Shown here: positions 1 to 64,000 of the stretch, one piece after another | Layout of the letters: each line of letters begins with the position of its first letter | How positions within the stretch are numbered: position 1 is the first letter of the stretch | Assembly: GCF_003367375.1 (NCBI RefSeq) | Contig: NZ_CP031416.1 | Coordinates: forward strand, 813,501 to 877,500 | Origin: Gallaecimonas mangrovi | Lineage (GTDB): Bacteria; Pseudomonadota; Gammaproteobacteria; Enterobacterales; Gallaecimonadaceae | DNA: 64,000 bases | Reading direction: 5' to 3' | The notes under the pieces: generated by a model | What the model was told of the DNA's origin: nothing | What the model saw: only the letters and a program-made list of their open reading frames with translations | Database searches by the model: none | Made by a program: the position numbers and the translations under genes

Positions 1-1067
1 AAAAGGGCGTTAACCCTTATTATCGCCAGCTGTTTAAAACTTCGCTGGACGGCACTAAGGCCACACTGCTGACCCCGGAAAAAGCCGACCACACCATTAG
101 CATGTCCAAAGACGGCAGCTACTTTGTGGATAGCTATTCCACCCCAACCACGCCACCGGTCACAGTGCTGCGCGCCGCCAGCGACGGCCATGTGATTGCC
201 ACTGTTGCCAAGGCCGACATCTCCCGTTTAAAAGCCAATGGCTGGGTGGCGCCTGAGCAAATTACCGTAACCGGCCGCGACGGCAAAACCACCCTTTATG
301 GTTTGATGTTCAAACCCACTAACTTTGACCCGAACAAAAAGTACCCGATCATTGACTACGTATACCCCGGCCCGCAAACCGGTTCGGTACGTGGCCGCAG
401 CTTCTTGGCATCCCGCGCCGACCACCAAGCACTGGCGGAACTGGGCTTTATTGTGGTGGCCATCGACGGCATGGGTACCCCTTGGCGCTCCAAGTCCTTC
501 CACGACACCTGGTATGGCGATATGGGCGACAACACCCTGCCGGACCAAGTCAAAGCGGTGAAAGAACTGGGTAAACGCTACCCCTGGATTGATATGAGCC
601 GTATCGGTATCTGGGGCCACTCCGGTGGCGGTAACACCACCGCTGACGCCATGTTCCGCTACCCTGATTTCTTCAAGGTGGGCTGGGCCGAGTCGGGTAA
701 CCACGACAACCGCATTTATGAAGCGGATTGGGGTGAGAAATACCAAGGCCTGGTGAAAAACAACAAAGATGGCACCAGCAACTACGACAATCAGTCCAAC
801 CCGCTGTTGGTGAAAAACCTCAAAGGCAAATTGATGCTGACCTACGGCAATGTTGACGACAACGTGCCGCCGCAAAACACCCAAGTGGTGATTGAAGAGT
901 TGATCAAGGCCAACAAACCCTTCGACATGATTGCCATTCCTAATGCCCGTCATGCTTACGGTTATGCCACCCCTTACATCACCAAACGCCGTTGGGACTA
1001 TTTTGTGAAATACCTACAGGGCGCAACCCCTGCTGACTACCAGCTAAAAGCCTGGCCTTGGTACTAA
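1..1067 (+). CDS. S9 family peptidase (DPP IV-like), 3' part
   Basis: The reading frame is open from the window edge, so the N-terminal beta-propeller lies outside. The visible part is the alpha/beta-hydrolase catalytic domain of a prolyl oligopeptidase / dipeptidyl peptidase IV type serine peptidase, which removes dipeptides from peptide N-termini. The nucleophile motif reads GHSGGG, where DPP IV enzymes usually have GWSYGG. The acid is likely in YGNVDDNVPP and the base in NARHAYG, in the expected order. An intact C-terminus is followed by a strong hairpin terminator. The family is secure; the substrate and the possible signal peptide cannot be judged from this fragment. Confidence 0.88.
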   Translation, partial: KGVNPYYRQLFKTSLDGTKATLLTPEKADHTISMSKDGSYFVDSYSTPTTPPVTVLRAASDGHVIATVAKADISRLKANGWVAPEQITVTGRDGKTTLYGLMFKPTNFDPNKKYPIIDYVYPGPQTGSVRGRSFLASRADHQALAELGFIVVAIDGMGTPWRSKSFHDTWYGDMGDNTLPDQVKAVKELGKRYPWIDMSRIGIWGHSGGGNTTADAMFRYPDFFKVGWAESGNHDNRIYEADWGEKYQGLVKNNKDGTSNYDNQSNPLLVKNLKGKLMLTYGNVDDNVPPQNTQVVIEELIKANKPFDMIAIPNARHAYGYATPYITKRRWDYFVKYLQGATPADYQLKAWPWY

Positions 1068-1080
1068 GGCCTGCCTTATA

Positions 1081-1109
1081 AAAAAACCGGCCTTGGGCCG
1101 GTTTTTTTA
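1081..1109. terminator. bidirectional rho-independent terminator
   Basis: A 12-bp perfect stem (arms 1081-1092 and 1096-1107, loop TTG) has A-runs on one side and T-runs on the other. It can therefore end both the peptidase gene and the convergent AraC gene, whose stop codon lies inside it at 1107-1109. Confidence 0.9.
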
Positions 1110-1970
1110 TGCCTGGCGATAGGCCGAAGGGCTGATGCCTTCGGCGGCTTTAAAGCGGTTAGAAAAATGGCTGGCTGAACTAAACCCGCAGCCATGGGCG
1201 ATGTCGGTCAGGCTCGCGTTACTGTGGGCAAGTAAAGCTTTGGCTCGCGCCAGGCGGCGGCCCAGCACATATTGATGTGGGGCTTGGCCCAGGCTTTGTT
1301 TAAACATGCGGGCAAAGTGATATTCGCTAAGGCCAGCCTCGGCGGCCAGGGTACTTAGCAGTAATGGTTCGGCCAGGTACTGCTCGATATATTCGGTCAC
1401 CCGCTTGGCAACAACCGGTGCCAAACCACCGCGAACGGCTGGCAAACGCCAGTCAAAGTGACCATAGCGGCTTAACAGGTGGGTAAGAAGCAGGTTGGTT
1501 GCTGACGATAACACCAACTTATGGCTGTGATCGTGCCACTGGTGGCGCAGTAAAAACTGCCGGTACAAGGCGGTTATTTGCTTATCTTCAACAAAAATGC
1601 GTTCCTGCAAATCAATGGCAAAGGGGCTTTTGTCCCAGGTTTGCTCGGTAAGCTTGCGTAAATGGCCATCGGTGAAATAAAGGTGCACAAAGCTCAGCTT
1701 GCCGCGAATGTCCCAACTGGACTCACTGTGCCTTGGTAGTACGCAAGCCCGGTTAGGGCCGCCACCGTTATGCCATTGATCACCGTTTTTATGGTAGCTC
1801 TCGTAACCATCGGCCACATAGAGGCTCAAGGTGTGGTGGTCGGGGCATTGGGTAATGCGGTCAAAATGATTAGACCAGGCGGCAAGCTCAATACCATTGT
1901 CCAGCTCCAGGTTGTCATGCAGCTGGGTATTGTGCTGGGCCAACAGATTAAAAGCTTGGTAGCGGGACAT
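1107..1970 (-). CDS. AraC family transcriptional regulator
   Basis: 287 residues from the ATG at 1970 (MSRYQAF). Upstream in-frame codons would extend it to 2087, but that stretch overlaps the divergent gene's control region and has no regulator-like content. The N-terminal half looks like an AraC ligand-binding cupin domain. The C-terminal ~100 residues hold two helix-turn-helix motifs (LSTLAAEAGLSEYHFARMF and SLTDIAHGCGFSSASHFSNRF) and end in the typical ISPSAYR signature. It is divergent from the EamA exporter at 2138, with 167 bp between them, so it probably controls that exporter. The ligand is unknown. Confidence 0.85.
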   Translation of the reverse strand: MSRYQAFNLLAQHNTQLHDNLELDNGIELAAWSNHFDRITQCPDHHTLSLYVADGYESYHKNGDQWHNGGGPNRACVLPRHSESSWDIRGKLSFVHLYFTDGHLRKLTEQTWDKSPFAIDLQERIFVEDKQITALYRQFLLRHQWHDHSHKLVLSSATNLLLTHLLSRYGHFDWRLPAVRGGLAPVVAKRVTEYIEQYLAEPLLLSTLAAEAGLSEYHFARMFKQSLGQAPHQYVLGRRLARAKALLAHSNASLTDIAHGCGFSSASHFSNRFKAAEGISPSAYRQA

Positions 1971-2137
1971 GGTTATCAACAATTGCCGAATGAAAATCGA
2001 TTCTATCGGCGGCGGCTTTGGGGAGCCAGATAAGGGCCAAAGAAAACCGCAAGAACGTGCAAGTGTAAGCACCAAGCTGCAAGCCAATCATCGTCACAAA
2101 CGCCAGGATAGCTCTTTGCATGCAAAGGAGCGCTGTT

Positions 2138-3052
2138 ATGACCTGGCTGTTATACACCGCAGTGGTACTTATTTGGGGCAGTACCTGGCTTGCCATTGGC
2201 CTGCAACAAGGCCCGGTGGCGGCAACGGTTTCGGTGTTTTACCGTTTCCTGCTGGCATCGGTACTGCTGTTAACGGTGCTAGCGCTGAGCCGGCGCCTAA
2301 AGGCGATTGGCACTGTGGGCCATGGCTGGTGCCTGGTGCAAGGTGCCTGTGTTTTTGGTTTTAACTTTTACTGCTTTTATCACGCAGCCGCCCATATTAG
2401 CACCGGTATGGAAGCGGTTATCTTCTCGATGGCTGTGGTGTTTAACGCCTTCAATGGTGCGCTTTTCTTTCGCCAGCCGTTACCGCCGGGGCTGTGGTTG
2501 GCGGCGTTGCTGGGGCTGGGGGGCATGCTGGTGCTTTTTTGGCCCGAACTCGCAACTGTTAGGCCCAATCGGGCTTTTTTTACCGGTATTGGTCTCAGTA
2601 TGTTGGGAAGCTACTGCTTTTCCCTTGGCAACATGATCAGCCAGCAACACCAGCGCCAGGGGCGCGATTTATTCAGTACCAATGCCTGGGGTATGGCCTA
2701 TGGCGCCTTATTAATGGGGCTATTGGCGCTGACACAACACGAGACCTTTCGCCTTGACTGGCGACCATCTTACCTAGGGGCATTGCTGTATTTGGTGGTG
2801 TTTGGCTCCATTTTGGGGTTTGGCGCTTACTTCGCGCTTATCCACCGCATTGGTGCCAGCCAAGCAGCCTATAGCACCTTGTTGTTTCCGCTGGTGGCTT
2901 TGGTTATCTCAACCGTGGTTGAAGGCTATCAATGGCAGCCACATACGGTGCTCGGTGTAAGCCTTATTTTGCTGGGGAATCTGGCGATATTGCCCCGGGT
3001 AAGGCTGGGGCTGCGGCGCTGGCGCAGCGCGATTGGCCGTTGGTCTGGCTAA
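2138..3052 (+). CDS. EamA/DMT family transporter
   Basis: 304 residues, start at the ATG at 2138, chosen because AAGGAG sits 7 nt upstream. An earlier in-frame ATG at 2120 would place the start before this ribosome binding site. The protein is almost wholly hydrophobic, with about ten predicted membrane helices in two EamA repeats. The N-terminal motif WGSTWLAIG is typical of drug/metabolite exporters of the inner membrane. Divergent from the AraC gene, a common regulator-exporter pairing. The substrate cannot be read from sequence; amino acids or small metabolites are usual for the family. Confidence 0.85.
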   Translation: MTWLLYTAVVLIWGSTWLAIGLQQGPVAATVSVFYRFLLASVLLLTVLALSRRLKAIGTVGHGWCLVQGACVFGFNFYCFYHAAAHISTGMEAVIFSMAVVFNAFNGALFFRQPLPPGLWLAALLGLGGMLVLFWPELATVRPNRAFFTGIGLSMLGSYCFSLGNMISQQHQRQGRDLFSTNAWGMAYGALLMGLLALTQHETFRLDWRPSYLGALLYLVVFGSILGFGAYFALIHRIGASQAAYSTLLFPLVALVISTVVEGYQWQPHTVLGVSLILLGNLAILPRVRLGLRRWRSAIGRWSG

Positions 3053-3242
3053 GGCGCCACCAGCGCGGCGGCCCGAATAAAGCGAGTGCATTATTTGTAA
3101 CGTGCTGATATTCGGTGTTTTTACGGATTTTAGGGGCGCTGCGTCTAAGCAGGATAACGCCAGGGCCGGTTTTTAGTTCAACCGCAAGCAAGGCGTAAAC
3201 ATGCAAAAGCGATTGCTAATAAGATTTGATCTCATCTTTGTC

Positions 3243-3261
3243 AGGGATGATAATCATGCGC
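3243..3261. promoter_or_regulatory. candidate Fur box
   Basis: The stretch ATGATAATCAT at 3247-3257 matches the central 11 bases of the Fur consensus GATAATGATAATCATTATC exactly; about 12 of 19 positions match overall. It lies about 45 bp before the start of a TonB-dependent siderophore receptor, where a Fur operator is expected. Iron repression is inferred. Confidence 0.55.
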
Positions 3262-3299
3262 ATTCATTAATATCGCTCTCTTTATTAAGGCGTTTTCTG

Positions 3300-5528
3300 A
3301 TGTCACGCATTCCTGCTATGAAATACCTCCCCCTGGCCCTTGCTGTTCAATTAGCCCTGGCAGGGGTTGCTGTCGCCGCTGATAACTCCAATCAAACCAG
3401 CACCGCCGCGGCCAGCAAAAAAGCGACCGATAACAAAGATAAAAACATTGAAACCATCACCGTTACCGCCAGCGCCGATGCTTCCCGTGACGGTTTGATT
3501 GGCGCTTTTGCCGGTGGCCAAGTAGCCAAGGGCCAGCGCGCCGGTTTACTGGGCACCACCGACTACATGGACAGCCCCTTTAGCGGCACCGCCTATACCA
3601 ACAAATTTATTACCGACATTCAGGCCGAAGGCGTGGGCGACGTGCTGGAGCACGATCCCGGGGTGCGGGTTGCTCGCGGTTTTGGCAACTTTCAGGAAAG
3701 CTACTTTATTCGCGGCTTTTTGCTGTACTCGGACGAAATGTCCTACAACGGCCTTTATGGCGTATTGCCGCGCCAGTATGTGTCATCTGAAATTATCCAG
3801 CGGGTAGAAGTACTGCGCGGCGCCAGCACCTTTTTAAACGGCATGTCGCCGAGCGGTAACGCCATTGGCGGTAGCGTTAACCTGGTGCCCAAAAGGGCCA
3901 GCAACGACAATAAAACCGACATTACCTTAGGCTTTAATGACCAGGGCCAAGGCTATGGCGCTGCCGACATTAGCCGCCGCTTTGGCGACAACGACAGCCA
4001 GGGCATTCGCGTTAACGTTGCGCACCGTGAAGGCGATACCGACGTTGATGGCGAAAGCGTTAACACCGATGTTGGCTCTGTGGGCTATGACTGGCGTGGC
4101 GACAAGGCGCGGGTTTCTGCCGGCCTGACCTTCCAAGACCGCAAACTCAAAGATGGCCGCCCCTCTATCACCTTATCTGGGGTTACCAGCGTACCGGCGT
4201 TGCCCGATGTCGACGCCAACTACGGCCAGGACTGGACCCATTCCGACGAACGCGACCTCTTCGGCACCCTGCGCGCTGAATACGACTTGAGCGATAACGT
4301 TACCGCTTGGGCGGCCGTTGGTGCCCGCCATTCTAACGAAGACAACTCCCTGGCCAATATCACTCTGACCGACAGCCAAACTGGCGACGGTTACACCTAC
4401 CGCGCCGACAACGTGCGGGTTGATGACGTGTTTAGTGCAGAGGTGGGCATTCGCGGTAGCAATAGCTTCGGTGGGGTCAGCAATAAATGGGCGCTGGCGG
4501 GCGACTATTACAACATGACCTCAAAAAATGCCTACGCCTGGGGCGATTACACCGGTACCTATACCACCAATATTTATCACCCCACCCAGTACGCCAAGCC
4601 CAGCAATGACTTCTTTGGCGCCGGTGACATGAGTAGCCCCGGCAAAACCGGCAGCACCGAACTGCCAAGCTTGGCGTTGTCTGACACCTTAGGCTTTATG
4701 GACGACAGCCTGCTGGTTACCCTGGGTGCTCGTTATCAGGATATGGAAGTACGCAACTACGCCTACGGCACCGGCATTCAAAGCAGCAAATACGATGACT
4801 CGCGGGTGTCTCCTTCGGCGGGCGTGGTTTACAAACTCACCGACTGGGCTTCGCTGTACGCCAACTACATCGAAGCGCTGGCCCAGGGCGATAGCGCCAG
4901 TTCTACCGCCGTAAATGCCGGCGAGCAGCTGTCGCCTTATGTGTCCAAACAAAAAGAAGTTGGGGCGAAGTTCGACGGCGGCAACATTGGCGCCACCCTG
5001 GCTTACTTCACTACCGATAAACCCAGCGGTTACGTTAACGACCAAAACGTCTTTGGTGCCTACGGCAAAGACAAACACCAAGGGGTGGAAGTCACCTTCT
5101 TTGGTGAACCTTTAGACGGGGTGTCGGTATTGGGCGGCGTAACCTATTTGGATGCCAAACAAAAAGACACCGCCGATGGCGCCACCGACGGCAACTGGGT
5201 AATTGGTACCGCTAAATGGCAGGGCAACCTGGGTGTGACCTGGCAGCTGCCTTGGGTGTATGGCCTGAGCCTTGATGCGCAAGCGGTGTCTACCGGTTCT
5301 CGTTATGCCGATGCCGCCAACACCCTGCAAGTGGCCGGGTGGACCCGCTTTGACATGGGCGCCAAATACAGCACGACTCTGCTTAACCACGATGTCACCA
5401 TCAATGCCCGTATCCAAAACCTGACCGATAAAAACTATTGGTCTTCAGTGGGGGGCTACCCTGGCCAAGGCTACTTGGTGCAAGGCGCGCCCCGCAGCGT
5501 GAATGTGGAAGCGCGCTTCTCGTTCTAA
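3300..5528 (+). CDS. TonB-dependent siderophore receptor
   Basis: 742 residues from the ATG at 3300 (MSRIPAMKYLP); MKYLP at 3318 is an alternative. A signal peptide ends near AGVAVAA. A TonB box-like ETITVTA follows about residue 50, then a plug domain (GDVLEHDPGVRVARGFGNFQ; RVEVLRGAST; GGSVNLVPKRA) and a 22-strand barrel ending in ARFSF with a terminal aromatic residue. The plug is of the FcuA/FhuA-like ferric siderophore class. It transports a ferric chelate across the outer membrane using TonB energy. A Fur-like box lies upstream and a strong terminator downstream. The exact siderophore is not identifiable. Confidence 0.9.
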   Translation: MSRIPAMKYLPLALAVQLALAGVAVAADNSNQTSTAAASKKATDNKDKNIETITVTASADASRDGLIGAFAGGQVAKGQRAGLLGTTDYMDSPFSGTAYTNKFITDIQAEGVGDVLEHDPGVRVARGFGNFQESYFIRGFLLYSDEMSYNGLYGVLPRQYVSSEIIQRVEVLRGASTFLNGMSPSGNAIGGSVNLVPKRASNDNKTDITLGFNDQGQGYGAADISRRFGDNDSQGIRVNVAHREGDTDVDGESVNTDVGSVGYDWRGDKARVSAGLTFQDRKLKDGRPSITLSGVTSVPALPDVDANYGQDWTHSDERDLFGTLRAEYDLSDNVTAWAAVGARHSNEDNSLANITLTDSQTGDGYTYRADNVRVDDVFSAEVGIRGSNSFGGVSNKWALAGDYYNMTSKNAYAWGDYTGTYTTNIYHPTQYAKPSNDFFGAGDMSSPGKTGSTELPSLALSDTLGFMDDSLLVTLGARYQDMEVRNYAYGTGIQSSKYDDSRVSPSAGVVYKLTDWASLYANYIEALAQGDSASSTAVNAGEQLSPYVSKQKEVGAKFDGGNIGATLAYFTTDKPSGYVNDQNVFGAYGKDKHQGVEVTFFGEPLDGVSVLGGVTYLDAKQKDTADGATDGNWVIGTAKWQGNLGVTWQLPWVYGLSLDAQAVSTGSRYADAANTLQVAGWTRFDMGAKYSTTLLNHDVTINARIQNLTDKNYWSSVGGYPGQGYLVQGAPRSVNVEARFSF

Positions 5529-5540
5529 GCTGATTGATTA

Positions 5541-5570
5541 AAAAAACCGGCCTTTGGGCCGGTTTTTTTT
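5541..5570. terminator. bidirectional rho-independent terminator
   Basis: Stem AAAAAACCGGCC at 5541-5552 pairs with 5557-5568 around a TTTG loop, followed by a T-run. It lies between the convergent receptor gene and pqiC. Confidence 0.9.
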
Positions 5571-6157
5571 TATGGGCAAACGCCTTTACCTGCCACGAGC
5601 CCCTTGGCGGTGCTGGCTAGGCTGTCGGCAAAGGCGGCCAGGGTTTGCTGCTGCGCGTTCACCAGCGCATCAATGCCCGGCGGTACCGGGTGTTGCAATT
5701 GGCTGTGGCAAAGCAGGGTTTTACCTTTAAAGCCCAACTGCCAGTCGGCACTGAAGGTAAAGCGCTTGCCGGGCCAGCTTTCAAAGCGGCGCACCTGCAC
5801 CTTAACCCTTAGCTTGGGTAAGTTGCTGGTTTGAAAGCCGTCGCTGCGGCTGGCGTGCAAGCGGTCTTCGAGTAATAGCGCCACGCTATTTTGCAACTCT
5901 TCTGGCAGCGGCGACAGCCAGCGCTTGTTGTCGAGAATTTGCAGTTGGCTGTTGGAGCTGTGTATTACCAACTGCGGCTGATCCAGCTGCGCGGGTACGC
6001 CAACGCTGGCAATGGCCAGGCGGTAAGGGGCGCTAATGCTGCTTTGGCCCTGGCTAACCGGCGCCAGGGTGTAATATTGCACCGGCGCGCTGGAGCTGGC
6101 GCAAGCGCTTAATAGTGGCAGTGCTAGCAGCGGCAAGAGGTGGCGAACAGGCCTCAT
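5570..6157 (-). CDS. pqiC: PqiC family outer membrane lipoprotein
   Basis: 195 residues. The lipobox LLSACAS near residue 16-19 marks a lipoprotein, and YYTLAP at about residue 28 is the usual opening of the PqiC/YmbA (ABC-type transport auxiliary lipoprotein) family. In E. coli PqiC anchors the PqiB tunnel to the outer membrane and helps lipid movement between membranes. The ATG at 6157 overlaps the pqiB stop in an ATGA junction, so the two are translationally coupled. Last gene of the pqiA1-pqiA2-pqiB-pqiC operon. Confidence 0.85.
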   Translation of the reverse strand: MRPVRHLLPLLALPLLSACASSSAPVQYYTLAPVSQGQSSISAPYRLAIASVGVPAQLDQPQLVIHSSNSQLQILDNKRWLSPLPEELQNSVALLLEDRLHASRSDGFQTSNLPKLRVKVQVRRFESWPGKRFTFSADWQLGFKGKTLLCHSQLQHPVPPGIDALVNAQQQTLAAFADSLASTAKGLVAGKGVCP

Positions 6158-7764
6158 TGCTTGGTCTCCTTGTTGTCATCGTCTGGGCGACCGAGCAGCA
6201 ACGACTCGGGGTGGCGGCTAAGTTGGTCAACCAATGCCCGCACCGAACGGGCCGCGCGCTGTAATTCCAGCAGGGTTTGGCCAAGGTTTTGCTGCAAGGC
6301 GGCATCTGGCCCCAGCATCTGGTTGGCATTGCCCAAGGTGGTATGCAGGCTATCAAGGTTCTGATTCACCTTCGGCAGTAGCTGGCCGTTAATGCCCTTA
6401 AGGGTGGTATCAAGATCCGCCAGGGTGTGGTTGAGGTTATTACCAATTTGGTCAAAGGGAATTTTGTTGACCTTATTTACGATATTGCCCAGCTGCTCTT
6501 GCAGCTTGTCGAACTGGCCACCCACGGTGGGCAGCACCAGCTCGCCGTTGTTATCGACGCTAACGCTGGCCGGTTTGGCGTTAGGCATAAAATCGATGGC
6601 CACGTACAGCTTGCCGGTTAACAAGTTACCGGTTTTGGCCTGGGCGCGCAGGCCGTGTTGAACCATGGTTTTAATAAAGGACAGGCCCTGGGCTTCATCG
6701 CCATCGGCTTGTGGCAGCTTTTTGGCAACATTGCCCAGCCGTTCGGGGTAAATGCGAATACCTACCAGCGTCGAAAAGTTTTTACTGTCGGCGTTGTAAT
6801 CGAGATCGACCGATTCCACGTGGCCGATATTAAGCCCTAAGAACTCCACCGGTGCGTCTACTTCCAAGCCGCGCAGCGACTGTGAAAAACGCATCTTTAC
6901 CGGCACCGAAGGGCCGTCTTGGCGGGCAAGGGCCGTTTGCTTGTCTTTGGCCAGCACAAAATGGCTGTCGCTCTTGGCCTGGGTTTGGTCGTCGCTGGAG
7001 GTAGAAAAGGCAATGCCCCCGGCCAGCAGGGTGGCCACAGACTGGGTGTTGAGGGTAAAGCCTTCGGCATTAAGGCTTAAATCAACGCCGCTGGCATTCC
7101 AAAAGTGGCTGTTTTTACTAACAAACTTATCAAAAGGCGCCTTGATGAAAATATGTAAGGTCACGCCCTTACCGTTTTTATCCAACTGATACGACGCCAC
7201 ATGGCCCACCTGAATGCGCCGGTAGTAAATGGGCGAGTTCACATCCAGCGAGCCCAAGTCTTTACTGTGCAGCACATAGCTGGTGCCCGGTACCCGGCTG
7301 ACCACACTGGGCGGCGTTTCAAGGCCGGTAAACTGCTTTACGTACTGGCTGGATTTACCTTCGTCAGCCGCGATGTAAGCGCCCGAGAGCACGGTGTCGA
7401 TACCCGACACGCCGCCGGCGCCAATGCGCGGCCGCACCACCCAGAACAGGGTGTCTTTTTTGGTGAGGAACTCGGCACTGTTATTGAGGTTTACCTTAGC
7501 TTCAATATGGTCGTGGTCGGGGCTTAAGGTGACGTCTTCCAAGGTGCCCACCTGAATATCCATGTACTTGACCGGTGTTTTACCCGGCTCCAGTCCCGCA
7601 GCGGTATCGAACTGAATGGTGATGGTGGGGCCTTGGCTCAGCCAGCCTTTTACCAGCAGGGTAACGGCAACGGCCAGCGCCACCAGTGGTACCAGCCACA
7701 CCAGTGACAATGACCATTTACGGTGCACTATCTGCGGTTTATCGGGGCCATTATTGTTGTCCAT
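6154..7764 (-). CDS. pqiB: PqiB MCE-domain intermembrane transport protein
   Basis: 536 residues (E. coli PqiB is 546). Start at the ATG at 7764 (MDNNNGPDKP), supported by AAGGAG a few bases upstream; this overlaps the end of pqiA2 by 14 bp. One membrane segment near residues 18-38 is followed by three MCE repeats (for example FDTAAGLEPGKTPVKYMDIQVGTLEDV, seen here as separate short matches; KMRFSQSLRGLEVDAPVEFLG) and a C-terminal amphipathic region that in PqiB forms a periplasmic needle. It is inferred to bridge inner and outer membrane for lipid transport. Confidence 0.9.
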   Translation of the reverse strand: MDNNNGPDKPQIVHRKWSLSLVWLVPLVALAVAVTLLVKGWLSQGPTITIQFDTAAGLEPGKTPVKYMDIQVGTLEDVTLSPDHDHIEAKVNLNNSAEFLTKKDTLFWVVRPRIGAGGVSGIDTVLSGAYIAADEGKSSQYVKQFTGLETPPSVVSRVPGTSYVLHSKDLGSLDVNSPIYYRRIQVGHVASYQLDKNGKGVTLHIFIKAPFDKFVSKNSHFWNASGVDLSLNAEGFTLNTQSVATLLAGGIAFSTSSDDQTQAKSDSHFVLAKDKQTALARQDGPSVPVKMRFSQSLRGLEVDAPVEFLGLNIGHVESVDLDYNADSKNFSTLVGIRIYPERLGNVAKKLPQADGDEAQGLSFIKTMVQHGLRAQAKTGNLLTGKLYVAIDFMPNAKPASVSVDNNGELVLPTVGGQFDKLQEQLGNIVNKVNKIPFDQIGNNLNHTLADLDTTLKGINGQLLPKVNQNLDSLHTTLGNANQMLGPDAALQQNLGQTLLELQRAARSVRALVDQLSRHPESLLLGRPDDDNKETKQ

Positions 7765-8365
7765 GGGGCTCCTTGTCGTCCCAGATGTAGCGGGGGTCAA
7801 AACTCATTGAACAAAGCATGGTGAGCAGTACCACCAGCCCAAAAAACAAAATGCCAGGCTCTGGCACCACATGACTTAAGTTGTGAAAGCGCACTAATGC
7901 CGATACCAGCGCCACCACAATCACATCCAGCATCGACCAGTAACCGATAAGCTCCACCAGCCGGTACAAGCGGGCGCGGGCGCGGCGGCCTTTTTGGTAG
8001 CCAAACTGGCTTGATAACAGCAAAAAGCCCAGTACTAAAAACTTGGTACAGGGCACCAGCACGCTGGCAACAAAAATGATAAGCGCAATGTCCCAGGCAC
8101 CGGCATGCCAAAATTCAGCCACGCCGCCCAAAATGGTGCTAGCGCTGGTTTTACCCAGCAAGGTGGTGTTCATTACCGGCAGCAGATTGGCGGGAATATA
8201 AAACACCAGAGCCGCCAGCAGCAGCGCCCAGGCGCGGTTAAAACTGTCGGGTTTACGTGGGTGCAACCGGCTATTGCAGCGCGGGCAGTGGCTCTGGTCC
8301 CTTGCCACCACACGTTGGCAGTGGTGGCAGCTAATCAGGTTTAGGTGCTGGGCTTTAATGCTCAT
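7751..8365 (-). CDS. pqiA: PqiA family protein, second half-type subunit
   Basis: 204 residues from the ATG at 8365, which overlaps the stop of the upstream gene as ATGA. N-terminal zinc-ribbon cysteines (CHHC near residue 11 and CPRC near residue 25) are followed by four membrane helices. E. coli PqiA is one ~417-residue protein with two such halves; here the halves are separate genes. Inner-membrane partner of PqiB. The pairing with the neighbouring 200-residue gene and the position before pqiB support the call. Confidence 0.85.
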   Translation of the reverse strand: MSIKAQHLNLISCHHCQRVVARDQSHCPRCNSRLHPRKPDSFNRAWALLLAALVFYIPANLLPVMNTTLLGKTSASTILGGVAEFWHAGAWDIALIIFVASVLVPCTKFLVLGFLLLSSQFGYQKGRRARARLYRLVELIGYWSMLDVIVVALVSALVRFHNLSHVVPEPGILFFGLVVLLTMLCSMSFDPRYIWDDKEPHGQQ

Positions 8366-8964
8366 CTCTCTGTTAATGCCCATAACCGCTGTAAATCCAG
8401 TTGGGTAACCCCAATCAGCAGCAGCATCAGCGCCGCCAGTGCCCAAATGCCAGTACCGGCGCTGACCGTTAAATAGCCTGCTAATTTCACCACTGCCACC
8501 AAGGCACTTAATAGCGCCACTTCCACCATGCTCCAGGGCTTTAACAGCCTAAGGGTTTTAAGTGCCCATACATGGCCAGGTGCGCAGCGGCCCCGGCAGG
8601 CAAAAAGCAGCAGCCACAGCAGCAGTAACAGCTGCAAACCCGGCACCAGGATAACCACCAAGGCGGTGGGAATAGCGATGATAAGCTCCGGCCCCTGCGC
8701 CAGGTAATAAGCGGCTTGCCACAGGGTGGCATCGTTATGTAACCCCTGGTAATTGATGTGAATAATGGGGGTGAGGTTGGCCAGTAAAAAGCAGATAAAG
8801 GCGGCGAGGGTTAATGCCAGCCAATGGCCAATACCCAGGCGACTACCACGATACAACTTGGCGCCGCAGCAGCTACAGCGTGCCTGCTGGTGGGCAGCAA
8901 GGTTGGGGCGCTGCCAGACGCTGTCGCAATGCTCGCAGATAATAAGGTCCTTGTTGTCTGGCAT
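8362..8964 (-). CDS. pqiA: PqiA family protein, first half-type subunit
   Basis: 200 residues from the ATG at 8964 (MPDNKDLIICEHCD); a TTG at 8991 is the only longer option. A zinc ribbon (CEHC, then CSCCG) precedes about four membrane helices. Corresponds to the N-terminal half of E. coli PqiA. First gene of the four-gene minus-strand cluster, so the promoter should lie between 8970 and about 9100. PqiA is thought to hand lipids to, or anchor, the PqiB tunnel; its exact activity is not established. Confidence 0.82.
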   Translation of the reverse strand: MPDNKDLIICEHCDSVWQRPNLAAHQQARCSCCGAKLYRGSRLGIGHWLALTLAAFICFLLANLTPIIHINYQGLHNDATLWQAAYYLAQGPELIIAIPTALVVILVPGLQLLLLLWLLLFACRGRCAPGHVWALKTLRLLKPWSMVEVALLSALVAVVKLAGYLTVSAGTGIWALAALMLLLIGVTQLDLQRLWALTER

Positions 8965-9253
8965 TGGCGCCAAGTTCCCGTTGCAGGCCAAGGTGTTTAC
9001 GATATCCGTTTACTTCGGCTATCTCCACACAAGGTCGGTACTTATTCAGTAACAGTCTGAATTAGGAAGTGTTAAGTCAATAAGCCCCGGGCTTATGCCA
9101 GGCTATTGCTGTTACCACAATGTGTTACCATCAGCCTCTTTACAGCGCCTTTTCGATGGGAAATCCTCGGGCACTGGCCGAACCCAATATGGGTGGCGGC
9201 ACACCCTTATTTACTGCCAGGGGCCAGCCCCAGCGACCTAAAAAGGAGACAAT

Positions 9254-10042
9254 ATGGTCTTTAAAAGTGCCTCTTTGGCCTTGTTATCCGCGCTTTTTAT
9301 GGGCCAGGCAATGGCTGCTGCCAGCAGCGATTTACCTGCCCCGGTCAAGGCATTAACGGCACGTGGCCTGGAAATTGTTGGCAGTTTTGACGCCCCGGCT
9401 GGCCTCAAAGGTTTTGCCGGTACCGTGCAAGGCCAACCGGTGGCCGTGTACCTGACCGCCGATGGCAAACATGTGTTAGTGGGTAATCTGTTGGATGCCA
9501 AAGGCAAAGATTTAACGACCCCGGCGCTGGATAAAATCGTTAACGGCCCCAAAAACGAAAAGGCCTGGAGCCATTTAGAAGACAGCCACTGGGTACTGGA
9601 CGGCAAAGCCGATGCGCCGCGCATTGTTTACATGCTGGACGACCCGGAATGCCCTTATTGCCATAAGTTCTGGCAGCAAACCCGCCCCTGGGTTGAAGCC
9701 GGTAAGGTGCAAATTCGCCATGTCTTGGTGGGCATTATCACCAAAGACAGCCCCGACGAAGCCGCCGCTATTATGTCGGCCAAAGATCCGTCGGCGGCGC
9801 TGGATGCCCATGAAAAAGGCTACCGTGGTGAAGGCCGCAACCATATGGACACCAGCCATATCACCAAAGAGGCCAGGGCCATTGTTGATGCCCACAACCA
9901 GATGATGCAAAAGCTGGCGCTCTACGCCACCCCGGCGGTGTTCTACAAAAAAGAAGACGGCTCTGTCGGCCTGCTGATGGGGGCGCCGCAAGGGGACTCC
10001 CTGGAAGAAATTATGGGCAGCCCGATGCCGAAAGCGAAATAA
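9254..10042 (+). CDS. dsbG: thiol:disulfide interchange protein DsbG
   Basis: 262 residues, start ATG with AAGGAG nearby at 9241-9247. A signal peptide ends near QAMAAA. The N-terminal dimerisation domain (about residues 25-90) is followed by a thioredoxin fold with the redox motif CPYC in DPECPYCHKFW at about residue 133, as in DsbG rather than DsbC (CGYC). The cis-proline is probably in ATPAVFYKK. In E. coli DsbG is a periplasmic isomerase/reductase that protects single cysteines from sulfenylation. A terminator follows directly. Its reductant DsbD is not in the window. Confidence 0.88.
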   Translation: MVFKSASLALLSALFMGQAMAAASSDLPAPVKALTARGLEIVGSFDAPAGLKGFAGTVQGQPVAVYLTADGKHVLVGNLLDAKGKDLTTPALDKIVNGPKNEKAWSHLEDSHWVLDGKADAPRIVYMLDDPECPYCHKFWQQTRPWVEAGKVQIRHVLVGIITKDSPDEAAAIMSAKDPSAALDAHEKGYRGEGRNHMDTSHITKEARAIVDAHNQMMQKLALYATPAVFYKKEDGSVGLLMGAPQGDSLEEIMGSPMPKAK

Positions 10043-10043
10043 C

Positions 10044-10070
10044 AAAAAGCCCGCCAAGCGGGGCTTTTTT
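10044..10070 (+). terminator. rho-independent terminator after dsbG
   Basis: AAAAGCCCGC at 10045-10054 pairs with GCGGGGCTTTT (one bulge) across a CAA loop, then a T-run. Confidence 0.8.
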
Positions 10071-10305
10071 CTAGCTCATCTTTCATTTTGTTATTGCGAT
10101 TATAAAAATCGGTTCCCTGCTAATTGCCCGTTAGGGCCCGCCCGCTATGGCGCCAGCCGCCAATGGCCTTATTCCCCCTGGCAAGCTCTATTGCCAGTTT
10201 GCCAACTCAGGCATAACGTAGCAGCCCTCAATTAACATGCAGTTGGGGCCAGATAGGCAGATACTGGTTGTCAGCTCCCGCCGCCTTTTAACCTGGAGAC
10301 ATACC

Positions 10306-12399
10306 ATGACCCGTAAAATCGCCATTGAGCGTTATCGGAACATCGGTATCAGTGCTCACATTGATGCCGGTAAAACCACCACCACAGAGCGCATTCTGTT
10401 TTACACCGGGATCAGCCATAAAATCGGCGAAGTGCACGAAGGTGCCGCCGTTATGGACTGGATGGCCCAGGAACAAGAGCGCGGCATTACCATTACCTCG
10501 GCGGCTACCACCACCTCTTGGAAAGGCATGGCCGGTAATTTTGCCGAACACCGCATCAATATCATCGACACCCCCGGCCACGTTGATTTTACCATCGAGG
10601 TGGAACGCTCAATGCGGGTGCTGGACGGTGCGGTGATGGTGTACGACGCCGTGGGCGGCGTGCAGCCGCAATCGGAAACCGTTTGGCGCCAGGCCAATAA
10701 ATACCGGGTGCCGCGTATTGCCTTTGTCAACAAAATGGACCGCGTTGGCGCCAACTTCTTGCGCGTAGAAAAGCAAATTCGCCAGCGCCTTAAAGGCCAG
10801 GCGGTGCCCATTCAGTTGCCGTTGGGCAGTGAAGACGATTTTCACGGCGTTATCGATCTCGTAAAAATGCAGGCCATTTACTGGGACGATGCCAGCCTGG
10901 GCGTTAAGTTCAGTTATGAAGCCATTCCCGAGGCTTACCTTGCTGACGCCGAGCACTGGCGTGAAAAACTGGTGGAAGCGGCCGCTGAAGGCTCGCCGGC
11001 GCTGCTTGATAAATACCTCAGCGGCGAAACCTTAAGCGAAGACGACATTAAAGCCGGGCTTAGGGCGCGCACCATCGGCAATGAAATTGTGCCAATGCTG
11101 GCCGGCAGTGCGTATAAAAACCGCGGCGTGCAGGCGCTGCTGGATGCGGTGGTGGAATATTTGCCATCGCCGCTGGATGTGCCGGCGATTAAAGGCCTGG
11201 ATATGGACGATGTTGAGGTGGAACGTCACGCCAGTGACGACGAGCCCTTCTCGGCCCTGGCCTTTAAAATAATGACCGACCCCTTTGTTGGCCAGCTGAC
11301 CTTCTTCCGGGTTTATTCCGGGGTGGTGAAAACCGGTGATACCGTGTTTAACCCCACCAAGGGCCAGCGCGAGCGCTTGGGGCGCATTTTGCAAATGCAC
11401 GCCAACAGCCGCCAGGAGATCAAAGAGGTACATGCCGGTGAAATTGCGGCGGCAGTGGGCCTTAAAAGTGTGACCACAGGTGACACCTTAAGTGATCCCA
11501 ACAAGCTGATAGTGCTTGAAAAAATGGTGTTTCCTGAGCCGGTTATTGCCCAGGCCATTGAGCCTAAAACCAAAACCGACCAGGAAAAAATGGGCCTGGC
11601 CCTTGGCCGTTTGGCGCAGGAAGATCCGTCGTTTCGGGTGTCCAGTGACGAAGAGTCTGGCCAAACCATTATTGCCGGCATGGGCGAGCTGCACCTGGAC
11701 ATCATTGTCGATAGGCTGCGTCGCGAGTTTGGTGTTGAAGCCAACGTCGGCCGGCCACAGGTGGCATACCGTGAAACCATTGCGGGTGCGGTAGACGATG
11801 TGGAAGGCAAGTTTGTTAAGCAATCCGGTGGCCGTGGCCAATATGGCCATGTGGTGCTGAATATCGAACCCTTGCGCGAAGGTGGCGGCTATGAGTTTGT
11901 TGACGCCATCAAGGGTGGGGTTATTCCTCGCGAGTACATTCCGGCGGTGGATAAAGGTATTCAGGAAACCTTGCGCAGCGGCGTGCTGGCGGGCTTTCCG
12001 GTGGTGGATGTCAAAGTCACCCTGGTGGACGGCTCCTACCACGACGTGGACTCCAACGAAAACGCCTTTCGCACTGCCGCGTCCATGGCCTTTAAAGAAG
12101 GTATGCGCCGTGCCAAGCCGACATTGCTTGAGCCGATGATGGACGTGGAAGTGGAAACGCCCGAAGAGTTCATGGGTAACGTGATTGGCGATTTAACGTC
12201 CCGGCGCGGGGTGATGCAAGGCATGGACGACATTGCCGGTGGTACCAAGCAAATAAAAGCCTTGGTGCCGTTATCGGAAATGTTCGGCTATTCCACGACG
12301 CTGCGCTCACAAACCCAGGGCCGTGCCACCTTCAGCATGGAGTTCAAGCACTATGCCAGCGCCCCTCAGCAAGTGCTGGATGAGGTGCTAAGGCACTGA
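10306..12399 (+). CDS. fusA: elongation factor G (stand-alone copy)
   Basis: 697 residues from the ATG at 10306, with GGAGAC upstream; the 23-codon extension has no EF-G content. G1 motif AHIDAGKT at residues 17-24, DTPGH near 90 and NKMD near 144. Domains II-V complete through the C-terminus. It catalyses ribosomal translocation and, with RRF, subunit recycling. It is a single-gene unit between terminators and not in a str operon (no rpsL, rpsG or tufA nearby). Many gammaproteobacteria carry a second EF-G in such a setting, so this may be EF-G2 rather than the main copy. Confidence 0.9.
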
Positions 12400-12400
12400 T

Positions 12401-12430
12401 AAAAAGCCCCGCTTGGCGGGGCTTTTTTTT
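12401..12430. terminator. bidirectional rho-independent terminator
   Basis: AAAAAGCCCCGC at 12401-12412 pairs perfectly with 12416-12427 around a TTG loop, with T-runs for both convergent genes. Confidence 0.9.
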
Positions 12431-12433
12431 TGC

Positions 12434-13177
12434 TTAATATTCCTGGGCGGTGGGGCGGAATAAAATCTCGTTGATATCCACCTCACTTGGCTGGCCAATG
12501 GCATAAAGCACGGCGCGGGCAAAGGCGTCGGCACCAATGGCGTAGTTGTCATAAAAGGCTTTGGTGGCCTTAGCGGTTTCAGGGTCGGTAATGCTGTCAG
12601 GCAGCTCCGACTGCACCGCGCCAGGGGAAATGATGGTGGTACGAATATTGTAGGGTTTCACTTCCTGGCGCAGCCCTTCACTTATCACCCGCACCGCGTG
12701 TTTGGTGGCGGAATAAATGGTACTGCCGGGGCGAACTTTGTGGCCTGCTACTGACGACACGTTAATAATGTGGCCGCTTTTTTGCGCCTGCATTACCGGC
12801 AGTACGGCGCCAATACCGTACAGCACCCCTTTAATATTCACATCTATCATCTGCTCCCATTCCTTTAGCTTTCGTTTTTCAAGCAACGAATGGGGCATCA
12901 GCCCGGCGTTATTGAGCAGCACATCTACCCGGCCATAAAGGCTAACCGCCTGTTGAATAAGGGCTTCTACTTGCTGGTTGTCGGTGACATCGGTCTGCAC
13001 CAGGGCTTGGTGGGACATGGCCAACTCGTCGGCCAGGGCCTCTAAGCGCTCCATCCGCCGCGCAGCCAACACCACCTTGGCCCCCGCCTTGACCAAATGG
13101 CGGGCGGTTTCGGCGCCTAAACCACTGCTGGCACCGGTGATAACCACCACCTTGTTTTCTATCTGCTGGTTCATCAT
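12434..13177 (-). CDS. SDR family NAD(P)-dependent oxidoreductase
   Basis: 247 residues. Rossmann glycine motif TGASSGLG at about residues 14-21, NNAG near 90 and the catalytic pair YSATK near 157, with Ser in NVSS. These place it among classical short-chain dehydrogenases. The related E. coli YdfG/clavaldehyde-type enzymes act on small alcohols or hydroxy acids; the substrate here is unknown. The start is either of two adjacent ATGs (13177 or 13174), AGAGG lying just upstream. It sits with a cupin and a divergent LysR gene, possibly a small stress or carbonyl-metabolism regulon. Confidence 0.85.
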
Positions 13178-13396
13178 GACCTCTCTGTTAGCGATGGATC
13201 ATCTGCTGGGCGGCGCCATTGTCGCGCTCACCCTGAATGTCGATATGGGCGAATACTGTACCAACATCGGTCAGTCCCCTTGCGGTTAAGGTAACCGATA
13301 ACCCTTGCACAATCTGTTTTAAGCGCGGCTACGCGGTGGTGGCAACGGGGCCGCACCACCCAGGCGCAGCCTTGTATCGCCCGCGGCCCGCAACAA

Positions 13397-13798
13397 TCAG
13401 GTGTTAGCCAGGTAGTCGCTGTCGGTTACCGGTTCAAGCCAGGTAACCGGCGAGCCGTTTTCAGACTCGGCAATGGCGATGTGGGTCATGGCGGTGGTGT
13501 CGGTTGCGCCGTGCCAGTGCCGTTCGCCGGGTTTTATCCAGACAATGTCGCCGGGGCTAATGCTGTGAATGGGCTCGCCCGCTTTTTGCACCCAGCCCTT
13601 GCCGGCGGTTACCAGCAGGGTTTGGCCTAACGGATGGGTATGCCAGTGGGTGCGGGCACCGGGTTCAAAGGTGACGGTAGCGCCACCGGTTTTGGCGCCA
13701 TCGGTGCCCTGAAAGGGGGCATCAATACGCACGGTGCCAACGAAATAGTCGCCGGGGCCGGTAACAGAAGCTGCGTTGCCGCTACGAGTGATCTCCAT
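13397..13798 (-). CDS. cupin domain protein
   Basis: 133 residues from the ATG at 13798, preceded by AGAGGT. A single conserved cupin barrel with metal ligands in [13 protein letters not shown] and HWHGAT near [12 protein letters not shown]. It resembles the cupins often found beside LysR and SDR or carboxymuconolactone-decarboxylase genes; some are described as (R)-mandelonitrile lyase-like. Activity cannot be read from sequence. Divergent from the LysR gene at 13964, the likely regulator. Confidence 0.8.
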
Positions 13799-13963
13799 GT
13801 GAATACCTCTTGTGAGAACGTGGTGCTTAATAAGTGAGCGCCACTCTAGCAAGACGGTACGTGCGGCATTAGGGGGGCAAGGTTGCAAGGGTTTGTGAGA
13901 AATATTCAGTAATAGAAATTTTAATGAATAATATAAAATAAAAGCACCTTGTTAGGAGCCACT

Positions 13964-14857
13964 ATGCCGCGCGACAACCTCAATGACCTGGTGGCGTTTG
14001 TCACCGTTGCCCGCGAGGGCAGTTTTACCCGGGCAGCGGCCAAGCTCGGGGTGTCGCCATCGGCGCTGAGTCATGCCATGCGCGGCTTGGAACAGCGGCT
14101 GGGGTTGCGGCTACTAGCGCGCAGTACCCGCAGTGTGTCGCCCACCGAAGCGGGGGAAACCTTGCTGCTGTCGGTGGCGCCAAGGCTGGAGGAAATTGAA
14201 GCGCAGCTCAGTGCCTTGGGGGATTTACGGGGTAAGCCGGCCGGCACCATCCGCATTAATGCTTCGCGCCATGCGGTGGCCCACTGCCTGTGGCCCAAGC
14301 TCAGGCCTTTTTTAAAAGATTACCCCGATATCAATATCGAGATCTCCGCCGATAACCGCTTTACCGATATTGTTGCCGAACGTTTTGACATGGGGATTCG
14401 CTTGTCTGAAAGCCTGCCCAAAGACATGATAGCGGTGCCCATTTGTGGCCCCATGCGCATGGTAGCGGTGGCCAGCCCCGGCTACTTTGAAAGCCACTAT
14501 AAGCCTTTGCACCCCAACGACCTTAACCAGCAGCAGTGCATTAACTTGCGCTTGCCAACCTATGGCGGTTTTTATGCCTGGGAATTTGAAAAAGACGGCC
14601 AGGCGTTGTCGGTGCGGGTGCAGGGGCAACTGGCCTTTAACGACAGCCAGCACAGTGTGCAGGCGTGCCTCGACGGTTTTGGCATCGCTTTTGTGCCCAA
14701 AGACATGGTGGATAGTTATTTAGAAACTGGGCAACTGCTGCAAGTCTTGGCTGACTGGTGCCCCGAATTTGCTGGTTATTCGCTGTATTACCCCAATCGG
14801 CGCCAACATTCCTCGGCCTTTAGTTTGGTTATAAATGCACTGAAATCCCATATTTAG
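13964..14857 (+). CDS. LysR family transcriptional regulator
   Basis: 297 residues from the ATG at 13964, with TAGGAG 6 nt upstream. Residues about 5-64 form the winged helix-turn-helix (DLVAFVTVAREGSFTRAAA; SALSHAMRGLEQRLG), followed by a periplasmic-binding-protein-like effector domain. Closest in style to the PecT/DsdC-like repressors of oxidoreductase genes (TEAGE). It shares a 165-bp divergent region with the cupin gene and probably controls it and the SDR gene. Confidence 0.88.
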   Translation: MPRDNLNDLVAFVTVAREGSFTRAAAKLGVSPSALSHAMRGLEQRLGLRLLARSTRSVSPTEAGETLLLSVAPRLEEIEAQLSALGDLRGKPAGTIRINASRHAVAHCLWPKLRPFLKDYPDINIEISADNRFTDIVAERFDMGIRLSESLPKDMIAVPICGPMRMVAVASPGYFESHYKPLHPNDLNQQQCINLRLPTYGGFYAWEFEKDGQALSVRVQGQLAFNDSQHSVQACLDGFGIAFVPKDMVDSYLETGQLLQVLADWCPEFAGYSLYYPNRRQHSSAFSLVINALKSHI

Positions 14858-14971
14858 CAGCAAATTAGCTAAATAAGTCTCTGCTGGTCTACCGCTCACC
14901 GCAAACCCCTTCCGCTCAATTGTGGCTGCGATACTGTTTTAAGCTTTGTTGTTGAAAACAGAGTGGCCTTT

Positions 14972-17900
14972 ATGTTGGGACTTGTTCGCGTTGCACTGAA
15001 CCGCCCCTATACCTTTGTTGTACTGGCCTTATTGCTGGTTATTTTAGGGCCACTGGTCGCTAAACGTACGCCTAAGGATATTTTCCCCAATATTGATATC
15101 CCCATTATTGCCGTGGCGTGGCAATACAAAGGGCTGCCCCCAAAAGAAATGGCCGGGCGTATCACCACCAATTTTGAGCGCGTGCTCACCACCACCGTTA
15201 ATAATATCGACCACATCGAAGCCAACTCTTACACCGGCTTTGGCATCGTTAAAATTTTCTTCCAGCCCAATGTCGATATCAACCTGGCCAATGCGCAGGT
15301 AACGGCGGTGGCACAAACCGTGGTTAAACGCATGCCCTCTGGCACGCAACCGCCGTTAATCATCAATTACAGCGCTTCAACGGTGCCGGTTATTCAACTG
15401 GCGCTGTCTGGCAAAGGCTTAACCGAACAACAACTGGCCGACCTGGCCCTGAACCGGTTACGTACCTCGCTGGTAACCATACCGGGCGCCGCCATTCCCT
15501 ATCCTTATGGGGGCAAGCAGCGCCAGGTGCAGCTTGACTTAAACCCTGACGCCCTCAAAGCGCGCGGCCTTACCGGCCAGGATGTGGCCAATGCCTTAGC
15601 CGCACAAAACCAGGTTATTTCGGCCGGTACCGAAAAAATTGGCAACCTGGAATATGCCATTAGCCTGAACAACTCCCCGGTGGATATTGCAGACATTGCT
15701 AACTTCCCCATTAAAAACGTCAACGGCGCCATGGTGTACATCCGGGATGTTGCCACCGTGCGTGACGGTAGTGCCGTGCAAACCAACATCGTGCACGTTG
15801 ACGGCGGCCGCTCGGTGCTGATGAACATCTACAAGAACGGCAGCAGCTCAACGCTGGATGTGATTAGCGGCATTAAAAACAAACTCAAGCAGGTGTTGCC
15901 GCAGCTACCCGATAGCCTGAAGGTCAAACCCATTGGCGACCAGTCGATGTTTGTTGAAGGGGCTATCGACGGCGTGATAACCGAAGGGGTTATTGCCGCG
16001 CTGCTAACCAGTTTGATGATCTTGCTGTTTTTGGGCAGCTGGCGTTCCACGCTTATCGTCACCGTATCAATACCGCTGTCCATTCTTGGCGCCATTATCA
16101 GTTTGTCGCTGCTGGGGGAAACGCTGAACATCATGACCCTGGGCGGCCTGGCGCTGGCGGTGGGTATTTTGGTGGACTTGGCAACGGTGACCATCGAAAA
16201 CGTCAATGTGCACCTGGAACAGGGCAAAAAAGTCGAGCAAGCCATTTTGGACGGCACCAAGCAGATAGTGATGCCGGCCTTTGTGTCGTTATTGTGTATC
16301 TGTATCGTTTTTGTGCCGATGTATTTTCTCCACGGCTTGCCCCGCTATCTGTTTGTACCGATGGCAGAAGCGGTGATCCTGGCGATGGTGTTTTCGTTCC
16401 TGCTGTCGTTTACGCTGGTGCCAACCATGGCCAAGTATTTGCTCAAACCCCACAAAGGGGACGGCCCAGGGCACACCAACCTGCACTTTTTTCAGCACTT
16501 TCAAGCGGGTTTTGAAAACAAATTTAATCGGTTTCGCCGCAGTTATCGCCGCACCTTGGTCTCGGCTCTGGCAGGGAAGAAAAGCTTTCTGCTGTGCTTT
16601 TTGGGCTTTGTGGTGCTGTCGTTTGCACTGGTGCCCTTTATTGGCCGCGACTTTTTCCCGGCGGTAGATTCCGGGCAAATTGTCTTGCATGCCCGCGCCC
16701 CCATTGGCACCCGGGTAGAAGACACCGCTGCCCGTTTTGCCCAGATAGAAAAAGTGGTTAAAGAGGTGATACCGCAGCAGGACTTGGCGGCACTGGTGGA
16801 TAACATCGGCACCTATGTGTCGAGTATCAATACCATTTATTCAAACAACGGCATGATTGGCTCCCAAGACGGCGACCTGCAGATTTCCTTGAATGAGGGC
16901 CACGCCCCCACTGCCGAATACATCAAAAAACTGCGGGAAATTTTGCCAGAGCGCTTCCCGGATATGACCTTTTCCTTCCTGCCGGCCGATATTGTTAGCC
17001 AAATTTTGAACTTTGGTACGCCATCGCCGGTGGAAGTGCGGATCCGCGGCCATAACACCGCCGCTAACTTTGCCTATGCCAGTAGTTTGCTACCTAAGCT
17101 CAAGCGCATTCCCGGCATTGCCGATGTACGCATTCAGCAAAACCCCAATGCGCCGGCCATTGCGGTGAATGTTGACCGTACCCGCGCCATGTATGCCGGT
17201 GTCACCCAAAAAGATGTGGTTAACAGCCTGGTGGTGAACCTGGTGGGCTCTAGCCAAGTCGCGCCAACCTATTGGCTGAACCCAAAAAATGGCGTTATTT
17301 ACCCCATTGTTATGCAAACGCCGCAATACCAAATGGACTCCCTCAAAGCCCTGAAAGATGTGCCGGTGAATGCTGCGGGTAATAACAACACCGTGGTGCT
17401 GGGCGGCGTGGCCAACTTTAAACGCAGCCGCACCGACGGGGTGGTTTCCGAATACAACATTCAGCCCGAGGTACAAATTTTTGCCACGGTACAGGGCCGC
17501 GATTTGGGCGCGGTGGCTACCGACTTACAAAAAATACTCGCTGCCAGCCACAAACCCAAAGGCTCGTCGGTGACCATTGCCGGCCAGGTGCAAACCATGA
17601 ATACCGCCTTCTCGGGCCTGTTGTTTGGGCTGCTTGGCGCCATTGTGATGGTGTACCTGTTGTTGGTGATCAACTTCCAGTCTTGGCGCGATCCTTTTGT
17701 CATTATCACGGCGCTGCCGGCGGCGCTGGCGGGGATTGTCTGGATGCTGTTTACCACCCAAACCCCCTTCAGTGTGCCCGCACTGACCGGGGCCATTATG
17801 TGTATGGGGGTAGCCACGGCCAACAGTGTGTTGGTGGTGAGTTTTGCCAGAGAAAAACTCGCAGAGCTGGGTGATGCCACCCAAGCCGCTATTGAAGCCG

Positions 17901-18121
17901 GTTATGCCCGTTTGCGGCCGGTATTGATGACGGCGCTGGCGATGATCATTGGCATGTTACCCATGGCGTTGGGGCTAGGCGATGGTGGTGAACAAAACGC
18001 CCCGCTGGGCCGCGCTGTTATTGGCGGCCTGATATTTGCCACCGTGGCCACGCTGTTCTTTGTTCCTGTGTTGTTTAGCCTGTTCCACCGTCACTCAGAT
18101 AGGAGAAGCTCTGATGTCTGA
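14972..18121 (+). CDS. RND family efflux permease
   Basis: 1049 residues from the ATG at 14972 (a GTG at 14963 is possible). Twelve membrane helices in two halves flank two large periplasmic loops. Recognisable motifs include FPNIDIP near residue 40, the long TM cluster around GGLALAVGILVDLATVTIENV and the conserved GAIMCMGVATANSVLVV. The helix-4 region has DLATVTIEN in place of the classical DD pair, with one aspartate visible. This is the short MdtB/CusA-unlike group with VxVNRP openings, often annotated as AcrB/AcrD/AcrF family. It overlaps the following adaptor gene by 8 bp. Substrate unknown. Confidence 0.85.
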   Translation: MLGLVRVALNRPYTFVVLALLLVILGPLVAKRTPKDIFPNIDIPIIAVAWQYKGLPPKEMAGRITTNFERVLTTTVNNIDHIEANSYTGFGIVKIFFQPNVDINLANAQVTAVAQTVVKRMPSGTQPPLIINYSASTVPVIQLALSGKGLTEQQLADLALNRLRTSLVTIPGAAIPYPYGGKQRQVQLDLNPDALKARGLTGQDVANALAAQNQVISAGTEKIGNLEYAISLNNSPVDIADIANFPIKNVNGAMVYIRDVATVRDGSAVQTNIVHVDGGRSVLMNIYKNGSSSTLDVISGIKNKLKQVLPQLPDSLKVKPIGDQSMFVEGAIDGVITEGVIAALLTSLMILLFLGSWRSTLIVTVSIPLSILGAIISLSLLGETLNIMTLGGLALAVGILVDLATVTIENVNVHLEQGKKVEQAILDGTKQIVMPAFVSLLCICIVFVPMYFLHGLPRYLFVPMAEAVILAMVFSFLLSFTLVPTMAKYLLKPHKGDGPGHTNLHFFQHFQAGFENKFNRFRRSYRRTLVSALAGKKSFLLCFLGFVVLSFALVPFIGRDFFPAVDSGQIVLHARAPIGTRVEDTAARFAQIEKVVKEVIPQQDLAALVDNIGTYVSSINTIYSNNGMIGSQDGDLQISLNEGHAPTAEYIKKLREILPERFPDMTFSFLPADIVSQILNFGTPSPVEVRIRGHNTAANFAYASSLLPKLKRIPGIADVRIQQNPNAPAIAVNVDRTRAMYAGVTQKDVVNSLVVNLVGSSQVAPTYWLNPKNGVIYPIVMQTPQYQMDSLKALKDVPVNAAGNNNTVVLGGVANFKRSRTDGVVSEYNIQPEVQIFATVQGRDLGAVATDLQKILAASHKPKGSSVTIAGQVQTMNTAFSGLLFGLLGAIVMVYLLLVINFQSWRDPFVIITALPAALAGIVWMLFTTQTPFSVPALTGAIMCMGVATANSVLVVSFAREKLAELGDATQAAIEAGYARLRPVLMTALAMIIGMLPMALGLGDGGEQNAPLGRAVIGGLIFATVATLFFVPVLFSLFHRHSDRRSSDV

Positions 18122-19253
18122 AGCCAAATCTCATACCCTTCGTTATATCGGTATCGGCGTGGTGGTTGTCGCCGCCGTTATTGCCACTTCAGGCATCATG
18201 GTGCGCGCCAATGAAGAAAAACAGCTAAAAACCTGGACCGACAAACAAGCGGTGCCGGTGGTGGCGGTGGTTAACCCCAAGGGGCAAGGTGGCCAGCAAC
18301 AGCTGGAACTGCCGGGCCGGCTTGAGGCTTACCGCCAGGCGCCCATTTATTCCCGGGTAAACGGTTACCTGAAAAGCTGGCAGTTTGATATTGGCAGCCA
18401 GGTGAAAGCCGGGCAGCAACTGGCGAAAATAGACACCCCCGATATTGACCAGCAGCTGATGCAGGCTCGGGCCCAGTTAGCGGTGGCGAAAGCCAATGCC
18501 GCGTTAGCCAAGTCAACGGCAGAGCGCTGGCAAACCCTTGCCAAAACCAAGGCGGTATCGGCCCAGGAAGCGCAGCAAAACACCAGTGCCTACGAAGCCA
18601 GCCTGGCGCAAGTACGCGCCGACCAGGCCAATGTGAAATACCTGGAAGTGCAAAAGGGTTACGCCGAAATAACCGCGCCCTTTAACGGCGTGGTAACGGC
18701 TCGTAATACCGACGTTGGCGACCTTATCAGCTCTGGCAGCAGCGGTGGCAACGCCCTGTTTCAGGTGGCCGATGTCAGCAAGTTGCGGGTTTATATTCAG
18801 GTGCCACAGCAAGACGTGCCCAACGTGAAACTGGGCACCAAAGCCATATTAACGGTGCCTGAGCACCCCAATCAGCACTTTCAGGCCTCGGTTGAAGCCT
18901 CATCCCAGGCGGTTACCCAGGCCAGTGGTACGGCGCTGATGCAATTGGTGGTGGATAACCGCAAGGGGGAACTCTTGCCGGGCAGTTACGCCAGTGTTGA
19001 CCTTGACTTGCCCAGCCCCAAAGGGGTGGTGTCGATACCCGCCAGCGCGGTGATTTTTGATGCCAAAGGCCTGTCGGTGGCGGTGGTTAATGCCAGCGAC
19101 AAGGTAGAGCTAAGAAGCATTCATATTGTCAGAGACTTGGGGCGCACCGTTGAAATATCGTCGGGGCTAAGCACTGACGATAAGGTCATCACCAATCCCC
19201 CCGATGGGGTCACCAACAACACCCAGGTGAGGGTGGTCAGTGGCTCGGTATAA
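18114..19253 (+). CDS. RND efflux periplasmic adaptor (MFP) subunit
   Basis: 379 residues from the ATG at 18114, with AGGAG 8 nt upstream. An N-terminal membrane anchor (about residues 10-32) is followed by a lipoyl-like half motif (APIYSRVNGYLKSW), an alpha-hairpin coiled coil (LAVAKANAALAKSTAERWQ) and the second lipoyl half with ITAPFNGVVTARNTDVGD. It links the permease to an outer membrane channel. No channel gene is in this operon; the tolC at the end of the window could serve. Permease-before-adaptor order is less common than the reverse. Confidence 0.85.
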   Translation: MSEAKSHTLRYIGIGVVVVAAVIATSGIMVRANEEKQLKTWTDKQAVPVVAVVNPKGQGGQQQLELPGRLEAYRQAPIYSRVNGYLKSWQFDIGSQVKAGQQLAKIDTPDIDQQLMQARAQLAVAKANAALAKSTAERWQTLAKTKAVSAQEAQQNTSAYEASLAQVRADQANVKYLEVQKGYAEITAPFNGVVTARNTDVGDLISSGSSGGNALFQVADVSKLRVYIQVPQQDVPNVKLGTKAILTVPEHPNQHFQASVEASSQAVTQASGTALMQLVVDNRKGELLPGSYASVDLDLPSPKGVVSIPASAVIFDAKGLSVAVVNASDKVELRSIHIVRDLGRTVEISSGLSTDDKVITNPPDGVTNNTQVRVVSGSV

Positions 19254-19277
19254 AAAAGGCGCTTAACGCGCCTTTTT
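19253..19277. terminator. bidirectional rho-independent terminator
   Basis: AAAAAGGCGC at 19253-19262 pairs with GCGCCTTTTT at 19268-19277 around TTAAC, between the efflux operon and tpm. Confidence 0.85.
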
Positions 19278-19298
19278 CATTGCTAACAGCCGAAATGC

Positions 19299-19937
19299 TT
19301 AGGGGTGCGGTTTAAGCAACCACAGGCATTCATGGGCATCCACCTGTTCTTTGCCCAGCTTTAACGACTGGTGGGCCAAATCTTCAATGTGGTGGCTGGC
19401 GGCATAATAAGCGCGCAGATCGGCCTTGGTTACCGAAAACGGCGGGCCGGCGCGCAGCGACTGATCGTACTCAAAATTAATCACCAGTTGCGGGGCAGAC
19501 TGGGTTAATGCCAACAAATGCTGGCTGTAACGCTGGCGAAGCGCCGGCGGCAGCGCCACCAGCGCGGCGCGGTCGTAAACCAGGTCAACGCTGGCCAGCA
19601 TCTCGGGCTGAAGGCTAAAAATGTCCCCCACCCACACCACCAGGTTGTCGGCGTGGTAGCGCTTTAGCGGGCCGTGGCTGTCAACGCCTGGGCAGAGCTC
19701 TAGCTCGGCAAAGAGTTCTTTTACCGCGGTTTCGCTCAGTTCGGCGGCAACCACCTGCAAGCCTTTGCTGCGCAGCCAGGCGATATCGCGGGTTTTACCG
19801 CACAGCGGCACAAATACCCGGGCCGGGGCTTCAAGGCCGGTGCGCTGAAAATGTGCCGTTAGTAGCGGGTTTCCCTGGGGCTGGTGAAAGCCTATTTCCC
19901 GCTTGGCCCATTTTTGATGCCAAAAATCCGGTTCCAT
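19299..19937 (-). CDS. tpm: thiopurine S-methyltransferase
   Basis: 212 residues from the ATG at 19937 (MEPDFWHQKW), with AGGA upstream. The opening WHQKWAKREIGFHQ, the SAM-binding VFVPLCGKTRDIAWL and the later VYDRAALVALPPALRQRY are typical of bacterial TPMT. The enzyme transfers methyl from SAM to thiols; bacterial members also methylate selenium and tellurium compounds. The distant upstream codons to 19976 lack family content. Monocistronic by appearance. Confidence 0.9.
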   Translation of the reverse strand: MEPDFWHQKWAKREIGFHQPQGNPLLTAHFQRTGLEAPARVFVPLCGKTRDIAWLRSKGLQVVAAELSETAVKELFAELELCPGVDSHGPLKRYHADNLVVWVGDIFSLQPEMLASVDLVYDRAALVALPPALRQRYSQHLLALTQSAPQLVINFEYDQSLRAGPPFSVTKADLRAYYAASHHIEDLAHQSLKLGKEQVDAHECLWLLKPHP

Positions 19938-20004
19938 AAGTCCTGCCTTAAAACGTTTTACTTCGGTACAAAGCACGAAGTTAAACGCAGTTCGCCGCCA
20001 GGAT

Positions 20005-20988
20005 CTAGTGGTTTACGTCGACAACCAGCCGCCCTCTAACGCTTCCGGCCAATAAATCCTGCGCTTTGTTAACGGCGTCACTGAGCGCAATCTGCTGGGT
20101 GATGTCGGCAAGCTTGGCCGGGTCTAGGTCTGTGGCCAAGCGCTGCCAGGCCGCCAGGCGTTCGGCCTTGGGGCGGGTGACACTGTTAATGCCCAAAAGA
20201 CTGACCCCACGCAGAATAAAAGGCGCCACCGTGGCCGGGAAATCCATGCCTTGCGCCAAGCCACAAGCGGCCACCAAACCGTCGCTTTGGGTGGCGGCGC
20301 AGGCGTTGGCCAGGGTATGGCTGCCAACGGAATCCACAACCGCCGCAAAGCGCTCTTTAGCCAGTGGTTTGCCGGGCTCGCTGAAGCGGTGGCGGTCAAT
20401 GATTTCACTGGCGCCCAGGGCGTTAAGGCCGGCGGCCAATTCCGGACGGCCAGTGGCGGCCACCACCCGGTAACCGAGTTTGGCCAAAATAGCGATGGCC
20501 ACGCTACCGACGCCGCCATTGGCACCGGTGACCAGCACCTCGCCCTTATCTGGCGTCAAGCCATGGCGCTCTAGCGCTTGTATACAGAGCATGGCGGTGT
20601 AACCGGCAGTGCCAATGGCCATCGCCTGGGCGGGGCTAAAGGCCGTTGGCAATGGCACCAGCCAGTCGCCGTTAACCCGGGCTTTTTGGCTAAGGCCGCC
20701 CCAGTGCTGTTCGCCCACGCCCCAGCCGTTCAGTACCACCTTATCGCCGGTTTTAAAATCGGGGTGCTGGCTGTGGCTAACGGTGCCGGCAAAGTCGATA
20801 CCCGGCACCATCGGAAACTGGCGCACTATCGGGCTTTTGCCGGTAATGGCCAAGGCGTCTTTGTAGTTAAGGGTGCTGTGGCTGATGTCCACTTCCACAT
20901 CCCCCGCGGGCAATTGCTTTTCATCCAGAGATTTAAGGTGGCAGCGGTAACCTTGGTGGTCTTTTTCAATCAGTAAGGCGTTAAACAT
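20005..20988 (-). CDS. acuI: acrylyl-CoA reductase (AcuI/YhdH family)
   Basis: 327 residues, medium-chain dehydrogenase/reductase fold. The start MFNALLIEKD, the motif STLNYKDALAITGKSPIVR, the PGIDFAGTV segment and the NADPH-binding VTGANGGVGSVAIAIL near residue 155 are characteristic of AcuI/YhdH. It reduces acryloyl-CoA to propionyl-CoA with NADPH, detoxifying acrylate, for example from DMSP breakdown. It lies 9 bp after a TetR gene on the same strand, an acuR-acuI arrangement. No DMSP lyase (dddL, dddP and so on) is visible nearby, so the acrylate source is unclear. Confidence 0.9.
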   Translation of the reverse strand: MFNALLIEKDHQGYRCHLKSLDEKQLPAGDVEVDISHSTLNYKDALAITGKSPIVRQFPMVPGIDFAGTVSHSQHPDFKTGDKVVLNGWGVGEQHWGGLSQKARVNGDWLVPLPTAFSPAQAMAIGTAGYTAMLCIQALERHGLTPDKGEVLVTGANGGVGSVAIAILAKLGYRVVAATGRPELAAGLNALGASEIIDRHRFSEPGKPLAKERFAAVVDSVGSHTLANACAATQSDGLVAACGLAQGMDFPATVAPFILRGVSLLGINSVTRPKAERLAAWQRLATDLDPAKLADITQQIALSDAVNKAQDLLAGSVRGRLVVDVNH

Positions 20989-20997
20989 CTGGTCTCC

Positions 20998-21633
20998 TTA
21001 TGGCCGGGGCAGCCCGGCCAAAAAGCCGTGGATAAAGGTGTCCAGCGGCGCGGCTGACTCGGCCAGCCGGGCGCGCAGCACCGCCCCTTCCCAGCCAATC
21101 CAAAAATAGTTGGCAAGTTGCTGGCAGTCGGCCCCGGCCGCCAGTTCGCCGCTGCCTTGGGCCGCCGCTAAGGTGGCGGCCATTTTGTGCTGCCAGCCTT
21201 GCAGCACGGCTTCTAACCGGCCCCGAAAGGCCTTGGGCAGCAGGTTCACTTCCTGGCCCAAATTGCCCACCAGACAGCCGCGCTGAAATTGATACTTTTC
21301 CATGCCCGCTTTTGCTGCCTCAACGAAATGATGAATACGGGCAAGAGCCGGCAAGGCGCTGTTATTAAGGCTTTTGGCCAAGAGGTGGCAAAAGAAGGCG
21401 TCGTAATGGTCAAGCACCGCCAGGCCATAGGCTTCCTTGCTGGCAAAGTAGTAATAAAAAGAGCCTTTGGGCACCTTGGCGGCGCGCAGAATGCCGTCCA
21501 GGCCGGTGGCGCTAAAGCCCTGGCTGGTAAAGGTTTCAAGGCCCTTTCTTAGCAGCAGCTGCTTAACGTCGTCGGGGCTGCGGTCTTGGCGGGGTGGCCG
21601 GCCGCGGCGTTTGCTGGGGGTTATGTTTTCCAT
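20998..21633 (-). CDS. acuR: TetR family regulator, AcuR-like
   Basis: 211 residues from the ATG at 21633; a TTG at 21639 is in frame. The basic lead KRRGRPPRQDRS precedes the TetR helix-turn-helix (FSATGLDGILRAAKVPKGSFYYYFASKEAYG, roughly residues 35-65). It matches AcuR, the acrylate-responsive repressor of acuI, in length and context. There is no clear ribosome binding site before the start; the operator-like palindrome at 21646-21660 lies 13 bp upstream, so repression would block its own promoter. AcuR identity is inferred from linkage to acuI. Confidence 0.8.
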   Translation of the reverse strand: MENITPSKRRGRPPRQDRSPDDVKQLLLRKGLETFTSQGFSATGLDGILRAAKVPKGSFYYYFASKEAYGLAVLDHYDAFFCHLLAKSLNNSALPALARIHHFVEAAKAGMEKYQFQRGCLVGNLGQEVNLLPKAFRGRLEAVLQGWQHKMAATLAAAQGSGELAAGADCQQLANYFWIGWEGAVLRARLAESAAPLDTFIHGFLAGLPRP

Positions 21634-21645
21634 GGCCAAATAATT

Positions 21646-21660
21646 TAGACTAATCGTCTA
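21646..21660. promoter_or_regulatory. palindromic operator, probable AcuR site
   Basis: TAGAC-TAATC-GTCTA is a 5+5 bp inverted repeat in the short divergent region between the TetR gene (start 21633) and the nitronate monooxygenase gene (start 21727). TAGAC/GTCTA half-sites are typical of TetR-type repressors in such positions. It could control both directions. Confidence 0.6.
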
Positions 21661-21726
21661 TTAATTATCAAGGCCTGTGTATTTACAGCTTTTGTCTGTG
21701 CTAGGTTGAATGCAAAGGGAGGTGTT

Positions 21727-22791
21727 ATGAAGATGTCTTTACTGGCACGCTTGGGCGTGACCTTTCCGTTATTGCAAGCACCGATGGCCGGGGTGTCGAC
21801 GCCAGCGTTGGCTGCGGCGGTGTCAAATGCTGGTGGCCTTGGCGCCTTGGGGCTGGGTGCCAGCAGCGCTGATAAAGCGCGCCAACTGATCAAAGAAACC
21901 CGGGCGCTAACCGACAAGCCCTTTAACGTGAACCTTTTTTGCCATCAACCGGCCAGCAGTGACCGGCTGCGTGAAGCGGCCTGGCTGGCCCATCTGGCCC
22001 CGTATTTTGCCGAGTTTGGCGCTAAGCCTCCCGAGCAAATCAACGAGATTTATCAAAGCTTTGTGGTCGATGACGCCATGCTCAAGCTGCTGCTTGACGA
22101 AAAGCCGGCGGTGGTGAGCTTTCACTTTGGCTTGCCGCCACAAAGCGCCATTGCCGCGCTCAAAGCCGCAGGCATTGTGCTGTTGGCCAGCGCCACCAAT
22201 TTGGCTGAAGCCAAACACATTGAAGCAGCGGGGCTGGATGCCATTGTCGCCCAAGGGGTTGAGGCCGGTGGCCACCGCGGCGTTTTTGACCCCGAGCGCG
22301 ACGATGAAATCGGTACCCTGGCGCTGGTGCGGCTGTTAAGCCAGCACTGCACGCTGCCCATTATCGCCGCTGGCGGCATTATGGATGGCCTGGCAATACA
22401 GGCGGCCATGACCGCAGGCGCCGGGGCGGTGCAGCTGGGTACCGCCTTTATTCTTTGCCCCGAATCGGCCGCCGATGCCAACTACCGCGCCGCCCTTAAA
22501 AGCGACAAGGCCTTGCATACCGCCATTACCGCCAATATCTCCGGCCGCCCGGCGCGGGGCCTGCCCAACCGCTTTTACAGCGCCATTGCCGACAATGCCC
22601 CGGTGCTACCGGCTTACCCCAACACCTACGATGCCGGTAAGGCCCTGGCCGCCGCTGCCAAAGCCAAAGGTGTTGACGACTTTGCCGCCCAATGGGCCGG
22701 GCAGGGCGCACCACTGGCTCGTGAATTACCGGCCGGGGAATTGGTGAAGGTGTTAATGGCGGAGTTGGTGGTAGCGAGGAAGGGGGATTGA
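21727..22791 (+). CDS. nitronate monooxygenase family protein
   Basis: 354 residues from the ATG at 21727, preceded by GGGAGG. A TIM-barrel FMN enzyme of the NMO/2-nitropropane dioxygenase family: [25 protein letters not shown] opens the chain in short matching pieces, [10 protein letters not shown] near residue 175 and [11 protein letters not shown] near 215 form the FMN phosphate and substrate sites, and [12 protein letters not shown] follows. It oxidises alkyl nitronates such as propionate-3-nitronate. It shares its 5' region with acuR. Followed by about 490 bp without genes. Confidence 0.88.
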
Positions 22792-22875
22792 GTTTTTAAA
22801 TTAGCTAAATGACGAGGGCGTTTTCTTGCGGCTAGCTATAACCAGTTTCAGCAATGGCTGGTGGGGTTGTTAGTG

Positions 22876-23171
22876 GCAGGGGCGCCCTGCATGCGCCCTA
22901 CTTTTGAGGCCAAAAGTAGGCAAAAGCCTTGCCCACGTTGCGCTTTATCTTCGTCTCTAGTCACTTGCCGTGGTCGTTGCACACGGGCATCCTGCCCTTC
23001 TTCCACTCGCTCGGCTTCCATGCCTCAAGTCAGCTTCCACTCCCTACAGCAAGGCGGTTACTCGTATCGTCCATGACACTCGCCCTTCGGGTTATTGTCG
23101 CTTTGCTCCAATATTCAAAAACGTTCCTGACGTTTTTGTCACTTAACGGGCGAGAGAGCTGGTGGCTTTGT
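22876..23171 (+). repeat. dispersed repeat copy 1
   Basis: Starts CAGGGGCGCCCTGCATGCG, includes the perfect hairpin CTACTTTTG-AGGC-CAAAAGTAG at about 22897-22918, then GGCAAAAGCC, a conserved GC-rich middle (ATGCCTCAAGTCAGC, CTCCCTACAGCAAGG) and ends CACTTAACGGGCGAGAGAGC-TGGTGGCTTTGTT. This copy has about 80 extra bases before the CACTTAACGGG end. It fills most of the gap between the nitronate monooxygenase and Cds1-like genes. Small ORFs inside are not convincing genes. Confidence 0.8.
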
Positions 23172-23254
23172 TCGGGCTCTGACTTTGATGTTATTGAACA
23201 GGTGCTTGGAGCTTTGCTTTGTATGGATCTTTATTAGGTGTCGAAGTTGATTTA

Positions 23255-23281
23255 AAAACACCCGGCGTTGCCGGGTGTTTT
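23255..23281. terminator. rho-independent terminator of the Cds1-like gene
   Basis: AAAACACCCGGC at 23255-23266 pairs with 23270-23281 around GTT; the minus-strand gene ends at 23283 and reads into an oligo-T run. Confidence 0.85.
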
Positions 23282-23282
23282 G

Positions 23283-24341
23283 TTAGAGGTCGCCGCCTTG
23301 GTGCCAGAACTGGCGCAGTTTGGGTAGCCAGTGTGCGGTGTCGATGCCTTTGGCGCTGCGCCAGTCGGGGTTGTAATAGGTGTTAAGGTAGCGCTCGCCC
23401 TGGTCGCAAATCAGTGTGGCTACCGAGCCTTGTTGCCCGGCTTTGGCCATGGCGCTGACTTTTAAAAGTGCGCCATAGAAGTTGGTGCCGGTGCTGCCGC
23501 CGACCTTTCGGCCCAAGAGTTCTTCAAGGAGCAGCATGGCGGCGAAGGTGGCGTTGTCGGGCACTTGCAGCATTTCATCAATCACATCGGGCAGAAAACT
23601 CAGCTCCGGCCTTGGCCGGCCGATGCCTTCAACGCAGGCACCTTTGGTGCGAATGCTGCTGTCGCGGCTGTGGTAGTAGTCAAAAAAGGCTGACTGCTCC
23701 GGATCTACCACACAAAGCTGGGTGTTCATGCCAGCGTAGCGAATATGGCGGCCAAGGGTTGCCGAGGTGCCGCCGGTACCGGCGCTCATCACCAGCCAGG
23801 TCGGTTCGGGGTAAGGCTCGTGGCGCATCTGCTCAAACAGGGTTTCGGCAATGTTGTTATTGCCGCGCCAGTCGGTGGCTCGCTCGGCGTAGGTGAACTG
23901 GTCAACAAAGTGGCCACCGGTCTCTAACGCCAACCGGTGCGATTCGGCGTCAATTTGGCTGGGGTCGTCCACCAAATGGCAGCGGCCACCATAAAAGCTG
24001 ATTTTGGCAATCTTCTCTGCCGAGGTGCTTTTGGGGATCACCGCAATAAAGGGCAGCCCCAACAACCTGGCAAAGTAGGCTTCCGACACCGCCGTGGAGC
24101 CGCTGGAGGCCTCAATAATGGTTTTGCCTTCGGTTATCCAGCCATTACAAAGCCCGTACAAAAACAACGACCGCGCCAAGCGGTGCTTCAAGCTGCCGGT
24201 AGGGTGGCTGGACTCGTCTTTGAGGTACAGCTGAATATGCGGGAAGGCCGGAATATCGAGCTTTAACAGGTGAGTGTCGGCACTGCGTTGAAAGTCAGCT
24301 TCGATTTTTTTTATAGCGGCATTAACCCATTGGCGCGGCAT
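23283..24341 (-). CDS. PLP-dependent cysteine synthase/desulfhydrase (Cds1-like)
   Basis: 352 residues, fold type II PLP enzyme. The PLP lysine is in TGSLKHRLA near residue 53 and EASSGSTAVSEAYFA near 80 binds the substrate; a glycine loop VMSAGTGGTSATLG near residue 187 binds the phosphate. The sequence is closer to the mycobacterial Cds1 L-cysteine desulfhydrase group than to CysK/CysM, which have a TGNTG motif at the substrate loop. Expected reaction: cysteine to pyruvate, ammonia and sulfide, or synthesis in reverse. Flanked by two copies of the dispersed repeat. Confidence 0.82.
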   Translation of the reverse strand: MPRQWVNAAIKKIEADFQRSADTHLLKLDIPAFPHIQLYLKDESSHPTGSLKHRLARSLFLYGLCNGWITEGKTIIEASSGSTAVSEAYFARLLGLPFIAVIPKSTSAEKIAKISFYGGRCHLVDDPSQIDAESHRLALETGGHFVDQFTYAERATDWRGNNNIAETLFEQMRHEPYPEPTWLVMSAGTGGTSATLGRHIRYAGMNTQLCVVDPEQSAFFDYYHSRDSSIRTKGACVEGIGRPRPELSFLPDVIDEMLQVPDNATFAAMLLLEELLGRKVGGSTGTNFYGALLKVSAMAKAGQQGSVATLICDQGERYLNTYYNPDWRSAKGIDTAHWLPKLRQFWHQGGDL

Positions 24342-24410
24342 GGCTGGTCTCGTTTTTTGGTGATGGCTTCACTCTAGGGGTTAGGGGGATTTCGGAAGGT
24401 TAATTTGTTG

Positions 24411-24628
24411 CAGGGGCGCCCTGCATGCGCCCTACTTTTGAGGCCAAAAGTAGGCAAAAGCCTGGCCCATGTTCCGCGGTGTCCTTGCTTCCAGTCGTTT
24501 ACCGCTGACCGCTCCACACGCGTTCCCGACGCGTCTTCCACTCTTTCGGCATCCATGCCTCAAGTCAGCTCCCACTCCCTACAGCAAAGCGCTGCACTTA
24601 ACGGGCGGAAAACGGGTGGCTTCGTTAG
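24411..24628 (+). repeat. dispersed repeat copy 2
   Basis: Same order of blocks as copy 1: CAGGGGCGCCCTGCATGCG, hairpin CTACTTTTG/CAAAAGTAG, GGCAAAAGCC, then TCCTTGCTTCCAGTCG, GACGCGTCTTCC, ATGCCTCAAGTCAGC, and the end GCACTTAACGGGCGGAAAACG-GGTGGCTTCGTTA. Lies directly upstream of the Cds1-like gene. Confidence 0.85.
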
Positions 24629-24706
24629 AATGTTGATTCTTTTGGATATTGAGGTGTGTCCCGTGTGATTAGGGCTTTGTTAGCTATTAGATCAAAACTG
24701 GCTTTT

Positions 24707-24931
24707 TATTCGCAGGGGGCGCCCTGCATGCGCCCTACTTTTGAGGCCAAAAGTAGGCAAAAGCCTGGCCCACGTTGCGCGATGTCCTTGCTTCCAGTCG
24801 TTTACCGCTGACCGCTCCACACGCGTTCCCGACGCGTCTTCCGCTCTTTCGGCATCCATACGTCAAGTCAGCTCCCACTCCCTACAGCAAGGCGCTGCAC
24901 TTAACGGGCGAGAGAGCAGGTGGCTTTGTTA
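24707..24931 (+). repeat. dispersed repeat copy 3
   Basis: Nearly identical to copy 2 over about 200 bp; starts TTATTCGCAGGGGGCGCCC and ends GCACTTAACGGGCGAGAGAGC-AGGTGGCTTTGTTA. The sequence past this end (about 24940-24970) resembles that past copy 2 (about 24640-24665), both containing GTGTCCCG, so the repeat family probably extends by about 40 bp. Confidence 0.85.
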
Positions 24932-24979
24932 GTGTTCTTTATTTTCTGGGATATTAAGGTCGGTGTCCCGCGTGTTTGT

Positions 24980-25294
24980 TTATGCAAAATCATCTAGTGC
25001 GCTTTCTAAATCTGGGTAGCGACCTAAATATAATGAGACATCATTTTCTATAAGCACCTCTCGAATGAATTGCTTATATGATGGATCGTAGCCTATCCGA
25101 AAAGGTGAATCATTAACGCCATTGTGATCTGTAACTAGATAACATTCTACCCAATCACTGCCATCATTTTTTGTGCTTAGCATTACTCGCCTAGGTTTGA
25201 TACGGTGAGCTAGAAAACACTGTAGATCTATTTCTGAAAGATAAGTTAACTTCTTTATCTCTTCATCAATGATGTAAGCTATTTCTTCTTCCAT
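24980..25294 (-). CDS. hypothetical protein, possible integron cassette gene
   Basis: 104 residues from the ATG at 25294, preceded by AAGGAAG. Acidic, no signal peptide or membrane segment. Not recognised; the pattern of a small globular acidic protein (CYLVTDHNGVNDSPFRIGYDPSYKQF near the middle, read as separate short matches) is common among cassette-borne and immunity-type proteins, but no family is claimed. Much more AT-rich than the chromosome around it. The start lies 14 bp inside a GTTATAT box that ends an attC-like palindrome (25312-25390), and it is bordered downstream by repeat copy 3. Confidence 0.6.
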   Translation of the reverse strand: MEEEIAYIIDEEIKKLTYLSEIDLQCFLAHRIKPRRVMLSTKNDGSDWVECYLVTDHNGVNDSPFRIGYDPSYKQFIREVLIENDVSLYLGRYPDLESALDDFA

Positions 25295-25311
25295 GTCTTC
25301 CTTAAGAAATA

Positions 25312-25390
25312 TAACGCCGCCAACACAGGCCGAGCGTCAGTGAGGTCCAGCCCATGCGTTTTTTGCATGGGCGATTGTGCTTGGCTTTTT
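25312..25390 (-). other. possible attC-like recombination site (weak)
   Basis: Between the two small genes lies an imperfect palindrome. GCCAACACA at 25319-25327 pairs with TGTGCTTGGC at 25376-25385 leaving one unpaired base, and inside is an 8-bp perfect hairpin (GCCCATGC 25350-25357 / GCATGGGC 25365-25372). On the minus strand it ends GGCGGCGTTATAT, like an attC R' box. The matching R'' box is not clear, so this may be a degraded site or only a hairpin. Confidence 0.35.
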
Positions 25391-25851
25391 TATGTATATT
25401 CGTATTTGTCACCTATAAATGAGTCAGTATCAGACCAAGCCATGTACTCTTGATTCAGATTTGTAAACTCTCGAAAGAGCTTACCGAGCCTATTTATGGC
25501 CGCTGGTTCTGTCTGGATACAGAATTCGACTACTTCTCGGTATGGTAAAGCTCTGTTGTTGTTAAATCGAATTTGAAGTGCCGAGTTACCACGCGAATCA
25601 GTAGTGAAAGCTCTCAGCCTGAAATAGTATGCAAAATTATCTTCGGGTTTTTCAGAGCCAATTTCATATAAGAAAACATCACTGCTGTGCCAAGGAAAGT
25701 TTTCTAGCCTACCAGCAATTTCTTTCAATGAGTCAGCATTGTCATAATATTCGAAGCATGTTGAAACACTGCCATTGGATGCATTCCATACTAGCTGCAC
25801 ATGGTAAGGTTCTTCATACGGGATTCGTTCAATTCTTATGTAATTGCTCAT
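25390..25851 (-). CDS. hypothetical protein, possible integron cassette gene
   Basis: 153 residues from the ATG at 25851 (MSNYIRIERIPYEE); longer in-frame starts run into the repeat. Cytosolic, rich in aromatic and acidic residues. The pattern (short beta-strands, SLKEIAGRLENFPW, late LGKLFREFTNL) recalls the DUF6228-type small proteins, a low-confidence impression only. AT-rich, with a very short leader (GTTAAGAGAT then ATG), as expected for a cassette gene without its own promoter. It is followed by the weak attC-like site and preceded by repeat copy 4. Confidence 0.6.
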   Translation of the reverse strand: MSNYIRIERIPYEEPYHVQLVWNASNGSVSTCFEYYDNADSLKEIAGRLENFPWHSSDVFLYEIGSEKPEDNFAYYFRLRAFTTDSRGNSALQIRFNNNRALPYREVVEFCIQTEPAAINRLGKLFREFTNLNQEYMAWSDTDSFIGDKYEYT

Positions 25852-25895
25852 ATCTCTTAACGTGCATAAAAATAAAAAGGACACCCATCCAATCA

Positions 25896-26142
25896 TTATT
25901 CGCAGGGGGCGCCCTGCAAGCGCTTTTACTTGCCGGGTTTCGGCCCGGCAGCCGAGTCACTTTTGTTTTGCCAAAAGTAACCAAAAGCAAGGCCCACGTT
26001 GCGCGATGTCCTTGCTTCCAGTCGTTTACCGCTGACCGCTCCACACGCGTCTTCCACTCTTTCGACATCCATGCCTCAAGTCAGCTCCCACTCCCTACAG
26101 CAAGGCGCTGCACTTAACGGGCGGAAAACGGGTAGCTTCGTT
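25896..26142 (+). repeat. dispersed repeat copy 4
   Basis: Starts TTATTCGCAGGGGGCGCCC and ends GCACTTAACGGGCGGAAAACG-GGTAGCTTCGTTA. It differs from the other copies by an inserted GCCGGGTTTCGGCCCGGC hairpin and by a variant of the second hairpin, ACTTTTGTTTTGCCAAAAGT. Confidence 0.85.
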
Positions 26143-26234
26143 ATAGTTCTGATTTCTCGGGAGTATTGCAGTTGTTGTACCGTGATGTTTATGGCAATGA
26201 TGTTAGCCATCCAGTGCAACCTGGTATTTAGCCG

Positions 26235-26388
26235 TTACTAACGCCACCTGAAAGCTTCCCAACGTCGCGCTTATTGCCTGTATGAGAAAGCTCATCGTCA
26301 TCCTCAATACCATGGTCAAAAACGGCGAGAAATGGACCGAAAAAGAGGCTTAATTAATTGACAGGACGCCACAGTCACTTGTTAGTGC
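26235..26388 (-). other. interrupted integron attC-like site
   Basis: On the minus strand, the small gene ending at 26388 runs straight into GCACTAACAAGTGACTG (R''/L'' type half, R'' box at 26381-26388). About 140 bp later GGTGGCGTTAGTAA (26235-26248) is an L'/R' type half. Between them lies the IS110/IS1111 transposase tail. The R'' box GCACTAAC is the exact complement of the GTTAGTGC box that begins the same gene's cassette at 26717-26724, as expected for the two ends of one cassette. Confidence 0.55.
26252..26353 (+). pseudogene. C-terminal remnant of IS110/IS1111 family transposase
   Basis: An open frame of 33 codons reads KLPNVALIACMRKLIVILN then TMVKNGEKW and ends TEKEA-stop at 26351-26353. 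The ALIACMRKLIVILNxMV segment is the conserved extreme C-terminus of IS110/IS1111 transposases. A stop at 26249-26251 shows nothing upstream remains in frame. It lies between two halves of an attC-like site (26235-26245 and 26381-26388). Part of the IS1111 group is known to insert specifically into integron attC sites, which fits. Confidence 0.75.
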
Positions 26389-26711
26389 TATTTGTAGTGA
26401 TACCACCAGTTACCATTATTTTCTCTATCTACTGTTTCTTGTGACTCAACATCAAAAACCACTTCTGCCCTTGCTTGTATTGGCCAGTTGAAAGTTTCAA
26501 GCAACTCTTTCATTGATGCAGTAAAAGTGCTAGTGGACTTTAACGTTTCTTTAGCGGCATCGGTTGGAACACCCACAACAAATACGAGGTATTTCGGATC
26601 AATATAATACGCACCAAAAGACCAAACCATCGGTTTGAACCCCTCTGCTCTCACAAGATTCTTGAGAGCGAATTCAATTCTCCAAATTTTCCACTTGAGT
26701 AGCAGTTTCAT
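26388..26711 (-). CDS. hypothetical protein in an integron-like cassette
   Basis: 107 residues from the ATG at 26711; a GTG at 26720 lies inside the attC R' box and is less likely. The protein has a basic, hydrophobic N-terminus (MKLLLKWKIWRIEFALKN), a beta-rich middle (FGAYYIDPKYLVFVVGVP) and an aromatic C-terminus NNGNWWYHYK. No family is recognised. The leader is only 10 nt after the recombination box, with no Shine-Dalgarno sequence, and the stop codon abuts the GCACTAAC box: a compact one-gene cassette. AT-rich. Translation could depend on readthrough from the upstream retron promoter. Confidence 0.65.
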   Translation of the reverse strand: MKLLLKWKIWRIEFALKNLVRAEGFKPMVWSFGAYYIDPKYLVFVVGVPTDAAKETLKSTSTFTASMKELLETFNWPIQARAEVVFDVESQETVDRENNGNWWYHYK

Positions 26712-26716
26712 ATTGA

Positions 26717-26776
26717 GCACTAACGTTTTAAACAGCGGCGTACTTTAGTGCGTCCGAGTGCTTTGATTTGTTATAA
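26717..26776 (-). other. integron attC-like site (60 bp) at the end of the retron
   Basis: Read on the minus strand: R'' box TTATAAC, which contains the reverse transcriptase stop codon; L'' AAAGCA; central CGGACG...CGCCG; L' TGTTT; R' box GTTAGTGC. Pairings TAAC/GTTA, AAA(G)CA/TGTTT with one extrahelical G, and CGG(A)CG/CGCCG with one extrahelical A give the attC hairpin with the extra bases on the 5' arm, as in known attC sites. The length matches the classical 59-base element. Confidence 0.65.
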
Positions 26777-27712
26777 ATCTTTTGAACGCAAATCATAAAT
26801 TTCTTTAAAATATTTCTTGGATAATTTGGTATAGAAATCTGGAGCCACATAATGACAATAGCTCAAATGACCAAGGAGCGAATTTTCTTCCTCCTGTTCA
26901 AGCTTACCTTTTCTATACAAACTTAACAGCAGCCTAATATGATCTTTTTGCTTTCTATGGATTGTGATATGCCCACCTGAGCATATTTTTAGGCCCGTAA
27001 CTGAAGCTGATCCGCCAGTACTGCTTCCAAGTTTTGTTTTTGAGTGATTTACACTAATGTTCGGAGACGAAGTGCCTTGAATTAGATTAATGATTTCTTT
27101 AATAATCTCTGAGCATGCTCCCTTTTTGTCCGTAGAGAGCACCAAATCATCTGCATATCTCGTATAAATCACTTTTCCATATTTTCTATCAGAAATAAGA
27201 GTGGATACTTTTGAATCAAATTCATTCATAACAATGTTACTAATTATTGGCGAGCTCGGGTAGCCAATAGCAAGTCGATCATTTTTGTAAAAACAAATAC
27301 GCCGAATCATATCTTCACATTCGGCGTCCAAGATCCATTTTGGATTACTCTTTCTATGCCACGACCTCAAAATGGGAATAAAATCTTCAAATGAAATACT
27401 GTGGAAAAAATTTTCCAAATCCATCTTCAGGAAAAATCTATTCGATCTATGCTTCTCCGCATTATGCAGAATCGATACTCCATCACGGTAAGCCATCGAC
27501 GCATCATGAACTTGCATCTGGCTAAAAACACTATGAATAAGCCAATACTGTAACGTCTTCAGCTTTTTTGAAGGATGACAAATCTCTCTCGACCCGCCAG
27601 ACCTTTTCTGTATATGAAATATTTTCACATGGGCCCTAGCTACGCTTATTGCTTCGTCAATCAATCCATCCGGTATTGACAGGTCATTTGCTATAGCTTT
27701 TTTAATATGCAT
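26771..27712 (-). CDS. retron reverse transcriptase
   Basis: 313 residues. Reverse transcriptase blocks are complete: KRSGGSREICHPSKKLK (36-52), YRDGVSILHNAEKH (75-88), FLKMDLENFF with the first catalytic Asp at 98, GYPSSPIISN (150-159), the active-site YADD at 186-189, and the retron-specific VTG at 238-240 (SVTGLKIC). It copies the msd part of the upstream RNA into msDNA, primed by the 2'-OH of a guanosine. The ATG at 27712 overlaps the effector gene by 11 bp and has GAGAGG 5 nt upstream. There is no extra C-terminal domain. Strongly AT-rich. The stop codon lies in an attC-like site. Confidence 0.93.
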   Translation of the reverse strand: MHIKKAIANDLSIPDGLIDEAISVARAHVKIFHIQKRSGGSREICHPSKKLKTLQYWLIHSVFSQMQVHDASMAYRDGVSILHNAEKHRSNRFFLKMDLENFFHSISFEDFIPILRSWHRKSNPKWILDAECEDMIRRICFYKNDRLAIGYPSSPIISNIVMNEFDSKVSTLISDRKYGKVIYTRYADDLVLSTDKKGACSEIIKEIINLIQGTSSPNISVNHSKTKLGSSTGGSASVTGLKICSGGHITIHRKQKDHIRLLLSLYRKGKLEQEEENSLLGHLSYCHYVAPDFYTKLSKKYFKEIYDLRSKDL

Positions 27713-28619
27713 ATAGCCTCTCCGGGTACCCCTTCAATGTGTAGTTTCTAAACGTTGATATATATTTGGAAGTGTCAAATCTAAAGTCGTAATACGTTTT
27801 GTTTAGCTTGCTTCTATACAAGCCTTTTTGGTTTCTTTCGATAGATTCGAATGAGGATAATATGGCCAATAGATGAGCGGCCTTATTATAATTGTCATCT
27901 CCAAACAACAGCTTTAATAGTTGTATGAGTTCTCTGTGCAATATTGGACCTGATAGATATATTAAATCATGAATAAACATTGCTGATCTTTTGTCAAATT
28001 TTTTTGCCGGATTTAATACATCAAGATCAACCGATGTTCCTGTCGATTTAATAGGCTCTTTGAACAATTCATAAATCTGATGGAATGTATCACCTATGGC
28101 GTCTCGGATCTTAATCCCATCTGCACTCATTTTGTAGTAGACAATTCGATCCGTTCCAGCAGCTTCTTCAATGGCTTTTATTGGCCCGAGATTTATAAAG
28201 GAATTTTCCGTCTTAAATTCTAAGTTGTTAATTACCACCAGCTTTCTTCTTAGCTTTTCATGGGAAAAAGCACCAAGCTCAGCGAAAGCGCTAGGACTTT
28301 CTAAAATTATTAGAATAAAATCAGAGAAATCAGAAATTAAACTTTCGACATCAAGGATGTTGCCTTTGTGACCTTCATCCTGAAGAGTGGAAAACATTTT
28401 TTCAGCCAGAAAAAAATGTGTATGTGGCAAATGAATCTTGGAGAATTCTATAAGCGCTTTTCTGCGCTCAGATATTTCTATTTGGCTCTTGTTTGCTCCG
28501 CATAGAAATATAAATTTTGAAATATCAGGAGGAAGATATACACGAGAATTGATAATGGCCCGCTTAAGAGCCTCGACCCTCTTATGGATCAAATTTTTTG
28601 TTTTAATTTCATTGAACAT
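27702..28619 (-). CDS. retron effector, N-deoxyribosyltransferase-like with C-terminal DNA-binding region
   Basis: 305 residues. Clear resemblance to the effector of retron Ec86 (Eco1, type II-A, about 307 residues): FIFLCGANKSQ at 37-46, the acidic motif ILESPSAFAELGAFSHEKLRRKL at about 105-127 (written here as ESPSAFAELGAFSH plus LRRKL), and SFINLGPIKAIEE. E114 fits the position of the nucleophile of nucleoside deoxyribosyltransferases. Residues about 210-285 look like a winged-helix domain. In type II-A retrons the effector is held inactive by the RT-msDNA complex and is released on phage attack to deplete nucleotides, which is inferred here. First ORF after the msr-msd RNA. Confidence 0.85.
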   Translation of the reverse strand: MFNEIKTKNLIHKRVEALKRAIINSRVYLPPDISKFIFLCGANKSQIEISERRKALIEFSKIHLPHTHFFLAEKMFSTLQDEGHKGNILDVESLISDFSDFILIILESPSAFAELGAFSHEKLRRKLVVINNLEFKTENSFINLGPIKAIEEAAGTDRIVYYKMSADGIKIRDAIGDTFHQIYELFKEPIKSTGTSVDLDVLNPAKKFDKRSAMFIHDLIYLSGPILHRELIQLLKLLFGDDNYNKAAHLLAILSSFESIERNQKGLYRSKLNKTYYDFRFDTSKYISTFRNYTLKGYPERLYAY

Positions 28620-28625
28620 TAATTT

Positions 28626-28773
28626 ATTGCCTACTTAGAGCATGCGTTACTTCCTAAATCGGAAGACGCTGACTAGCGTCTTCCGATTTAGGAAGTAACG
28701 CCAGAAAGCTAAAAAATCAAGGCAGAATGTGACTCACATCCCGATGGGGTTATCCCCATAATCGCTAGGCAAT
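28626..28773 (-). ncRNA. retron msr-msd RNA (Ec86-like)
   Basis: The minus strand carries, in order: arm a1 ATTGCCTA (28766-28773), then AGC with the likely branching guanosine directly after a1, msr stem 1 ATGGGG-ATAA-CCCCAT (28744-28759), msr stem 2 GGATGTG-AGT-CACATTC (28725-28741), a linker, the msd hairpin (arms of 27 bp at 28675-28701 and 28644-28670, loop of 4), and arm a2 TAGGCAAT (28626-28633). The TAGC branch context matches Ec86. Total about 148 nt. a2 ends 6 nt before the effector ATG. Confidence 0.85.
28644..28701. repeat. 27-bp perfect inverted repeat, msd hairpin
   Basis: Arms 28644-28670 and 28675-28701 are perfectly complementary across 27 bp with loop GACT. There is no T-run after it and it lies inside the msr-msd frame, so it is read as the msd stem that becomes msDNA rather than a terminator. 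Confidence 0.9.
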
Positions 28774-28779
28774 CCTTGA

Positions 28780-28808
28780 ATCCTAATTCGAATCGGAAAT
28801 TATTTCAA
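28780..28808 (-). promoter_or_regulatory. retron promoter
   Basis: On the minus strand TTGAAA (28803-28808) and TAGGAT (28780-28785) are separated by exactly 17 bp. Transcription would start just before arm a1 of the msr-msd RNA. A 7-bp inverted repeat CGGAAAT/ATTTCCG spans the -35 region (about 28794-28826), a possible operator. Confidence 0.6.
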
Positions 28809-28831
28809 GCTGCACCGATATTTCCGAAAAT

Positions 28832-28838
28832 TTATAAC
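28832..28838 (-). other. candidate 5' recombination box of the retron cassette
   Basis: On the minus strand GTTATAA at about 28832-28838 is the exact complement of the R'' box TTATAAC at 26770-26776. If this is the cassette start, the cassette is about 2.1 kb and carries promoter, RNA, effector and reverse transcriptase. The preceding 55 bp contain an AGCGAG-CATA-CTCGCT hairpin but no clean attC arm pairing, so the boundary is uncertain. Confidence 0.4.
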
Positions 28839-28894
28839 AGTTTTACTAGCGAGTATGCTCGCTTTTACTCATCAGATTAGTTGTCATTTATTAT

Positions 28895-29023
28895 GCTAAC
28901 CAACTGATATTCCTATTTATTCTCTACTCATACATTTTCTTTGCCTCGATGAAACCGAGCGGTATCATTTTTATGCAGCGTGCTCGTTGTCATTACATCG
29001 GACGAGTGATATTCAGCGGGTTA
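28895..29023 (-). other. larger attC-like palindrome upstream of the retron (about 130 bp)
   Basis: The outer arms pair: GCTAACC-AA-CTGATATTC (28895-28912) with GATATTCAG-CG-GGTTA (29008-29023), leaving a 2-nt mismatch and one extrahelical A on the minus-strand 5' arm. Spacing of about 130 bp is like the Vibrio VCR size. Inside is a CTCG...CGAG hairpin. Nothing coding is seen between 28840 and 29116. Confidence 0.45.
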
Positions 29024-29116
29024 TTACTGCTCACGCAGGGCAAACCGCACAAATAGACGTAATGGATACCGTGATACAAGATCGAATCAAAACCCTCGGC
29101 CAACACCGCTTTTATT

Positions 29117-29400
29117 GCCCGTTAAGTGCAGCGCCTCGCGTGAAGGAGTGGGAGCTGGCTTGAGGCATGGATGCCGAAAGAGCGGAAGACGCGTCGGGAA
29201 CGCGTGTGTAGCGGTCAGCGGCAAGCGACTGGAAGCGAGGACATCGCGACAAATTTGCCAGGAGCAAATTTGAATATCGGCGCTTGCGACGATTACCCGT
29301 TAGGGCGATGACCAAGGATGGTCTGAGTAAACATGGGCTGTGCTTTTGCCTACTTTGTGCGTAAACAAAGTAGGGCGTGTGCAGGGCGCCCCCTGCAAAC
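29117..29400 (-). repeat. dispersed repeat copy 5 (inverted)
   Basis: Opposite orientation to copies 1-4: starts GCCCGTTAAGTGCAGCGCC, contains GGCATGGATGCCGAAAGAGC, and ends GCAGGGCGCCCCCTGC. The hairpin near the end is a variant, CTACTTTGTGCGTAAACAAAGTAG. An extra stretch of about 50 bases lies before it. With copies 1-4 it brackets the retron and the cassette genes. From 29401 to 29690 I see no gene or other feature. Confidence 0.8.
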
Positions 29401-29691
29401 AAAAGCGCCCGTCGGTGCGCGAACCGGCACATAAAGGAACAATCAGCCGATAAAGGATTACAGGTTAAAGTCTTAATTATCAGCGATATAACTAAACTAA
29501 ATCAGTAACCAAAACTGACGCTACCGCCCTTGGGTCTGGTTCCCATGTCCCGTTCTCATCCTGAGCTGGCTTCAATCCCTTAGAGCATCCTTGTTTGCAA
29601 TAAAATGGTATTTGCCATGCAAAGTCAACCTGTATAAAGCAAGCAGCGGGGGAGGGCACAAAGCCAAGCAAGGTGTTTGGCCAGTTACAAA

Positions 29692-29722
29692 AAGAGCCAG
29701 CGGCGGCAAGGCGGCTGGCTCT
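29692..29722 (-). terminator. rho-independent terminator of satP
   Basis: AAGAGCCAGC and GCTGGCTCTT pair around a GC-rich interior, with a T-run on the minus-strand 3' side. Confidence 0.75.
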
Positions 29723-29745
29723 TAAAGGGTAAGGTAATGCCGGCC

Positions 29746-30306
29746 TTAGGCGCCGGTGGGCAGCACCGTTCTTTGCTGGTTGTCGTTAATAATTTCAGCG
29801 GCCGACAGGTAAAAGGCCAGCAGTGCGGTAACCAGGCCCATGTAACCGCCTAATTCGTGCAGCATGGCAATGGCTGTCCACTCGCCCAGCGCCAGCAGCA
29901 GGAAGGTTATCCAAAGTGCTAAAAATACCAGCCGCAATGCCCGTGGCGAGCGGAAGGTGCCGAGCCACATATAAAAGGTAAACACTCCCCACAAACACAG
30001 GTACCAGCCCACGAAACTGGCCGGTACTTTGCCGGGCAGGAATACCACGAATAATACAAAGGACCACCAAAAAGCGCCGTAACTGATAAAGGCGGTGGCG
30101 CCAAAGGTATTACCACGCGGCAGTTCCATAATGCCGGCGATAATTTGGGCGGTGCCGCCGTAGGCCATGGCCACCGCCATCACCAAATTCATGCTGTTTT
30201 CGCCAAACCAACCGGCGTTTACCATGCTCAGCAACCAGGTTGTTAGCGCAAAGCTGGCAAGACCCAGGGGGGCCGGATTTGAAAAGCGTGTTTGCTCAGT
30301 GCTCAT
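29746..30306 (-). CDS. satP: acetate/succinate-proton symporter SatP (YaaH family)
   Basis: 186 residues (E. coli SatP 188) with six membrane helices. The family signature NPAPLGL is at residues 9-15. The motif FISYGAFWWSF and the GWYLCLWG helix are typical of GPR1/FUN34/YaaH. It imports acetate or succinate with protons across the inner membrane. Two ATGs, 30315 and 30306; AGGAG is only 2 nt before the first but 10 nt before the second, so the second is chosen. Single gene with its own terminator. Confidence 0.9.
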   Translation of the reverse strand: MSTEQTRFSNPAPLGLASFALTTWLLSMVNAGWFGENSMNLVMAVAMAYGGTAQIIAGIMELPRGNTFGATAFISYGAFWWSFVLFVVFLPGKVPASFVGWYLCLWGVFTFYMWLGTFRSPRALRLVFLALWITFLLLALGEWTAIAMLHELGGYMGLVTALLAFYLSAAEIINDNQQRTVLPTGA

Positions 30307-30533
30307 GTCTTCCATTCTCCTTTTTCCTGTTTTTTATTTGCCATCACATAGGTGGAGAAAATGCGAAAGCGTTTTTGCTGCAAAAACGATAATGGGTGCC
30401 CAAGTGCGGTAAGCACCATTAGCAAAAAGTATGAGAATTAAGCAGATAGGCCGCCGTTGGCGGCGCTAAAACGAGGCCAAGGTGCCTGGCTGGCAGGGAT
30501 TAGCAGTAAGGATTTTAGTGAAGGCCAGAAAGC

Positions 30534-30561
30534 AAAAAAGCCTGTATTAACAGGCTTTTTT
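30534..30561 (-). terminator. terminator after tRNA-Ile2
   Basis: AAAAAAGCCTGT at 30534-30545 pairs with ACAGGCTTTTTT at 30550-30561 around ATTA; the T-run follows the tRNA on the minus strand. Confidence 0.85.
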
Positions 30562-30571
30562 GTTAAAGATT

Positions 30572-30648
30572 TGGTGGCCCCTCCCAGACTTGAACTGGGG
30601 ACCTAACGATTATGAGTCGTGTGCTCTAACCAACTGAGCTAAGGGGCC
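30572..30648 (-). tRNA. ileX: tRNA-Ile2 (anticodon CAU)
   Basis: 77 nt with encoded CCA. The acceptor stem is GGCCCCT/AGGGGCC, the anticodon loop is CTCATAA (CAU), and the T-arm has GTTCAAGTC. The acceptor and anticodon stems match E. coli ileX, not the elongator tRNA-Met (GGCTACG). The CAU wobble base is therefore expected to be modified to lysidine by TilS to read AUA as isoleucine. It could be annotated as tRNA-Met by tools that only read the anticodon. Confidence 0.93.
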
Positions 30649-30833
30649 GTGGCTGGGGAGTATAAGGGGTTGGTTGCGGCTTGTCACCACCTGCTAACCG
30701 CTAAAAGCCAAGGTATTGAAGGGGTTGGCGAAGTTTTGAACACGGCGAACGTGGTGTTCGATTTTCCTCGTTAGCGGTTTGGCTGAGAATCATTACCATT
30801 TGTAGGGTAATCGCTTTTGAGAGGAAAACGACC

Positions 30834-31040
30834 ATGTTGAAAACATTCACTTTTGCCTTGGTGCATATGGCGGTTGCCTTTACGGTGGCCTACCTGATGA
30901 CAGGTTCGTTGGTGGTGGGCGGTGTGATGGCACTAATAGAGCCGGCTTGTAACACCGTGGCCTATTTCTTTCACGAGAAGCTGTGGGACAAGTTCAAAAC
31001 CCGTCGCCGGGCGGCGCAGCGGGCAATGCTGGCGATGTAA
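30834..31040 (+). CDS. DUF2061 family small membrane protein
   Basis: 68 residues, ATG preceded by GAGAGGAAAACGACC. Two short membrane helices with FALVHMAVAFTVAYLMTGSL and ALIEPACNTVAYFFHEKLW, then a basic C-terminus. This is the DUF2061 pattern: conserved proteobacterial proteins of unknown function. An upstream ATCATTACCATT stretch near 30787-30800 might hint at metal control, but is too weak to call. lysO follows after 45 bp. Confidence 0.82.
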   Translation: MLKTFTFALVHMAVAFTVAYLMTGSLVVGGVMALIEPACNTVAYFFHEKLWDKFKTRRRAAQRAMLAM

Positions 31041-31085
31041 AAAAATGCTAATCTGCGGCTTTTCCTCTGGCCGCAGAACCCCTCG

Positions 31086-31976
31086 ATGTTTGCCTCCTTG
31101 CTTGTGATCTTAGTGCCGCTGTTGCTGGGCTATAGCGTTCCGACTTTAAACAGTGCCTTGATGGCCTGGGTAAACCGGGCGGTCAGCTATTTGGTGTACC
31201 TGATTTTGTTTTTTATGGGTATGGGGCTGGCCGAGATAAACAACCTGGCCGCGGCCTTGGTGAAAATGGCTGGCACCACGGCGGTGGTGTTTGCCGCCAT
31301 CACCCTTGCCAACGGCATTGGCCTGTGGGGGCTTTCCAGGCTTTACCATGCCAATGGCCGCCGGGGTGAGCGCCAGCGCGTTGCCTGGGCCAGTGTGTTT
31401 AAAGATACCGGCATTCTAATTGGCACCGTTGCCGCCGGCACCCTGGTGGGTTTGCTGGTTAACATCAATGCGCACCTCTTGTCAGAAACGGCGCTGGTGG
31501 TGCTGTTGCTGCTGATTGGTGTGCAGCTGCGCTCGGCGGGTATGACCCTGCGCCAGCTTTTTTTAAACCGCTTGGGGCTGCTGATAGCACTAACGGTGTT
31601 TGTGACCACCTTGCTGGCCGGTGCCTTACTGGCGCCCTGGCTGGGGCTGCCGATACGCCACGGCATGGGTATTGTCAGTGGTTTTGGCTGGTATAGCCTG
31701 TCGGGCATTTTGGTTACCGATGCCCTGGGGCCGTTGTGGGGCGCCACCAGCTTTTTTATCGACCTGTTCCGTGAGCTGGTAGCCCTGGCGCTTATTCCTA
31801 CCCTGATGCAAAGAGCCATGCCGCTGGCCATTGGTTATGCCGGAGCCACCGCCATGGACTTCTCCTTGCCGGCCATTCAAAAAAGTGGCGGTGCCAGTGC
31901 GGTGCCGGTAGCCATTGTTTCGGGCTTTTTGTTAAGCCTGGCAACCCCGGTATTAATGGCCATACTGTTGGCATGA
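31086..31976 (+). CDS. lysO: lysine exporter LysO
   Basis: 296 residues, eight or so membrane helices. The motif GFGWYSLSGILVTDALGPLWG near residues 200-220 and the ending SGGASAVPVAIVSGFLLS are the LysO/YbjE (DUF340) signatures. It exports L-lysine and the toxic analogue thialysine. It overlaps the cupin gene downstream by ATGA, so they are co-translated. No lysine riboswitch is visible: the gap to the previous gene is only 45 bp. Confidence 0.9.
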   Translation: MFASLLVILVPLLLGYSVPTLNSALMAWVNRAVSYLVYLILFFMGMGLAEINNLAAALVKMAGTTAVVFAAITLANGIGLWGLSRLYHANGRRGERQRVAWASVFKDTGILIGTVAAGTLVGLLVNINAHLLSETALVVLLLLIGVQLRSAGMTLRQLFLNRLGLLIALTVFVTTLLAGALLAPWLGLPIRHGMGIVSGFGWYSLSGILVTDALGPLWGATSFFIDLFRELVALALIPTLMQRAMPLAIGYAGATAMDFSLPAIQKSGGASAVPVAIVSGFLLSLATPVLMAILLA

Positions 31977-32296
31977 ACAGTGCCAATCTCTTTAAACCGT
32001 TGCCAGACGCCTTTGACAGTGAGGTGTTTGACACTCTGCTAAGCCGCCCGGGCCTGCGCATTGAGCGCATTGTCTCCCACGGCCAAAGCTCGCCGTCGGG
32101 TTTTTGGTATCAGCAAAGCGAAGGTGAGTGGGTGCTGCTGGTAAAAGGCGAGGCTGAGCTGGGCTTTGAAGACGGCGCGGCAGTAAAGCTGGGGCCAGGG
32201 CAACATATTGACCTGCCACCGGGTTGCAAGCACCGGGTTAACTGGACCAGCCCCGATGAACCCACGGTGTGGTTAGCGGTGTTTTACCCGCCATAA
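31973..32296 (+). CDS. small cupin domain protein
   Basis: 107 residues, starting at the ATG inside the lysO stop. The single cupin barrel has the elements GEWVLLVKGEAELGFEDG and LGPGQHIDLPPGCKHRVNW. Such proteins are conserved next to various operons; no activity is established. Coupled to lysO, though cupins of this type are also found elsewhere, so a lysine role is only inference. A strong terminator follows. Confidence 0.8.
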   Translation: MNSANLFKPLPDAFDSEVFDTLLSRPGLRIERIVSHGQSSPSGFWYQQSEGEWVLLVKGEAELGFEDGAAVKLGPGQHIDLPPGCKHRVNWTSPDEPTVWLAVFYPP

Positions 32297-32324
32297 AAAA
32301 ACGGCACCCAAGGGTGCCGTTTTT
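32297..32324. terminator. bidirectional rho-independent terminator
   Basis: AAAAACGGCACCC at 32297-32309 pairs with 32312-32324 (loop AA, opening by at least one pair), between the cupin gene and the end of rpoD. Confidence 0.85.
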
Positions 32325-32344
32325 GGTAAGCGCGAAGGCTTAGC

Positions 32345-34177
32345 TTATTCATCCAGGAAGCTGCGCAAAATCTCGGAGCGAGAAGGGTGGCGCAGCTTAC
32401 GCAGGGCTTTGGCCTCAATCTGACGAATACGCTCACGGGTAACGTCAAACTGTTTGCCTACTTCTTCCAGGGTGTGGTCGGTATTCATGTCGATACCGAA
32501 GCGCATACGCAGCACCTTGGCTTCACGCGGGGTGAGGCTGGACAGCACTTCCTGGGTGGCAAACTTGAGGCTTTCGCTGGTTGCCGCGTCCGCAGGCAGC
32601 TCGAGGGTGTTATCCTCGATGAAATCCCCCAGATGCGAATCTTCATCGTCACCGATAGGGGTTTCCATGGAGATCGGCTCTTTGGCGATCTTCAGCACTT
32701 TGCGAATTTTGTCTTCCGGCATCACCATGCGAATGGCCAGCTCTTCCGGGGTCGGTTCACGGCCCATTTCCTGCAGCATTTGCCGGGAAATACGGTTGAG
32801 CTTGTTGATGGTCTCAATCATGTGTACCGGGATACGGATGGTACGGGCCTGGTCCGCAATGGAGCGGGTAATGGCCTGACGGATCCACCAAGTAGCATAG
32901 GTTGAGAACTTGTAGCCACGACGATATTCGAACTTGTCCACCGCCTTCATCAGGCCGATGTTACCTTCCTGGATCAAGTCTAGGAACTGCAGGCCGCGGT
33001 TGGTGTATTTCTTGGCGATAGAAATAACCAGACGCAAGTTGGCTTCGACCATTTCTTTTTTGGCACGACGGGCTTTGGCTTCGCCAATGCTCATGCGGCG
33101 GTTGATGTCCTTGATGGACTCAATGGTCAGGCCGGTTTCCTGTTCAACTTGCTGCAGCTTTTGCACGCAGCGGCGCAGGTCTTCTTCCAGGCCTTTCATG
33201 ACCTCGGAATAGCCTTTACCCGCTTCCAGGTGGCCGTCCAGCCAACCCATGTTGGACTCGTTGCCAGGGAAGGTTTTGATAAAGACCTTACGGGGCATCT
33301 TGGCGTCGTCAACGGCCATTTTCATCAGCAGCCGTTCTTGGGTACGAACGCGGTCCATCATGTCGCGCATTTCCGCAACCAAGCGGTCAAACTGCTTGGG
33401 TACCAGGCGGAACTCTTTGAAGATCTCGGCCAGCTTCAGTACTTCTTCGCGGGCTTCGTCAGAGGCACGGCCTTTGGCCTTGATAACGGTGCGCGCGGCT
33501 TCGTATTGGGTACGCAGCTCGGCAAACTTTTCACGCGCTAGTTCTGGGTCAAGGCTGTTGTCTTCTTCTTCCTCTTCTTCGTCATCATCGTCGTCTTCTT
33601 CTTCGTTCTGCTGCGCTTGCGTCAGTTCGGAACCAACGTGAGTGGCGGTTGGGGCCGCGTCTTCAACAGCATTAGGATCGATAAAGCCGGCAATAATGTC
33701 GGAAAGGCGTGCTTCGCCAGCTTCTACCTTGTCGTATTGGTCGAGCAGGTAGGTGATGGCTTCAGGGTATTCGGCGACGGAGCTTTGAACCTGGTTGATA
33801 CCGTCTTCGATACGCTTGGCGATGTCGATTTCGCCTTCACGGGTCAGCAGTTCTACGGTACCCATTTCGCGCATGTACATGCGCACCGGATCGGTGGTGC
33901 GGCCCAGCTCACTCTCAACGGTGGCCAGTGCCTGTGCTGCGGCTTCGACAGCGTCTTCGTCGGTAGAGTCTTCAGACATCATCAGGGTATCGGCGTCAGG
34001 TGCGTTTTCGAACACCTGGATACCCATGTCATTGATCATCTGAATGATGTCTTCTATCTGATCGGAATCGACAATGTCGTCCGGCAGATGGTCGTTCACC
34101 TCGGCGTAAGTCAGGTAGCCCTGTTCTTTACCTTTAGCGACCAGAAGTTTAAGCTGCGACTGTGGGGTTGGATCCAT
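32345..34177 (-). CDS. rpoD: RNA polymerase sigma-70 factor RpoD
   Basis: 610 residues from the ATG at 34177, which gives [12 protein letters not shown] like Shewanella [12 protein letters not shown]; ATGs at 34186 and 34183 are alternatives. It contains region 1.1, an acidic stretch ([14 protein letters not shown], about residues 193-206), region 2 with [14 protein letters not shown] and [13 protein letters not shown], region 3 and region 4.2 ([22 protein letters not shown]). It is the primary housekeeping sigma factor. It is the last gene of rpsU-yqeY-dnaG-rpoD. Confidence 0.96.
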
Positions 34178-34269
34178 AGACATCATCCGCTCAGGTTAAA
34201 TTGCCGTGCCAAAAAGTGAATATGACAGTATAACGATTCACCGCCTTCACTGCTAGCACAGCATGAATG

Positions 34270-36021
34270 TCAGTCAGTCCCTGCCTTGGCAGAGATCAAC
34301 GCCATAAGTTCTTGAATTTCTTCTTCTGTAGCCTGTTTCCTATCTTGTTTGGCAACAAGCTCTTGGTATCGAATCTCTAATGATTCGTTTAATAGGCGCT
34401 CAAAGGCGCCAAATAATTCCGGGGCCAGATTGTCTTCAACAGCAGAAAGGTCAAGTTCTGCCAGCTTGTTATAGATGGGGGCATTTTGGCTATTTTCAAG
34501 CCTGCGCAGTAATTGGCCTGTTGTCGGCACACTGCCATTACGTATTGCCCGCACCACTTCGTCCATTACCTCTGCCCCAGGCAGACGTAATTCACGAAAA
34601 TCCATTTCAGGTAATTCGGTTGCCAGCGCCGGGTGTTGCACCAGTATAGCGATGGTTAGTCGCATTAGCGGTGGCCGGCCAGCATTTCCTTTTTTCTGTT
34701 TTGTTGCCGCTGCTTGGGCATTTGCCGGGGCTTTGGCAACAAAACGTTCCAGTTGCTCTTCGGCAACGCCCAAGCGCTTGGCCAGCTGTTCGCGCAGCAT
34801 GACCCGGTATACCGAGTCGGGCAGGCGCTCTAGCAGCGGCACCGCCTTTTCGGCCAGCCTGGAACGGCTGTCGGGGCTGGCCATATCAATGCTTTTTTCC
34901 AGCTCTTGAAACAAAAACTGTGACAAGGGCTGCGCCTTGGCCAGCTGGGCTTCAAAGGCGTCTTTACCTTCTTTTCGCACCATCGAGTCGGGGTCTTCAC
35001 CGTCGGCGAGGAAGATAAATTTTAAGGTGCGGCCGTCACGCAGTAAGGGCAAGGCATTTTCCATGGCCCGCCAGGCTGCTTCCCGGCCAGCGCGGTCACC
35101 GTCGTAACAGCAAATGACTTCTGGCGTAGAGCGAAACAGCAATTCCAACTGGTCGCTGGTGGTTGACGTGCCGAGGCTGGCTACTGCATAGGTAATGCCT
35201 GCCTGGTACAGCGCCACCACGTCCATATAACCTTCCACCACCACTAACCGCGCTAAATCGCGGTTGGCCTGGCGCGCTTCATAAAGGCCGTAAAGCTCTG
35301 AGCCTTTATGGTAAATACGGGTTTCCGGCGAGTTTAGGTACTTAGGGGTACCGTCGCCGAGAACCCGGCCACCAAAGGCAATGGTGCGGCCGCGGCGGTC
35401 GCGAATGGGAAACATAATGCGGTCGCGAAAGCGGTCGTAGCGACGGCCTTTATCGTTTTGCACCAGCATGCCGGTGTCCATCAGCAACTGCTGGCGTTCA
35501 AAACTGTTGCCAAATTGCTTGAGTACGCTGTCCCACTCGTCAGGCACAAAACCAATGCCAAACTGTTTGACGATGTCGCCGGTCAGGCCGCGGCCTTTAA
35601 GGTAGTCAACGGCGCCTGGGTGGCTTTTTAAATTCTGGTAATAGTAGCGCTGAATGTCTTGCATCAGCGCGTAGGTGTCTTCGCGGCGCTCTTGCGCTTG
35701 AGCATTGCGCTGTGGCCCCTGCTCCCGCGGCACTTCCATGCCGTGCATGGCGGCCAGTTCTTCAACCGCTTCGGCAAAGCCGACCCGGTCAAACTCTTCC
35801 ACAAACTTAATGGCATCGCCCTTGGCACCGCAGCCAAAACAGTAATAGAACTGCTTTTGCGGGCTTACCGAAAAGGACGGGGTTTTTTCACTGTGGAAAG
35901 GGCAGCAGGCGCTGTAATTTTTGCCTGTTTTTTTTAGCTTTACGCGGCTGTTGACCAGCTCAACGATGTCGGTTCTTGCCAACAGATCGTCGATGAAATC
36001 ACGGGGAATGGTTCCAGCCAT
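34270..36021 (-). CDS. dnaG: DNA primase DnaG
   Basis: 583 residues (E. coli 581). Zinc-binding domain CPFHSEKTPSF and FYYCFGCGAKGD near residues 40-64, the TOPRIM core VVEGYMDVVAL near 270 and CYDGDRAG near 310, and a C-terminal DnaB-interaction domain. It makes RNA primers for lagging-strand synthesis. It sits in the classical rpsU-dnaG-rpoD operon, with yqeY inserted between rpsU and dnaG. Confidence 0.96.
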   Translation of the reverse strand: MAGTIPRDFIDDLLARTDIVELVNSRVKLKKTGKNYSACCPFHSEKTPSFSVSPQKQFYYCFGCGAKGDAIKFVEEFDRVGFAEAVEELAAMHGMEVPREQGPQRNAQAQERREDTYALMQDIQRYYYQNLKSHPGAVDYLKGRGLTGDIVKQFGIGFVPDEWDSVLKQFGNSFERQQLLMDTGMLVQNDKGRRYDRFRDRIMFPIRDRRGRTIAFGGRVLGDGTPKYLNSPETRIYHKGSELYGLYEARQANRDLARLVVVEGYMDVVALYQAGITYAVASLGTSTTSDQLELLFRSTPEVICCYDGDRAGREAAWRAMENALPLLRDGRTLKFIFLADGEDPDSMVRKEGKDAFEAQLAKAQPLSQFLFQELEKSIDMASPDSRSRLAEKAVPLLERLPDSVYRVMLREQLAKRLGVAEEQLERFVAKAPANAQAAATKQKKGNAGRPPLMRLTIAILVQHPALATELPEMDFRELRLPGAEVMDEVVRAIRNGSVPTTGQLLRRLENSQNAPIYNKLAELDLSAVEDNLAPELFGAFERLLNESLEIRYQELVAKQDRKQATEEEIQELMALISAKAGTD

Positions 36022-36088
36022 GATGCTCCAGTCAGCACGATAAATAAGGATCGGGTGAAAGGATATCCTATCACCCGGATCAGAAATG

Positions 36089-36535
36089 TCAGGCGCTTAA
36101 TTTAGCCTTGACCTGGCCGCTGATGGGCCCCATCTCAGCACGGCCTTGCAGTTTAGGCTTGAGCCAGCCCATGACCTTGCCCATATCCGCAGGGGATGCA
36201 GCGCCGGTTTCGCTAATGGCTTGCGCTATTAACGCCGCCACTTCGTCACTGCTTAGCTGCTTGGGCAGAAAATCCTGCAAAACCACTATCTCACCGGCTT
36301 CGGCATCGGCCAGTTCTTGGCGGCCTGCAGCTTCATACTGGGAGATAGAATCACGACGTTGCTTAATCATCTTGGTGATGATGGCAATAATATCGTCGTC
36401 AGACAGTTCGCGGCGCTCATCAACTTCCACCTGTTTAATGGCGGCAAGTGCGAGGCGCAACGTGCCAAGGCGCGGTTTGTCCTTGGCACGCATGGCATCT
36501 TTTTGCGCGTCGGTGAGTTGCTCTCTGAGACTCAT
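36089..36535 (-). CDS. yqeY: GatB/YqeY domain protein
   Basis: 148 residues. Opens LREQLTDAQKDAMRAKDKPRLGTLRLALAAIKQVE in short recognisable stretches and ends GRAEMGPISGQVKAKL, the pattern of YqeY, related to the C-terminal tRNA-binding domain of GatB. Function is not well defined; a tRNA-linked role is inferred. Located between rpsU and dnaG, as in many gammaproteobacteria. Confidence 0.92.
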   Translation of the reverse strand: MSLREQLTDAQKDAMRAKDKPRLGTLRLALAAIKQVEVDERRELSDDDIIAIITKMIKQRRDSISQYEAAGRQELADAEAGEIVVLQDFLPKQLSSDEVAALIAQAISETGAASPADMGKVMGWLKPKLQGRAEMGPISGQVKAKLSA

Positions 36536-36559
36536 AACGGCTCCGGATGCAAAAAGGTA

Positions 36560-36781
<222 letters not shown>

Positions 36782-36955
36782 TCACCTCAGGGGTTATTCG
36801 GTTAGGTGGTCTACAAAATGACCACATATGACTAAAAATGGTGCGGAATTCTAACGTAGCCAGTACCCCTTGTAAAGCCGATATCACACCCTAAAAGCTG
36901 GAGATGCGCACCGGCTCTCGGTAAGATAGCGGCCCCTGTGGTTAAGAGGCTCCCC

Positions 36956-37975
36956 ATGCGCGTTTTAGGTATCGAAACCTCCTGTGACGAAACCGGCATT
37001 GCCATATATGACACCGAGCAAGGTTTGCTGGCACACCGGCTTTATAGCCAGGTGAAGTTGCACGCCGATTACGGTGGTGTGGTGCCAGAGCTGGCGTCTC
37101 GCGACCACGTACGAAAAACCTTGCCGTTAATAAAAGAAGCCTTAGCCGAAGTGGGCTTGAGCGGCCAAGACCTTGACGGCGTGGCCTACACCGCGGGCCC
37201 AGGCCTGGTGGGCGCCTTATTGGTGGGTGCCACCATTGGCAAAAGCCTGGCTTACGGCTGGAATGTGCCAGCGGTGGCGGTGCATCACATGGAAGGGCAC
37301 TTGCTGGCGCCAATGCTGGAAGCCAATCCGCCAACCTTTCCTTTTATTGCCCTGCTGGTTTCCGGCGGCCATACCCAGCTGGTGGCAGTAGAAGCCATTG
37401 GTAAATACCGCATTCTGGGCGAGTCTATTGATGATGCCGCTGGCGAAGCTTTTGATAAAACCGCCAAGCTGTTAGGCCTTGATTACCCCGGTGGCCCGCG
37501 TTTGTCGGCCATGGCCGAAAGCGGTAACCCCGAACGTTTTACCTTCCCACGGCCCATGACCGACCGGCCGGGCCTGGACTTTAGCTTCTCTGGCCTGAAA
37601 ACCGCGGCGGCCAATGTGATTCGTAGCGAAGGCGACGATGCCCAAACCCAGGCCGATATTGCCCGCGCCTTTGAAGAAGCGGTAGTGGATACCTTGGTGA
37701 TTAAATGCCGCCGGGCGCTGAAGGAAACCGGCTACAAACGCATTGTGATCGCCGGCGGCGTAAGCGCCAATAAAAGGTTACGTGCGGCCCTTGAAAAACT
37801 GATGGCCGCACAAAAAGGGGAGGTGTTTTACGCCCGCCCTGAGTTCTGTACCGATAACGGCGCCATGATTGCCTTGGCCGGTGCCCTGCGTTTAGCAAAA
37901 GAGGGCTCCCGAGAGCTGGGGGTAAAAGCGCAGCCGCGCTGGTCGCTGGAAAGCCTGGCGGCGATTGACGATTAA
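36956..37975 (+). CDS. tsaD: tRNA N6-adenosine threonylcarbamoyltransferase TsaD
   Basis: 339 residues from the ATG at 36956 ([14 protein letters not shown]). Metal ligands HHMEGH near residues 110-115, the ASKHA nucleotide fold [14 protein letters not shown]-type segment (here [13 protein letters not shown]) and a second [10 protein letters not shown]. With TsaB, TsaC and TsaE it makes t6A37 on ANN-decoding tRNAs. It is divergent from rpsU, the usual gene order. Confidence 0.96.
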
Positions 37976-38001
37976 AAAAGGCGGCCAGGGCCGCCTTTTT
38001 T
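37974..38001. terminator. bidirectional rho-independent terminator
   Basis: AAAAAAGGCGGC at 37974-37985 pairs with GCCGCCTTTTTT at 37990-38001 around CAGG, between tsaD and plsY. Confidence 0.88.
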
Positions 38002-38005
38002 GTCG

Positions 38006-38605
38006 CTATTTTTTGCTGCGCCGAAATTTCATCTTCGGCTCGGTGCCGTTCCACAGCCTTCGCAAGTTGTCTTTATGGCGAATGATGATAAGCAGCGACA
38101 GCATTGCTACCGGGATCACGTAGGCCGGTTTAATAAACCAGGTGAAAAGCGGTGACAGCATTGCTGTTAGCACGGCGGCCAGTGAGGAAAGCCGGGTGAT
38201 CACCACCAGCAGCAGCCAGGTTAGAATTTGCATGCCTGCCAGGCTAAGACCAATCGGCAGCATGGCGCCAAAGGCGGTTGCAACGCCTTTGCCACCCCGG
38301 AAATGAAAGAAGATGGGAAAGATGTGGCCAAGGCAGGCGGCGATGGCAATGATGCCCAGCCAAATGGCGTCGATATGCAGAAAATACGAGCCCCACACCG
38401 GAATAATGCCTTTAAGCACATCACCTATCAGCACCAATATGGCAGGCAGCTTGCCGCCCAGGCGCAGCACATTGGTGGCGCCTGGATTACCTGAGCCGTT
38501 CCGACGCGGATCGGGCAAGCGAAACAGGTGGCAGATGATCACAGCACTGGAGACCGAACCCATCAGGTAGGCGACTAGGGTCATCAGTACGGCAGTGGCT
38601 ATCAT
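38006..38605 (-). CDS. plsY: glycerol-3-phosphate acyltransferase PlsY
   Basis: 199 residues, five or so membrane helices. Motifs [11 protein letters not shown], the [15 protein letters not shown] signature and [14 protein letters not shown] are typical of PlsY. It transfers acyl from acyl-phosphate to glycerol 3-phosphate, starting phospholipid synthesis in the inner membrane. Divergent from folB, as in many gammaproteobacteria. Confidence 0.95.
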
Positions 38606-38712
38606 GATAGGGCTTGTTTTTTCCGTTTAGTCGATAAGGTAAACTCGGCTGCCGTTGTCACACAAGCAGGCCCGGAGCTTATCAGGGCTTGCCTTAAAAC
38701 GAGAACCGACCT

Positions 38713-39066
38713 GTGACCGATCGTATTTTTATTGAAGGCCTGGAAGTTTATACCGTCATTGGTATTTTCGACTGGGAAAAGACGCAAAAACGTAAACTGG
38801 TCTTTGACCTTGAACTGGCAACCGACATTAAGGCGGCAGCCAAGGGCGATGATTACGATCAGGCCCTATGTTACGGGAAAATCAGTGCTTTTATTACCCA
38901 ATTTACCGAAACACACCAGTTTGAGTTAATCGAAACATTAGCTGAGCGTATTGCCGAGAAATTGTTGAGTGACTTTGCGGTGAGCTGGCTGAAAATGAAA
39001 CTGTCCAAACCTGGTGCGGTAGCCAATGCCCGCAATGTTGGTTTGATTATTGAGCGCAGCGCATGA
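38713..39066 (+). CDS. folB: dihydroneopterin aldolase
   Basis: 117 residues, GTG start at 38713. The signature DRIFIEGLEVYTVIGIFDWEK and the fold-length match FolB. It converts 7,8-dihydroneopterin to 6-hydroxymethyl-dihydropterin in folate synthesis. It overlaps folK by ATGA, so the next enzyme in the pathway is made from the same message. Confidence 0.93.
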   Translation: MTDRIFIEGLEVYTVIGIFDWEKTQKRKLVFDLELATDIKAAAKGDDYDQALCYGKISAFITQFTETHQFELIETLAERIAEKLLSDFAVSWLKMKLSKPGAVANARNVGLIIERSA

Positions 39067-39554
39067 CCCCGATGCTGTTTAGCCTTGGCTCTAATGTCAC
39101 GCCGCGCCAGCATTTGCGGTTAGGGCTTGCGGCGCTTCGCCAGGCCTTTGGCCGGCTTGAGTGCTCGCCGGTGTTTGAAGCCGAACCCGTTGGCTTTAAC
39201 GGCACCAACTTTTTAAATATGGCGGTTAAAGCCTGGACCGACTGGCCCATTGAAGAGGTGCTGGCTTGGATAAAAGAGGTGGAATATGCCCATGGCCGCC
39301 CGGTTAATGCCAAGAAATATGCGCCCCGCACCCTGGATATTGACCTGCTGACCTACGGCGAGCGGGTCAGTAATAGCCCGGTGGTGATGCCAAGGCCCGA
39401 CATTTTAAAACTGGCCTTTGTGCTGTGGCCGCTGGCAGAACTGGTGCCCAACGAAATATTGCCAGGCAGCAACCAAAGTTACAGCGAGCTGTGGCAAGCC
39501 TTTGATAAAGACCAGCCACTGTGGCCTGTTCCCTTTGACGAACACGCCGATTAA
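39063..39554 (+). CDS. folK: HPPK, folate biosynthesis pyrophosphokinase
   Basis: 163 residues. [20 protein letters not shown] and [17 protein letters not shown] are the usual HPPK motifs. It pyrophosphorylates 6-hydroxymethyl-dihydropterin for folate synthesis, after FolB. The 3' end overlaps the cca end by 4 bp on the other strand. Confidence 0.93.
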
Positions 39555-40783
39555 GAGGCAGCGCTGGCATCTTTTAACGCCTGCACCTTGGCAATACGTT
39601 CAGCTCTGACCGCCTCACCAACCGCCGCGCCTTTAACGCCGCTTGCCACAATGGCTTTTACATCGACATTGCGCGCAGCGGCAAAGCAGCGCTGCAACCA
39701 GTCGGCCTGCGGGTAGTCGTGGTTCTCAAAACCGGTTCGACCTTTCATATCGGCGATACAAGCCAGTGCCAGCTTTTCGACCCGTTCGGGTTTGCGCCAG
39801 GCATCCAGTTTGTCAAAAAGCTTGATAAGGGTGCTGGCCCGTAATTCAAAAGCGGTATGTACCTGGCAGTGCAAGTCTGACACCAACAGCGCGAGATCGC
39901 GACAGTCATTGGGTACCCGAAGCCGCTGGCAAAAGGCGCTAATAACCGCCAAGCCACTTTGGCCGTGGCCATGGTGCTTTGGCCATTTTGCTTTGGGGGT
40001 GAGGGCCTTGCCAAAGTCATGGCAAAGGGCCGCGAAACGCACATCTATATCGCGACTCAGTTTGGCGCTTTGCGCCAGCACCAGCAGGGTGTGGATGCCG
40101 GTATCCACCTCGGGGTGCCATTTTTCTGGGGCCGGTACGCCAAAAAGGTTATCTACTTCAGGGAATAAGGCCTTGAGGGCGCCGCAGCGGCGCAATACCT
40201 CGAAAAACACCTGCGGTGAGTCACTGCGTAGCGCTTTTTCCATTTCCTTCCACACCCGCTCTGGTGTCAGCGCCGCTAATTCCCCGGAGGCAACCATGTC
40301 CTTCAGTAGCTGCTGGGTGGGCTGTGCCACGGTAAAGCCCAGGTGGGCAAAACGCGCCGCAAAGCGGGCCAGGCGCAGCACCCGCAGTGGGTCTTCACTA
40401 AAAGCGTCGGACACGTGGCGCAGCAAACGGTTATCCAAATCATGCTTGCCACCGTAAGGGTCAATCAAGCTGCCGTCTTCGGCTTTGGCCATGGCGTTAA
40501 TGGTGAGATCGCGGCGAATAAGGTCTTCTTCCAAGGTGACGTCCGGGCTGGCGTGCACTTCAAAACCGGTATAACCGCTGCCTTTTTTACGCTCGGTGCG
40601 GGCCAGCGCATACTCTTCGTGGGTTTTGGGGTGCAAGAAAACCGGGAAGTCTTTGCCCACCTGCTCAAACCCCTGCGCTTTCATGGACTCGGCTGTTTCG
40701 CCAACCACCACCCAATCACGGTCTTGTACCGCAAAACCTAAAAGCTCATCGCGCACCGCGCCGCCAACCAAATAACAGTTCAC
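39551..40783 (-). CDS. cca: CCA-adding tRNA nucleotidyltransferase
   Basis: 410 residues, GTG start at 40783 with AGGAGG 5 nt upstream. The N-terminal class II poly(A) polymerase head [16 protein letters not shown], the catalytic aspartates in [12 protein letters not shown], the flexible loop with [10 protein letters not shown], and a C-terminal HD domain ([11 protein letters not shown]) show the bacterial multifunctional Cca with phosphatase/phosphodiesterase. It adds or repairs the tRNA 3' CCA. Confidence 0.95.
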
Positions 40784-40871
40784 AAATCCTCCTGAAACTT
40801 ACGGCATTATACCTTGCCAAAGCGGTCAGGGCGCGCAACCATAAGGGTGTTTTCAGCGCAATTGCCGAGCT

Positions 40872-42404
40872 ATGTACGAATCCTTTTTCGGGTTAGTGGA
40901 AAATCCATTTTCTATTGCCCCTAATCCACACTTTCTTTACATGAGTGAAAGGCACCGTGAAGCCTTGGCCCACCTTAAGTTTGGGCTGAGGGATACCGGT
41001 GGTTTTGTGCTGCTCACCGGTGAAGTCGGAACCGGCAAAACCACGGTTTCAAGGCGGCTGTTAAAGGAGTTGCCAGACGATACTGACCTGGCTTTTGTGC
41101 TCAATCCGATGCTGACGGAAAGCGAACTGCTGGCAACATTGTGTGATGAGCTAAAAATTAGCTACCCACAAAATCCGACCTTAAAGCAGCTTACCGATGC
41201 CATTCGCCAGTTTTTGCTGGAGAACTTTGAGCGCGGCCGGCAAACGGTGTTGATGGTCGATGAAGCCCAGCACTTGCAAGTGTCAGTATTAGAGCAATTG
41301 CGGCTGTTGACCAACCTGGAAACCGACACCCAAAAGCTTTTAAAAATTATTTTGATAGGCCAGCCAGAGCTGAACTATTTGCTGCGTCGCCAAGAACTTC
41401 GCCAGCTCTCGCAGCGTATTACCGCCCGTTACCACTTGCTGCCGCTGGGCCGAAAGGATTGCGCACAATATGTGCTGCACCGGCTACGCATCGCCGGCCG
41501 GGAAAAACCGCTTTTTACCGGTGCGGCCATTAAGCGTTTACATCAACACAGTGGCGGTATTCCAAGACTTATCAACTTGTTGTGCGATAGAGCCCTGATG
41601 GGCGCTTATGGCAATCAGCAACAAAAAGTCGACGCCAACATCATGAACCAGGCCGCCAGAGAAGTGGTGGGTAAAGAACAGGCTGCTAAGCCCCGCCGTC
41701 TGCCCAGTTGGTGGCCCTGGGCCTTTGTGGCGCTGGCCGGTGCCGGCGCCATGGCGGCGTATCCATGGCTTAATGGCCAGCCAAGTGCACCGCTAGCCAA
41801 AGCGAAAGCGGCGCCGGTGGCGGCGAAAGTGACCCCTGGCAGCCGCGATCGCGTGTCGTTGGCGGCCTTTGACGCCTTGTTTACTGCCTGGAATATGCCG
41901 GATGCTGAAGGTGACCCTTGTGCCCAGGCCGAGCGTTTGGGCTTTAGCTGCCTGAACCAACAGGGGCCGTGGCGTGAGTTGGTGGCACTAGGCCGGCCTG
42001 CGGTGTTAGAGCTTTTGGATGATAACGGCGAACGTTTTTTTGCCACTTTGCTTAAAGCCGGGCAAGATTATCAGTTGGCCTTGAGTGGCGGTAAGGTGAA
42101 TGTCAGTAGCCATTGGCTGGATTTACATTTTCGCGGTAATGCCGTGGTGCTGTGGCGGCCACCACCGCATTTTGATGAAGCCTTAACGCCGGGTAGCCAA
42201 GGGCCGTTGGTTGACTGGCTGGATGGCGCCTTAAGCCAGGTATTAAAAGACAAAGCGGAAAATACCAACCGCTACGACAGCACTCTGCAAGAGCGTGTTC
42301 GCAGTTTTCAGCGCCGTTATGGCTTGAAAGCAGACGGCTTAGCCGGAGAAAATACCTTAGTTCGCCTTAATAGAGCCTTGGGAGCCCCGGGACCGGTGTT
42401 ATGA
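40872..42404 (+). CDS. gspA: ExeA/GspA-type ATPase with peptidoglycan-binding domain
   Basis: 510 residues. AAA+ domain with Walker A GEVGTGKTT near residues 50-58 and Walker B LMVDEAQHL near 130. One membrane segment near residues 281-300 leads to a periplasmic part ending in a peptidoglycan-binding fold (RSFQRRYGLKADGLAGENTLVRLN). In Aeromonas ExeA works with ExeB to assemble the ExeD secretin of type II secretion. It overlaps the next gene by ATGA. No other gsp gene is nearby, as is common for exeAB. Confidence 0.88.
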   Translation: MYESFFGLVENPFSIAPNPHFLYMSERHREALAHLKFGLRDTGGFVLLTGEVGTGKTTVSRRLLKELPDDTDLAFVLNPMLTESELLATLCDELKISYPQNPTLKQLTDAIRQFLLENFERGRQTVLMVDEAQHLQVSVLEQLRLLTNLETDTQKLLKIILIGQPELNYLLRRQELRQLSQRITARYHLLPLGRKDCAQYVLHRLRIAGREKPLFTGAAIKRLHQHSGGIPRLINLLCDRALMGAYGNQQQKVDANIMNQAAREVVGKEQAAKPRRLPSWWPWAFVALAGAGAMAAYPWLNGQPSAPLAKAKAAPVAAKVTPGSRDRVSLAAFDALFTAWNMPDAEGDPCAQAERLGFSCLNQQGPWRELVALGRPAVLELLDDNGERFFATLLKAGQDYQLALSGGKVNVSSHWLDLHFRGNAVVLWRPPPHFDEALTPGSQGPLVDWLDGALSQVLKDKAENTNRYDSTLQERVRSFQRRYGLKADGLAGENTLVRLNRALGAPGPVL

Positions 42405-42979
42405 GTTTACTAGCAAAAGCCTTGGCCCGACGCCAACCAGAAGATGCACCAGAGAAAATTGAAGGCGGTTTTATCCGTGATTCCGGACTTTGGGGCCGCC
42501 GTGCTGCCTTGATGGTATTGGCATTGCTGTTTGCCAGTGGCTCTTATCTACTTTATGGCTATTTTGCCGCCAAGGTACCGGTGATAAGCCGCCTTGAGCC
42601 GAAGGCGCCCGAACCCAGTATTGATAGCACCATGCCGATGATCAAAGTCAGAACCCCCTCGGTAAGGTATGACCCTTTCTTCGATGCGCGCCGTCATACG
42701 GCCAAGCCCGCCGCGCAAACGCGCAGCAGACCGGCGGTGCCAGCGGCGGCGTCACAAATTCGTTATACCGGCCATTTTTATGCCTCAGATCCCGGTGAGC
42801 GCTGGGTGATCTTTAACGGCAAAAAGTTGCATCAAGGGGACAGCTTTGAAGATATCGGCGTTATTGAGATAAGCCCCGACAGTACCGAAGTGCGTTTTAA
42901 CGGCAAAATTTTGTGGCTTAATGCCTTAACCAATTGGCCCCTGACCACAGCAACGGCTCAGGGACCAACGGCGCATTAA
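42401..42979 (+). CDS. gspB: ExeB/GspB-type type II secretion assembly protein
   Basis: 192 residues. Short cytoplasmic start MSLLAKALARRQ, one membrane helix near residues 37-55, a proline-rich stretch, and a C-terminal domain with HFYASDPGERWVIFNGKKLHQGD and VRFNGKILWLNA. This is the GspB/ExeB pattern; it partners ExeA in secretin assembly through peptidoglycan. Translationally coupled to the preceding gene. Confidence 0.85.
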   Translation: MSLLAKALARRQPEDAPEKIEGGFIRDSGLWGRRAALMVLALLFASGSYLLYGYFAAKVPVISRLEPKAPEPSIDSTMPMIKVRTPSVRYDPFFDARRHTAKPAAQTRSRPAVPAAASQIRYTGHFYASDPGERWVIFNGKKLHQGDSFEDIGVIEISPDSTEVRFNGKILWLNALTNWPLTTATAQGPTAH

Positions 42980-42980
42980 A

Positions 42981-43781
42981 TTAAGCTGGCAGGTTGGGGT
43001 TAAAAAAGCGTGTTTGATTTAGCAGCGGCAGCTTACCAAGGCGATTTAGCACCGGCGCCAGCCACCGTTCCAGTACCGCTTCTGAGCGTGCCAAAAACGG
43101 CGTGTAACAGCCCCAGGCAATGGACATCAGGCTAAGAAAAACCCCGCCAACAAAATCATCAGAGCCCCAGTGAGCACCGGCTACCAATCTTGGCAGCATA
43201 AAAATACCGGTCAGAACCCACACCATCGCCAGCTTCCAGCCACGGGCAAAGAAGCTTAAAAATAGTGCCCAAAGTAGCACTACCGAGGCATGGTCGCCCG
43301 GGAAGCTGTGGCCAGCGCTGTCTTTAAGTGCGACTTTTTGCCAGTCAGGGAAAAGCTCTGTTAATCGCACTGCATTGGTTTCGATAAGCGACGGGCTGGC
43401 TCGTTCCCAGCCAAAATGATAGGAAAGGTCGGTAAAGAGAATACGGCCCACCAACATCACCGCCAGCAGAATCAAAAAGCCAAACAGGCCTTTTCGTAGC
43501 ATGCGGCCGCTAAAGACCCAGTCTTTTTTGACCATAAAGCACAGCATGATAACGCCAACGGCAATATCCATTGGCCTGATGCTGCCCAAGGCCCAGATCA
43601 AGGCCCAGGAATGTGATTTCTCTAGGGGATGGTTCAGCAAGGTAAAGAGCTGGTCGTCAAAACCGTTCCAAAGTTCACGGGTAACGGGCCACAGCCAGGA
43701 AGCGAGAAGCAGAAACGAGATAAGGTTTAGCGTCAATAAGGGACGAAGACGCCAGTGAGCGTCAAAAGGTGCGGGGCGCAT
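42981..43781 (-). CDS. PAP2 family phosphatase (LpxT-like)
   Basis: 266 residues with six or so membrane helices. PAP2 motifs: SAGHSFPGDHASVV near residue 160 (FPGDH in place of PSGH) and RLVAGAHWGSDDFVGG near 210. The GDH variant occurs among lipid A 1-phosphate phosphotransferases such as LpxT, and among undecaprenyl-pyrophosphate phosphatases. The specific role is not decided. The final residues end 1-2 bp from the gspB stop, so the genes are convergent and nearly abutting. Confidence 0.78.
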   Translation of the reverse strand: MRPAPFDAHWRLRPLLTLNLISFLLLASWLWPVTRELWNGFDDQLFTLLNHPLEKSHSWALIWALGSIRPMDIAVGVIMLCFMVKKDWVFSGRMLRKGLFGFLILLAVMLVGRILFTDLSYHFGWERASPSLIETNAVRLTELFPDWQKVALKDSAGHSFPGDHASVVLLWALFLSFFARGWKLAMVWVLTGIFMLPRLVAGAHWGSDDFVGGVFLSLMSIAWGCYTPFLARSEAVLERWLAPVLNRLGKLPLLNQTRFFNPNLPA

Positions 43782-43868
43782 AATAAAATTCCAAGAACCC
43801 AGAAAGCTTAATTTTTTCTTAAGGAAGCTGTCTGGAACATGAAAAATGTGAGCTTAGTCATCTTTTGA

Positions 43869-44369
43869 TCAGAAATGGTAGCTAAGGCCAAAGCTCACAG
43901 ACTGCTCGTTTCGTCCTTGGTTATCGGGTTTTTGGCCGTACTCCACAAAAACGTGGGAGCTTTGGCCCATGGAAAAACGCAAGCCACCGCCAAGGCCAAG
44001 ATCTTCGTTAGCCCTGGCGCCGGCAGGAACGTATTGGTCGACTTGTAAATGGCTCCAGCCAACCAGGCCGTAAACGGTAAACTGGCTGCTGATAGGGTAT
44101 TGCGGCAAGAAATAAACGCTGTAGTAACTGTTGGGTTCAGCGGCTGGGGCCGGGGCCACCCTGGACGGCGGCACATCAAACCCCATGCGGCCTTCCAATG
44201 CCACATAAGGGCCAATTTGGTAGCCGCTATTGACCCCTTGTTCGCCAAGACTAATGTCGTAATGGCTGATAAGTGGCTTTTGGCCGCTATTTTGTGAAGG
44301 CGCATCAGGGTCTGCAAGGGCGCTCAAGCTCACCAAGCAAAGCCCCCATAACCATGCAATTTTTTTCAC
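43869..44369 (-). CDS. outer membrane beta-barrel protein
   Basis: 166 residues. Signal peptide MKKIAWLWGLCLVSLSALA; alternating beta strands with YYSVYFLPQYPISSQFTVYGLVGWSHLQV in pieces and a terminal SYHF, the C-terminal aromatic needed for BAM insertion. Eight-strand OmpA-like barrel family. A related gene lies 119 bp upstream on the same strand (44489-45016); both share PQYPI/PSYPI-type and FTVYxLxG segments and look like tandem paralogues. Function unknown. Confidence 0.78.
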   Translation of the reverse strand: MKKIAWLWGLCLVSLSALADPDAPSQNSGQKPLISHYDISLGEQGVNSGYQIGPYVALEGRMGFDVPPSRVAPAPAAEPNSYYSVYFLPQYPISSQFTVYGLVGWSHLQVDQYVPAGARANEDLGLGGGLRFSMGQSSHVFVEYGQKPDNQGRNEQSVSFGLSYHF

Positions 44370-44488
44370 ACCAAGTCCCTTACCGGTTCGGGCTACCTTC
44401 TTACTTTAATCCATCTTAAGAGAAAGCTAAGTGAGCTGTTACCCACCGTTAACATTTCGCTTGGAATAAGGAGGCCACAGGCTTGGTA

Positions 44489-45016
44489 TTAAAAGTGGTA
44501 ATTCACGCCAAAAGTGACGGCCGAAATGTCGGAATAGGGAGTTTGGCCATGGTCGCTGTATTCAAGAAAAAACTCGCTGTTATTGGCAAATGCCATACGC
44601 AAGCCGGCGCCGTAGCTGAAGTCGGACTCTGCTTCTCTTCCGGGACCTGTTACTTCAACAGCAGTGCCTCCTAATAAAGCATAAACCGTAAAGTACTCGT
44701 TGATGGGATAAGAAGGGATAGCATAGGCGCTATAGAATCGGTCCAACTTAGTGTCGCCGTAAGGGCTATGTTGATTGCCACTGACGGTGACACCATAACG
44801 GGCTTCCATTGCTAGGTAAGGCGAGAATTGAAAGCCGAAGCCGATATTGACTAAGTTGAAGTCGTTATCAACGGGCTCTACACCGTCTTGACGGCCATCA
44901 AACTGTGCTTGGCTGTAACTTAAACCAGCGTAATACCCTTGCTGATGAGTGTCTGCTAATACCGGTAAAGCGGTAGTGGTAAGAAAAAGCAGTGAAAATG
45001 TTAACTTTCGGGTCAT
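44489..45016 (-). CDS. outer membrane beta-barrel protein, paralogue
   Basis: 175 residues with signal peptide ending near VLA. It shares FFLEYSDHGQ, IPSYPINEYFTVYALLGG, GLRM and the terminal NYHF with the neighbouring gene at 43869. Outer membrane porin-like small barrel; no channel residue pattern identifies a substrate. AT-richer than most genes here. The gap to the next gene is 140 bp. Confidence 0.78.
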   Translation of the reverse strand: MTRKLTFSLLFLTTTALPVLADTHQQGYYAGLSYSQAQFDGRQDGVEPVDNDFNLVNIGFGFQFSPYLAMEARYGVTVSGNQHSPYGDTKLDRFYSAYAIPSYPINEYFTVYALLGGTAVEVTGPGREAESDFSYGAGLRMAFANNSEFFLEYSDHGQTPYSDISAVTFGVNYHF

Positions 45017-45156
45017 GACAGTATCCTTTGTCTCATTTTATGTCACGCATTTATAACATTTTTTTCCTCATTTACAAACTTAACCGATACAAGGTCAGTC
45101 TCTGCTACTTCAGGTTGCAGGCTCTATTCAGCCGTTATTTTTTAGGTTAATGGGAG

Positions 45157-45876
45157 CTACTCAGGAAAGAAGTACTGCCACAGATAGGTAAAGGGCACCA
45201 CCAGCAGCAAAGCAGGTAAAAAATTAACCACGGCAAAGTTCATGATTTTGGCAATACGTAGCCCGACCGCCAACATAATGATGCCGCCAATCGCGGAGAA
45301 ATTGGCATAAGCCGTTGCGTCCATATAGGGCATGATTGGTTTGGCTAACAGAAACAGAATGCCTTGTACCGCAAATTGCACCACGGCAATTAGCATCACT
45401 CCCGGGCCTAGGGTAATGGCGAAAATCATGGCCGTTACAAAATCCATCATCGATTTGACTATCAAAAGTTGATAGTTGCCATTTAGCCCCTCTGTCATCG
45501 CCCCAATTACCCCTAAACCACTGGCACCAAACAGCACAATAAGCGCGGTAAATTGCTGGGAAAAATCGGCTTTATCCAGCCCTCTGGGCATAGGTAGTAA
45601 ATGATTTAATTTGCTCTGAATAAAGGCCGCGCCGTGGCTAACCCCGGCTTCTAAATAAATCAGCTCTCCGATCGCGGTGCCTAAAATCAATGCCATTACC
45701 ACCACCGGCAGATTGTGCTCTTTGATGATCATGGTGATGCCAATTGCCACAGAGGCAAGGGCGAAGGTGGCCGGCAGGCCTTTTTGTAAACGACTCGGAA
45801 TAAATTTCGCTAACAGTGCCCCCAGCAAGCCGCCAGAGATAATAGCGCCGCTATTAATGATTGGACCTAATATCAA
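45157..45876 (-). CDS. yqgA: DUF554 family membrane protein (YqgA-like)
   Basis: 239 residues starting with a TTG at 45876, with AGGAAA 6 nt upstream; no ATG is available near it. About six membrane helices with ALILGTAIGELIYLE and GVIGAMTEGLNGNYQLLIVKSMMDF, the DUF554/YqgA signature. Function not established. Downstream of the 5' end, the 400 bp to putA (45877-46281) hold no gene, only the putA terminator. Confidence 0.85.
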   Translation of the reverse strand: MILGPIINSGAIISGGLLGALLAKFIPSRLQKGLPATFALASVAIGITMIIKEHNLPVVVMALILGTAIGELIYLEAGVSHGAAFIQSKLNHLLPMPRGLDKADFSQQFTALIVLFGASGLGVIGAMTEGLNGNYQLLIVKSMMDFVTAMIFAITLGPGVMLIAVVQFAVQGILFLLAKPIMPYMDATAYANFSAIGGIIMLAVGLRIAKIMNFAVVNFLPALLLVVPFTYLWQYFFPE

Positions 45877-46235
45877 GGTGTTTTCCTACTGTGTGACGAA
45901 CCAGTTGCGCCGATAAATGGCAGTGCCACTCGTTTGGGCTAGGGTTCGATAAAGCCGCTTAACCATGGCTATGGCGAAGCTGTTTGCTATAAGCGACAAT
46001 TAAAACGCAGGTGCAATAAGCTGTTTTGATAACGCCGCCAAATACCGCGTTAGCTAAAATAACGAAAAACCACTGCCGCCTTTTCGTTATCAAAAACAAA
46101 TGAAAAGGTTAAAAATAACGGTGGGTAGAATACCACTGATGCTTGAAATGCTGCCAAAGCGATAGGGGATTAACAAAAATAACCCAGATGCTTGTCATAT
46201 CGGTTTATTCGAAACCTCCCCGGAGCGGACTATAA

Positions 46236-46261
46236 AAAACGCGGCCAAAAGGCCGCGTTTT
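46236..46261 (-). terminator. rho-independent terminator of putA
   Basis: AAAACGCGGCC and GGCCGCGTTTT pair around AAAA, with a T-run on the putA side. Confidence 0.85.
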
Positions 46262-46281
46262 AGTGGTGACTTTTAGTGAAC

Positions 46282-49200
46282 TTAGTCGCCCAGGGTCAAC
46301 AAGGTAGCATTGCCGCCAACAGCGGTAATGTTGTTGGTACGGGTTTTTTCGGTCACAAAGCGGAACAGGTAGTGTGGACCGCCCGCTTTCGGGCCGGTAC
46401 CAGACAGACCTTGGCCACCAAATGGCTGGGTACCCACCATGGCTCCAATTTGGTTGCGGTTGATGTAGCAGTTACCAACATTGGCTTTGTCCGCCAGCTC
46501 CAGCGCCAAGCCCTCATTACGGCTATGCACGCCAAGGGTTAGGCCGTAGCCGGTGCCGTTGATGGCATCCATTACCGCGTCCAGCTCGTCTGCCTTAAAG
46601 CGAATAACGTGCAGAATAGGCCCAAAGTTTTCTTTGGTTAACTGCTCGATACTATTGATCTCAACCGCGGTTGGGGTAACAAAAGAGCCTTTATTGGTGG
46701 CATCACCCATGGGGGTGGTGGCAATGGCTTTGGCAAAGCCTTTAAGGGCAGTTAAGTGCTCTTCCAATAAGGCTTTGGCGTCGGCGTCGATAACGGCGCC
46801 AATATCTGTTTTGTAATCCCAGGGGTCGCCAACGACCAGTTCCTGCATGGCGCCTTTTAACAGCTCCAAAATACGGTCGGCAACGTCGGCCTGCACGTAA
46901 AGTACCCGAAGGGCAGAGCAGCGCTGGCCGGCGGAGGTAAAGGCAGAGCCAATGACGTCATTAACCACTTGCTCGGGCAGAGCGGTGGAGTCAACGATCA
47001 TGGCGTTTTGGCCGCCGGTTTCAGCGATAAGGGTTTTGATGGCGCCGTCATGGTCGGCCAGTGCCTTGTTAATGGCCTTGGCGGTACCGGTAGAACCGGT
47101 GAACACCACGCCGGCAATACGGTCGTCGCTGGTTAAAGCGGCGCCTACTGACGCGCCGTCGCCAGGTAAAAAGTGCAGTACATCGGCTGGAATGCCGGCC
47201 TTGTGGGCCAGCTCGATAGCACGAAACGCCACCAAGCAAGTTTGTTCGGCAGGCTTGGCGATAACGGTATTACCGGTTGCCAGTGCAGCCGCAACCTGGC
47301 CGACGAAAATTGCCAGCGGGAAGTTCCAGGGGCTGATGCAAACAAAGACGCCTTTGCCTTGCACATACAGCTCGTTCAGCTCGCCGGTTGGGCCTGGCAG
47401 TACTTCGGCGCCGTTAAACATTTTGCGGGCTTGCTGGGCGTAGTAGCGACAAAAGTCCACCGCTTCACGCACTTCATCAATGCCGTCTTGCAGAATGCGG
47501 CCAGCTTCACGGGCAACTAGGGCAATCAGTTCGGCTTGGTTTTCTTCCATCAAATCAGCGAAAGCTTCCAGGGCTTTGGCGCGCACTTCAACGTTAGAGC
47601 GGCACCAGGCGGGGAAAGCGGCTTTGGCTAAGGTCACCGCTTCTTTGGCTTGTGCGCCACTGGCAAAAGCCACGGTACCCACCACGGCGTCGTGATTGTG
47701 CGGAGACACCACCTGATGTTGCTCGCCGCTCATAATCTTGCCGCCAACAATAGGCGCTGCCTGCCACTGATGGTCTTTAAAAGGCGCTAGGGCGTCGAAG
47801 AAAGGCTTGGCTTCAGACTGAATATGCAAGTTAGTCCCTCCGGAGTTTTTGCGGGTGCCATAAAGAGCAGCAGGCAAGGGAATTTTATGGTTGGCAAGGC
47901 TCGGTGCCTCGGCCAAGGTTTTTAAGGGATGGGTGGCAAGGCTTGCCACCGGTGTATTGGGGTCAACCAGTTTGTGCACAAAAGAGCTGTTAGCGCCGTT
48001 TTCTAACAGACGGCGAACCAAATAGGGCAGCAAATCTTTGTGGCTGCCAACCGGCGCGTAAATACGCACGTTTTGGCCAGGGTTTTCTTCCAATACAGTG
48101 TCGTATAACTCGTCACCCATACCCCAAAGGCGCTGATATTCAAAAGGACGGCCTGCGGCCATGCTTTTAATGGCCGTTACGGTGTGGGCGTTATGGGAAG
48201 CAAACTGCGGGTAGATAACATCTTGGGTGTGCTCGCTCAGCAAAAAGCGGGCACAGGCCAAGTAAGAAGCATCGGTTGAGGCTTTACGGGTATAAACCGG
48301 GTAGCCCTTAAGGCCTGCTGCTTGGCAAAGCTTGATTTCGGTATCCCAGTAAGCGCCTTTAACGAGCCGTACCGGAATAAGGTCGCCTTGTTCACGGCCC
48401 AAGCGGGCTAGCCAGTTGAGTACCGGTAGGGCGCGTTTTGAGAAGGCTTGTACCACTAAACCAAAGTTGCCCCAGCCTTTTGCCGTTTCTGAGCGGTAAA
48501 CGGCTTCAAAGATATCCAGTGAGATCTCGAGGCGGTCTGCTTCTTCGGCGTCAATTTGCAGGCCGACATTAGCAACGCGGGCTTTTTCGACCAGTTGGCG
48601 GACAATCTCCACCATCTCGGTGCGCACCCGGTCAAGGTTCTGCACGTCGTAACGGGGGTGCAGCGCCGACAATTTAATTGAAATGGTTGGCCGCGGGGCT
48701 TGTTTTTCGTCGTAATCACCAGCGCCAAGGGCAGCAATAGCGTTGCTGTAGTCGTCGAAGTACTTTTTGGCGTCTATCGCGGTCAGTGCCGCTTCACCCA
48801 GCATGTCATAGGAGTGGGTGTAGCCAAGCTTGCGCGACTTTTGCGAATTTTTCAGCGCTTCTTTAATGGTGCGGCCCAGTACGAACTGTTTGCCCATGAT
48901 TTTCATGGCCGCATACATGGCCTTGCGGACCATTGGCTCGCCAAGGCGGTTGATCATGCGGTTCAACAGATTCGCCGGGCTACCGTCGATGCGCTTGTCC
49001 ATGGTGATCACTTTACCGGTTAACATCAGGCCCCAGGTCGATGCGTTAACCAGTAAGGATTCGGACTGTTTGAAGTGCTTGGCCCAGTTGGCACCGGAGA
49101 GCTTGTCTTTAATGAGACTGTCGGCCGTGTCAGGGTCAGGAATACGCAGCAAAGCCTCAGCCAAGCACATTAAAATAATGCCTTCCTGAGTATCTAGGCT

Positions 49201-49443
49201 GTATTGCTGCAAAAAGGCCTGGATGCCATCGCCGTTATCGTGGTGAGCACGAATTTTTGACACCAAGCGTTCCGTGTCCTGGCCGATAGACTGTATTTGC
49301 TGGTCGCTATTGGGCACCAGTTTTAACAGTTCGGTCAGGTATTGTTCTTCATCTACCGCGTAGTTGTCGGTGATGGCTTCCCTGAGTGTATCAAGGTCGG
49401 GTAATTGGTAATCCGGTGCCACCACTTGGCTTGCATTGAACAT
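46282..49443 (-). CDS. putA: bifunctional proline dehydrogenase / P5C dehydrogenase PutA
   Basis: 1053 residues from the ATG at 49443 (MFNASQVVAPDYQ). Proline dehydrogenase barrel with QIDAEEADRLEISLDIFE and RLVKGAYWDTEIK; the P5C dehydrogenase half has FTGSTGTAKAIN, ETGGQNAMIVDS and the catalytic cysteine in SAGQRCSALRV. It oxidises proline to glutamate, with FAD then NAD. E. coli PutA is 1320 residues: here the N-terminal RHH DNA-binding domain is absent, so self-repression is not expected, and the C-terminal part is shorter. Upstream GTATA-CAATA-TAC-type palindromic AT sequence near 49538-49552 may hold the promoter. Confidence 0.92.
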   Translation of the reverse strand: MFNASQVVAPDYQLPDLDTLREAITDNYAVDEEQYLTELLKLVPNSDQQIQSIGQDTERLVSKIRAHHDNGDGIQAFLQQYSLDTQEGIILMCLAEALLRIPDPDTADSLIKDKLSGANWAKHFKQSESLLVNASTWGLMLTGKVITMDKRIDGSPANLLNRMINRLGEPMVRKAMYAAMKIMGKQFVLGRTIKEALKNSQKSRKLGYTHSYDMLGEAALTAIDAKKYFDDYSNAIAALGAGDYDEKQAPRPTISIKLSALHPRYDVQNLDRVRTEMVEIVRQLVEKARVANVGLQIDAEEADRLEISLDIFEAVYRSETAKGWGNFGLVVQAFSKRALPVLNWLARLGREQGDLIPVRLVKGAYWDTEIKLCQAAGLKGYPVYTRKASTDASYLACARFLLSEHTQDVIYPQFASHNAHTVTAIKSMAAGRPFEYQRLWGMGDELYDTVLEENPGQNVRIYAPVGSHKDLLPYLVRRLLENGANSSFVHKLVDPNTPVASLATHPLKTLAEAPSLANHKIPLPAALYGTRKNSGGTNLHIQSEAKPFFDALAPFKDHQWQAAPIVGGKIMSGEQHQVVSPHNHDAVVGTVAFASGAQAKEAVTLAKAAFPAWCRSNVEVRAKALEAFADLMEENQAELIALVAREAGRILQDGIDEVREAVDFCRYYAQQARKMFNGAEVLPGPTGELNELYVQGKGVFVCISPWNFPLAIFVGQVAAALATGNTVIAKPAEQTCLVAFRAIELAHKAGIPADVLHFLPGDGASVGAALTSDDRIAGVVFTGSTGTAKAINKALADHDGAIKTLIAETGGQNAMIVDSTALPEQVVNDVIGSAFTSAGQRCSALRVLYVQADVADRILELLKGAMQELVVGDPWDYKTDIGAVIDADAKALLEEHLTALKGFAKAIATTPMGDATNKGSFVTPTAVEINSIEQLTKENFGPILHVIRFKADELDAVMDAINGTGYGLTLGVHSRNEGLALELADKANVGNCYINRNQIGAMVGTQPFGGQGLSGTGPKAGGPHYLFRFVTEKTRTNNITAVGGNATLLTLGD

Positions 49444-49876
49444 AGGGCTAAACACCTTTGCAACAGGGCTCTGGTATCGAAAACCAAAGCCAAAGGCTGA
49501 CAAATTTGCCTCCGGGCCGAGGCATGAACGGGGCGAAGTATACAATATACACACTGCATGAAAATCCCCTTTTCACCGCATTTTGGCTACTGCTGAAAGC
49601 AGCTTTGGCCTTGTTGCTAAAGACCTTGGCCCATAGCCTCTTTTATCATTTGCAGGGCACTAATTACAGTACGAATGACTTTGTCGTTAAGGTAGGTGGT
49701 ATAAGGCTTTCCTTGAGTAGTTGCAGGGTGGGGTGAAAAGCGCGGCTGTAAGGCTTATGGTGTGGTTTGCTGATTGTTCTTTGAGGTTTTTTTAGTATTT
49801 TTATTATTATGTTTGGTTGGTTTTTTATTCGTTTTTTATAGATTTTTATTTTTCCTGATTTATCCAGTATACAAAT

Positions 49877-49903
49877 AAAAAGGCCGCTTGCTGCGGCCTT
49901 TTT
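49877..49903. terminator. rho-independent terminator of the YgiM-like gene
   Basis: AAAAAGGCCGC pairs with GCGGCCTTTTT around TTGCT. The T-rich 49780-49860 stretch beyond it (plus strand) has no gene I can support, nor does the rest of 49444-49876. Confidence 0.8.
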
Positions 49904-49923
49904 ATTTGAAAGCGATGTATTGC

Positions 49924-50490
49924 TTACATCCACATATCTTTCTTCTTTTTTCGTGGAATGAGGTAGGGCAATAGTAACCCGAGCAGCAAACCACCACCGG
50001 CAACGCAGCCGCCGTAGAGGAACCAGCGCATCAGGTTGCTTTGGTCCATGCCTTTGACCTGCGCCTGAAGGCGGGTGATCTGTGACTTTTGTTCAGCCAC
50101 TTGCGAGCTGAGCTGAGACTTGTCTTGCTGCAGGGTATCGAGGTTATTGACCAGTGAGTCATGTCCTGATGACAGTTCCTGAATTTTGTCCTGAGCGGCT
50201 TTTAAGGAGGCCTGCAGCTTGGGAATGGTAACTCTAAAGGTTGGAGCGTTAGTGACGTATTTGCTTTGTATCCAGCCGGTACGTCCTTGGTCGTCCTTCA
50301 CCTCGGTAAAGTCGCCATTTTGGTCCAGCACCTGTAACTGTGTACCGGCATTAATGGAGCCAATAATGCGGTAGTTTTTAGAGGGGCCAGAATGCAGGAA
50401 AACATAAATGTCTTCACTGACAAAGGCGGGATCGGCAAAGGAAAGGCTTGGTGTTAGAACCAGTAGCAGAAGCAGCGCGCGCATTAACAT
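49924..50490 (-). CDS. ygiM: SH3 domain protein YgiM family
   Basis: 188 residues. Signal peptide ending at SFA, a bacterial SH3 domain with VFLHSGPSKNYRIIGSINAGTQLQVL and TGWIQSKYV, a coiled coil (about residues 90-150) and a C-terminal membrane segment followed by RKKKKD. Matches the TIGR04211/YgiM pattern; role in envelope integrity is suspected, not shown. Start ATG at 50490; MRALL at 50484 is possible. In E. coli ygiM neighbours ygiF and cca, and both are also in this window. Confidence 0.85.
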   Translation of the reverse strand: MLMRALLLLLVLTPSLSFADPAFVSEDIYVFLHSGPSKNYRIIGSINAGTQLQVLDQNGDFTEVKDDQGRTGWIQSKYVTNAPTFRVTIPKLQASLKAAQDKIQELSSGHDSLVNNLDTLQQDKSQLSSQVAEQKSQITRLQAQVKGMDQSNLMRWFLYGGCVAGGGLLLGLLLPYLIPRKKKKDMWM

Positions 50491-50571
50491 TATGTTGATT
50501 ATCCGAGTAAAAGTCGCTGCTCCATCCTAGTTAGCATCAGCAGCCATGGCAAGCGCCATGGCTGCTGATGT

Positions 50572-51840
50572 TCAGCGGAGGATCAGTGCTTCAAGGATCC
50601 AGAAAATCACAATGGCCAGCAGGGCGCCAGCAGGCAGTGTTACCACCCATGAAACCACAATGTTACGGATAACCGAGAGGTTAAGCGCGGCAATGCCGCG
50701 GGCCAAACCTACGCCCATAATGGCACCCACCAGGGTTTGGGTTGTGGAGATAGGCAAACCGGTACCGGATGCCAGCACCACCGTGGTTGCGGTAGCAAAT
50801 TGCGCAGCAAAACCGCGGCTTGGCGTCAGGTGGGTAATACCGGTGCCAACGGTGGCCATGACCTTTTTACCCATAATGGCCAGGCCCAAGACGATACCAA
50901 AGCCACCCAGTGGCAGTATCCACCAGGCAATTTTTGACTGCGCCGCCACCTGACCACCGGCTTCAACCACGCTGACGACCGCAGACAATGGCCCAATAGC
51001 GTTGGCCACGTCGTTCGAGCCGTGGGCGAAAGCCATGGCGCAGGCGGTCAGTACCATCAAAATGGCAAACACCTTTTCGACGTTGGCAAAGCCCATGTCT
51101 TTATCATCAGAAGGGTTGAATTTTTCGCGGCCAATAAAGAGGTAACCGGCAAACATCACCACCAGCGAGGCAATGAAAGAATAAAGCCAGTCTTCACCGT
51201 TACTGAGGTTCAAACCAATGTGCGACAAGCCCTTTTTCAAGGTCACCAGGCTAATCACAAAGGCGGTCATGAACATGTACACCGGTACAAAACGCTTGGC
51301 GTTTTGTAAGGGATGCTCGGTGTTAAAAATAAACCGCTGCACGCTGGTAAAGACAAAATAAGCGATGAGCCCGGAAATGGCAGGGGTAATTATCCAAGAG
51401 CCAACAATACCCAGGGTTTTTCCCCACTGCACCGCATCAGAGCCAATGGAAACGGTCGCAAAACCAATAATGGCGCCAACAATGGAGTGGGTGGTAGAAA
51501 CAGGCCAACCGTAGTTAGACGCCACAATCAGCCAAATGCCGGCGGCCAGCAAGGATGCAATCATCCCCAATACCAGCACCTCTGGGTGGTTGGTAAAGGC
51601 GCTGGGGTCCAGAATGCCGTTACGGATGGTGGAGGTCACTTCGCCCCCCGCCAGGTAAGAGCCGGCAAATTCAAATACCATGGCGATAACTATCGCCTGG
51701 CCTATGGTCAAGGAACGGGTGCCAACAGAGGTGCCCATGGCGTTAGCAACGTCGTTGGAACCGATACCCCAGGCCATTAAAAAGCCGACGACAGCCGCAA
51801 GCAGCACCAAATACGTGCCGTAGTGAGCGATGATTTCCAT
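50572..51840 (-). CDS. pitA: PiT family inorganic phosphate transporter
   Basis: 422 residues, about ten membrane helices with two inverted repeats carrying GSNDVANAMG and GSNDVANAIGPLSA motifs, the PiT signature. It moves neutral metal-phosphate with protons or cations. The gene lies 11 bp after a PhoU-like gene, the usual Pit-DUF47 operon. Confidence 0.93.
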   Translation of the reverse strand: MEIIAHYGTYLVLLAAVVGFLMAWGIGSNDVANAMGTSVGTRSLTIGQAIVIAMVFEFAGSYLAGGEVTSTIRNGILDPSAFTNHPEVLVLGMIASLLAAGIWLIVASNYGWPVSTTHSIVGAIIGFATVSIGSDAVQWGKTLGIVGSWIITPAISGLIAYFVFTSVQRFIFNTEHPLQNAKRFVPVYMFMTAFVISLVTLKKGLSHIGLNLSNGEDWLYSFIASLVVMFAGYLFIGREKFNPSDDKDMGFANVEKVFAILMVLTACAMAFAHGSNDVANAIGPLSAVVSVVEAGGQVAAQSKIAWWILPLGGFGIVLGLAIMGKKVMATVGTGITHLTPSRGFAAQFATATTVVLASGTGLPISTTQTLVGAIMGVGLARGIAALNLSVIRNIVVSWVVTLPAGALLAIVIFWILEALILR

Positions 51841-51851
51841 GTAATTTCCTG

Positions 51852-52532
51852 TTAACTGCGCGCCAGGAGCAGCTCTAAGCGAGACCCCACGCCCTCAGCG
51901 CGGTCGGCCAGGTCGCCAACCCACTCAAGAATGGAGTAAAGGAACATGACGTCGATCGGGCTGAGATCTTTTTCAATCGCCAATAACTGGCGACGCAGGC
52001 GGATCTGCAACTCGTCGGTATCGTGCTCGATGTCATCGAGCTCATTGATCATCCGGTTGACCAGCTCTACCTCGCGGCCACGAAAACCGGTTTCGAGTAA
52101 CTCGTCCAGTTCGTTAATGGCTTTGGCGGCAAGCGCTGTTGCGTCCAAGCAACGGGAAAGGTAGGCGCTGAATTCTTCAGCAAAGATGGTTGGGATCTTG
52201 AGCTTGCGCCCCAGAACCCGGCCGGCAATGTCTTTTGCCTTGTTGGCAATGCGGTCCTGCTCTTTAACCAACTCTAACAAGTCGGTACGTTCAACCGGCA
52301 TGAACAGGCCTGAGGGCAGCGTCATGCGGATCTCACGTTTCAGAGCGTCAGCTTCCTTTTCCAGGCGGCTGATGTCATTGCGCAGCTCGCTGGCTTTCGA
52401 CCAGTCGTCGGCCAGTACAGCCTCAAAATACGGCACCAGGGTCTGACAGCACTCGTGGACTTTGTCCATGTGTTGCTGCAGGGGCCGAATAGGCGATTTA
52501 GCGAAGAGACCTAAGATACTGTTTGCAGGCAT
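51852..52532 (-). CDS. DUF47/PhoU-like Pit accessory protein
   Basis: 226 residues, helical, opening MPANSILGLFAKSPIRPLQQHM (read in short pieces) with a PhoU-like arrangement of helices, RIANKAKDIAGRVLGRKLKIP and RRQLLAIEKDLSPIDVMFLYSILEWVGDLADRAE near the end. TIGR00153/DUF47 family; predicted to tune the Pit transporter. First gene of the operon; ATG at 52532. Confidence 0.9.
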   Translation of the reverse strand: MPANSILGLFAKSPIRPLQQHMDKVHECCQTLVPYFEAVLADDWSKASELRNDISRLEKEADALKREIRMTLPSGLFMPVERTDLLELVKEQDRIANKAKDIAGRVLGRKLKIPTIFAEEFSAYLSRCLDATALAAKAINELDELLETGFRGREVELVNRMINELDDIEHDTDELQIRLRRQLLAIEKDLSPIDVMFLYSILEWVGDLADRAEGVGSRLELLLARS

Positions 52533-52683
52533 GGTTGCCCCTCATATTTGACGATATTGTCGGCATCAGGCCAATGCGGCGCGAAGGATAGCGCAAAGGT
52601 TGGCCGTAATAAAACCGTAATGGCATTTTTTTTACTGTCATGGCCGTTATAATCAGCCCGACACCTGTCAACCAAAAGCCACC

Positions 52684-54174
52684 ATGGCCATAGAAACCGA
52701 ACTGAAATTACGTGTTGCCAACCAACTGGATACTGACAGCTGGCTGCAACCATTACTCGGCGGCGCCCAAGCGCGTCACCTAAAGAACACCTACTTTGAT
52801 ACGCCTGAAGGCTTACTGGCCAAATGGCGTATGGGCCTGCGTATTCGTGAGGTCGATGGCAAACGTGAGCAAACCCTAAAGCTCGCTGGTAACTCTGGGT
52901 CTGCATTATCTGCCAGACCTGAATATAACCTGCCCATCGATAGCAACAAGCCCCGGCTAAGTGCTTTTCCTGATGAAGTATGGCCTGCCGGCACCGATGT
53001 GCATGAACTTGAAGAAGCGCTGGTCGCGGTTTTTAGCACCGACTTTGACCGGCAAAAAACCTTGGTTGCTGGCGAGCAAGTCGAGTTTTGCTGGGACCAG
53101 GGCGAAGTCAGTGCCAACAGCCATTGCTTGCCCATTCGTGAGCTGGAGCTGGAAATGCAGGGCGAGGATTTAGCGGCGCTATTTCGCTTTGCCGAAGGCC
53201 TGCTTCGCGACGGCGTGCAATGCTTTGGCCTTTCCAAAGCCGCCCGTGGCAACTGGCTTGCCAACGGGCAGGGTAATCTGCCGCTGGATGAGCCGATGGC
53301 CGATGTGCAACGGCAAATGAGCAACGAAGAGGTTCTGGCCCAGGGCTTGGGCACTGCCATTAGCCAATGGCAGCAAGCCGAAGATGTGTTTTTATTGCAT
53401 CCCGGCTGGCAGCCGCTGTTAGCGCTTGCCGATGCGCTGCAGTATTTTCGCCAGGTATTAAGCCTGTTTGGCGGCCTGGTACCACGCAAGGCCTCTAGCG
53501 AACTGCGCCAGGAATGCCAATGGCTGGCCGACCAGCTCGCCCAGGCCCAGGCTCAGGTGCGTGTTGCCAAGGTGCTGTCGGCCAAAGGCAGCAGTTTTAG
53601 AAAGCTCAACATCAGTGATGAGCTGCTAGAGCAAGCCAATGAGCGCCAACAGGCGCTGCCGAATTTAAGCTTCTTTACCCAGCTGTTTGCCTCGGAAAGG
53701 GCCAACCGCTTGAAGCTGGCTGCGCTGAAGTTTGTGGCGCTGCGCCAATGGCGCAGCAAGCTCGATGATGCCGCCATTGCCGAGCTTGAAAAGCCCATCA
53801 AATGGTTTGCTGACACCCATTTAGCCAAATCCTTCGCCGACCTTAAACGGCACTTGGTGCGGGGCATGGCGCTGCCACAATACCTGGACCAAGAAGGCCG
53901 AGTGCTGCGCTATTTGACCTGCTGCCGCACCTTTGGGGCGCTCTATCCTGACCAATTTAGCGAACATAGTGTTGAGCAGTGGCAAGACTTTATGTTTGGT
54001 TTGGAAGAGGCGCGGCGTCTGGAAGGCATTGGGCAGTTGGCGGCGAGGCTAGACTTGTCTGATGACGATGCCGAGCAACTGGAAAACTGGCTTAATCGCA
54101 AGCGCCAGTCTTTGGTGGTGGCGATGGATCAGTCGCGTCAGCTGGGGCTGAATCAGCAGGTATTCTGGCCCTAA
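52684..54174 (+). CDS. ygiF: inorganic triphosphatase YgiF (CYTH + CHAD)
   Basis: 496 residues. CYTH domain in the first ~200 residues, starting with the ExExK motif MAIETELKL, then a helical CHAD domain with polyphosphate-binding histidines (CRTFGALYPDQFSEH region). E. coli YgiF hydrolyses tripolyphosphate. Its 3' end overlaps the convergent ion-channel gene by 83 bp, a long overlap of two protein-coding ends. Confidence 0.92.
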   Translation: MAIETELKLRVANQLDTDSWLQPLLGGAQARHLKNTYFDTPEGLLAKWRMGLRIREVDGKREQTLKLAGNSGSALSARPEYNLPIDSNKPRLSAFPDEVWPAGTDVHELEEALVAVFSTDFDRQKTLVAGEQVEFCWDQGEVSANSHCLPIRELELEMQGEDLAALFRFAEGLLRDGVQCFGLSKAARGNWLANGQGNLPLDEPMADVQRQMSNEEVLAQGLGTAISQWQQAEDVFLLHPGWQPLLALADALQYFRQVLSLFGGLVPRKASSELRQECQWLADQLAQAQAQVRVAKVLSAKGSSFRKLNISDELLEQANERQQALPNLSFFTQLFASERANRLKLAALKFVALRQWRSKLDDAAIAELEKPIKWFADTHLAKSFADLKRHLVRGMALPQYLDQEGRVLRYLTCCRTFGALYPDQFSEHSVEQWQDFMFGLEEARRLEGIGQLAARLDLSDDDAEQLENWLNRKRQSLVVAMDQSRQLGLNQQVFWP

Positions 54175-54916
54175 TATCAGCGCTGAGCACACCAAGCTGT
54201 GTGCTCAGCGCTTTGATATCACCTTCAAGCTGTTCCAACTTATGACGAATTTCCCTGTGATTGAGCTCTTCTGTTTCACTGCGCCGGGTGAGTTTGGCGG
54301 CCATTAAACCGGTTAAACCACCAAATAACGACACCCCCGAGATAATCAACACCGCGCTTATTACCCTGCCTGCGGTAGTAACGGGGTAATAGTCGCCATA
54401 GCCAACGGTAGAAATAGTTACCAGCGACCACCAAATGGCGTCTTCTGCCGAGTGAATATTGGAATGGGGGTTAGCGGCTTCTGCCATCAATATGGCAATG
54501 GAGCTGCCGCCTATCACCAGTACTAAAATCACCAGCATGGTTGCCAGCACCACGTTGGTGCTTTCTTTCATCAGCTGCTGAATAACCTGGTTGGCCATGC
54601 GCAAAATGCGCAGCACCCTTATCACTTGAAAGAGCCGCCCGTAGCGCAGTACGTCTATCACCGGGATGCTGGAGATAAGGTCAATCCAATGGGTTTTAAA
54701 AAAGGCCCATTTTTGTTTGGCGCGTACCAGGCCAACCGTAAAGCGGGTCAGGAAAATCACGCAAACGCCATTGTCGATAAGCAGCAGCAATTCCCGCTCG
54801 TCATGATTGACCGGCGCAAATTGCAGCGCCAGCACCACGGCTACGGCCACTACCGACAGCACCATCATCGCCAGTTCAATGGGCGTGGGTGCCAGCACCC
54901 TTAATTCGGGTTTCAC
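54092..54916 (-). CDS. voltage-gated-type potassium channel (ion transporter)
   Basis: 274 residues, GTG start at 54916 with AAGGACA 9 nt upstream; this starts only two bases after the stop codon of the preceding gene. Six membrane segments, an S4-like RLFQVIRVLRILRMANQ stretch and the selectivity filter TVGYGDYYP near residue 175. A C-terminal coiled coil (HKLEQLEGDIKALSTQ) follows. It shares 83 bp with the end of ygiF on the other strand. It ends an operon with yjfI and two small genes. Confidence 0.88.
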   Translation of the reverse strand: MKPELRVLAPTPIELAMMVLSVVAVAVVLALQFAPVNHDERELLLLIDNGVCVIFLTRFTVGLVRAKQKWAFFKTHWIDLISSIPVIDVLRYGRLFQVIRVLRILRMANQVIQQLMKESTNVVLATMLVILVLVIGGSSIAILMAEAANPHSNIHSAEDAIWWSLVTISTVGYGDYYPVTTAGRVISAVLIISGVSLFGGLTGLMAAKLTRRSETEELNHREIRHKLEQLEGDIKALSTQLGVLSADIRARIPADSAPADATDPSPPPKTGACD

Positions 54917-54917
54917 G

Positions 54918-55250
54918 TTAATTGTCCTTAAGTAACGTATCTGCTTGCTCTGCCAATTCTTGCATGACTTTTTTCTTAATTTCCAATTGGTCGTCGGCGG
55001 CAACACCGTAACGTTTGCCCAAACGTTGGTAGTCGTCGCCGTTGAGAGTCACCGTTAGCCGCGGCCGTTTCGGGCGGGTAGTAACGGGAAGCTCAAGCAT
55101 GCTGCGAATTTGGTCGGACGGGCTCAGCCCTTCTTCAAGGGCCGCTAGGCGAATGGCATATTGCAGCCGGGTATCTAAATCGAATGCCACCTGTACCGCC
55201 TTCATGGCGGCGATGGAAGACGCCCACTTTTGCTCCAGCTTTTTACTCAT
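54918..55250 (-). CDS. conserved hypothetical protein, YjfI operon
   Basis: 110 residues from the ATG at 55250, which has GGAG 5 nt upstream; a TTG at 55253 is also in frame. It overlaps the previous gene's stop by 8 bp. Soluble, helical; RLQYAIRLAALEEGLSPSDQIRSML resembles ribbon-helix-helix-like elements, but the family is not recognised. Sits between the coiled-coil gene and the channel gene, so it is probably an accessory of that membrane system. Confidence 0.75.
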   Translation of the reverse strand: MSKKLEQKWASSIAAMKAVQVAFDLDTRLQYAIRLAALEEGLSPSDQIRSMLELPVTTRPKRPRLTVTLNGDDYQRLGKRYGVAADDQLEIKKKVMQELAEQADTLLKDN

Positions 55251-55809
55251 CAAGCTCCCCTTTTAGCCTTTTTAGCACGCTGGTGGCGTTACTTTGAGGC
55301 GTGTTTTTAGGGGCTTTGGGCGAGCTGGCTTCACGCTCACGAATGGCATTAATCGCCGCTTTGGTGCCGCCTTTGGGGCGGCTTAATAGCGGCGCCAGGG
55401 TGCCTTCCATGCGGGCCAGCTCTTTAGCGGCGCTCAACAGGCTGAGCTGGCGGCGAAGGTCAATAAGCTGCCTTTCTAGCTGCAGATACAGCTGTTGCTG
55501 CTGGCTAAGGTGTTGCTGTTGGTTAACCAGCGCCGCTTGCTGGTTTTCAAGGGCTGCTAGCTGCTCGGCTGCGGTGTTGAGCGTGGCGGTGTCAGCCTTG
55601 GCTAGCATTGCCTTTAACCGGCTTTCTTCGGCGCTAATTCGGGTGCTCAGTTGCTGCTGTTGCTCGGCTAACAGTGGCAACTGCTGCTGCCATTTTGGCT
55701 GCTGCTTGGCTAAATGGTCGCGCTCCCTCTGCGCGGCTTTTATCGCCTGTTCAATGTTTTTGCTATTAGGCTGGGACTTGGCAGCCAGCAGATCTTTTAA
55801 CAGCGTCAT
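55243..55809 (-). CDS. coiled-coil hypothetical protein, YjfI operon
   Basis: 188 residues, almost wholly Gln/Leu/Ala-rich coiled coil from about residue 20 to 150. No membrane segment. In E. coli the position after yjfI is held by yjfJ, a PspA/IM30 protein of 232 residues; this one is shorter and no clear PspA motif is visible, so it is a functional analogue at most. It starts at the A shared with the yjfI TGA. Confidence 0.75.
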   Translation of the reverse strand: MTLLKDLLAAKSQPNSKNIEQAIKAAQRERDHLAKQQPKWQQQLPLLAEQQQQLSTRISAEESRLKAMLAKADTATLNTAAEQLAALENQQAALVNQQQHLSQQQQLYLQLERQLIDLRRQLSLLSAAKELARMEGTLAPLLSRPKGGTKAAINAIREREASSPKAPKNTPQSNATSVLKRLKGELDE

Positions 55810-56246
55810 CAGCAGGCCTCCAGAAAATGACTCATGTCATCCAGGATGTCTAAGGTGTTGTCCGACAACACCACCAGCTCATGCTCAATATCAAAAAGGC
55901 TGGAATGCACCGACAAGGCGCCAAAAATGACAAAACGCTCGCCCATTTTGGCAAAGGCCGACAACGGCATGGGAATATTCAGCTCCAGCATGGTTTCCAG
56001 CATGGCAACGCGCTTGTCAGCGTTAACTTCGCTTTCGTCCCACAAAAAACTCATCACCAGCACTTGATCTTCGGCCACCGATAAAAAGATGGGCAGCTCT
56101 TCCCGGCCTTGCACCACAATTTGTAAAACCTCGACATCGCCAGTTATTGGCAGGCAGTCAAAGCTGCAGCCGGTGGGGCTGTTTTCGGCCAAACCGTTTA
56201 GGTGGCGGGCGATAATATCGGCAGTTACTGGCTGAGTGGCTGGCAC
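55809..56246 (-). CDS. yjfI: DUF2170 family protein YjfI
   Basis: 145 residues, GTG start at 56246. IFLSVAEDQVLVMSFLWDE and MPLSAFAKMGERFVIFGALS are DUF2170 (YjfI) features. Function not known; genes of this group are usually beside PspA-like, ion-channel and glutathionylspermidine-related genes. First gene of a four-gene operon with overlapping ends. Divergent from glnE. Confidence 0.82.
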   Translation of the reverse strand: MPATQPVTADIIARHLNGLAENSPTGCSFDCLPITGDVEVLQIVVQGREELPIFLSVAEDQVLVMSFLWDESEVNADKRVAMLETMLELNIPMPLSAFAKMGERFVIFGALSVHSSLFDIEHELVVLSDNTLDILDDMSHFLEAC

Positions 56247-56304
56247 GAGGGGGCCTTTGGGTTTTATGCTCTCAATGCCCTTTGTCTAACAAAATCGACA
56301 TAAT

Positions 56305-59136
56305 ATGTCTACCGAGCAACTTTTAGTCCGTCAGGCGGATAAAGCCCTTAATAGCTTGATTGAGCGCCATCCGCATTGTTTAGAAGGCCTGAGCGAAGCC
56401 CAGTTGGAACGGCTGCGCCAGGGTCTGAGTTGCTCTGATTTTTTACTGGCGCAGCTGCTGCGCCACCCCGATTGGCTACCTTGGTTATTGGCGCAAACCG
56501 AAGCCAGTATCCAAGGGGGCCCCTGGCAGCCGCCGCTGGCAGAAAGCCTTGCCGAGACTGAGGTGCAAAGCTTGCTGCGCCAATTTCGCCACCGCTATTT
56601 ATCGGCCCTGGCACTGTTGGGGGCTAACCAGAACATTGCTGAAGTGACGCGCCTACATTGCCTGTCGAATCTTGCTGAAGGGCTTATCAGTGGCGCCCGT
56701 GACTGGGTATATCAGCAGCAATGCCAGCTGCGCGGCACACCCACCGATAGCGACGGCAACGCGGTGCCCTTGCTGGTGCTGGGTATGGGGAAACTCGGGG
56801 GCAGCGAGCTTAATTTTTCCTCTGATATTGACCTGATTTTTGTTTACCCCAGAAGCGGTTCAACCCAAGGCGGCCGCAAGGAAATTGATAATCACGAGTT
56901 TTTTACTCGCCAGGGCCAAAAACTCATTCAATTGCTAGATGCCGTTACCGAAGACGGCTTTGCCTATCGCGTGGATATGCGGCTAAGGCCCTTTGGCGAC
57001 TCTGGCCCCTTGGTGATGTCTTTTGACGCATTGGAAGATTACTACCAGTCACAAGGGCGCGAGTGGGAGCGCTATGCCATGGTGAAAGGGCGGCTGATGG
57101 GCGGCGGCCTGGGTTATGGCGAAGAGCTAGAACAGCTATTGCGGCCCTTTGTTTATCGCCGTTATTTGGATTACTCGGCCATTCATTCCCTGCGCGATAT
57201 GAAGCGGCTGATTGAAGCCGAAGTGCGCCGCCGCGGCTTAACCGACAACATCAAATTGGGCGCGGGCGGCATTCGCGAAGTGGAGTTTTTGGTTCAGGTC
57301 TTTCAGCTTATCCGCGGCGGCCGTGAACCGGCGCTGCGTACCCCTTCGCTACTGGCAGCGCTGGTGATGCTACCTGAACTTGGCGCTATCTCTGACGCCG
57401 AAGCCCAGGCGTTAAGGGCGGCCTATTTGTTTCTTCGGACCAGCGAAAACAACTTGCAAGCCATCAACGACGAGCAAACCCAAACCTTACCTACCGAGCC
57501 CCTAAATCGGGCGCGCTTGGCCACCATGCAAGGGTTCGGCAGTTTTGAAGCCTACCTAAAAGCCCTTACCGGGCATCAACAGCTGGTACATGGCCTGTTT
57601 CGCGAAGTGATAAGCGAGGAAGGCCCCGAGCAAGAAACCCCAGAGCCACTTAGAACCCTGATGGCAGCGCCCTGGTCCCGCGATGAAGTCATTAGCGCTT
57701 TTCGTGAAGAAGCGCTGCCCGAGCCAGAGGCGTTGGCCGACGCCTTTTTGTCGTTAAAAGAAAACCTTAGCCGGCGCAGTATCGGCGAGCGTGGCCGTAA
57801 GCAACTGGAAAACCTCTTGCCGCAGTTATTGTTAGGGTTAAAAGAGCAGCTGCAACCGGTGAAAACCTTGGCCCGGTTAGGCAAGCTTATTGAGCAGGTC
57901 GCCAGCCGCACCGCCTATTTGGAGCTGTTGGTAGAGAACCCCGGTGCCCGGGCGCAGCTGATTAAACTCACCGGCGCCTCGGCTTTTATCAGTGAGCGGC
58001 TGATACAAATGCCGATATTGCTTGATGAGCTTATCGACCCACGCCATTTGTATCAGCCGTTAGGGTTTGACGATTACGCCACCGAGCTGCGCCGTTTTAT
58101 GCTGCGGATTGAGCCGGACGACCAAGAAGGGCAAATGGAGGCGCTACGCCAGTTTAAAGCGGCGCAAACCCTGCGTATTGCTGCGGCCGATGTGACCGGT
58201 GTACTGCCGCTGATGAAAGTGAGCGACCACCTTACTCACCTTGCCGAAACCCTGCTGGCGGCCTGTTTGCCGTTAGCGTGGCAGGATTTGGTCAAACGCC
58301 ATGGTGAACCTGTTGGCCTTAGCGCCGAACACCCTGGCATTTTGGTGGTGGCTTACGGCAAGTTGGGCGGATTAGAGCTTGGCTACAGCTCCGATCTGGA
58401 CTTGGTTTTTCTGACCGACCTTGACGATGACAGTGCCTACCAGGAAACCCCGGGGCCAAGAGCCATTACCGTTAAAGAGTTTTTCTTCAAGCTGGTGCAG
58501 CGGTTAAGCCACTGGCTGACCACCCGTACCTTAAGCGGGGTTTTGTATGACATTGATATGCGCCTTAGGCCATCGGGTGCCTCCGGGCTTTTGGTCAGCA
58601 CCCTTAAAAGTTTCGAGCAATATCAACGGGATGAAGCCTGGCTTTGGGAGCATCAAGCCCTTGTGAGAGCAAGGCCAGTGCTGGGCGACATTGCGCTTCG
58701 TAAGCGCTTTGCCGATATTCGCCTGGCTGCCCTTTGCAAGCCTCGGCAGCCGTTAGCCTTGCAAGAAGAGGTAAGGGCGATGCGCCAGAAAATGCGCCAG
58801 CATCTGGATACGTCAGGCCAGGGCCTGTTTGATGTGAAGCAAGGTCGCGGCGGCATTACCGATATTGAGTTTTTAGTGCAGTATTGGCTGCTGGCCAGCG
58901 GTCAACAGGCGCTGTTTCGTTATTCAGATAATATCCGCCAACTTGACGCGTTAAGTGTGGCAGGGGGGATTGATGCCAGCCTTGCCGAGCGCTTGGCTGA
59001 TATTTACGTCACCCTTCGCCAGCAGCAGCACCGGCTTAGCCTTGATGAAGGCGGGAGGAGGGTGGATGACAACCTGTTCCTTGAAGAGCGCGCCTTTGTC
59101 AGCGCGCTCTGGGATAAGGAACTGGGCACTCAGTAG
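56305..59136 (+). CDS. glnE: glutamine synthetase adenylyltransferase/deadenylase GlnE
   Basis: 943 residues. Two nucleotidyltransferase domains, GMGKLGGSELNFSSDIDL near residue 155 (deadenylation) and AYGKLGGLELGYSSDLDL near 680 (adenylylation), with a helical regulatory region between. It adds or removes AMP on GlnA according to PII state. Its end overlaps lpxL by 7 bp (convergent). Located beside the LPS genes, as in E. coli glnE-hldE. Confidence 0.95.
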   Translation: MSTEQLLVRQADKALNSLIERHPHCLEGLSEAQLERLRQGLSCSDFLLAQLLRHPDWLPWLLAQTEASIQGGPWQPPLAESLAETEVQSLLRQFRHRYLSALALLGANQNIAEVTRLHCLSNLAEGLISGARDWVYQQQCQLRGTPTDSDGNAVPLLVLGMGKLGGSELNFSSDIDLIFVYPRSGSTQGGRKEIDNHEFFTRQGQKLIQLLDAVTEDGFAYRVDMRLRPFGDSGPLVMSFDALEDYYQSQGREWERYAMVKGRLMGGGLGYGEELEQLLRPFVYRRYLDYSAIHSLRDMKRLIEAEVRRRGLTDNIKLGAGGIREVEFLVQVFQLIRGGREPALRTPSLLAALVMLPELGAISDAEAQALRAAYLFLRTSENNLQAINDEQTQTLPTEPLNRARLATMQGFGSFEAYLKALTGHQQLVHGLFREVISEEGPEQETPEPLRTLMAAPWSRDEVISAFREEALPEPEALADAFLSLKENLSRRSIGERGRKQLENLLPQLLLGLKEQLQPVKTLARLGKLIEQVASRTAYLELLVENPGARAQLIKLTGASAFISERLIQMPILLDELIDPRHLYQPLGFDDYATELRRFMLRIEPDDQEGQMEALRQFKAAQTLRIAAADVTGVLPLMKVSDHLTHLAETLLAACLPLAWQDLVKRHGEPVGLSAEHPGILVVAYGKLGGLELGYSSDLDLVFLTDLDDDSAYQETPGPRAITVKEFFFKLVQRLSHWLTTRTLSGVLYDIDMRLRPSGASGLLVSTLKSFEQYQRDEAWLWEHQALVRARPVLGDIALRKRFADIRLAALCKPRQPLALQEEVRAMRQKMRQHLDTSGQGLFDVKQGRGGITDIEFLVQYWLLASGQQALFRYSDNIRQLDALSVAGGIDASLAERLADIYVTLRQQQHRLSLDEGGRRVDDNLFLEERAFVSALWDKELGTQ

Positions 59137-60065
59137 TAGGACGGGTCATCTTCGTTGGGGCGAGTTTTAAAGCGCCGGTGCACCCACATGTATTGCTCAG
59201 GCTGCTTGAGAATTTCCCTGGCGACAATGTGATTAACCAGTTTGGTGTCTTGCACTTCATCGCCACTTGGCAGGGTATTTAAGGCCGGCGAGAAGCTCAG
59301 CTTGTAGCCGGAACCATCTGCCAACCGGGTTTGCACAAAGGGCACCACTTTCGCCTTGCCTTGTTTGGCAAACATCGAGGTGGCGGTGACGGTAGCAGCG
59401 TCGGGCACTGCAAAGAAGGGCACAAAAACGGCGCGGCGGCGGCCGTAGTCTTGGTCGGGGGCATACCACACCACATCGCCTTCACGCAGGGCGTGCACCA
59501 TGCCGCGCACATCGCGCTTATCCACCAAGTATTTATTGGACCGCACCCGGCCGTGATATTGCAGGTATTCCATCAAGGCGTTGTTATGGGGGCGGTAAAA
59601 ACCCACACCGGGCTGCAAGGTGCCGAACATGCGGGCGCCGATTTCCAAGGTAACAAAGTGCATGGCCATCAGGATGACCCCTTGGCCCTTATCCAGCACC
59701 TCTTGTACGTACTCGAAGTTCTCGACCTGCATGTGTTTTTTAATGCGCCACTGCGGCCACCACCAGGCCATGCCGGTTTCTAAAAAGGCGACACCGGTTG
59801 CTTCAAAGTTGGCAATAAGCAGCGCCTGGCGTTCTTGCTCGGATTTTTCGGGAAAGCAGAGCGCTAAATTGCGTTTGGCAATGCGGGCGCGGCTTTTAAG
59901 TAGCTTGCCCAGCAGTCGCCCCAGCAGTTTACCCATGGCAACCTGTAACCGGTAAGGCAACCAAGATACGATATACATCAAGGCCACACCGAGCCAGGTT
60001 AGCCAAAATCGCGGGTGCAACAGTGAAGCGCTAAAACGCGGGGCTTCTATTTTTTTGATTGCCAA
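59130..60065 (-). CDS. lpxL: lauroyl-Kdo2-lipid IVA acyltransferase LpxL family
   Basis: 311 residues from the TTG at 60065 (AIKKIEAPRF), with AAGGAG 9 nt upstream; earlier codons up to 60128 lack family content. N-terminal membrane anchor, catalytic HX4E motif HFVTLE near residue 133, and the YAPDQDYGRR motif near 215. It adds a secondary acyl chain to lipid A. Divergent from hldE. LpxL and LpxM/LpxP share this fold; LpxL is the best fit by length and motif. Confidence 0.88.
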   Translation of the reverse strand: MAIKKIEAPRFSASLLHPRFWLTWLGVALMYIVSWLPYRLQVAMGKLLGRLLGKLLKSRARIAKRNLALCFPEKSEQERQALLIANFEATGVAFLETGMAWWWPQWRIKKHMQVENFEYVQEVLDKGQGVILMAMHFVTLEIGARMFGTLQPGVGFYRPHNNALMEYLQYHGRVRSNKYLVDKRDVRGMVHALREGDVVWYAPDQDYGRRRAVFVPFFAVPDAATVTATSMFAKQGKAKVVPFVQTRLADGSGYKLSFSPALNTLPSGDEVQDTKLVNHIVAREILKQPEQYMWVHRRFKTRPNEDDPSYY

Positions 60066-60211
60066 GAGCCTGCTCTCCTTCCTCAGTGCAACGGGCGGCC
60101 ATTTTAACCTATGTGCAATTGGCGGCAATTGTACGCTAAAGCTGGAACCAAAGTCGGGCGCTTTTGCCTATGGTACTATCGCCTCAATTCGTGAACAGGA
60201 AAGATGCTCCA

Positions 60212-61636
60212 ATGAAACTGAATTTGCCCACTTTCGAGAACGCCAAGGTACTGGTGGTTGGTGACGTAATGCTGGACCGCTATTGGCATGGGGCAACCAA
60301 GCGTATTTCACCCGAGGCGCCGGTGCCGGTGGTGAAGGTAGAACAAAAAGAAGACCGCCCCGGCGGCGCGGCCAACGTCGCGCTGAACGTGGCCGCACTG
60401 GGTGGCAAGGTCGTACTGCAAGGCCTGGTGGGTAATGACGAACCGGCAGCTACCCTGCGTGACACCCTGGCGTCCGTTGGCGTGCATAACGAATTAATGC
60501 CGGTGAGCACCCACCCCACCATCACCAAACTGCGGGTGCTGTCGCGCCATCAGCAGCTGCTGCGCATGGATTTTGAAGATGCCTTTTCGGCTGACAATGC
60601 CCAGGCCCTGCGAGCACCTTTTGATAACGCCTTAGCAAACAGCGATGTGGTTATTTTTTCTGATTACGCCAAAGGCGCCTTGGCCGATGTGGAGCATCTG
60701 ATTGCTCAGGCGCGTGCGGCCGGTAAGAAAGTCTTGGTAGACCCTAAGGGCACCGACTTTGGCCGTTATCGCGGTGCCACCCTGCTAACACCGAACTTAA
60801 GCGAATTTGAAGCCGTGGTTGGCCACTGTCGGGACGAAGACGAGCTCGTTGCCAAAGGTTTGGCCTTGATTGAGCGTTTTGAATTAGAGGCCATGCTGGT
60901 AACCCGCTCTGAGCATGGCATGACCTTATTGCAACAAGGTCTAGCACCTGTGCATTTGCCTGCCACAGCCAAGGAAGTGTTTGATGTTACCGGCGCTGGC
61001 GACACCGTGATTTCCACCTTGGCGTCAGCACTGGCGGCCGGGTGCACCCTGGCCGAATCTTGCGCGCTAGCCAACCTGGCAGCGGGTATTGTGGTTGGTA
61101 AAGTGGGTACTTCCACGGTATCTACCGTTGAGCTGGCCGAAGCCTTGGGGCAGGAGCGGGAACTGGGGTTTGGCGTGCTCAGTGAAGAGCAACTGGTGCT
61201 GGCGGTTCGCGATGCCCAGCGCCGCGGCGAAAAGGTGGTGATGACCAACGGCTGCTTTGACATTCTGCATGCCGGCCATGTCAGTTACTTGCAGCAGGCG
61301 CGTGCCCTTGGTGACCGGCTTATTGTGGCAGTGAACAGCGATGACTCAGTGCGCCGCCTTAAAGGCGATGGTCGCCCGGTGAATAACCTTGAGCGGCGAA
61401 TGGCAGTATTGGCCGCCCTTGGCGCCGTTGATTGGGTGGTGGATTTTTCTGAAGACACCCCGCAGCGCTTGATTGCTCATGTTCTGCCAGACGCGCTGGT
61501 AAAAGGCGGTGATTACAAAATTGAAGACATTGCCGGTGGCAAAGAAGTGATTGAAAACGGTGGCGAGGTGATGGTGCTTGGGTTTGAAGATGGCGTATCT
61601 ACCACCGCCATTATCAACCGCATCAAAAGTAAATGA
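60212..61636 (+). CDS. hldE: bifunctional D-glycero-beta-D-manno-heptose kinase/adenylyltransferase
   Basis: 474 residues from the ATG at 60212 ([18 protein letters not shown]). Ribokinase-type N-terminal domain with the ATP/anion-hole motif DVTGAGDTV near residue 260, then a nucleotidyltransferase domain with [16 protein letters not shown] near 347. It makes ADP-heptose for the LPS core. It overlaps waaA by ATGA, an operon of two LPS genes. Confidence 0.95.
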
Positions 61637-62874
61637 GCCGCTTTTTATACAATCTGGTGCTGACCTGCCTGTTCCCGGTGATTGTGCTTTGGCTGTTTTG
61701 GCCGGGGCGCAAGCAGCACTTTGCAGGGCGAGCCGGTGAACCTTTTGGGCTGGTGCCCAAATTAGGGCAGGTCGATTTGTGGGTGCATGCGGTGAGTGTG
61801 GGTGAAACCATGGCCGCCATACCGCTAATTAAGGCTTGGCGCCAGCAATACCCCAAAGCCAGACTGTTGGTTACCACCAGTTCTCGCACCGGTTATGACC
61901 GCCTGAAAGCCGCCTTTGGCGACAAGCTGGTGCACGCCTATGCCCCCTATGATTTTTGGCTCTGCGTTTGGTTTTTCTTTAAGCGCGTTAAGCCCAAAGC
62001 GCTGTGGGTGATGGAAACCGAGCTGTGGCCTAACTGGCTGGCGTTTTGCAGAAAGCGCCGTATCCCGGTGAAATTGGTCAATGGCCGCCTGTCAGCGAGC
62101 TCCGCTAAGCGTTATCGGCGTTTTAAGGGGCTAACCCGCGGCTTGATGCAGAGCCTGGATAAGGCCTTGGTGCAAACCGCAGAAGAAGCGGCGCGCTTTA
62201 AGGGCCTGGGCCTTGCCGCCAGTAAAATTGAGGTTACCGGCTCGGTGAAATTTGACCTCGATGTCAGCGCCGAGCAGCGCGCGGCGGGCCAAGCTCTGGC
62301 CGCCAGCTTCGGTGAGCGGCCCATTTGGATAGCCGCTTCAACCCACCCGGGTGAAGACACCTTAATGCTGGCGGCGCACAAATCCTTACGGGAACAATTT
62401 CCTGACGCGCTGCTGCTGCTAGTGCCGCGTCACCCGCAACGCTTTGAGGAAGTTGCCAAGCTGCTGGAGCGCCAGGGTTGGGCCTTTGCCCGCCGCTCGT
62501 TAGGGCAGGATGTGACGGCGCAAACCGCAGTGTATCTTGGCGATACTATGGGCGAAATGATGACACTGCTGGGGGCTGCCCAAGTGGCGGTGGTGGCCGG
62601 TTCTTTTGTTAATGTCGGTGGCCACAACCTCTTGGAGCCGGCAGCCTATGCACTGCCAACCCTGACCGGGCCTGTCTATTTTAACTTCAAAGACATTACC
62701 GATGCCTTGGTGGCAGCAGGCAACTGCCAAGTGGTTACGGCAAACGAACTGGCGCCTGCCCTTGCGAGTTTGCTGGCCAGCCCCCATCAGCGCCAGCAGG
62801 CAGGGCTGGCGGGTCTTGAGGTGTTGTCGGCAAATCAGGGGGCGATAAAACGCAGCCTTGACGCGCTCCTATAA
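61633..62874 (+). CDS. waaA: 3-deoxy-D-manno-octulosonic acid transferase
   Basis: 413 residues. N-terminal membrane anchor, GT-B fold with [37 protein letters not shown] and the C-terminal [14 protein letters not shown], all typical of WaaA (KdtA). It adds Kdo residues to lipid IVA at the inner membrane. ATG lies within the hldE stop. A strong terminator follows. Confidence 0.94.
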
Positions 62875-62901
62875 AAAAGGCCCTCAGTTGAGGGCCTTTT
62901 T
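62874..62901. terminator. bidirectional rho-independent terminator
   Basis: AAAAAGGCCCTCA at 62874-62886 pairs with 62889-62901 around GT, between waaA and tolC. Confidence 0.85.
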
Positions 62902-62927
62902 CTTATTGTGATGACAAACCGTTACCT

Positions 62928-64000
62928 TTATTTTGGCGCCGGTACGTCAGCTGCCGGGCTCAAAATACCGTTGATGGTGCCAAGGTCAGCGTCGGCCAAG
63001 GTGCCGTCGTATTGCTTGAGCTGCAGGTTATTGAGGATGAAGTTATAACGGGCTTCGGCCAGCATTTGCTTGGCTTGGTAAAGCGACTGGTTAGAGTTCA
63101 ACACGTCAACAATGGTACGGGTACCCACTTCAAAACCGGCTTCAGTGGCATCCAAGGCAGACTGGCTGGAGATCACTGATTGCTCATAGGCTTTTACCGA
63201 AGACAGGCTGGCTTTCACGTTGTTGTAGTAGTTACGCACATTGCGCACCACTTGGCGGTGAATGCTCACCAACTGTTCACTGCTTGAAACAAATTGCGCT
63301 TGCGCCTGCTTCACCTGGCTGCTGGTTCTAAAGCCAGAGAAAATAGGAATGCTCACACCAACGCCGATGGTGGCGTTGTCGATGGTCGGCTCGTTTAAAT
63401 CGTAATCGACCGGGTCATCCAAGTTCGCATCGGTGTTGGTTTTTTGATAGCTGCCGGTCAGACTCACCGTCGGGTAGTGGCCCGATTCAGCGTATTTGAT
63501 GTCGTCACGGGCAATATCCACGCTCATGCGCTGCGCCTGCAGGCTGAGGTTATTGCTCTCGGCACGTTTTACCCAATCGGCAGGGGTGCCTTGCGGCAGG
63601 TTCGGGTCAAACTTCTTGGTGTCCAGCACTTCCAAGTCGTGATAGCGCAGGCCGGTAATTTCGGTCAGGCCTTCATAGCTGTTGTCCAAGTCGTTCTGGG
63701 CGCTTATGACGTTGGCAACGGACGAGTCATATTTTGCCTGTGCTTCATGCACGTCGGTAATGGCGGTGAGGCCCACGGCAAACCGCTGTTTGGTTTGCTC
63801 TAACTGGCGCGCAATGGCTTTTTGCTCGGCTTTACGAAAATCCAGGGTATCTTTGGCTTGCAACACCGCGAAGTAAGCCTGGGCAACACGCACAATCAAA
63901 TCTTGACGTGCAGAGCCGTAATTAATCTCAGACTGGGCGGCGGTTTTTTCCGCTTGGTCCAGCTTCACCCAAGTGCCTTTGTCAAAAATCAGCTGTTGTA
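62928..64000 (-). CDS. tolC: TolC family outer membrane protein, 3' part
   Basis: The frame is open at the window edge, reading QQLIFDKGTWVKLDQAEKT; the signal peptide and start lie outside. Two TolC repeats are seen: QRFAVGLTAITDVHEAQAKYD and FEVGTRTIVDVLNSNQSLYQAK, each the conserved helix-strand junction of the trimeric outer membrane channel-tunnel. The C-terminus is intact. It serves multidrug and type I export systems and could be the partner of the RND pump at 15-19 kb. Confidence 0.92.
   Translation of the reverse strand, partial: QQLIFDKGTWVKLDQAEKTAAQSEINYGSARQDLIVRVAQAYFAVLQAKDTLDFRKAEQKAIARQLEQTKQRFAVGLTAITDVHEAQAKYDSSVANVISAQNDLDNSYEGLTEITGLRYHDLEVLDTKKFDPNLPQGTPADWVKRAESNNLSLQAQRMSVDIARDDIKYAESGHYPTVSLTGSYQKTNTDANLDDPVDYDLNEPTIDNATIGVGVSIPIFSGFRTSSQVKQAQAQFVSSSEQLVSIHRQVVRNVRNYYNNVKASLSSVKAYEQSVISSQSALDATEAGFEVGTRTIVDVLNSNQSLYQAKQMLAEARYNFILNNLQLKQYDGTLADADLGTINGILSPAADVPAPK

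What the first reader, a model, noticed from the sequence alone, without database searches (positions are those of the whole stretch)
54092..56246. Four-gene yjfI / coiled-coil / small protein / potassium channel operon
Start and stop codons overlap or abut through all four genes. The coiled-coil gene takes the place of the PspA-like yjfJ. This looks like a compact envelope-stress or ion-flux module with two unrecognised proteins.
Basis: partly seen in the sequence, partly recalled or inferred. Interest (0 to 1): 0.5.

Follow-up and report, generated by a model that had tools for sequence, protein, structure and literature searches.

The report
Shrunken PspA operon with palindromic operator
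A four-gene bacterial operon is a cut-down version of a known membrane-stress operon: its coiled-coil protein looks like a worn-down PspA, its small protein looks like a double ribbon-helix-helix DNA-binding regulator, and a 13-letter DNA palindrome that accompanies that regulator also lies in front of the membrane-protease gene htpX, which points to an undescribed membrane-stress regulon.

Summary
The operon is real and its gene order is conserved, but the two "unrecognised" proteins can be placed. The 188-aa coiled coil is a fast-evolving remnant of the YjfJ-type PspA: profile comparison covers its full length (prob 97.6), reversed and heptad-shuffled controls score far lower, and Foldseek's top 16 PDB rows are all Vipp1, PspA or Snf7. 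The 110-aa protein is a predicted single-chain tandem ribbon-helix-helix (RHH) protein, the RHH gene that Ravi et al. 2024 noted in CesT/Tir-PspA operons. A genus-mate keeps the full eight-gene operon. New here: a palindrome, GACATAWTATGTC, at 56297-56309 before the operon. Over 330 genomes it occurs in 23 of 29 with the RHH gene and 4 of 301 without; among DUF2170 carriers in 23 of 29 with RHH and 1 of 12 without. Its only other exact copy in this genome lies just before htpX; of 15 RHH genomes with non-operon sites inspected, 10 have one before htpX, and others precede SPFH/NfeD, YqiJ, NhaA, PspA and ion-channel genes. Best reading: an RHH repressor of a membrane-integrity regulon. DNA binding, repression and signal are inferred.

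The parts
55809..56246 (-). DUF2170 / YjfI / BacA-type CesT-Tir-like protein, 145 aa
   Evidence: PF09938 E 2.9e-33; matches solved DUF2170 structure 8q8o E 5.5e-8
55243..55809 (-). 188-aa coiled coil: degenerate YjfJ-type PspA (ESCRT-III-like)
   Evidence: hhalign vs 95 PspA prob 97.6 E 1.3e-11, cols 1-188; controls; PspA-like helix order in the model; Foldseek top 16 rows Vipp1/PspA/Snf7; not found by Pfam's PspA model
54918..55250 (-). 110-aa predicted tandem ribbon-helix-helix regulator
   Evidence: alignment A3 of 36; model b-a-a-b-a-a, pLDDT 74.7; best VIA-align matches F relaxosome chains, single-chain Arc, AvtR, DndE, Z 5.4-6.9
54092..54916 (-). voltage-gated-type K+ channel, 274 aa, no RCK domain found
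   Evidence: PF00520 E 6e-20, PF07885 E 4.8e-17; TVGYGD and S4 arginines
56297..56309 (.). palindrome GACATAATATGTC, candidate RHH operator; 50 bp before the DUF2170 GTG and overlapping the glnE ATG
   Evidence: only hit within 1 mismatch in the 64-kb window, 0.03 expected
56305..59136 (+). glnE, divergent flank (not part of the operon)
   Evidence: PF03710 515 bits
52684..54174 (+). CYTH/CHAD protein (ygiF-like), convergent flank overlapping the channel gene by 83 bp
   Evidence: PF01928, PF05235

Best explanation
The cluster is a secondarily reduced member of the CesT/Tir(DUF2170)-PspA membrane-stress operons. An ancestor carried lipoprotein - DUF350 - 7TM-spermidine synthase - DUF2170 - PspA - DUF4178-type - RHH - K+ channel between glnE and ygiF; this lineage lost four of these genes from the locus and its PspA degenerated while DUF2170, RHH and the channel stayed conserved. 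The 110-aa tandem RHH protein is the regulator: it binds GACATAWTATGTC and represses its own operon and, in this genome, htpX; in relatives the site also precedes SPFH/NfeD, YqiJ, NhaA, PspA and ion-channel genes. Membrane damage would be relayed through the PspA-like protein and DUF2170 to relieve RHH, raising membrane quality control and K+ flux. Shown: homologies, gene order, distribution and placement of the palindrome. Inferred: that RHH is what binds it, that it represses, and the sensing route.
For: Full operon in a genus-mate and in most fetched relatives. Coil is PspA-derived, with controls and an intermediate in G028 at 144 bits; it keeps the C-terminal VLxRLK-type tail seen in 94 of 95 operon PspAs and in none of five canonical PspAs whose ends were read. 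RHH fold. Palindrome in 18 of 21 RHH+ and 1 of 38 RHH- relatives, 7 of 10 and 3 of 264 in the class sample, 23 of 29 vs 1 of 12 among DUF2170+ genomes, Fisher 3.8e-5. In four further families exact sites sit just before DUF2170 of the RHH operon, and in a fifth (G236) at a second DUF2170 copy with a one-mismatch site at the RHH operon. htpX targets in 10 of 15 genomes inspected. In 8 of 10 htpX promoters CTTGAAA is placed so that a TATTAT -10, 16 bp on, falls inside the palindrome, as for a repressor.
Against: No binding or expression data. The RHH model is of moderate confidence (pLDDT 74.7) and its structural matches are Z<8. Six of 29 RHH+ genomes lack the exact palindrome: five carry 2-mismatch variants before DUF2170, but in the sixth (G290) the RHH gene is not next to DUF2170 and no site within 2 mismatches lies in the 11 kb around it. 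In G026 neither the DUF2170 locus nor the RHH locus has a site although other genes do. Many sites in other genomes lie before genes I could not link to membranes. At the window's own promoter no clear -35/-10 was found, so repression there is less certain. Genomes are related, so the Fisher values overstate; dS values are saturated.
Confidence: 0.7

Rival explanations
1. The palindrome is the site of another, unlinked transcription factor that happens to share the distribution of the RHH gene; the small protein regulates by protein contact or does something else.
For: No binding data; RHH fold confidence is moderate; no Pfam or NCBIfam RHH hit; G290 has RHH but no site found, G026 has sites away from both its RHH and DUF2170 loci.
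Against: Distribution follows RHH rather than DUF2170 (23 of 29 vs 1 of 12) and differs within families f6, f7 and f25 in step with RHH; sites sit at the RHH gene's own operon in several families.
Confidence: 0.2
2. The coiled coil is an unrelated helical protein that replaced PspA, and the profile match is coiled-coil bias.
For: Misses PF04012; VIA-align does not separate ESCRT-III from other coiled coils; best Foldseek E only 4.9e-3.
Against: Score 62.5 vs 17.6 +/- 3.8 and at most 37.7 in 200 heptad-block shuffles, 18-20 for reversed profiles; conserved C-terminal tail; the G028 intermediate.
Confidence: 0.07
3. The coil gene is a decaying pseudogene without function and the operon is now only DUF2170, RHH and channel.
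For: 46% identity to G001 against 88-89% for RHH and DUF2170; dN 0.56 against 0.07.
Against: Open, overlapping its upstream gene and of 182-188 aa in four species; NG86 dN/dS 0.28-0.60 over the six pairs, with saturated dS; 50 invariant positions kept among the four.
Confidence: 0.15
4. The palindrome is a feature of the glnE start region only.
For: In the window it overlaps the glnE ATG, as in 29 of 93 loci with glnE.
Against: In the other 64 of 93 loci it does not overlap that start or is absent there; it recurs as an internal pair before DUF2170 and before htpX and other genes.
Confidence: 0.02

Closest known systems
CesT/Tir-PspA operon with 7TM-spermidine synthase (second group of Ravi et al. 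2024, PMC11237479, section 19 read)
   Same: DUF2170, a PspA-derived protein, and an RHH gene; relatives hold the full set
   Different: Polyamine synthase, DUF350, lipoprotein and DUF4178-type genes missing from the locus; PspA degenerate; K+ channel at the end (in section 19 a K+ channel is named for the third group, not this one); operator and regulon not described there
E. coli yjfIJKL and P. aeruginosa bacABCDEF (PMC12492005 and PMC10948618, passages and part of the discussion read)
   Same: DUF2170 followed by a PspA homologue; in the bacA mutant the other Bac proteins accumulate
   Different: PMC10948618 proposes a sigma-54 site for bac; no RHH gene mentioned in the passages read; different partner genes
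Classical PspA-PspF phage shock system (recalled)
   Same: PspA-type protein beside a regulator gene, membrane stress
   Different: Predicted RHH repressor instead of the PspF sigma-54 activator; regulon includes htpX
Single-chain tandem RHH proteins (F TraY, AvtR, designed single-chain Arc; labels partly recalled)
   Same: Predicted b-a-a-b-a-a arrangement
   Different: No significant sequence match in the PDB search; role in a membrane-stress operon; DNA binding untested

Membership tests
CesT/Tir-PspA operon, Ravi group 2 | DUF2170/CesT-Tir gene | tested here: met
   PF09938 115 bits
CesT/Tir-PspA operon, Ravi group 2 | PspA gene next to it | tested here: met
   Met only as a degenerate homologue: profile and structure, not by PF04012
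CesT/Tir-PspA operon, Ravi group 2 | 7TM-spermidine synthase, DUF350, lipoprotein, DUF4178 genes in the operon | tested here: not met
   Absent from the window operon, present in genus-mate G002; the synthase search finds only a partial 32% match elsewhere in the genome; the other three were not sought elsewhere in the genome
CesT/Tir-PspA operon, Ravi group 2 | RHH transcription factor gene (stated for some cases) | tested here: met
   Predicted fold; relative present in 80 of 80 loci; DNA binding untested
PspA/IM30 (PF04012) | Match over Pfam cut-off | tested here: not met
   No hit listed at E up to 10; not among matches in own genome
PspA/IM30 (PF04012) | Full-length homology and helix order of PspA | tested here: met
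PspA/IM30 (PF04012) | Membrane binding and polymerisation | not testable with these tools
Ribbon-helix-helix regulators | b-a-a fold with paired strands | tested here: inconclusive
   Model has it twice; best matches are RHH or RHH-like but Z 5.4-6.9, under 8
Ribbon-helix-helix regulators | Sequence-specific DNA binding | not testable with these tools
   Indirect: palindrome co-occurrence
Voltage-gated K+ channel | TVGYGD filter, arginine-bearing S4, Ion_trans | tested here: met

The most novel reading that the evidence does not exclude
DUF2170, the YjfJ-type PspA and the tandem RHH protein form a repressor-based membrane-stress switch separate from PspF/sigma-54: the ESCRT-III-like protein and its CesT-like partner sense membrane damage and titrate the RHH repressor off GACATAWTATGTC, inducing htpX, SPFH/NfeD, NhaA and ion channels. 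In this lineage PspA has lost its membrane partners and been pared down to the signalling role, its conserved C-terminal VLxRLK tail being the contact with DUF2170 or RHH.
Probability: 0.3. Interest if true: 0.8.

Novelty: new variant of a known kind. Interest (0 to 1): 0.66.

Why it matters
DUF2170-PspA operons (DUF2170 in 19 of 274 genomes of the class sample) have been linked to heat tolerance in E. coli (PMC12492005) and biofilm in P. aeruginosa (PMC10948618), but how the RHH-bearing ones are controlled is not described in what I read. A short, exact, predicted operator with a small regulon makes that directly testable by gel shift and one RNA-seq experiment, and ties the operon to membrane proteolysis (htpX). 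Two apparently separate decays of PspA beside a conserved DUF2170-RHH pair also ask which part of PspA is needed for signalling.

Tried and rejected
Coiled-coil bias for the PspA match: tested by reversal, 200 block shuffles and 100 column shuffles, rejected. VIA-align for the coil did not discriminate: unrelated coiled coils fill the list at Z 9-11 among some ESCRT-III rows. A weak PDB profile hit of the 110-aa family to the Vps4 MIT domain (E 0.34) was tempting because MIT domains bind ESCRT-III (recalled), but the model is b-a-a-b-a-a, so it was dropped. A sigma-54 site as proposed for bac was looked for by eye in the 57-bp stretch between the two start codons and not seen. The sigma-70 scan found none. 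The palindrome as a mere part of the glnE start: rejected. YN00 dN/dS failed for most pairs, so NG86 is quoted. Pfam names neither the coil nor the RHH family, nor does NCBIfam. Literature: one strand of the palindrome (GACATAATATGTC; the other was not searched) was found only in one unrelated plant paper (listing); htpX with ribbon-helix-helix and regulon gave one unrelated listing; Shewanella+htpX+pspA+membrane stress none; ribbon-helix-helix+PspA+phage shock gave Ravi et al. and a genome paper seen as a listing. Papers read: PMC11237479 passages and section 19; PMC10948618 passages and part 1 of section 37; PMC12492005 passages. Others were seen as search listings only.
Full report
OBSERVATION. 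The four genes are as described: DUF2170 at 55809-56246, a 188-aa coiled coil at 55243-55809, a 110-aa protein at 54918-55250 and a 274-aa ion channel at 54092-54916, all on the minus strand with overlapping or abutting ends. Pfam recognises the first and the last only. The cluster sits between glnE and a CYTH/CHAD gene. Three genus-mates (G001, G003, G004) have the same cluster.

ANCESTRAL FORM. A fourth genus-mate, G002, carries at the same place lipoprotein - DUF350 - 7TM-spermidine synthase - DUF2170 - PspA - DUF4178-like - RHH - channel (the lipoprotein and DUF4178 labels follow Ravi et al., since neither gave a Pfam hit). Of 80 loci from named genomes (mostly Shewanella; the best 80 of 99 relatives), all 80 have PspA and the 110-aa gene and 74 have the channel too. 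A tree of DUF2170 plus RHH groups the four reduced species (support 100), joins G002 to them (92) and puts G028, of another family, next (69). G028 also has a shortened operon with a diverged PspA, so shrinkage seems to have happened twice.

THE COILED COIL. In a PspA profile made from the relatives it scores 19.9 bits (G001 26.4), while the 207-aa protein of G028 scores 144. Profile against profile it aligns end to end with 95 PspAs, probability 97.6 (95.8 over columns 19-185 with default settings). The score 62.5 compares with 17.6 +/- 3.8, at most 37.7, for 200 heptad-block shuffles, at most 23.6 for 100 column shuffles and 18-20 for reversed profiles. The model (pLDDT 80.7, pTM 0.55, five sequences) has helices 3-9, 16-34, 37-68, 74-142, 149-162 and 175-182, and the 16 best Foldseek rows in the PDB are Vipp1, PspA or Snf7, though with E of 5e-3 at best. 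It still carries the C-terminal tail (VLxRLK type) found in 94 of 95 operon PspAs; five canonical PspAs whose ends were read lack it. In full operons PspA is on average more conserved than DUF2170 (mean identity 0.78 vs 0.73 over 105 pairs of 15 chosen loci; lower in 14 of the 105); here the order is reversed: 46% for the coil against 89% for DUF2170 between the window and G001, dN 0.56 against 0.07. NG86 dN/dS of the coil is 0.28-0.60 over six pairs, with saturated dS. The genome's only PF04012 match is a canonical-looking PspA elsewhere.

THE 110-AA PROTEIN. An alignment of 36 gives a model of two b-a-a units (pLDDT 74.7, pTM 0.52). VIA-align's top nine rows are chains of the F relaxosome (TraY by my reading), single-chain Arc, AvtR and DndE at Z 5.4-6.9, then a gap to 4.0. 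Z under 8 is not proof. Foldseek alone gave no clear match. Ravi et al. 2024 report that in some of these operons the final gene encodes an RHH transcription factor.

THE PALINDROME. Upstream regions of the operon share GACATAWTATGTC. In full operons there is usually one site near the glnE side and a pair 31-39 bp apart before DUF2170; the window has one, at 56297-56309. Among 59 relatives 18 of 21 genomes with the 110-aa gene have an exact copy and 1 of 38 without (Fisher 3.6e-11; by genus 9 of 10 vs 1 of 29, 4.6e-7). In an even class-wide draw of 274 genomes the figures are 7 of 10 and 3 of 264 (the RHH gene was sought there with the profile of A3, among the relatives with the window protein). 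The pattern read backwards hits 8 of these 274 (counted) and none of the 59, so the strays are at background. Together, 330 distinct genomes: 23 of 29 vs 4 of 301. Because all 29 RHH genomes also have DUF2170, the useful contrast is within DUF2170 carriers: 23 of 29 with RHH, 1 of 12 without (p 3.8e-5); that one, G258, has its site on another contig than its DUF2170 gene. In four further families (G110, G135, G254, G297) exact sites lie just before DUF2170 of the RHH operon; in G236 the exact pair is at a second DUF2170 copy and a one-mismatch site at the RHH operon. Of the six misses, three (one genus) have GACATTTAATGTC before DUF2170, two (one genus) have half-changed copies there, and in G290 the RHH gene is apart from DUF2170 and no site within 2 mismatches lies in the 11 kb around it. 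G026 has no site at its DUF2170 or RHH loci but five elsewhere; in G020 the DUF2170 gene ends 15 bp from a contig end, so its upstream region is unseen. Genomes are not independent; the genus count is the fairer one.

OTHER SITES. In this genome the only other exact copy (one further copy has a mismatch) is 38 bp before the likely GTG start of htpX (NCBIfam PRK05457, 443 bits). Of the 15 RHH genomes among the relatives whose non-operon exact sites I inspected, 10 have one before htpX. Others precede SPFH/NfeD genes (8 loci in 7 genomes), YqiJ (2), NhaA (3), a PspA gene (1, as a pair) and, one small ORF further on, a canonical pspA (1), and an ion channel in G019; a one-mismatch site precedes an ion channel in G058, whose operon stretch shows no channel gene (family names were tested for part of these, the rest follow by similarity to tested ones). 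Sites before other genes (aminopeptidase, M16 peptidase, sulfate-permease family, lipoproteins, a membrane-fusion protein, unknowns) also exist; the extra sites of G110 and G297 gave no recognised target; three sites (G009 4164989, G053:C107, G016:C11) were not inspected; G022's stray site lies inside an ORF. In 8 of 10 htpX promoters CTTGAAA stands so that 16 bp separate TTGAAA from a TATTAT at the core of the palindrome, so a bound protein would cover the -10; CTTGAAA resembles the heat-shock -35 (recalled). That argues for repression. At the window's own promoter no such elements are clear.

MECHANISM. The most likely account is an RHH repressor that sets the level of a membrane-integrity regulon, with the DUF2170/PspA-like pair as the upstream input. 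In P. aeruginosa the bacA (DUF2170) mutant accumulated the other Bac proteins (PMC10948618), which agrees with DUF2170 acting in control. The channel and NhaA suggest an ion-balance arm. The sensing step is inference.

WHAT IS KNOWN. The operon class and an RHH gene in it are known (PMC11237479). I found the degenerate PspA, the tandem RHH arrangement, the palindrome and the htpX-centred regulon nowhere in the listings and passages of my searches.

Noticed in passing
L166, L167, L169, L171, L172, L174, L187, L192 (htpX promoters): A conserved CTTGAAA with 16 bp between TTGAAA and a TATTAT inside the palindrome: looks like a promoter, perhaps of heat-shock type, covered by the operator.
   Followed up: partly
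window 54092-54174: The channel gene overlaps the 3' end of the convergent CYTH/CHAD gene by 83 bp; overlap kept in G001 and G003 (83 bp) and G004 (53 bp).
   Followed up: no
L213, L214, L220: In other families the gene after RHH is also a K+ channel, but with an RCK-type domain rather than the 6TM voltage-sensor type: same slot, different channel.
   Followed up: no
window 56305-56309; 29 of 93 loci: The palindrome overlaps the glnE start codon, so glnE might also be affected by the regulator.
   Followed up: partly
L132 (G020): DUF2170 - PspA - RHH followed by a membrane protein, a 676-aa protein that looks flotillin-like and a 1770-aa protein, i.e. the RHH gene also occurs in what resembles Ravi's band-7/AAA+ operon type (labels by eye).
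   Followed up: partly
L218, L219 (G133, G260) and L138, L140, L206-L208 (g12 genomes): Operator variants (CCCATA half-sites; GACATTTAATGTC), each seen here in a single genus, suggesting operator and RHH protein change together.
   Followed up: no
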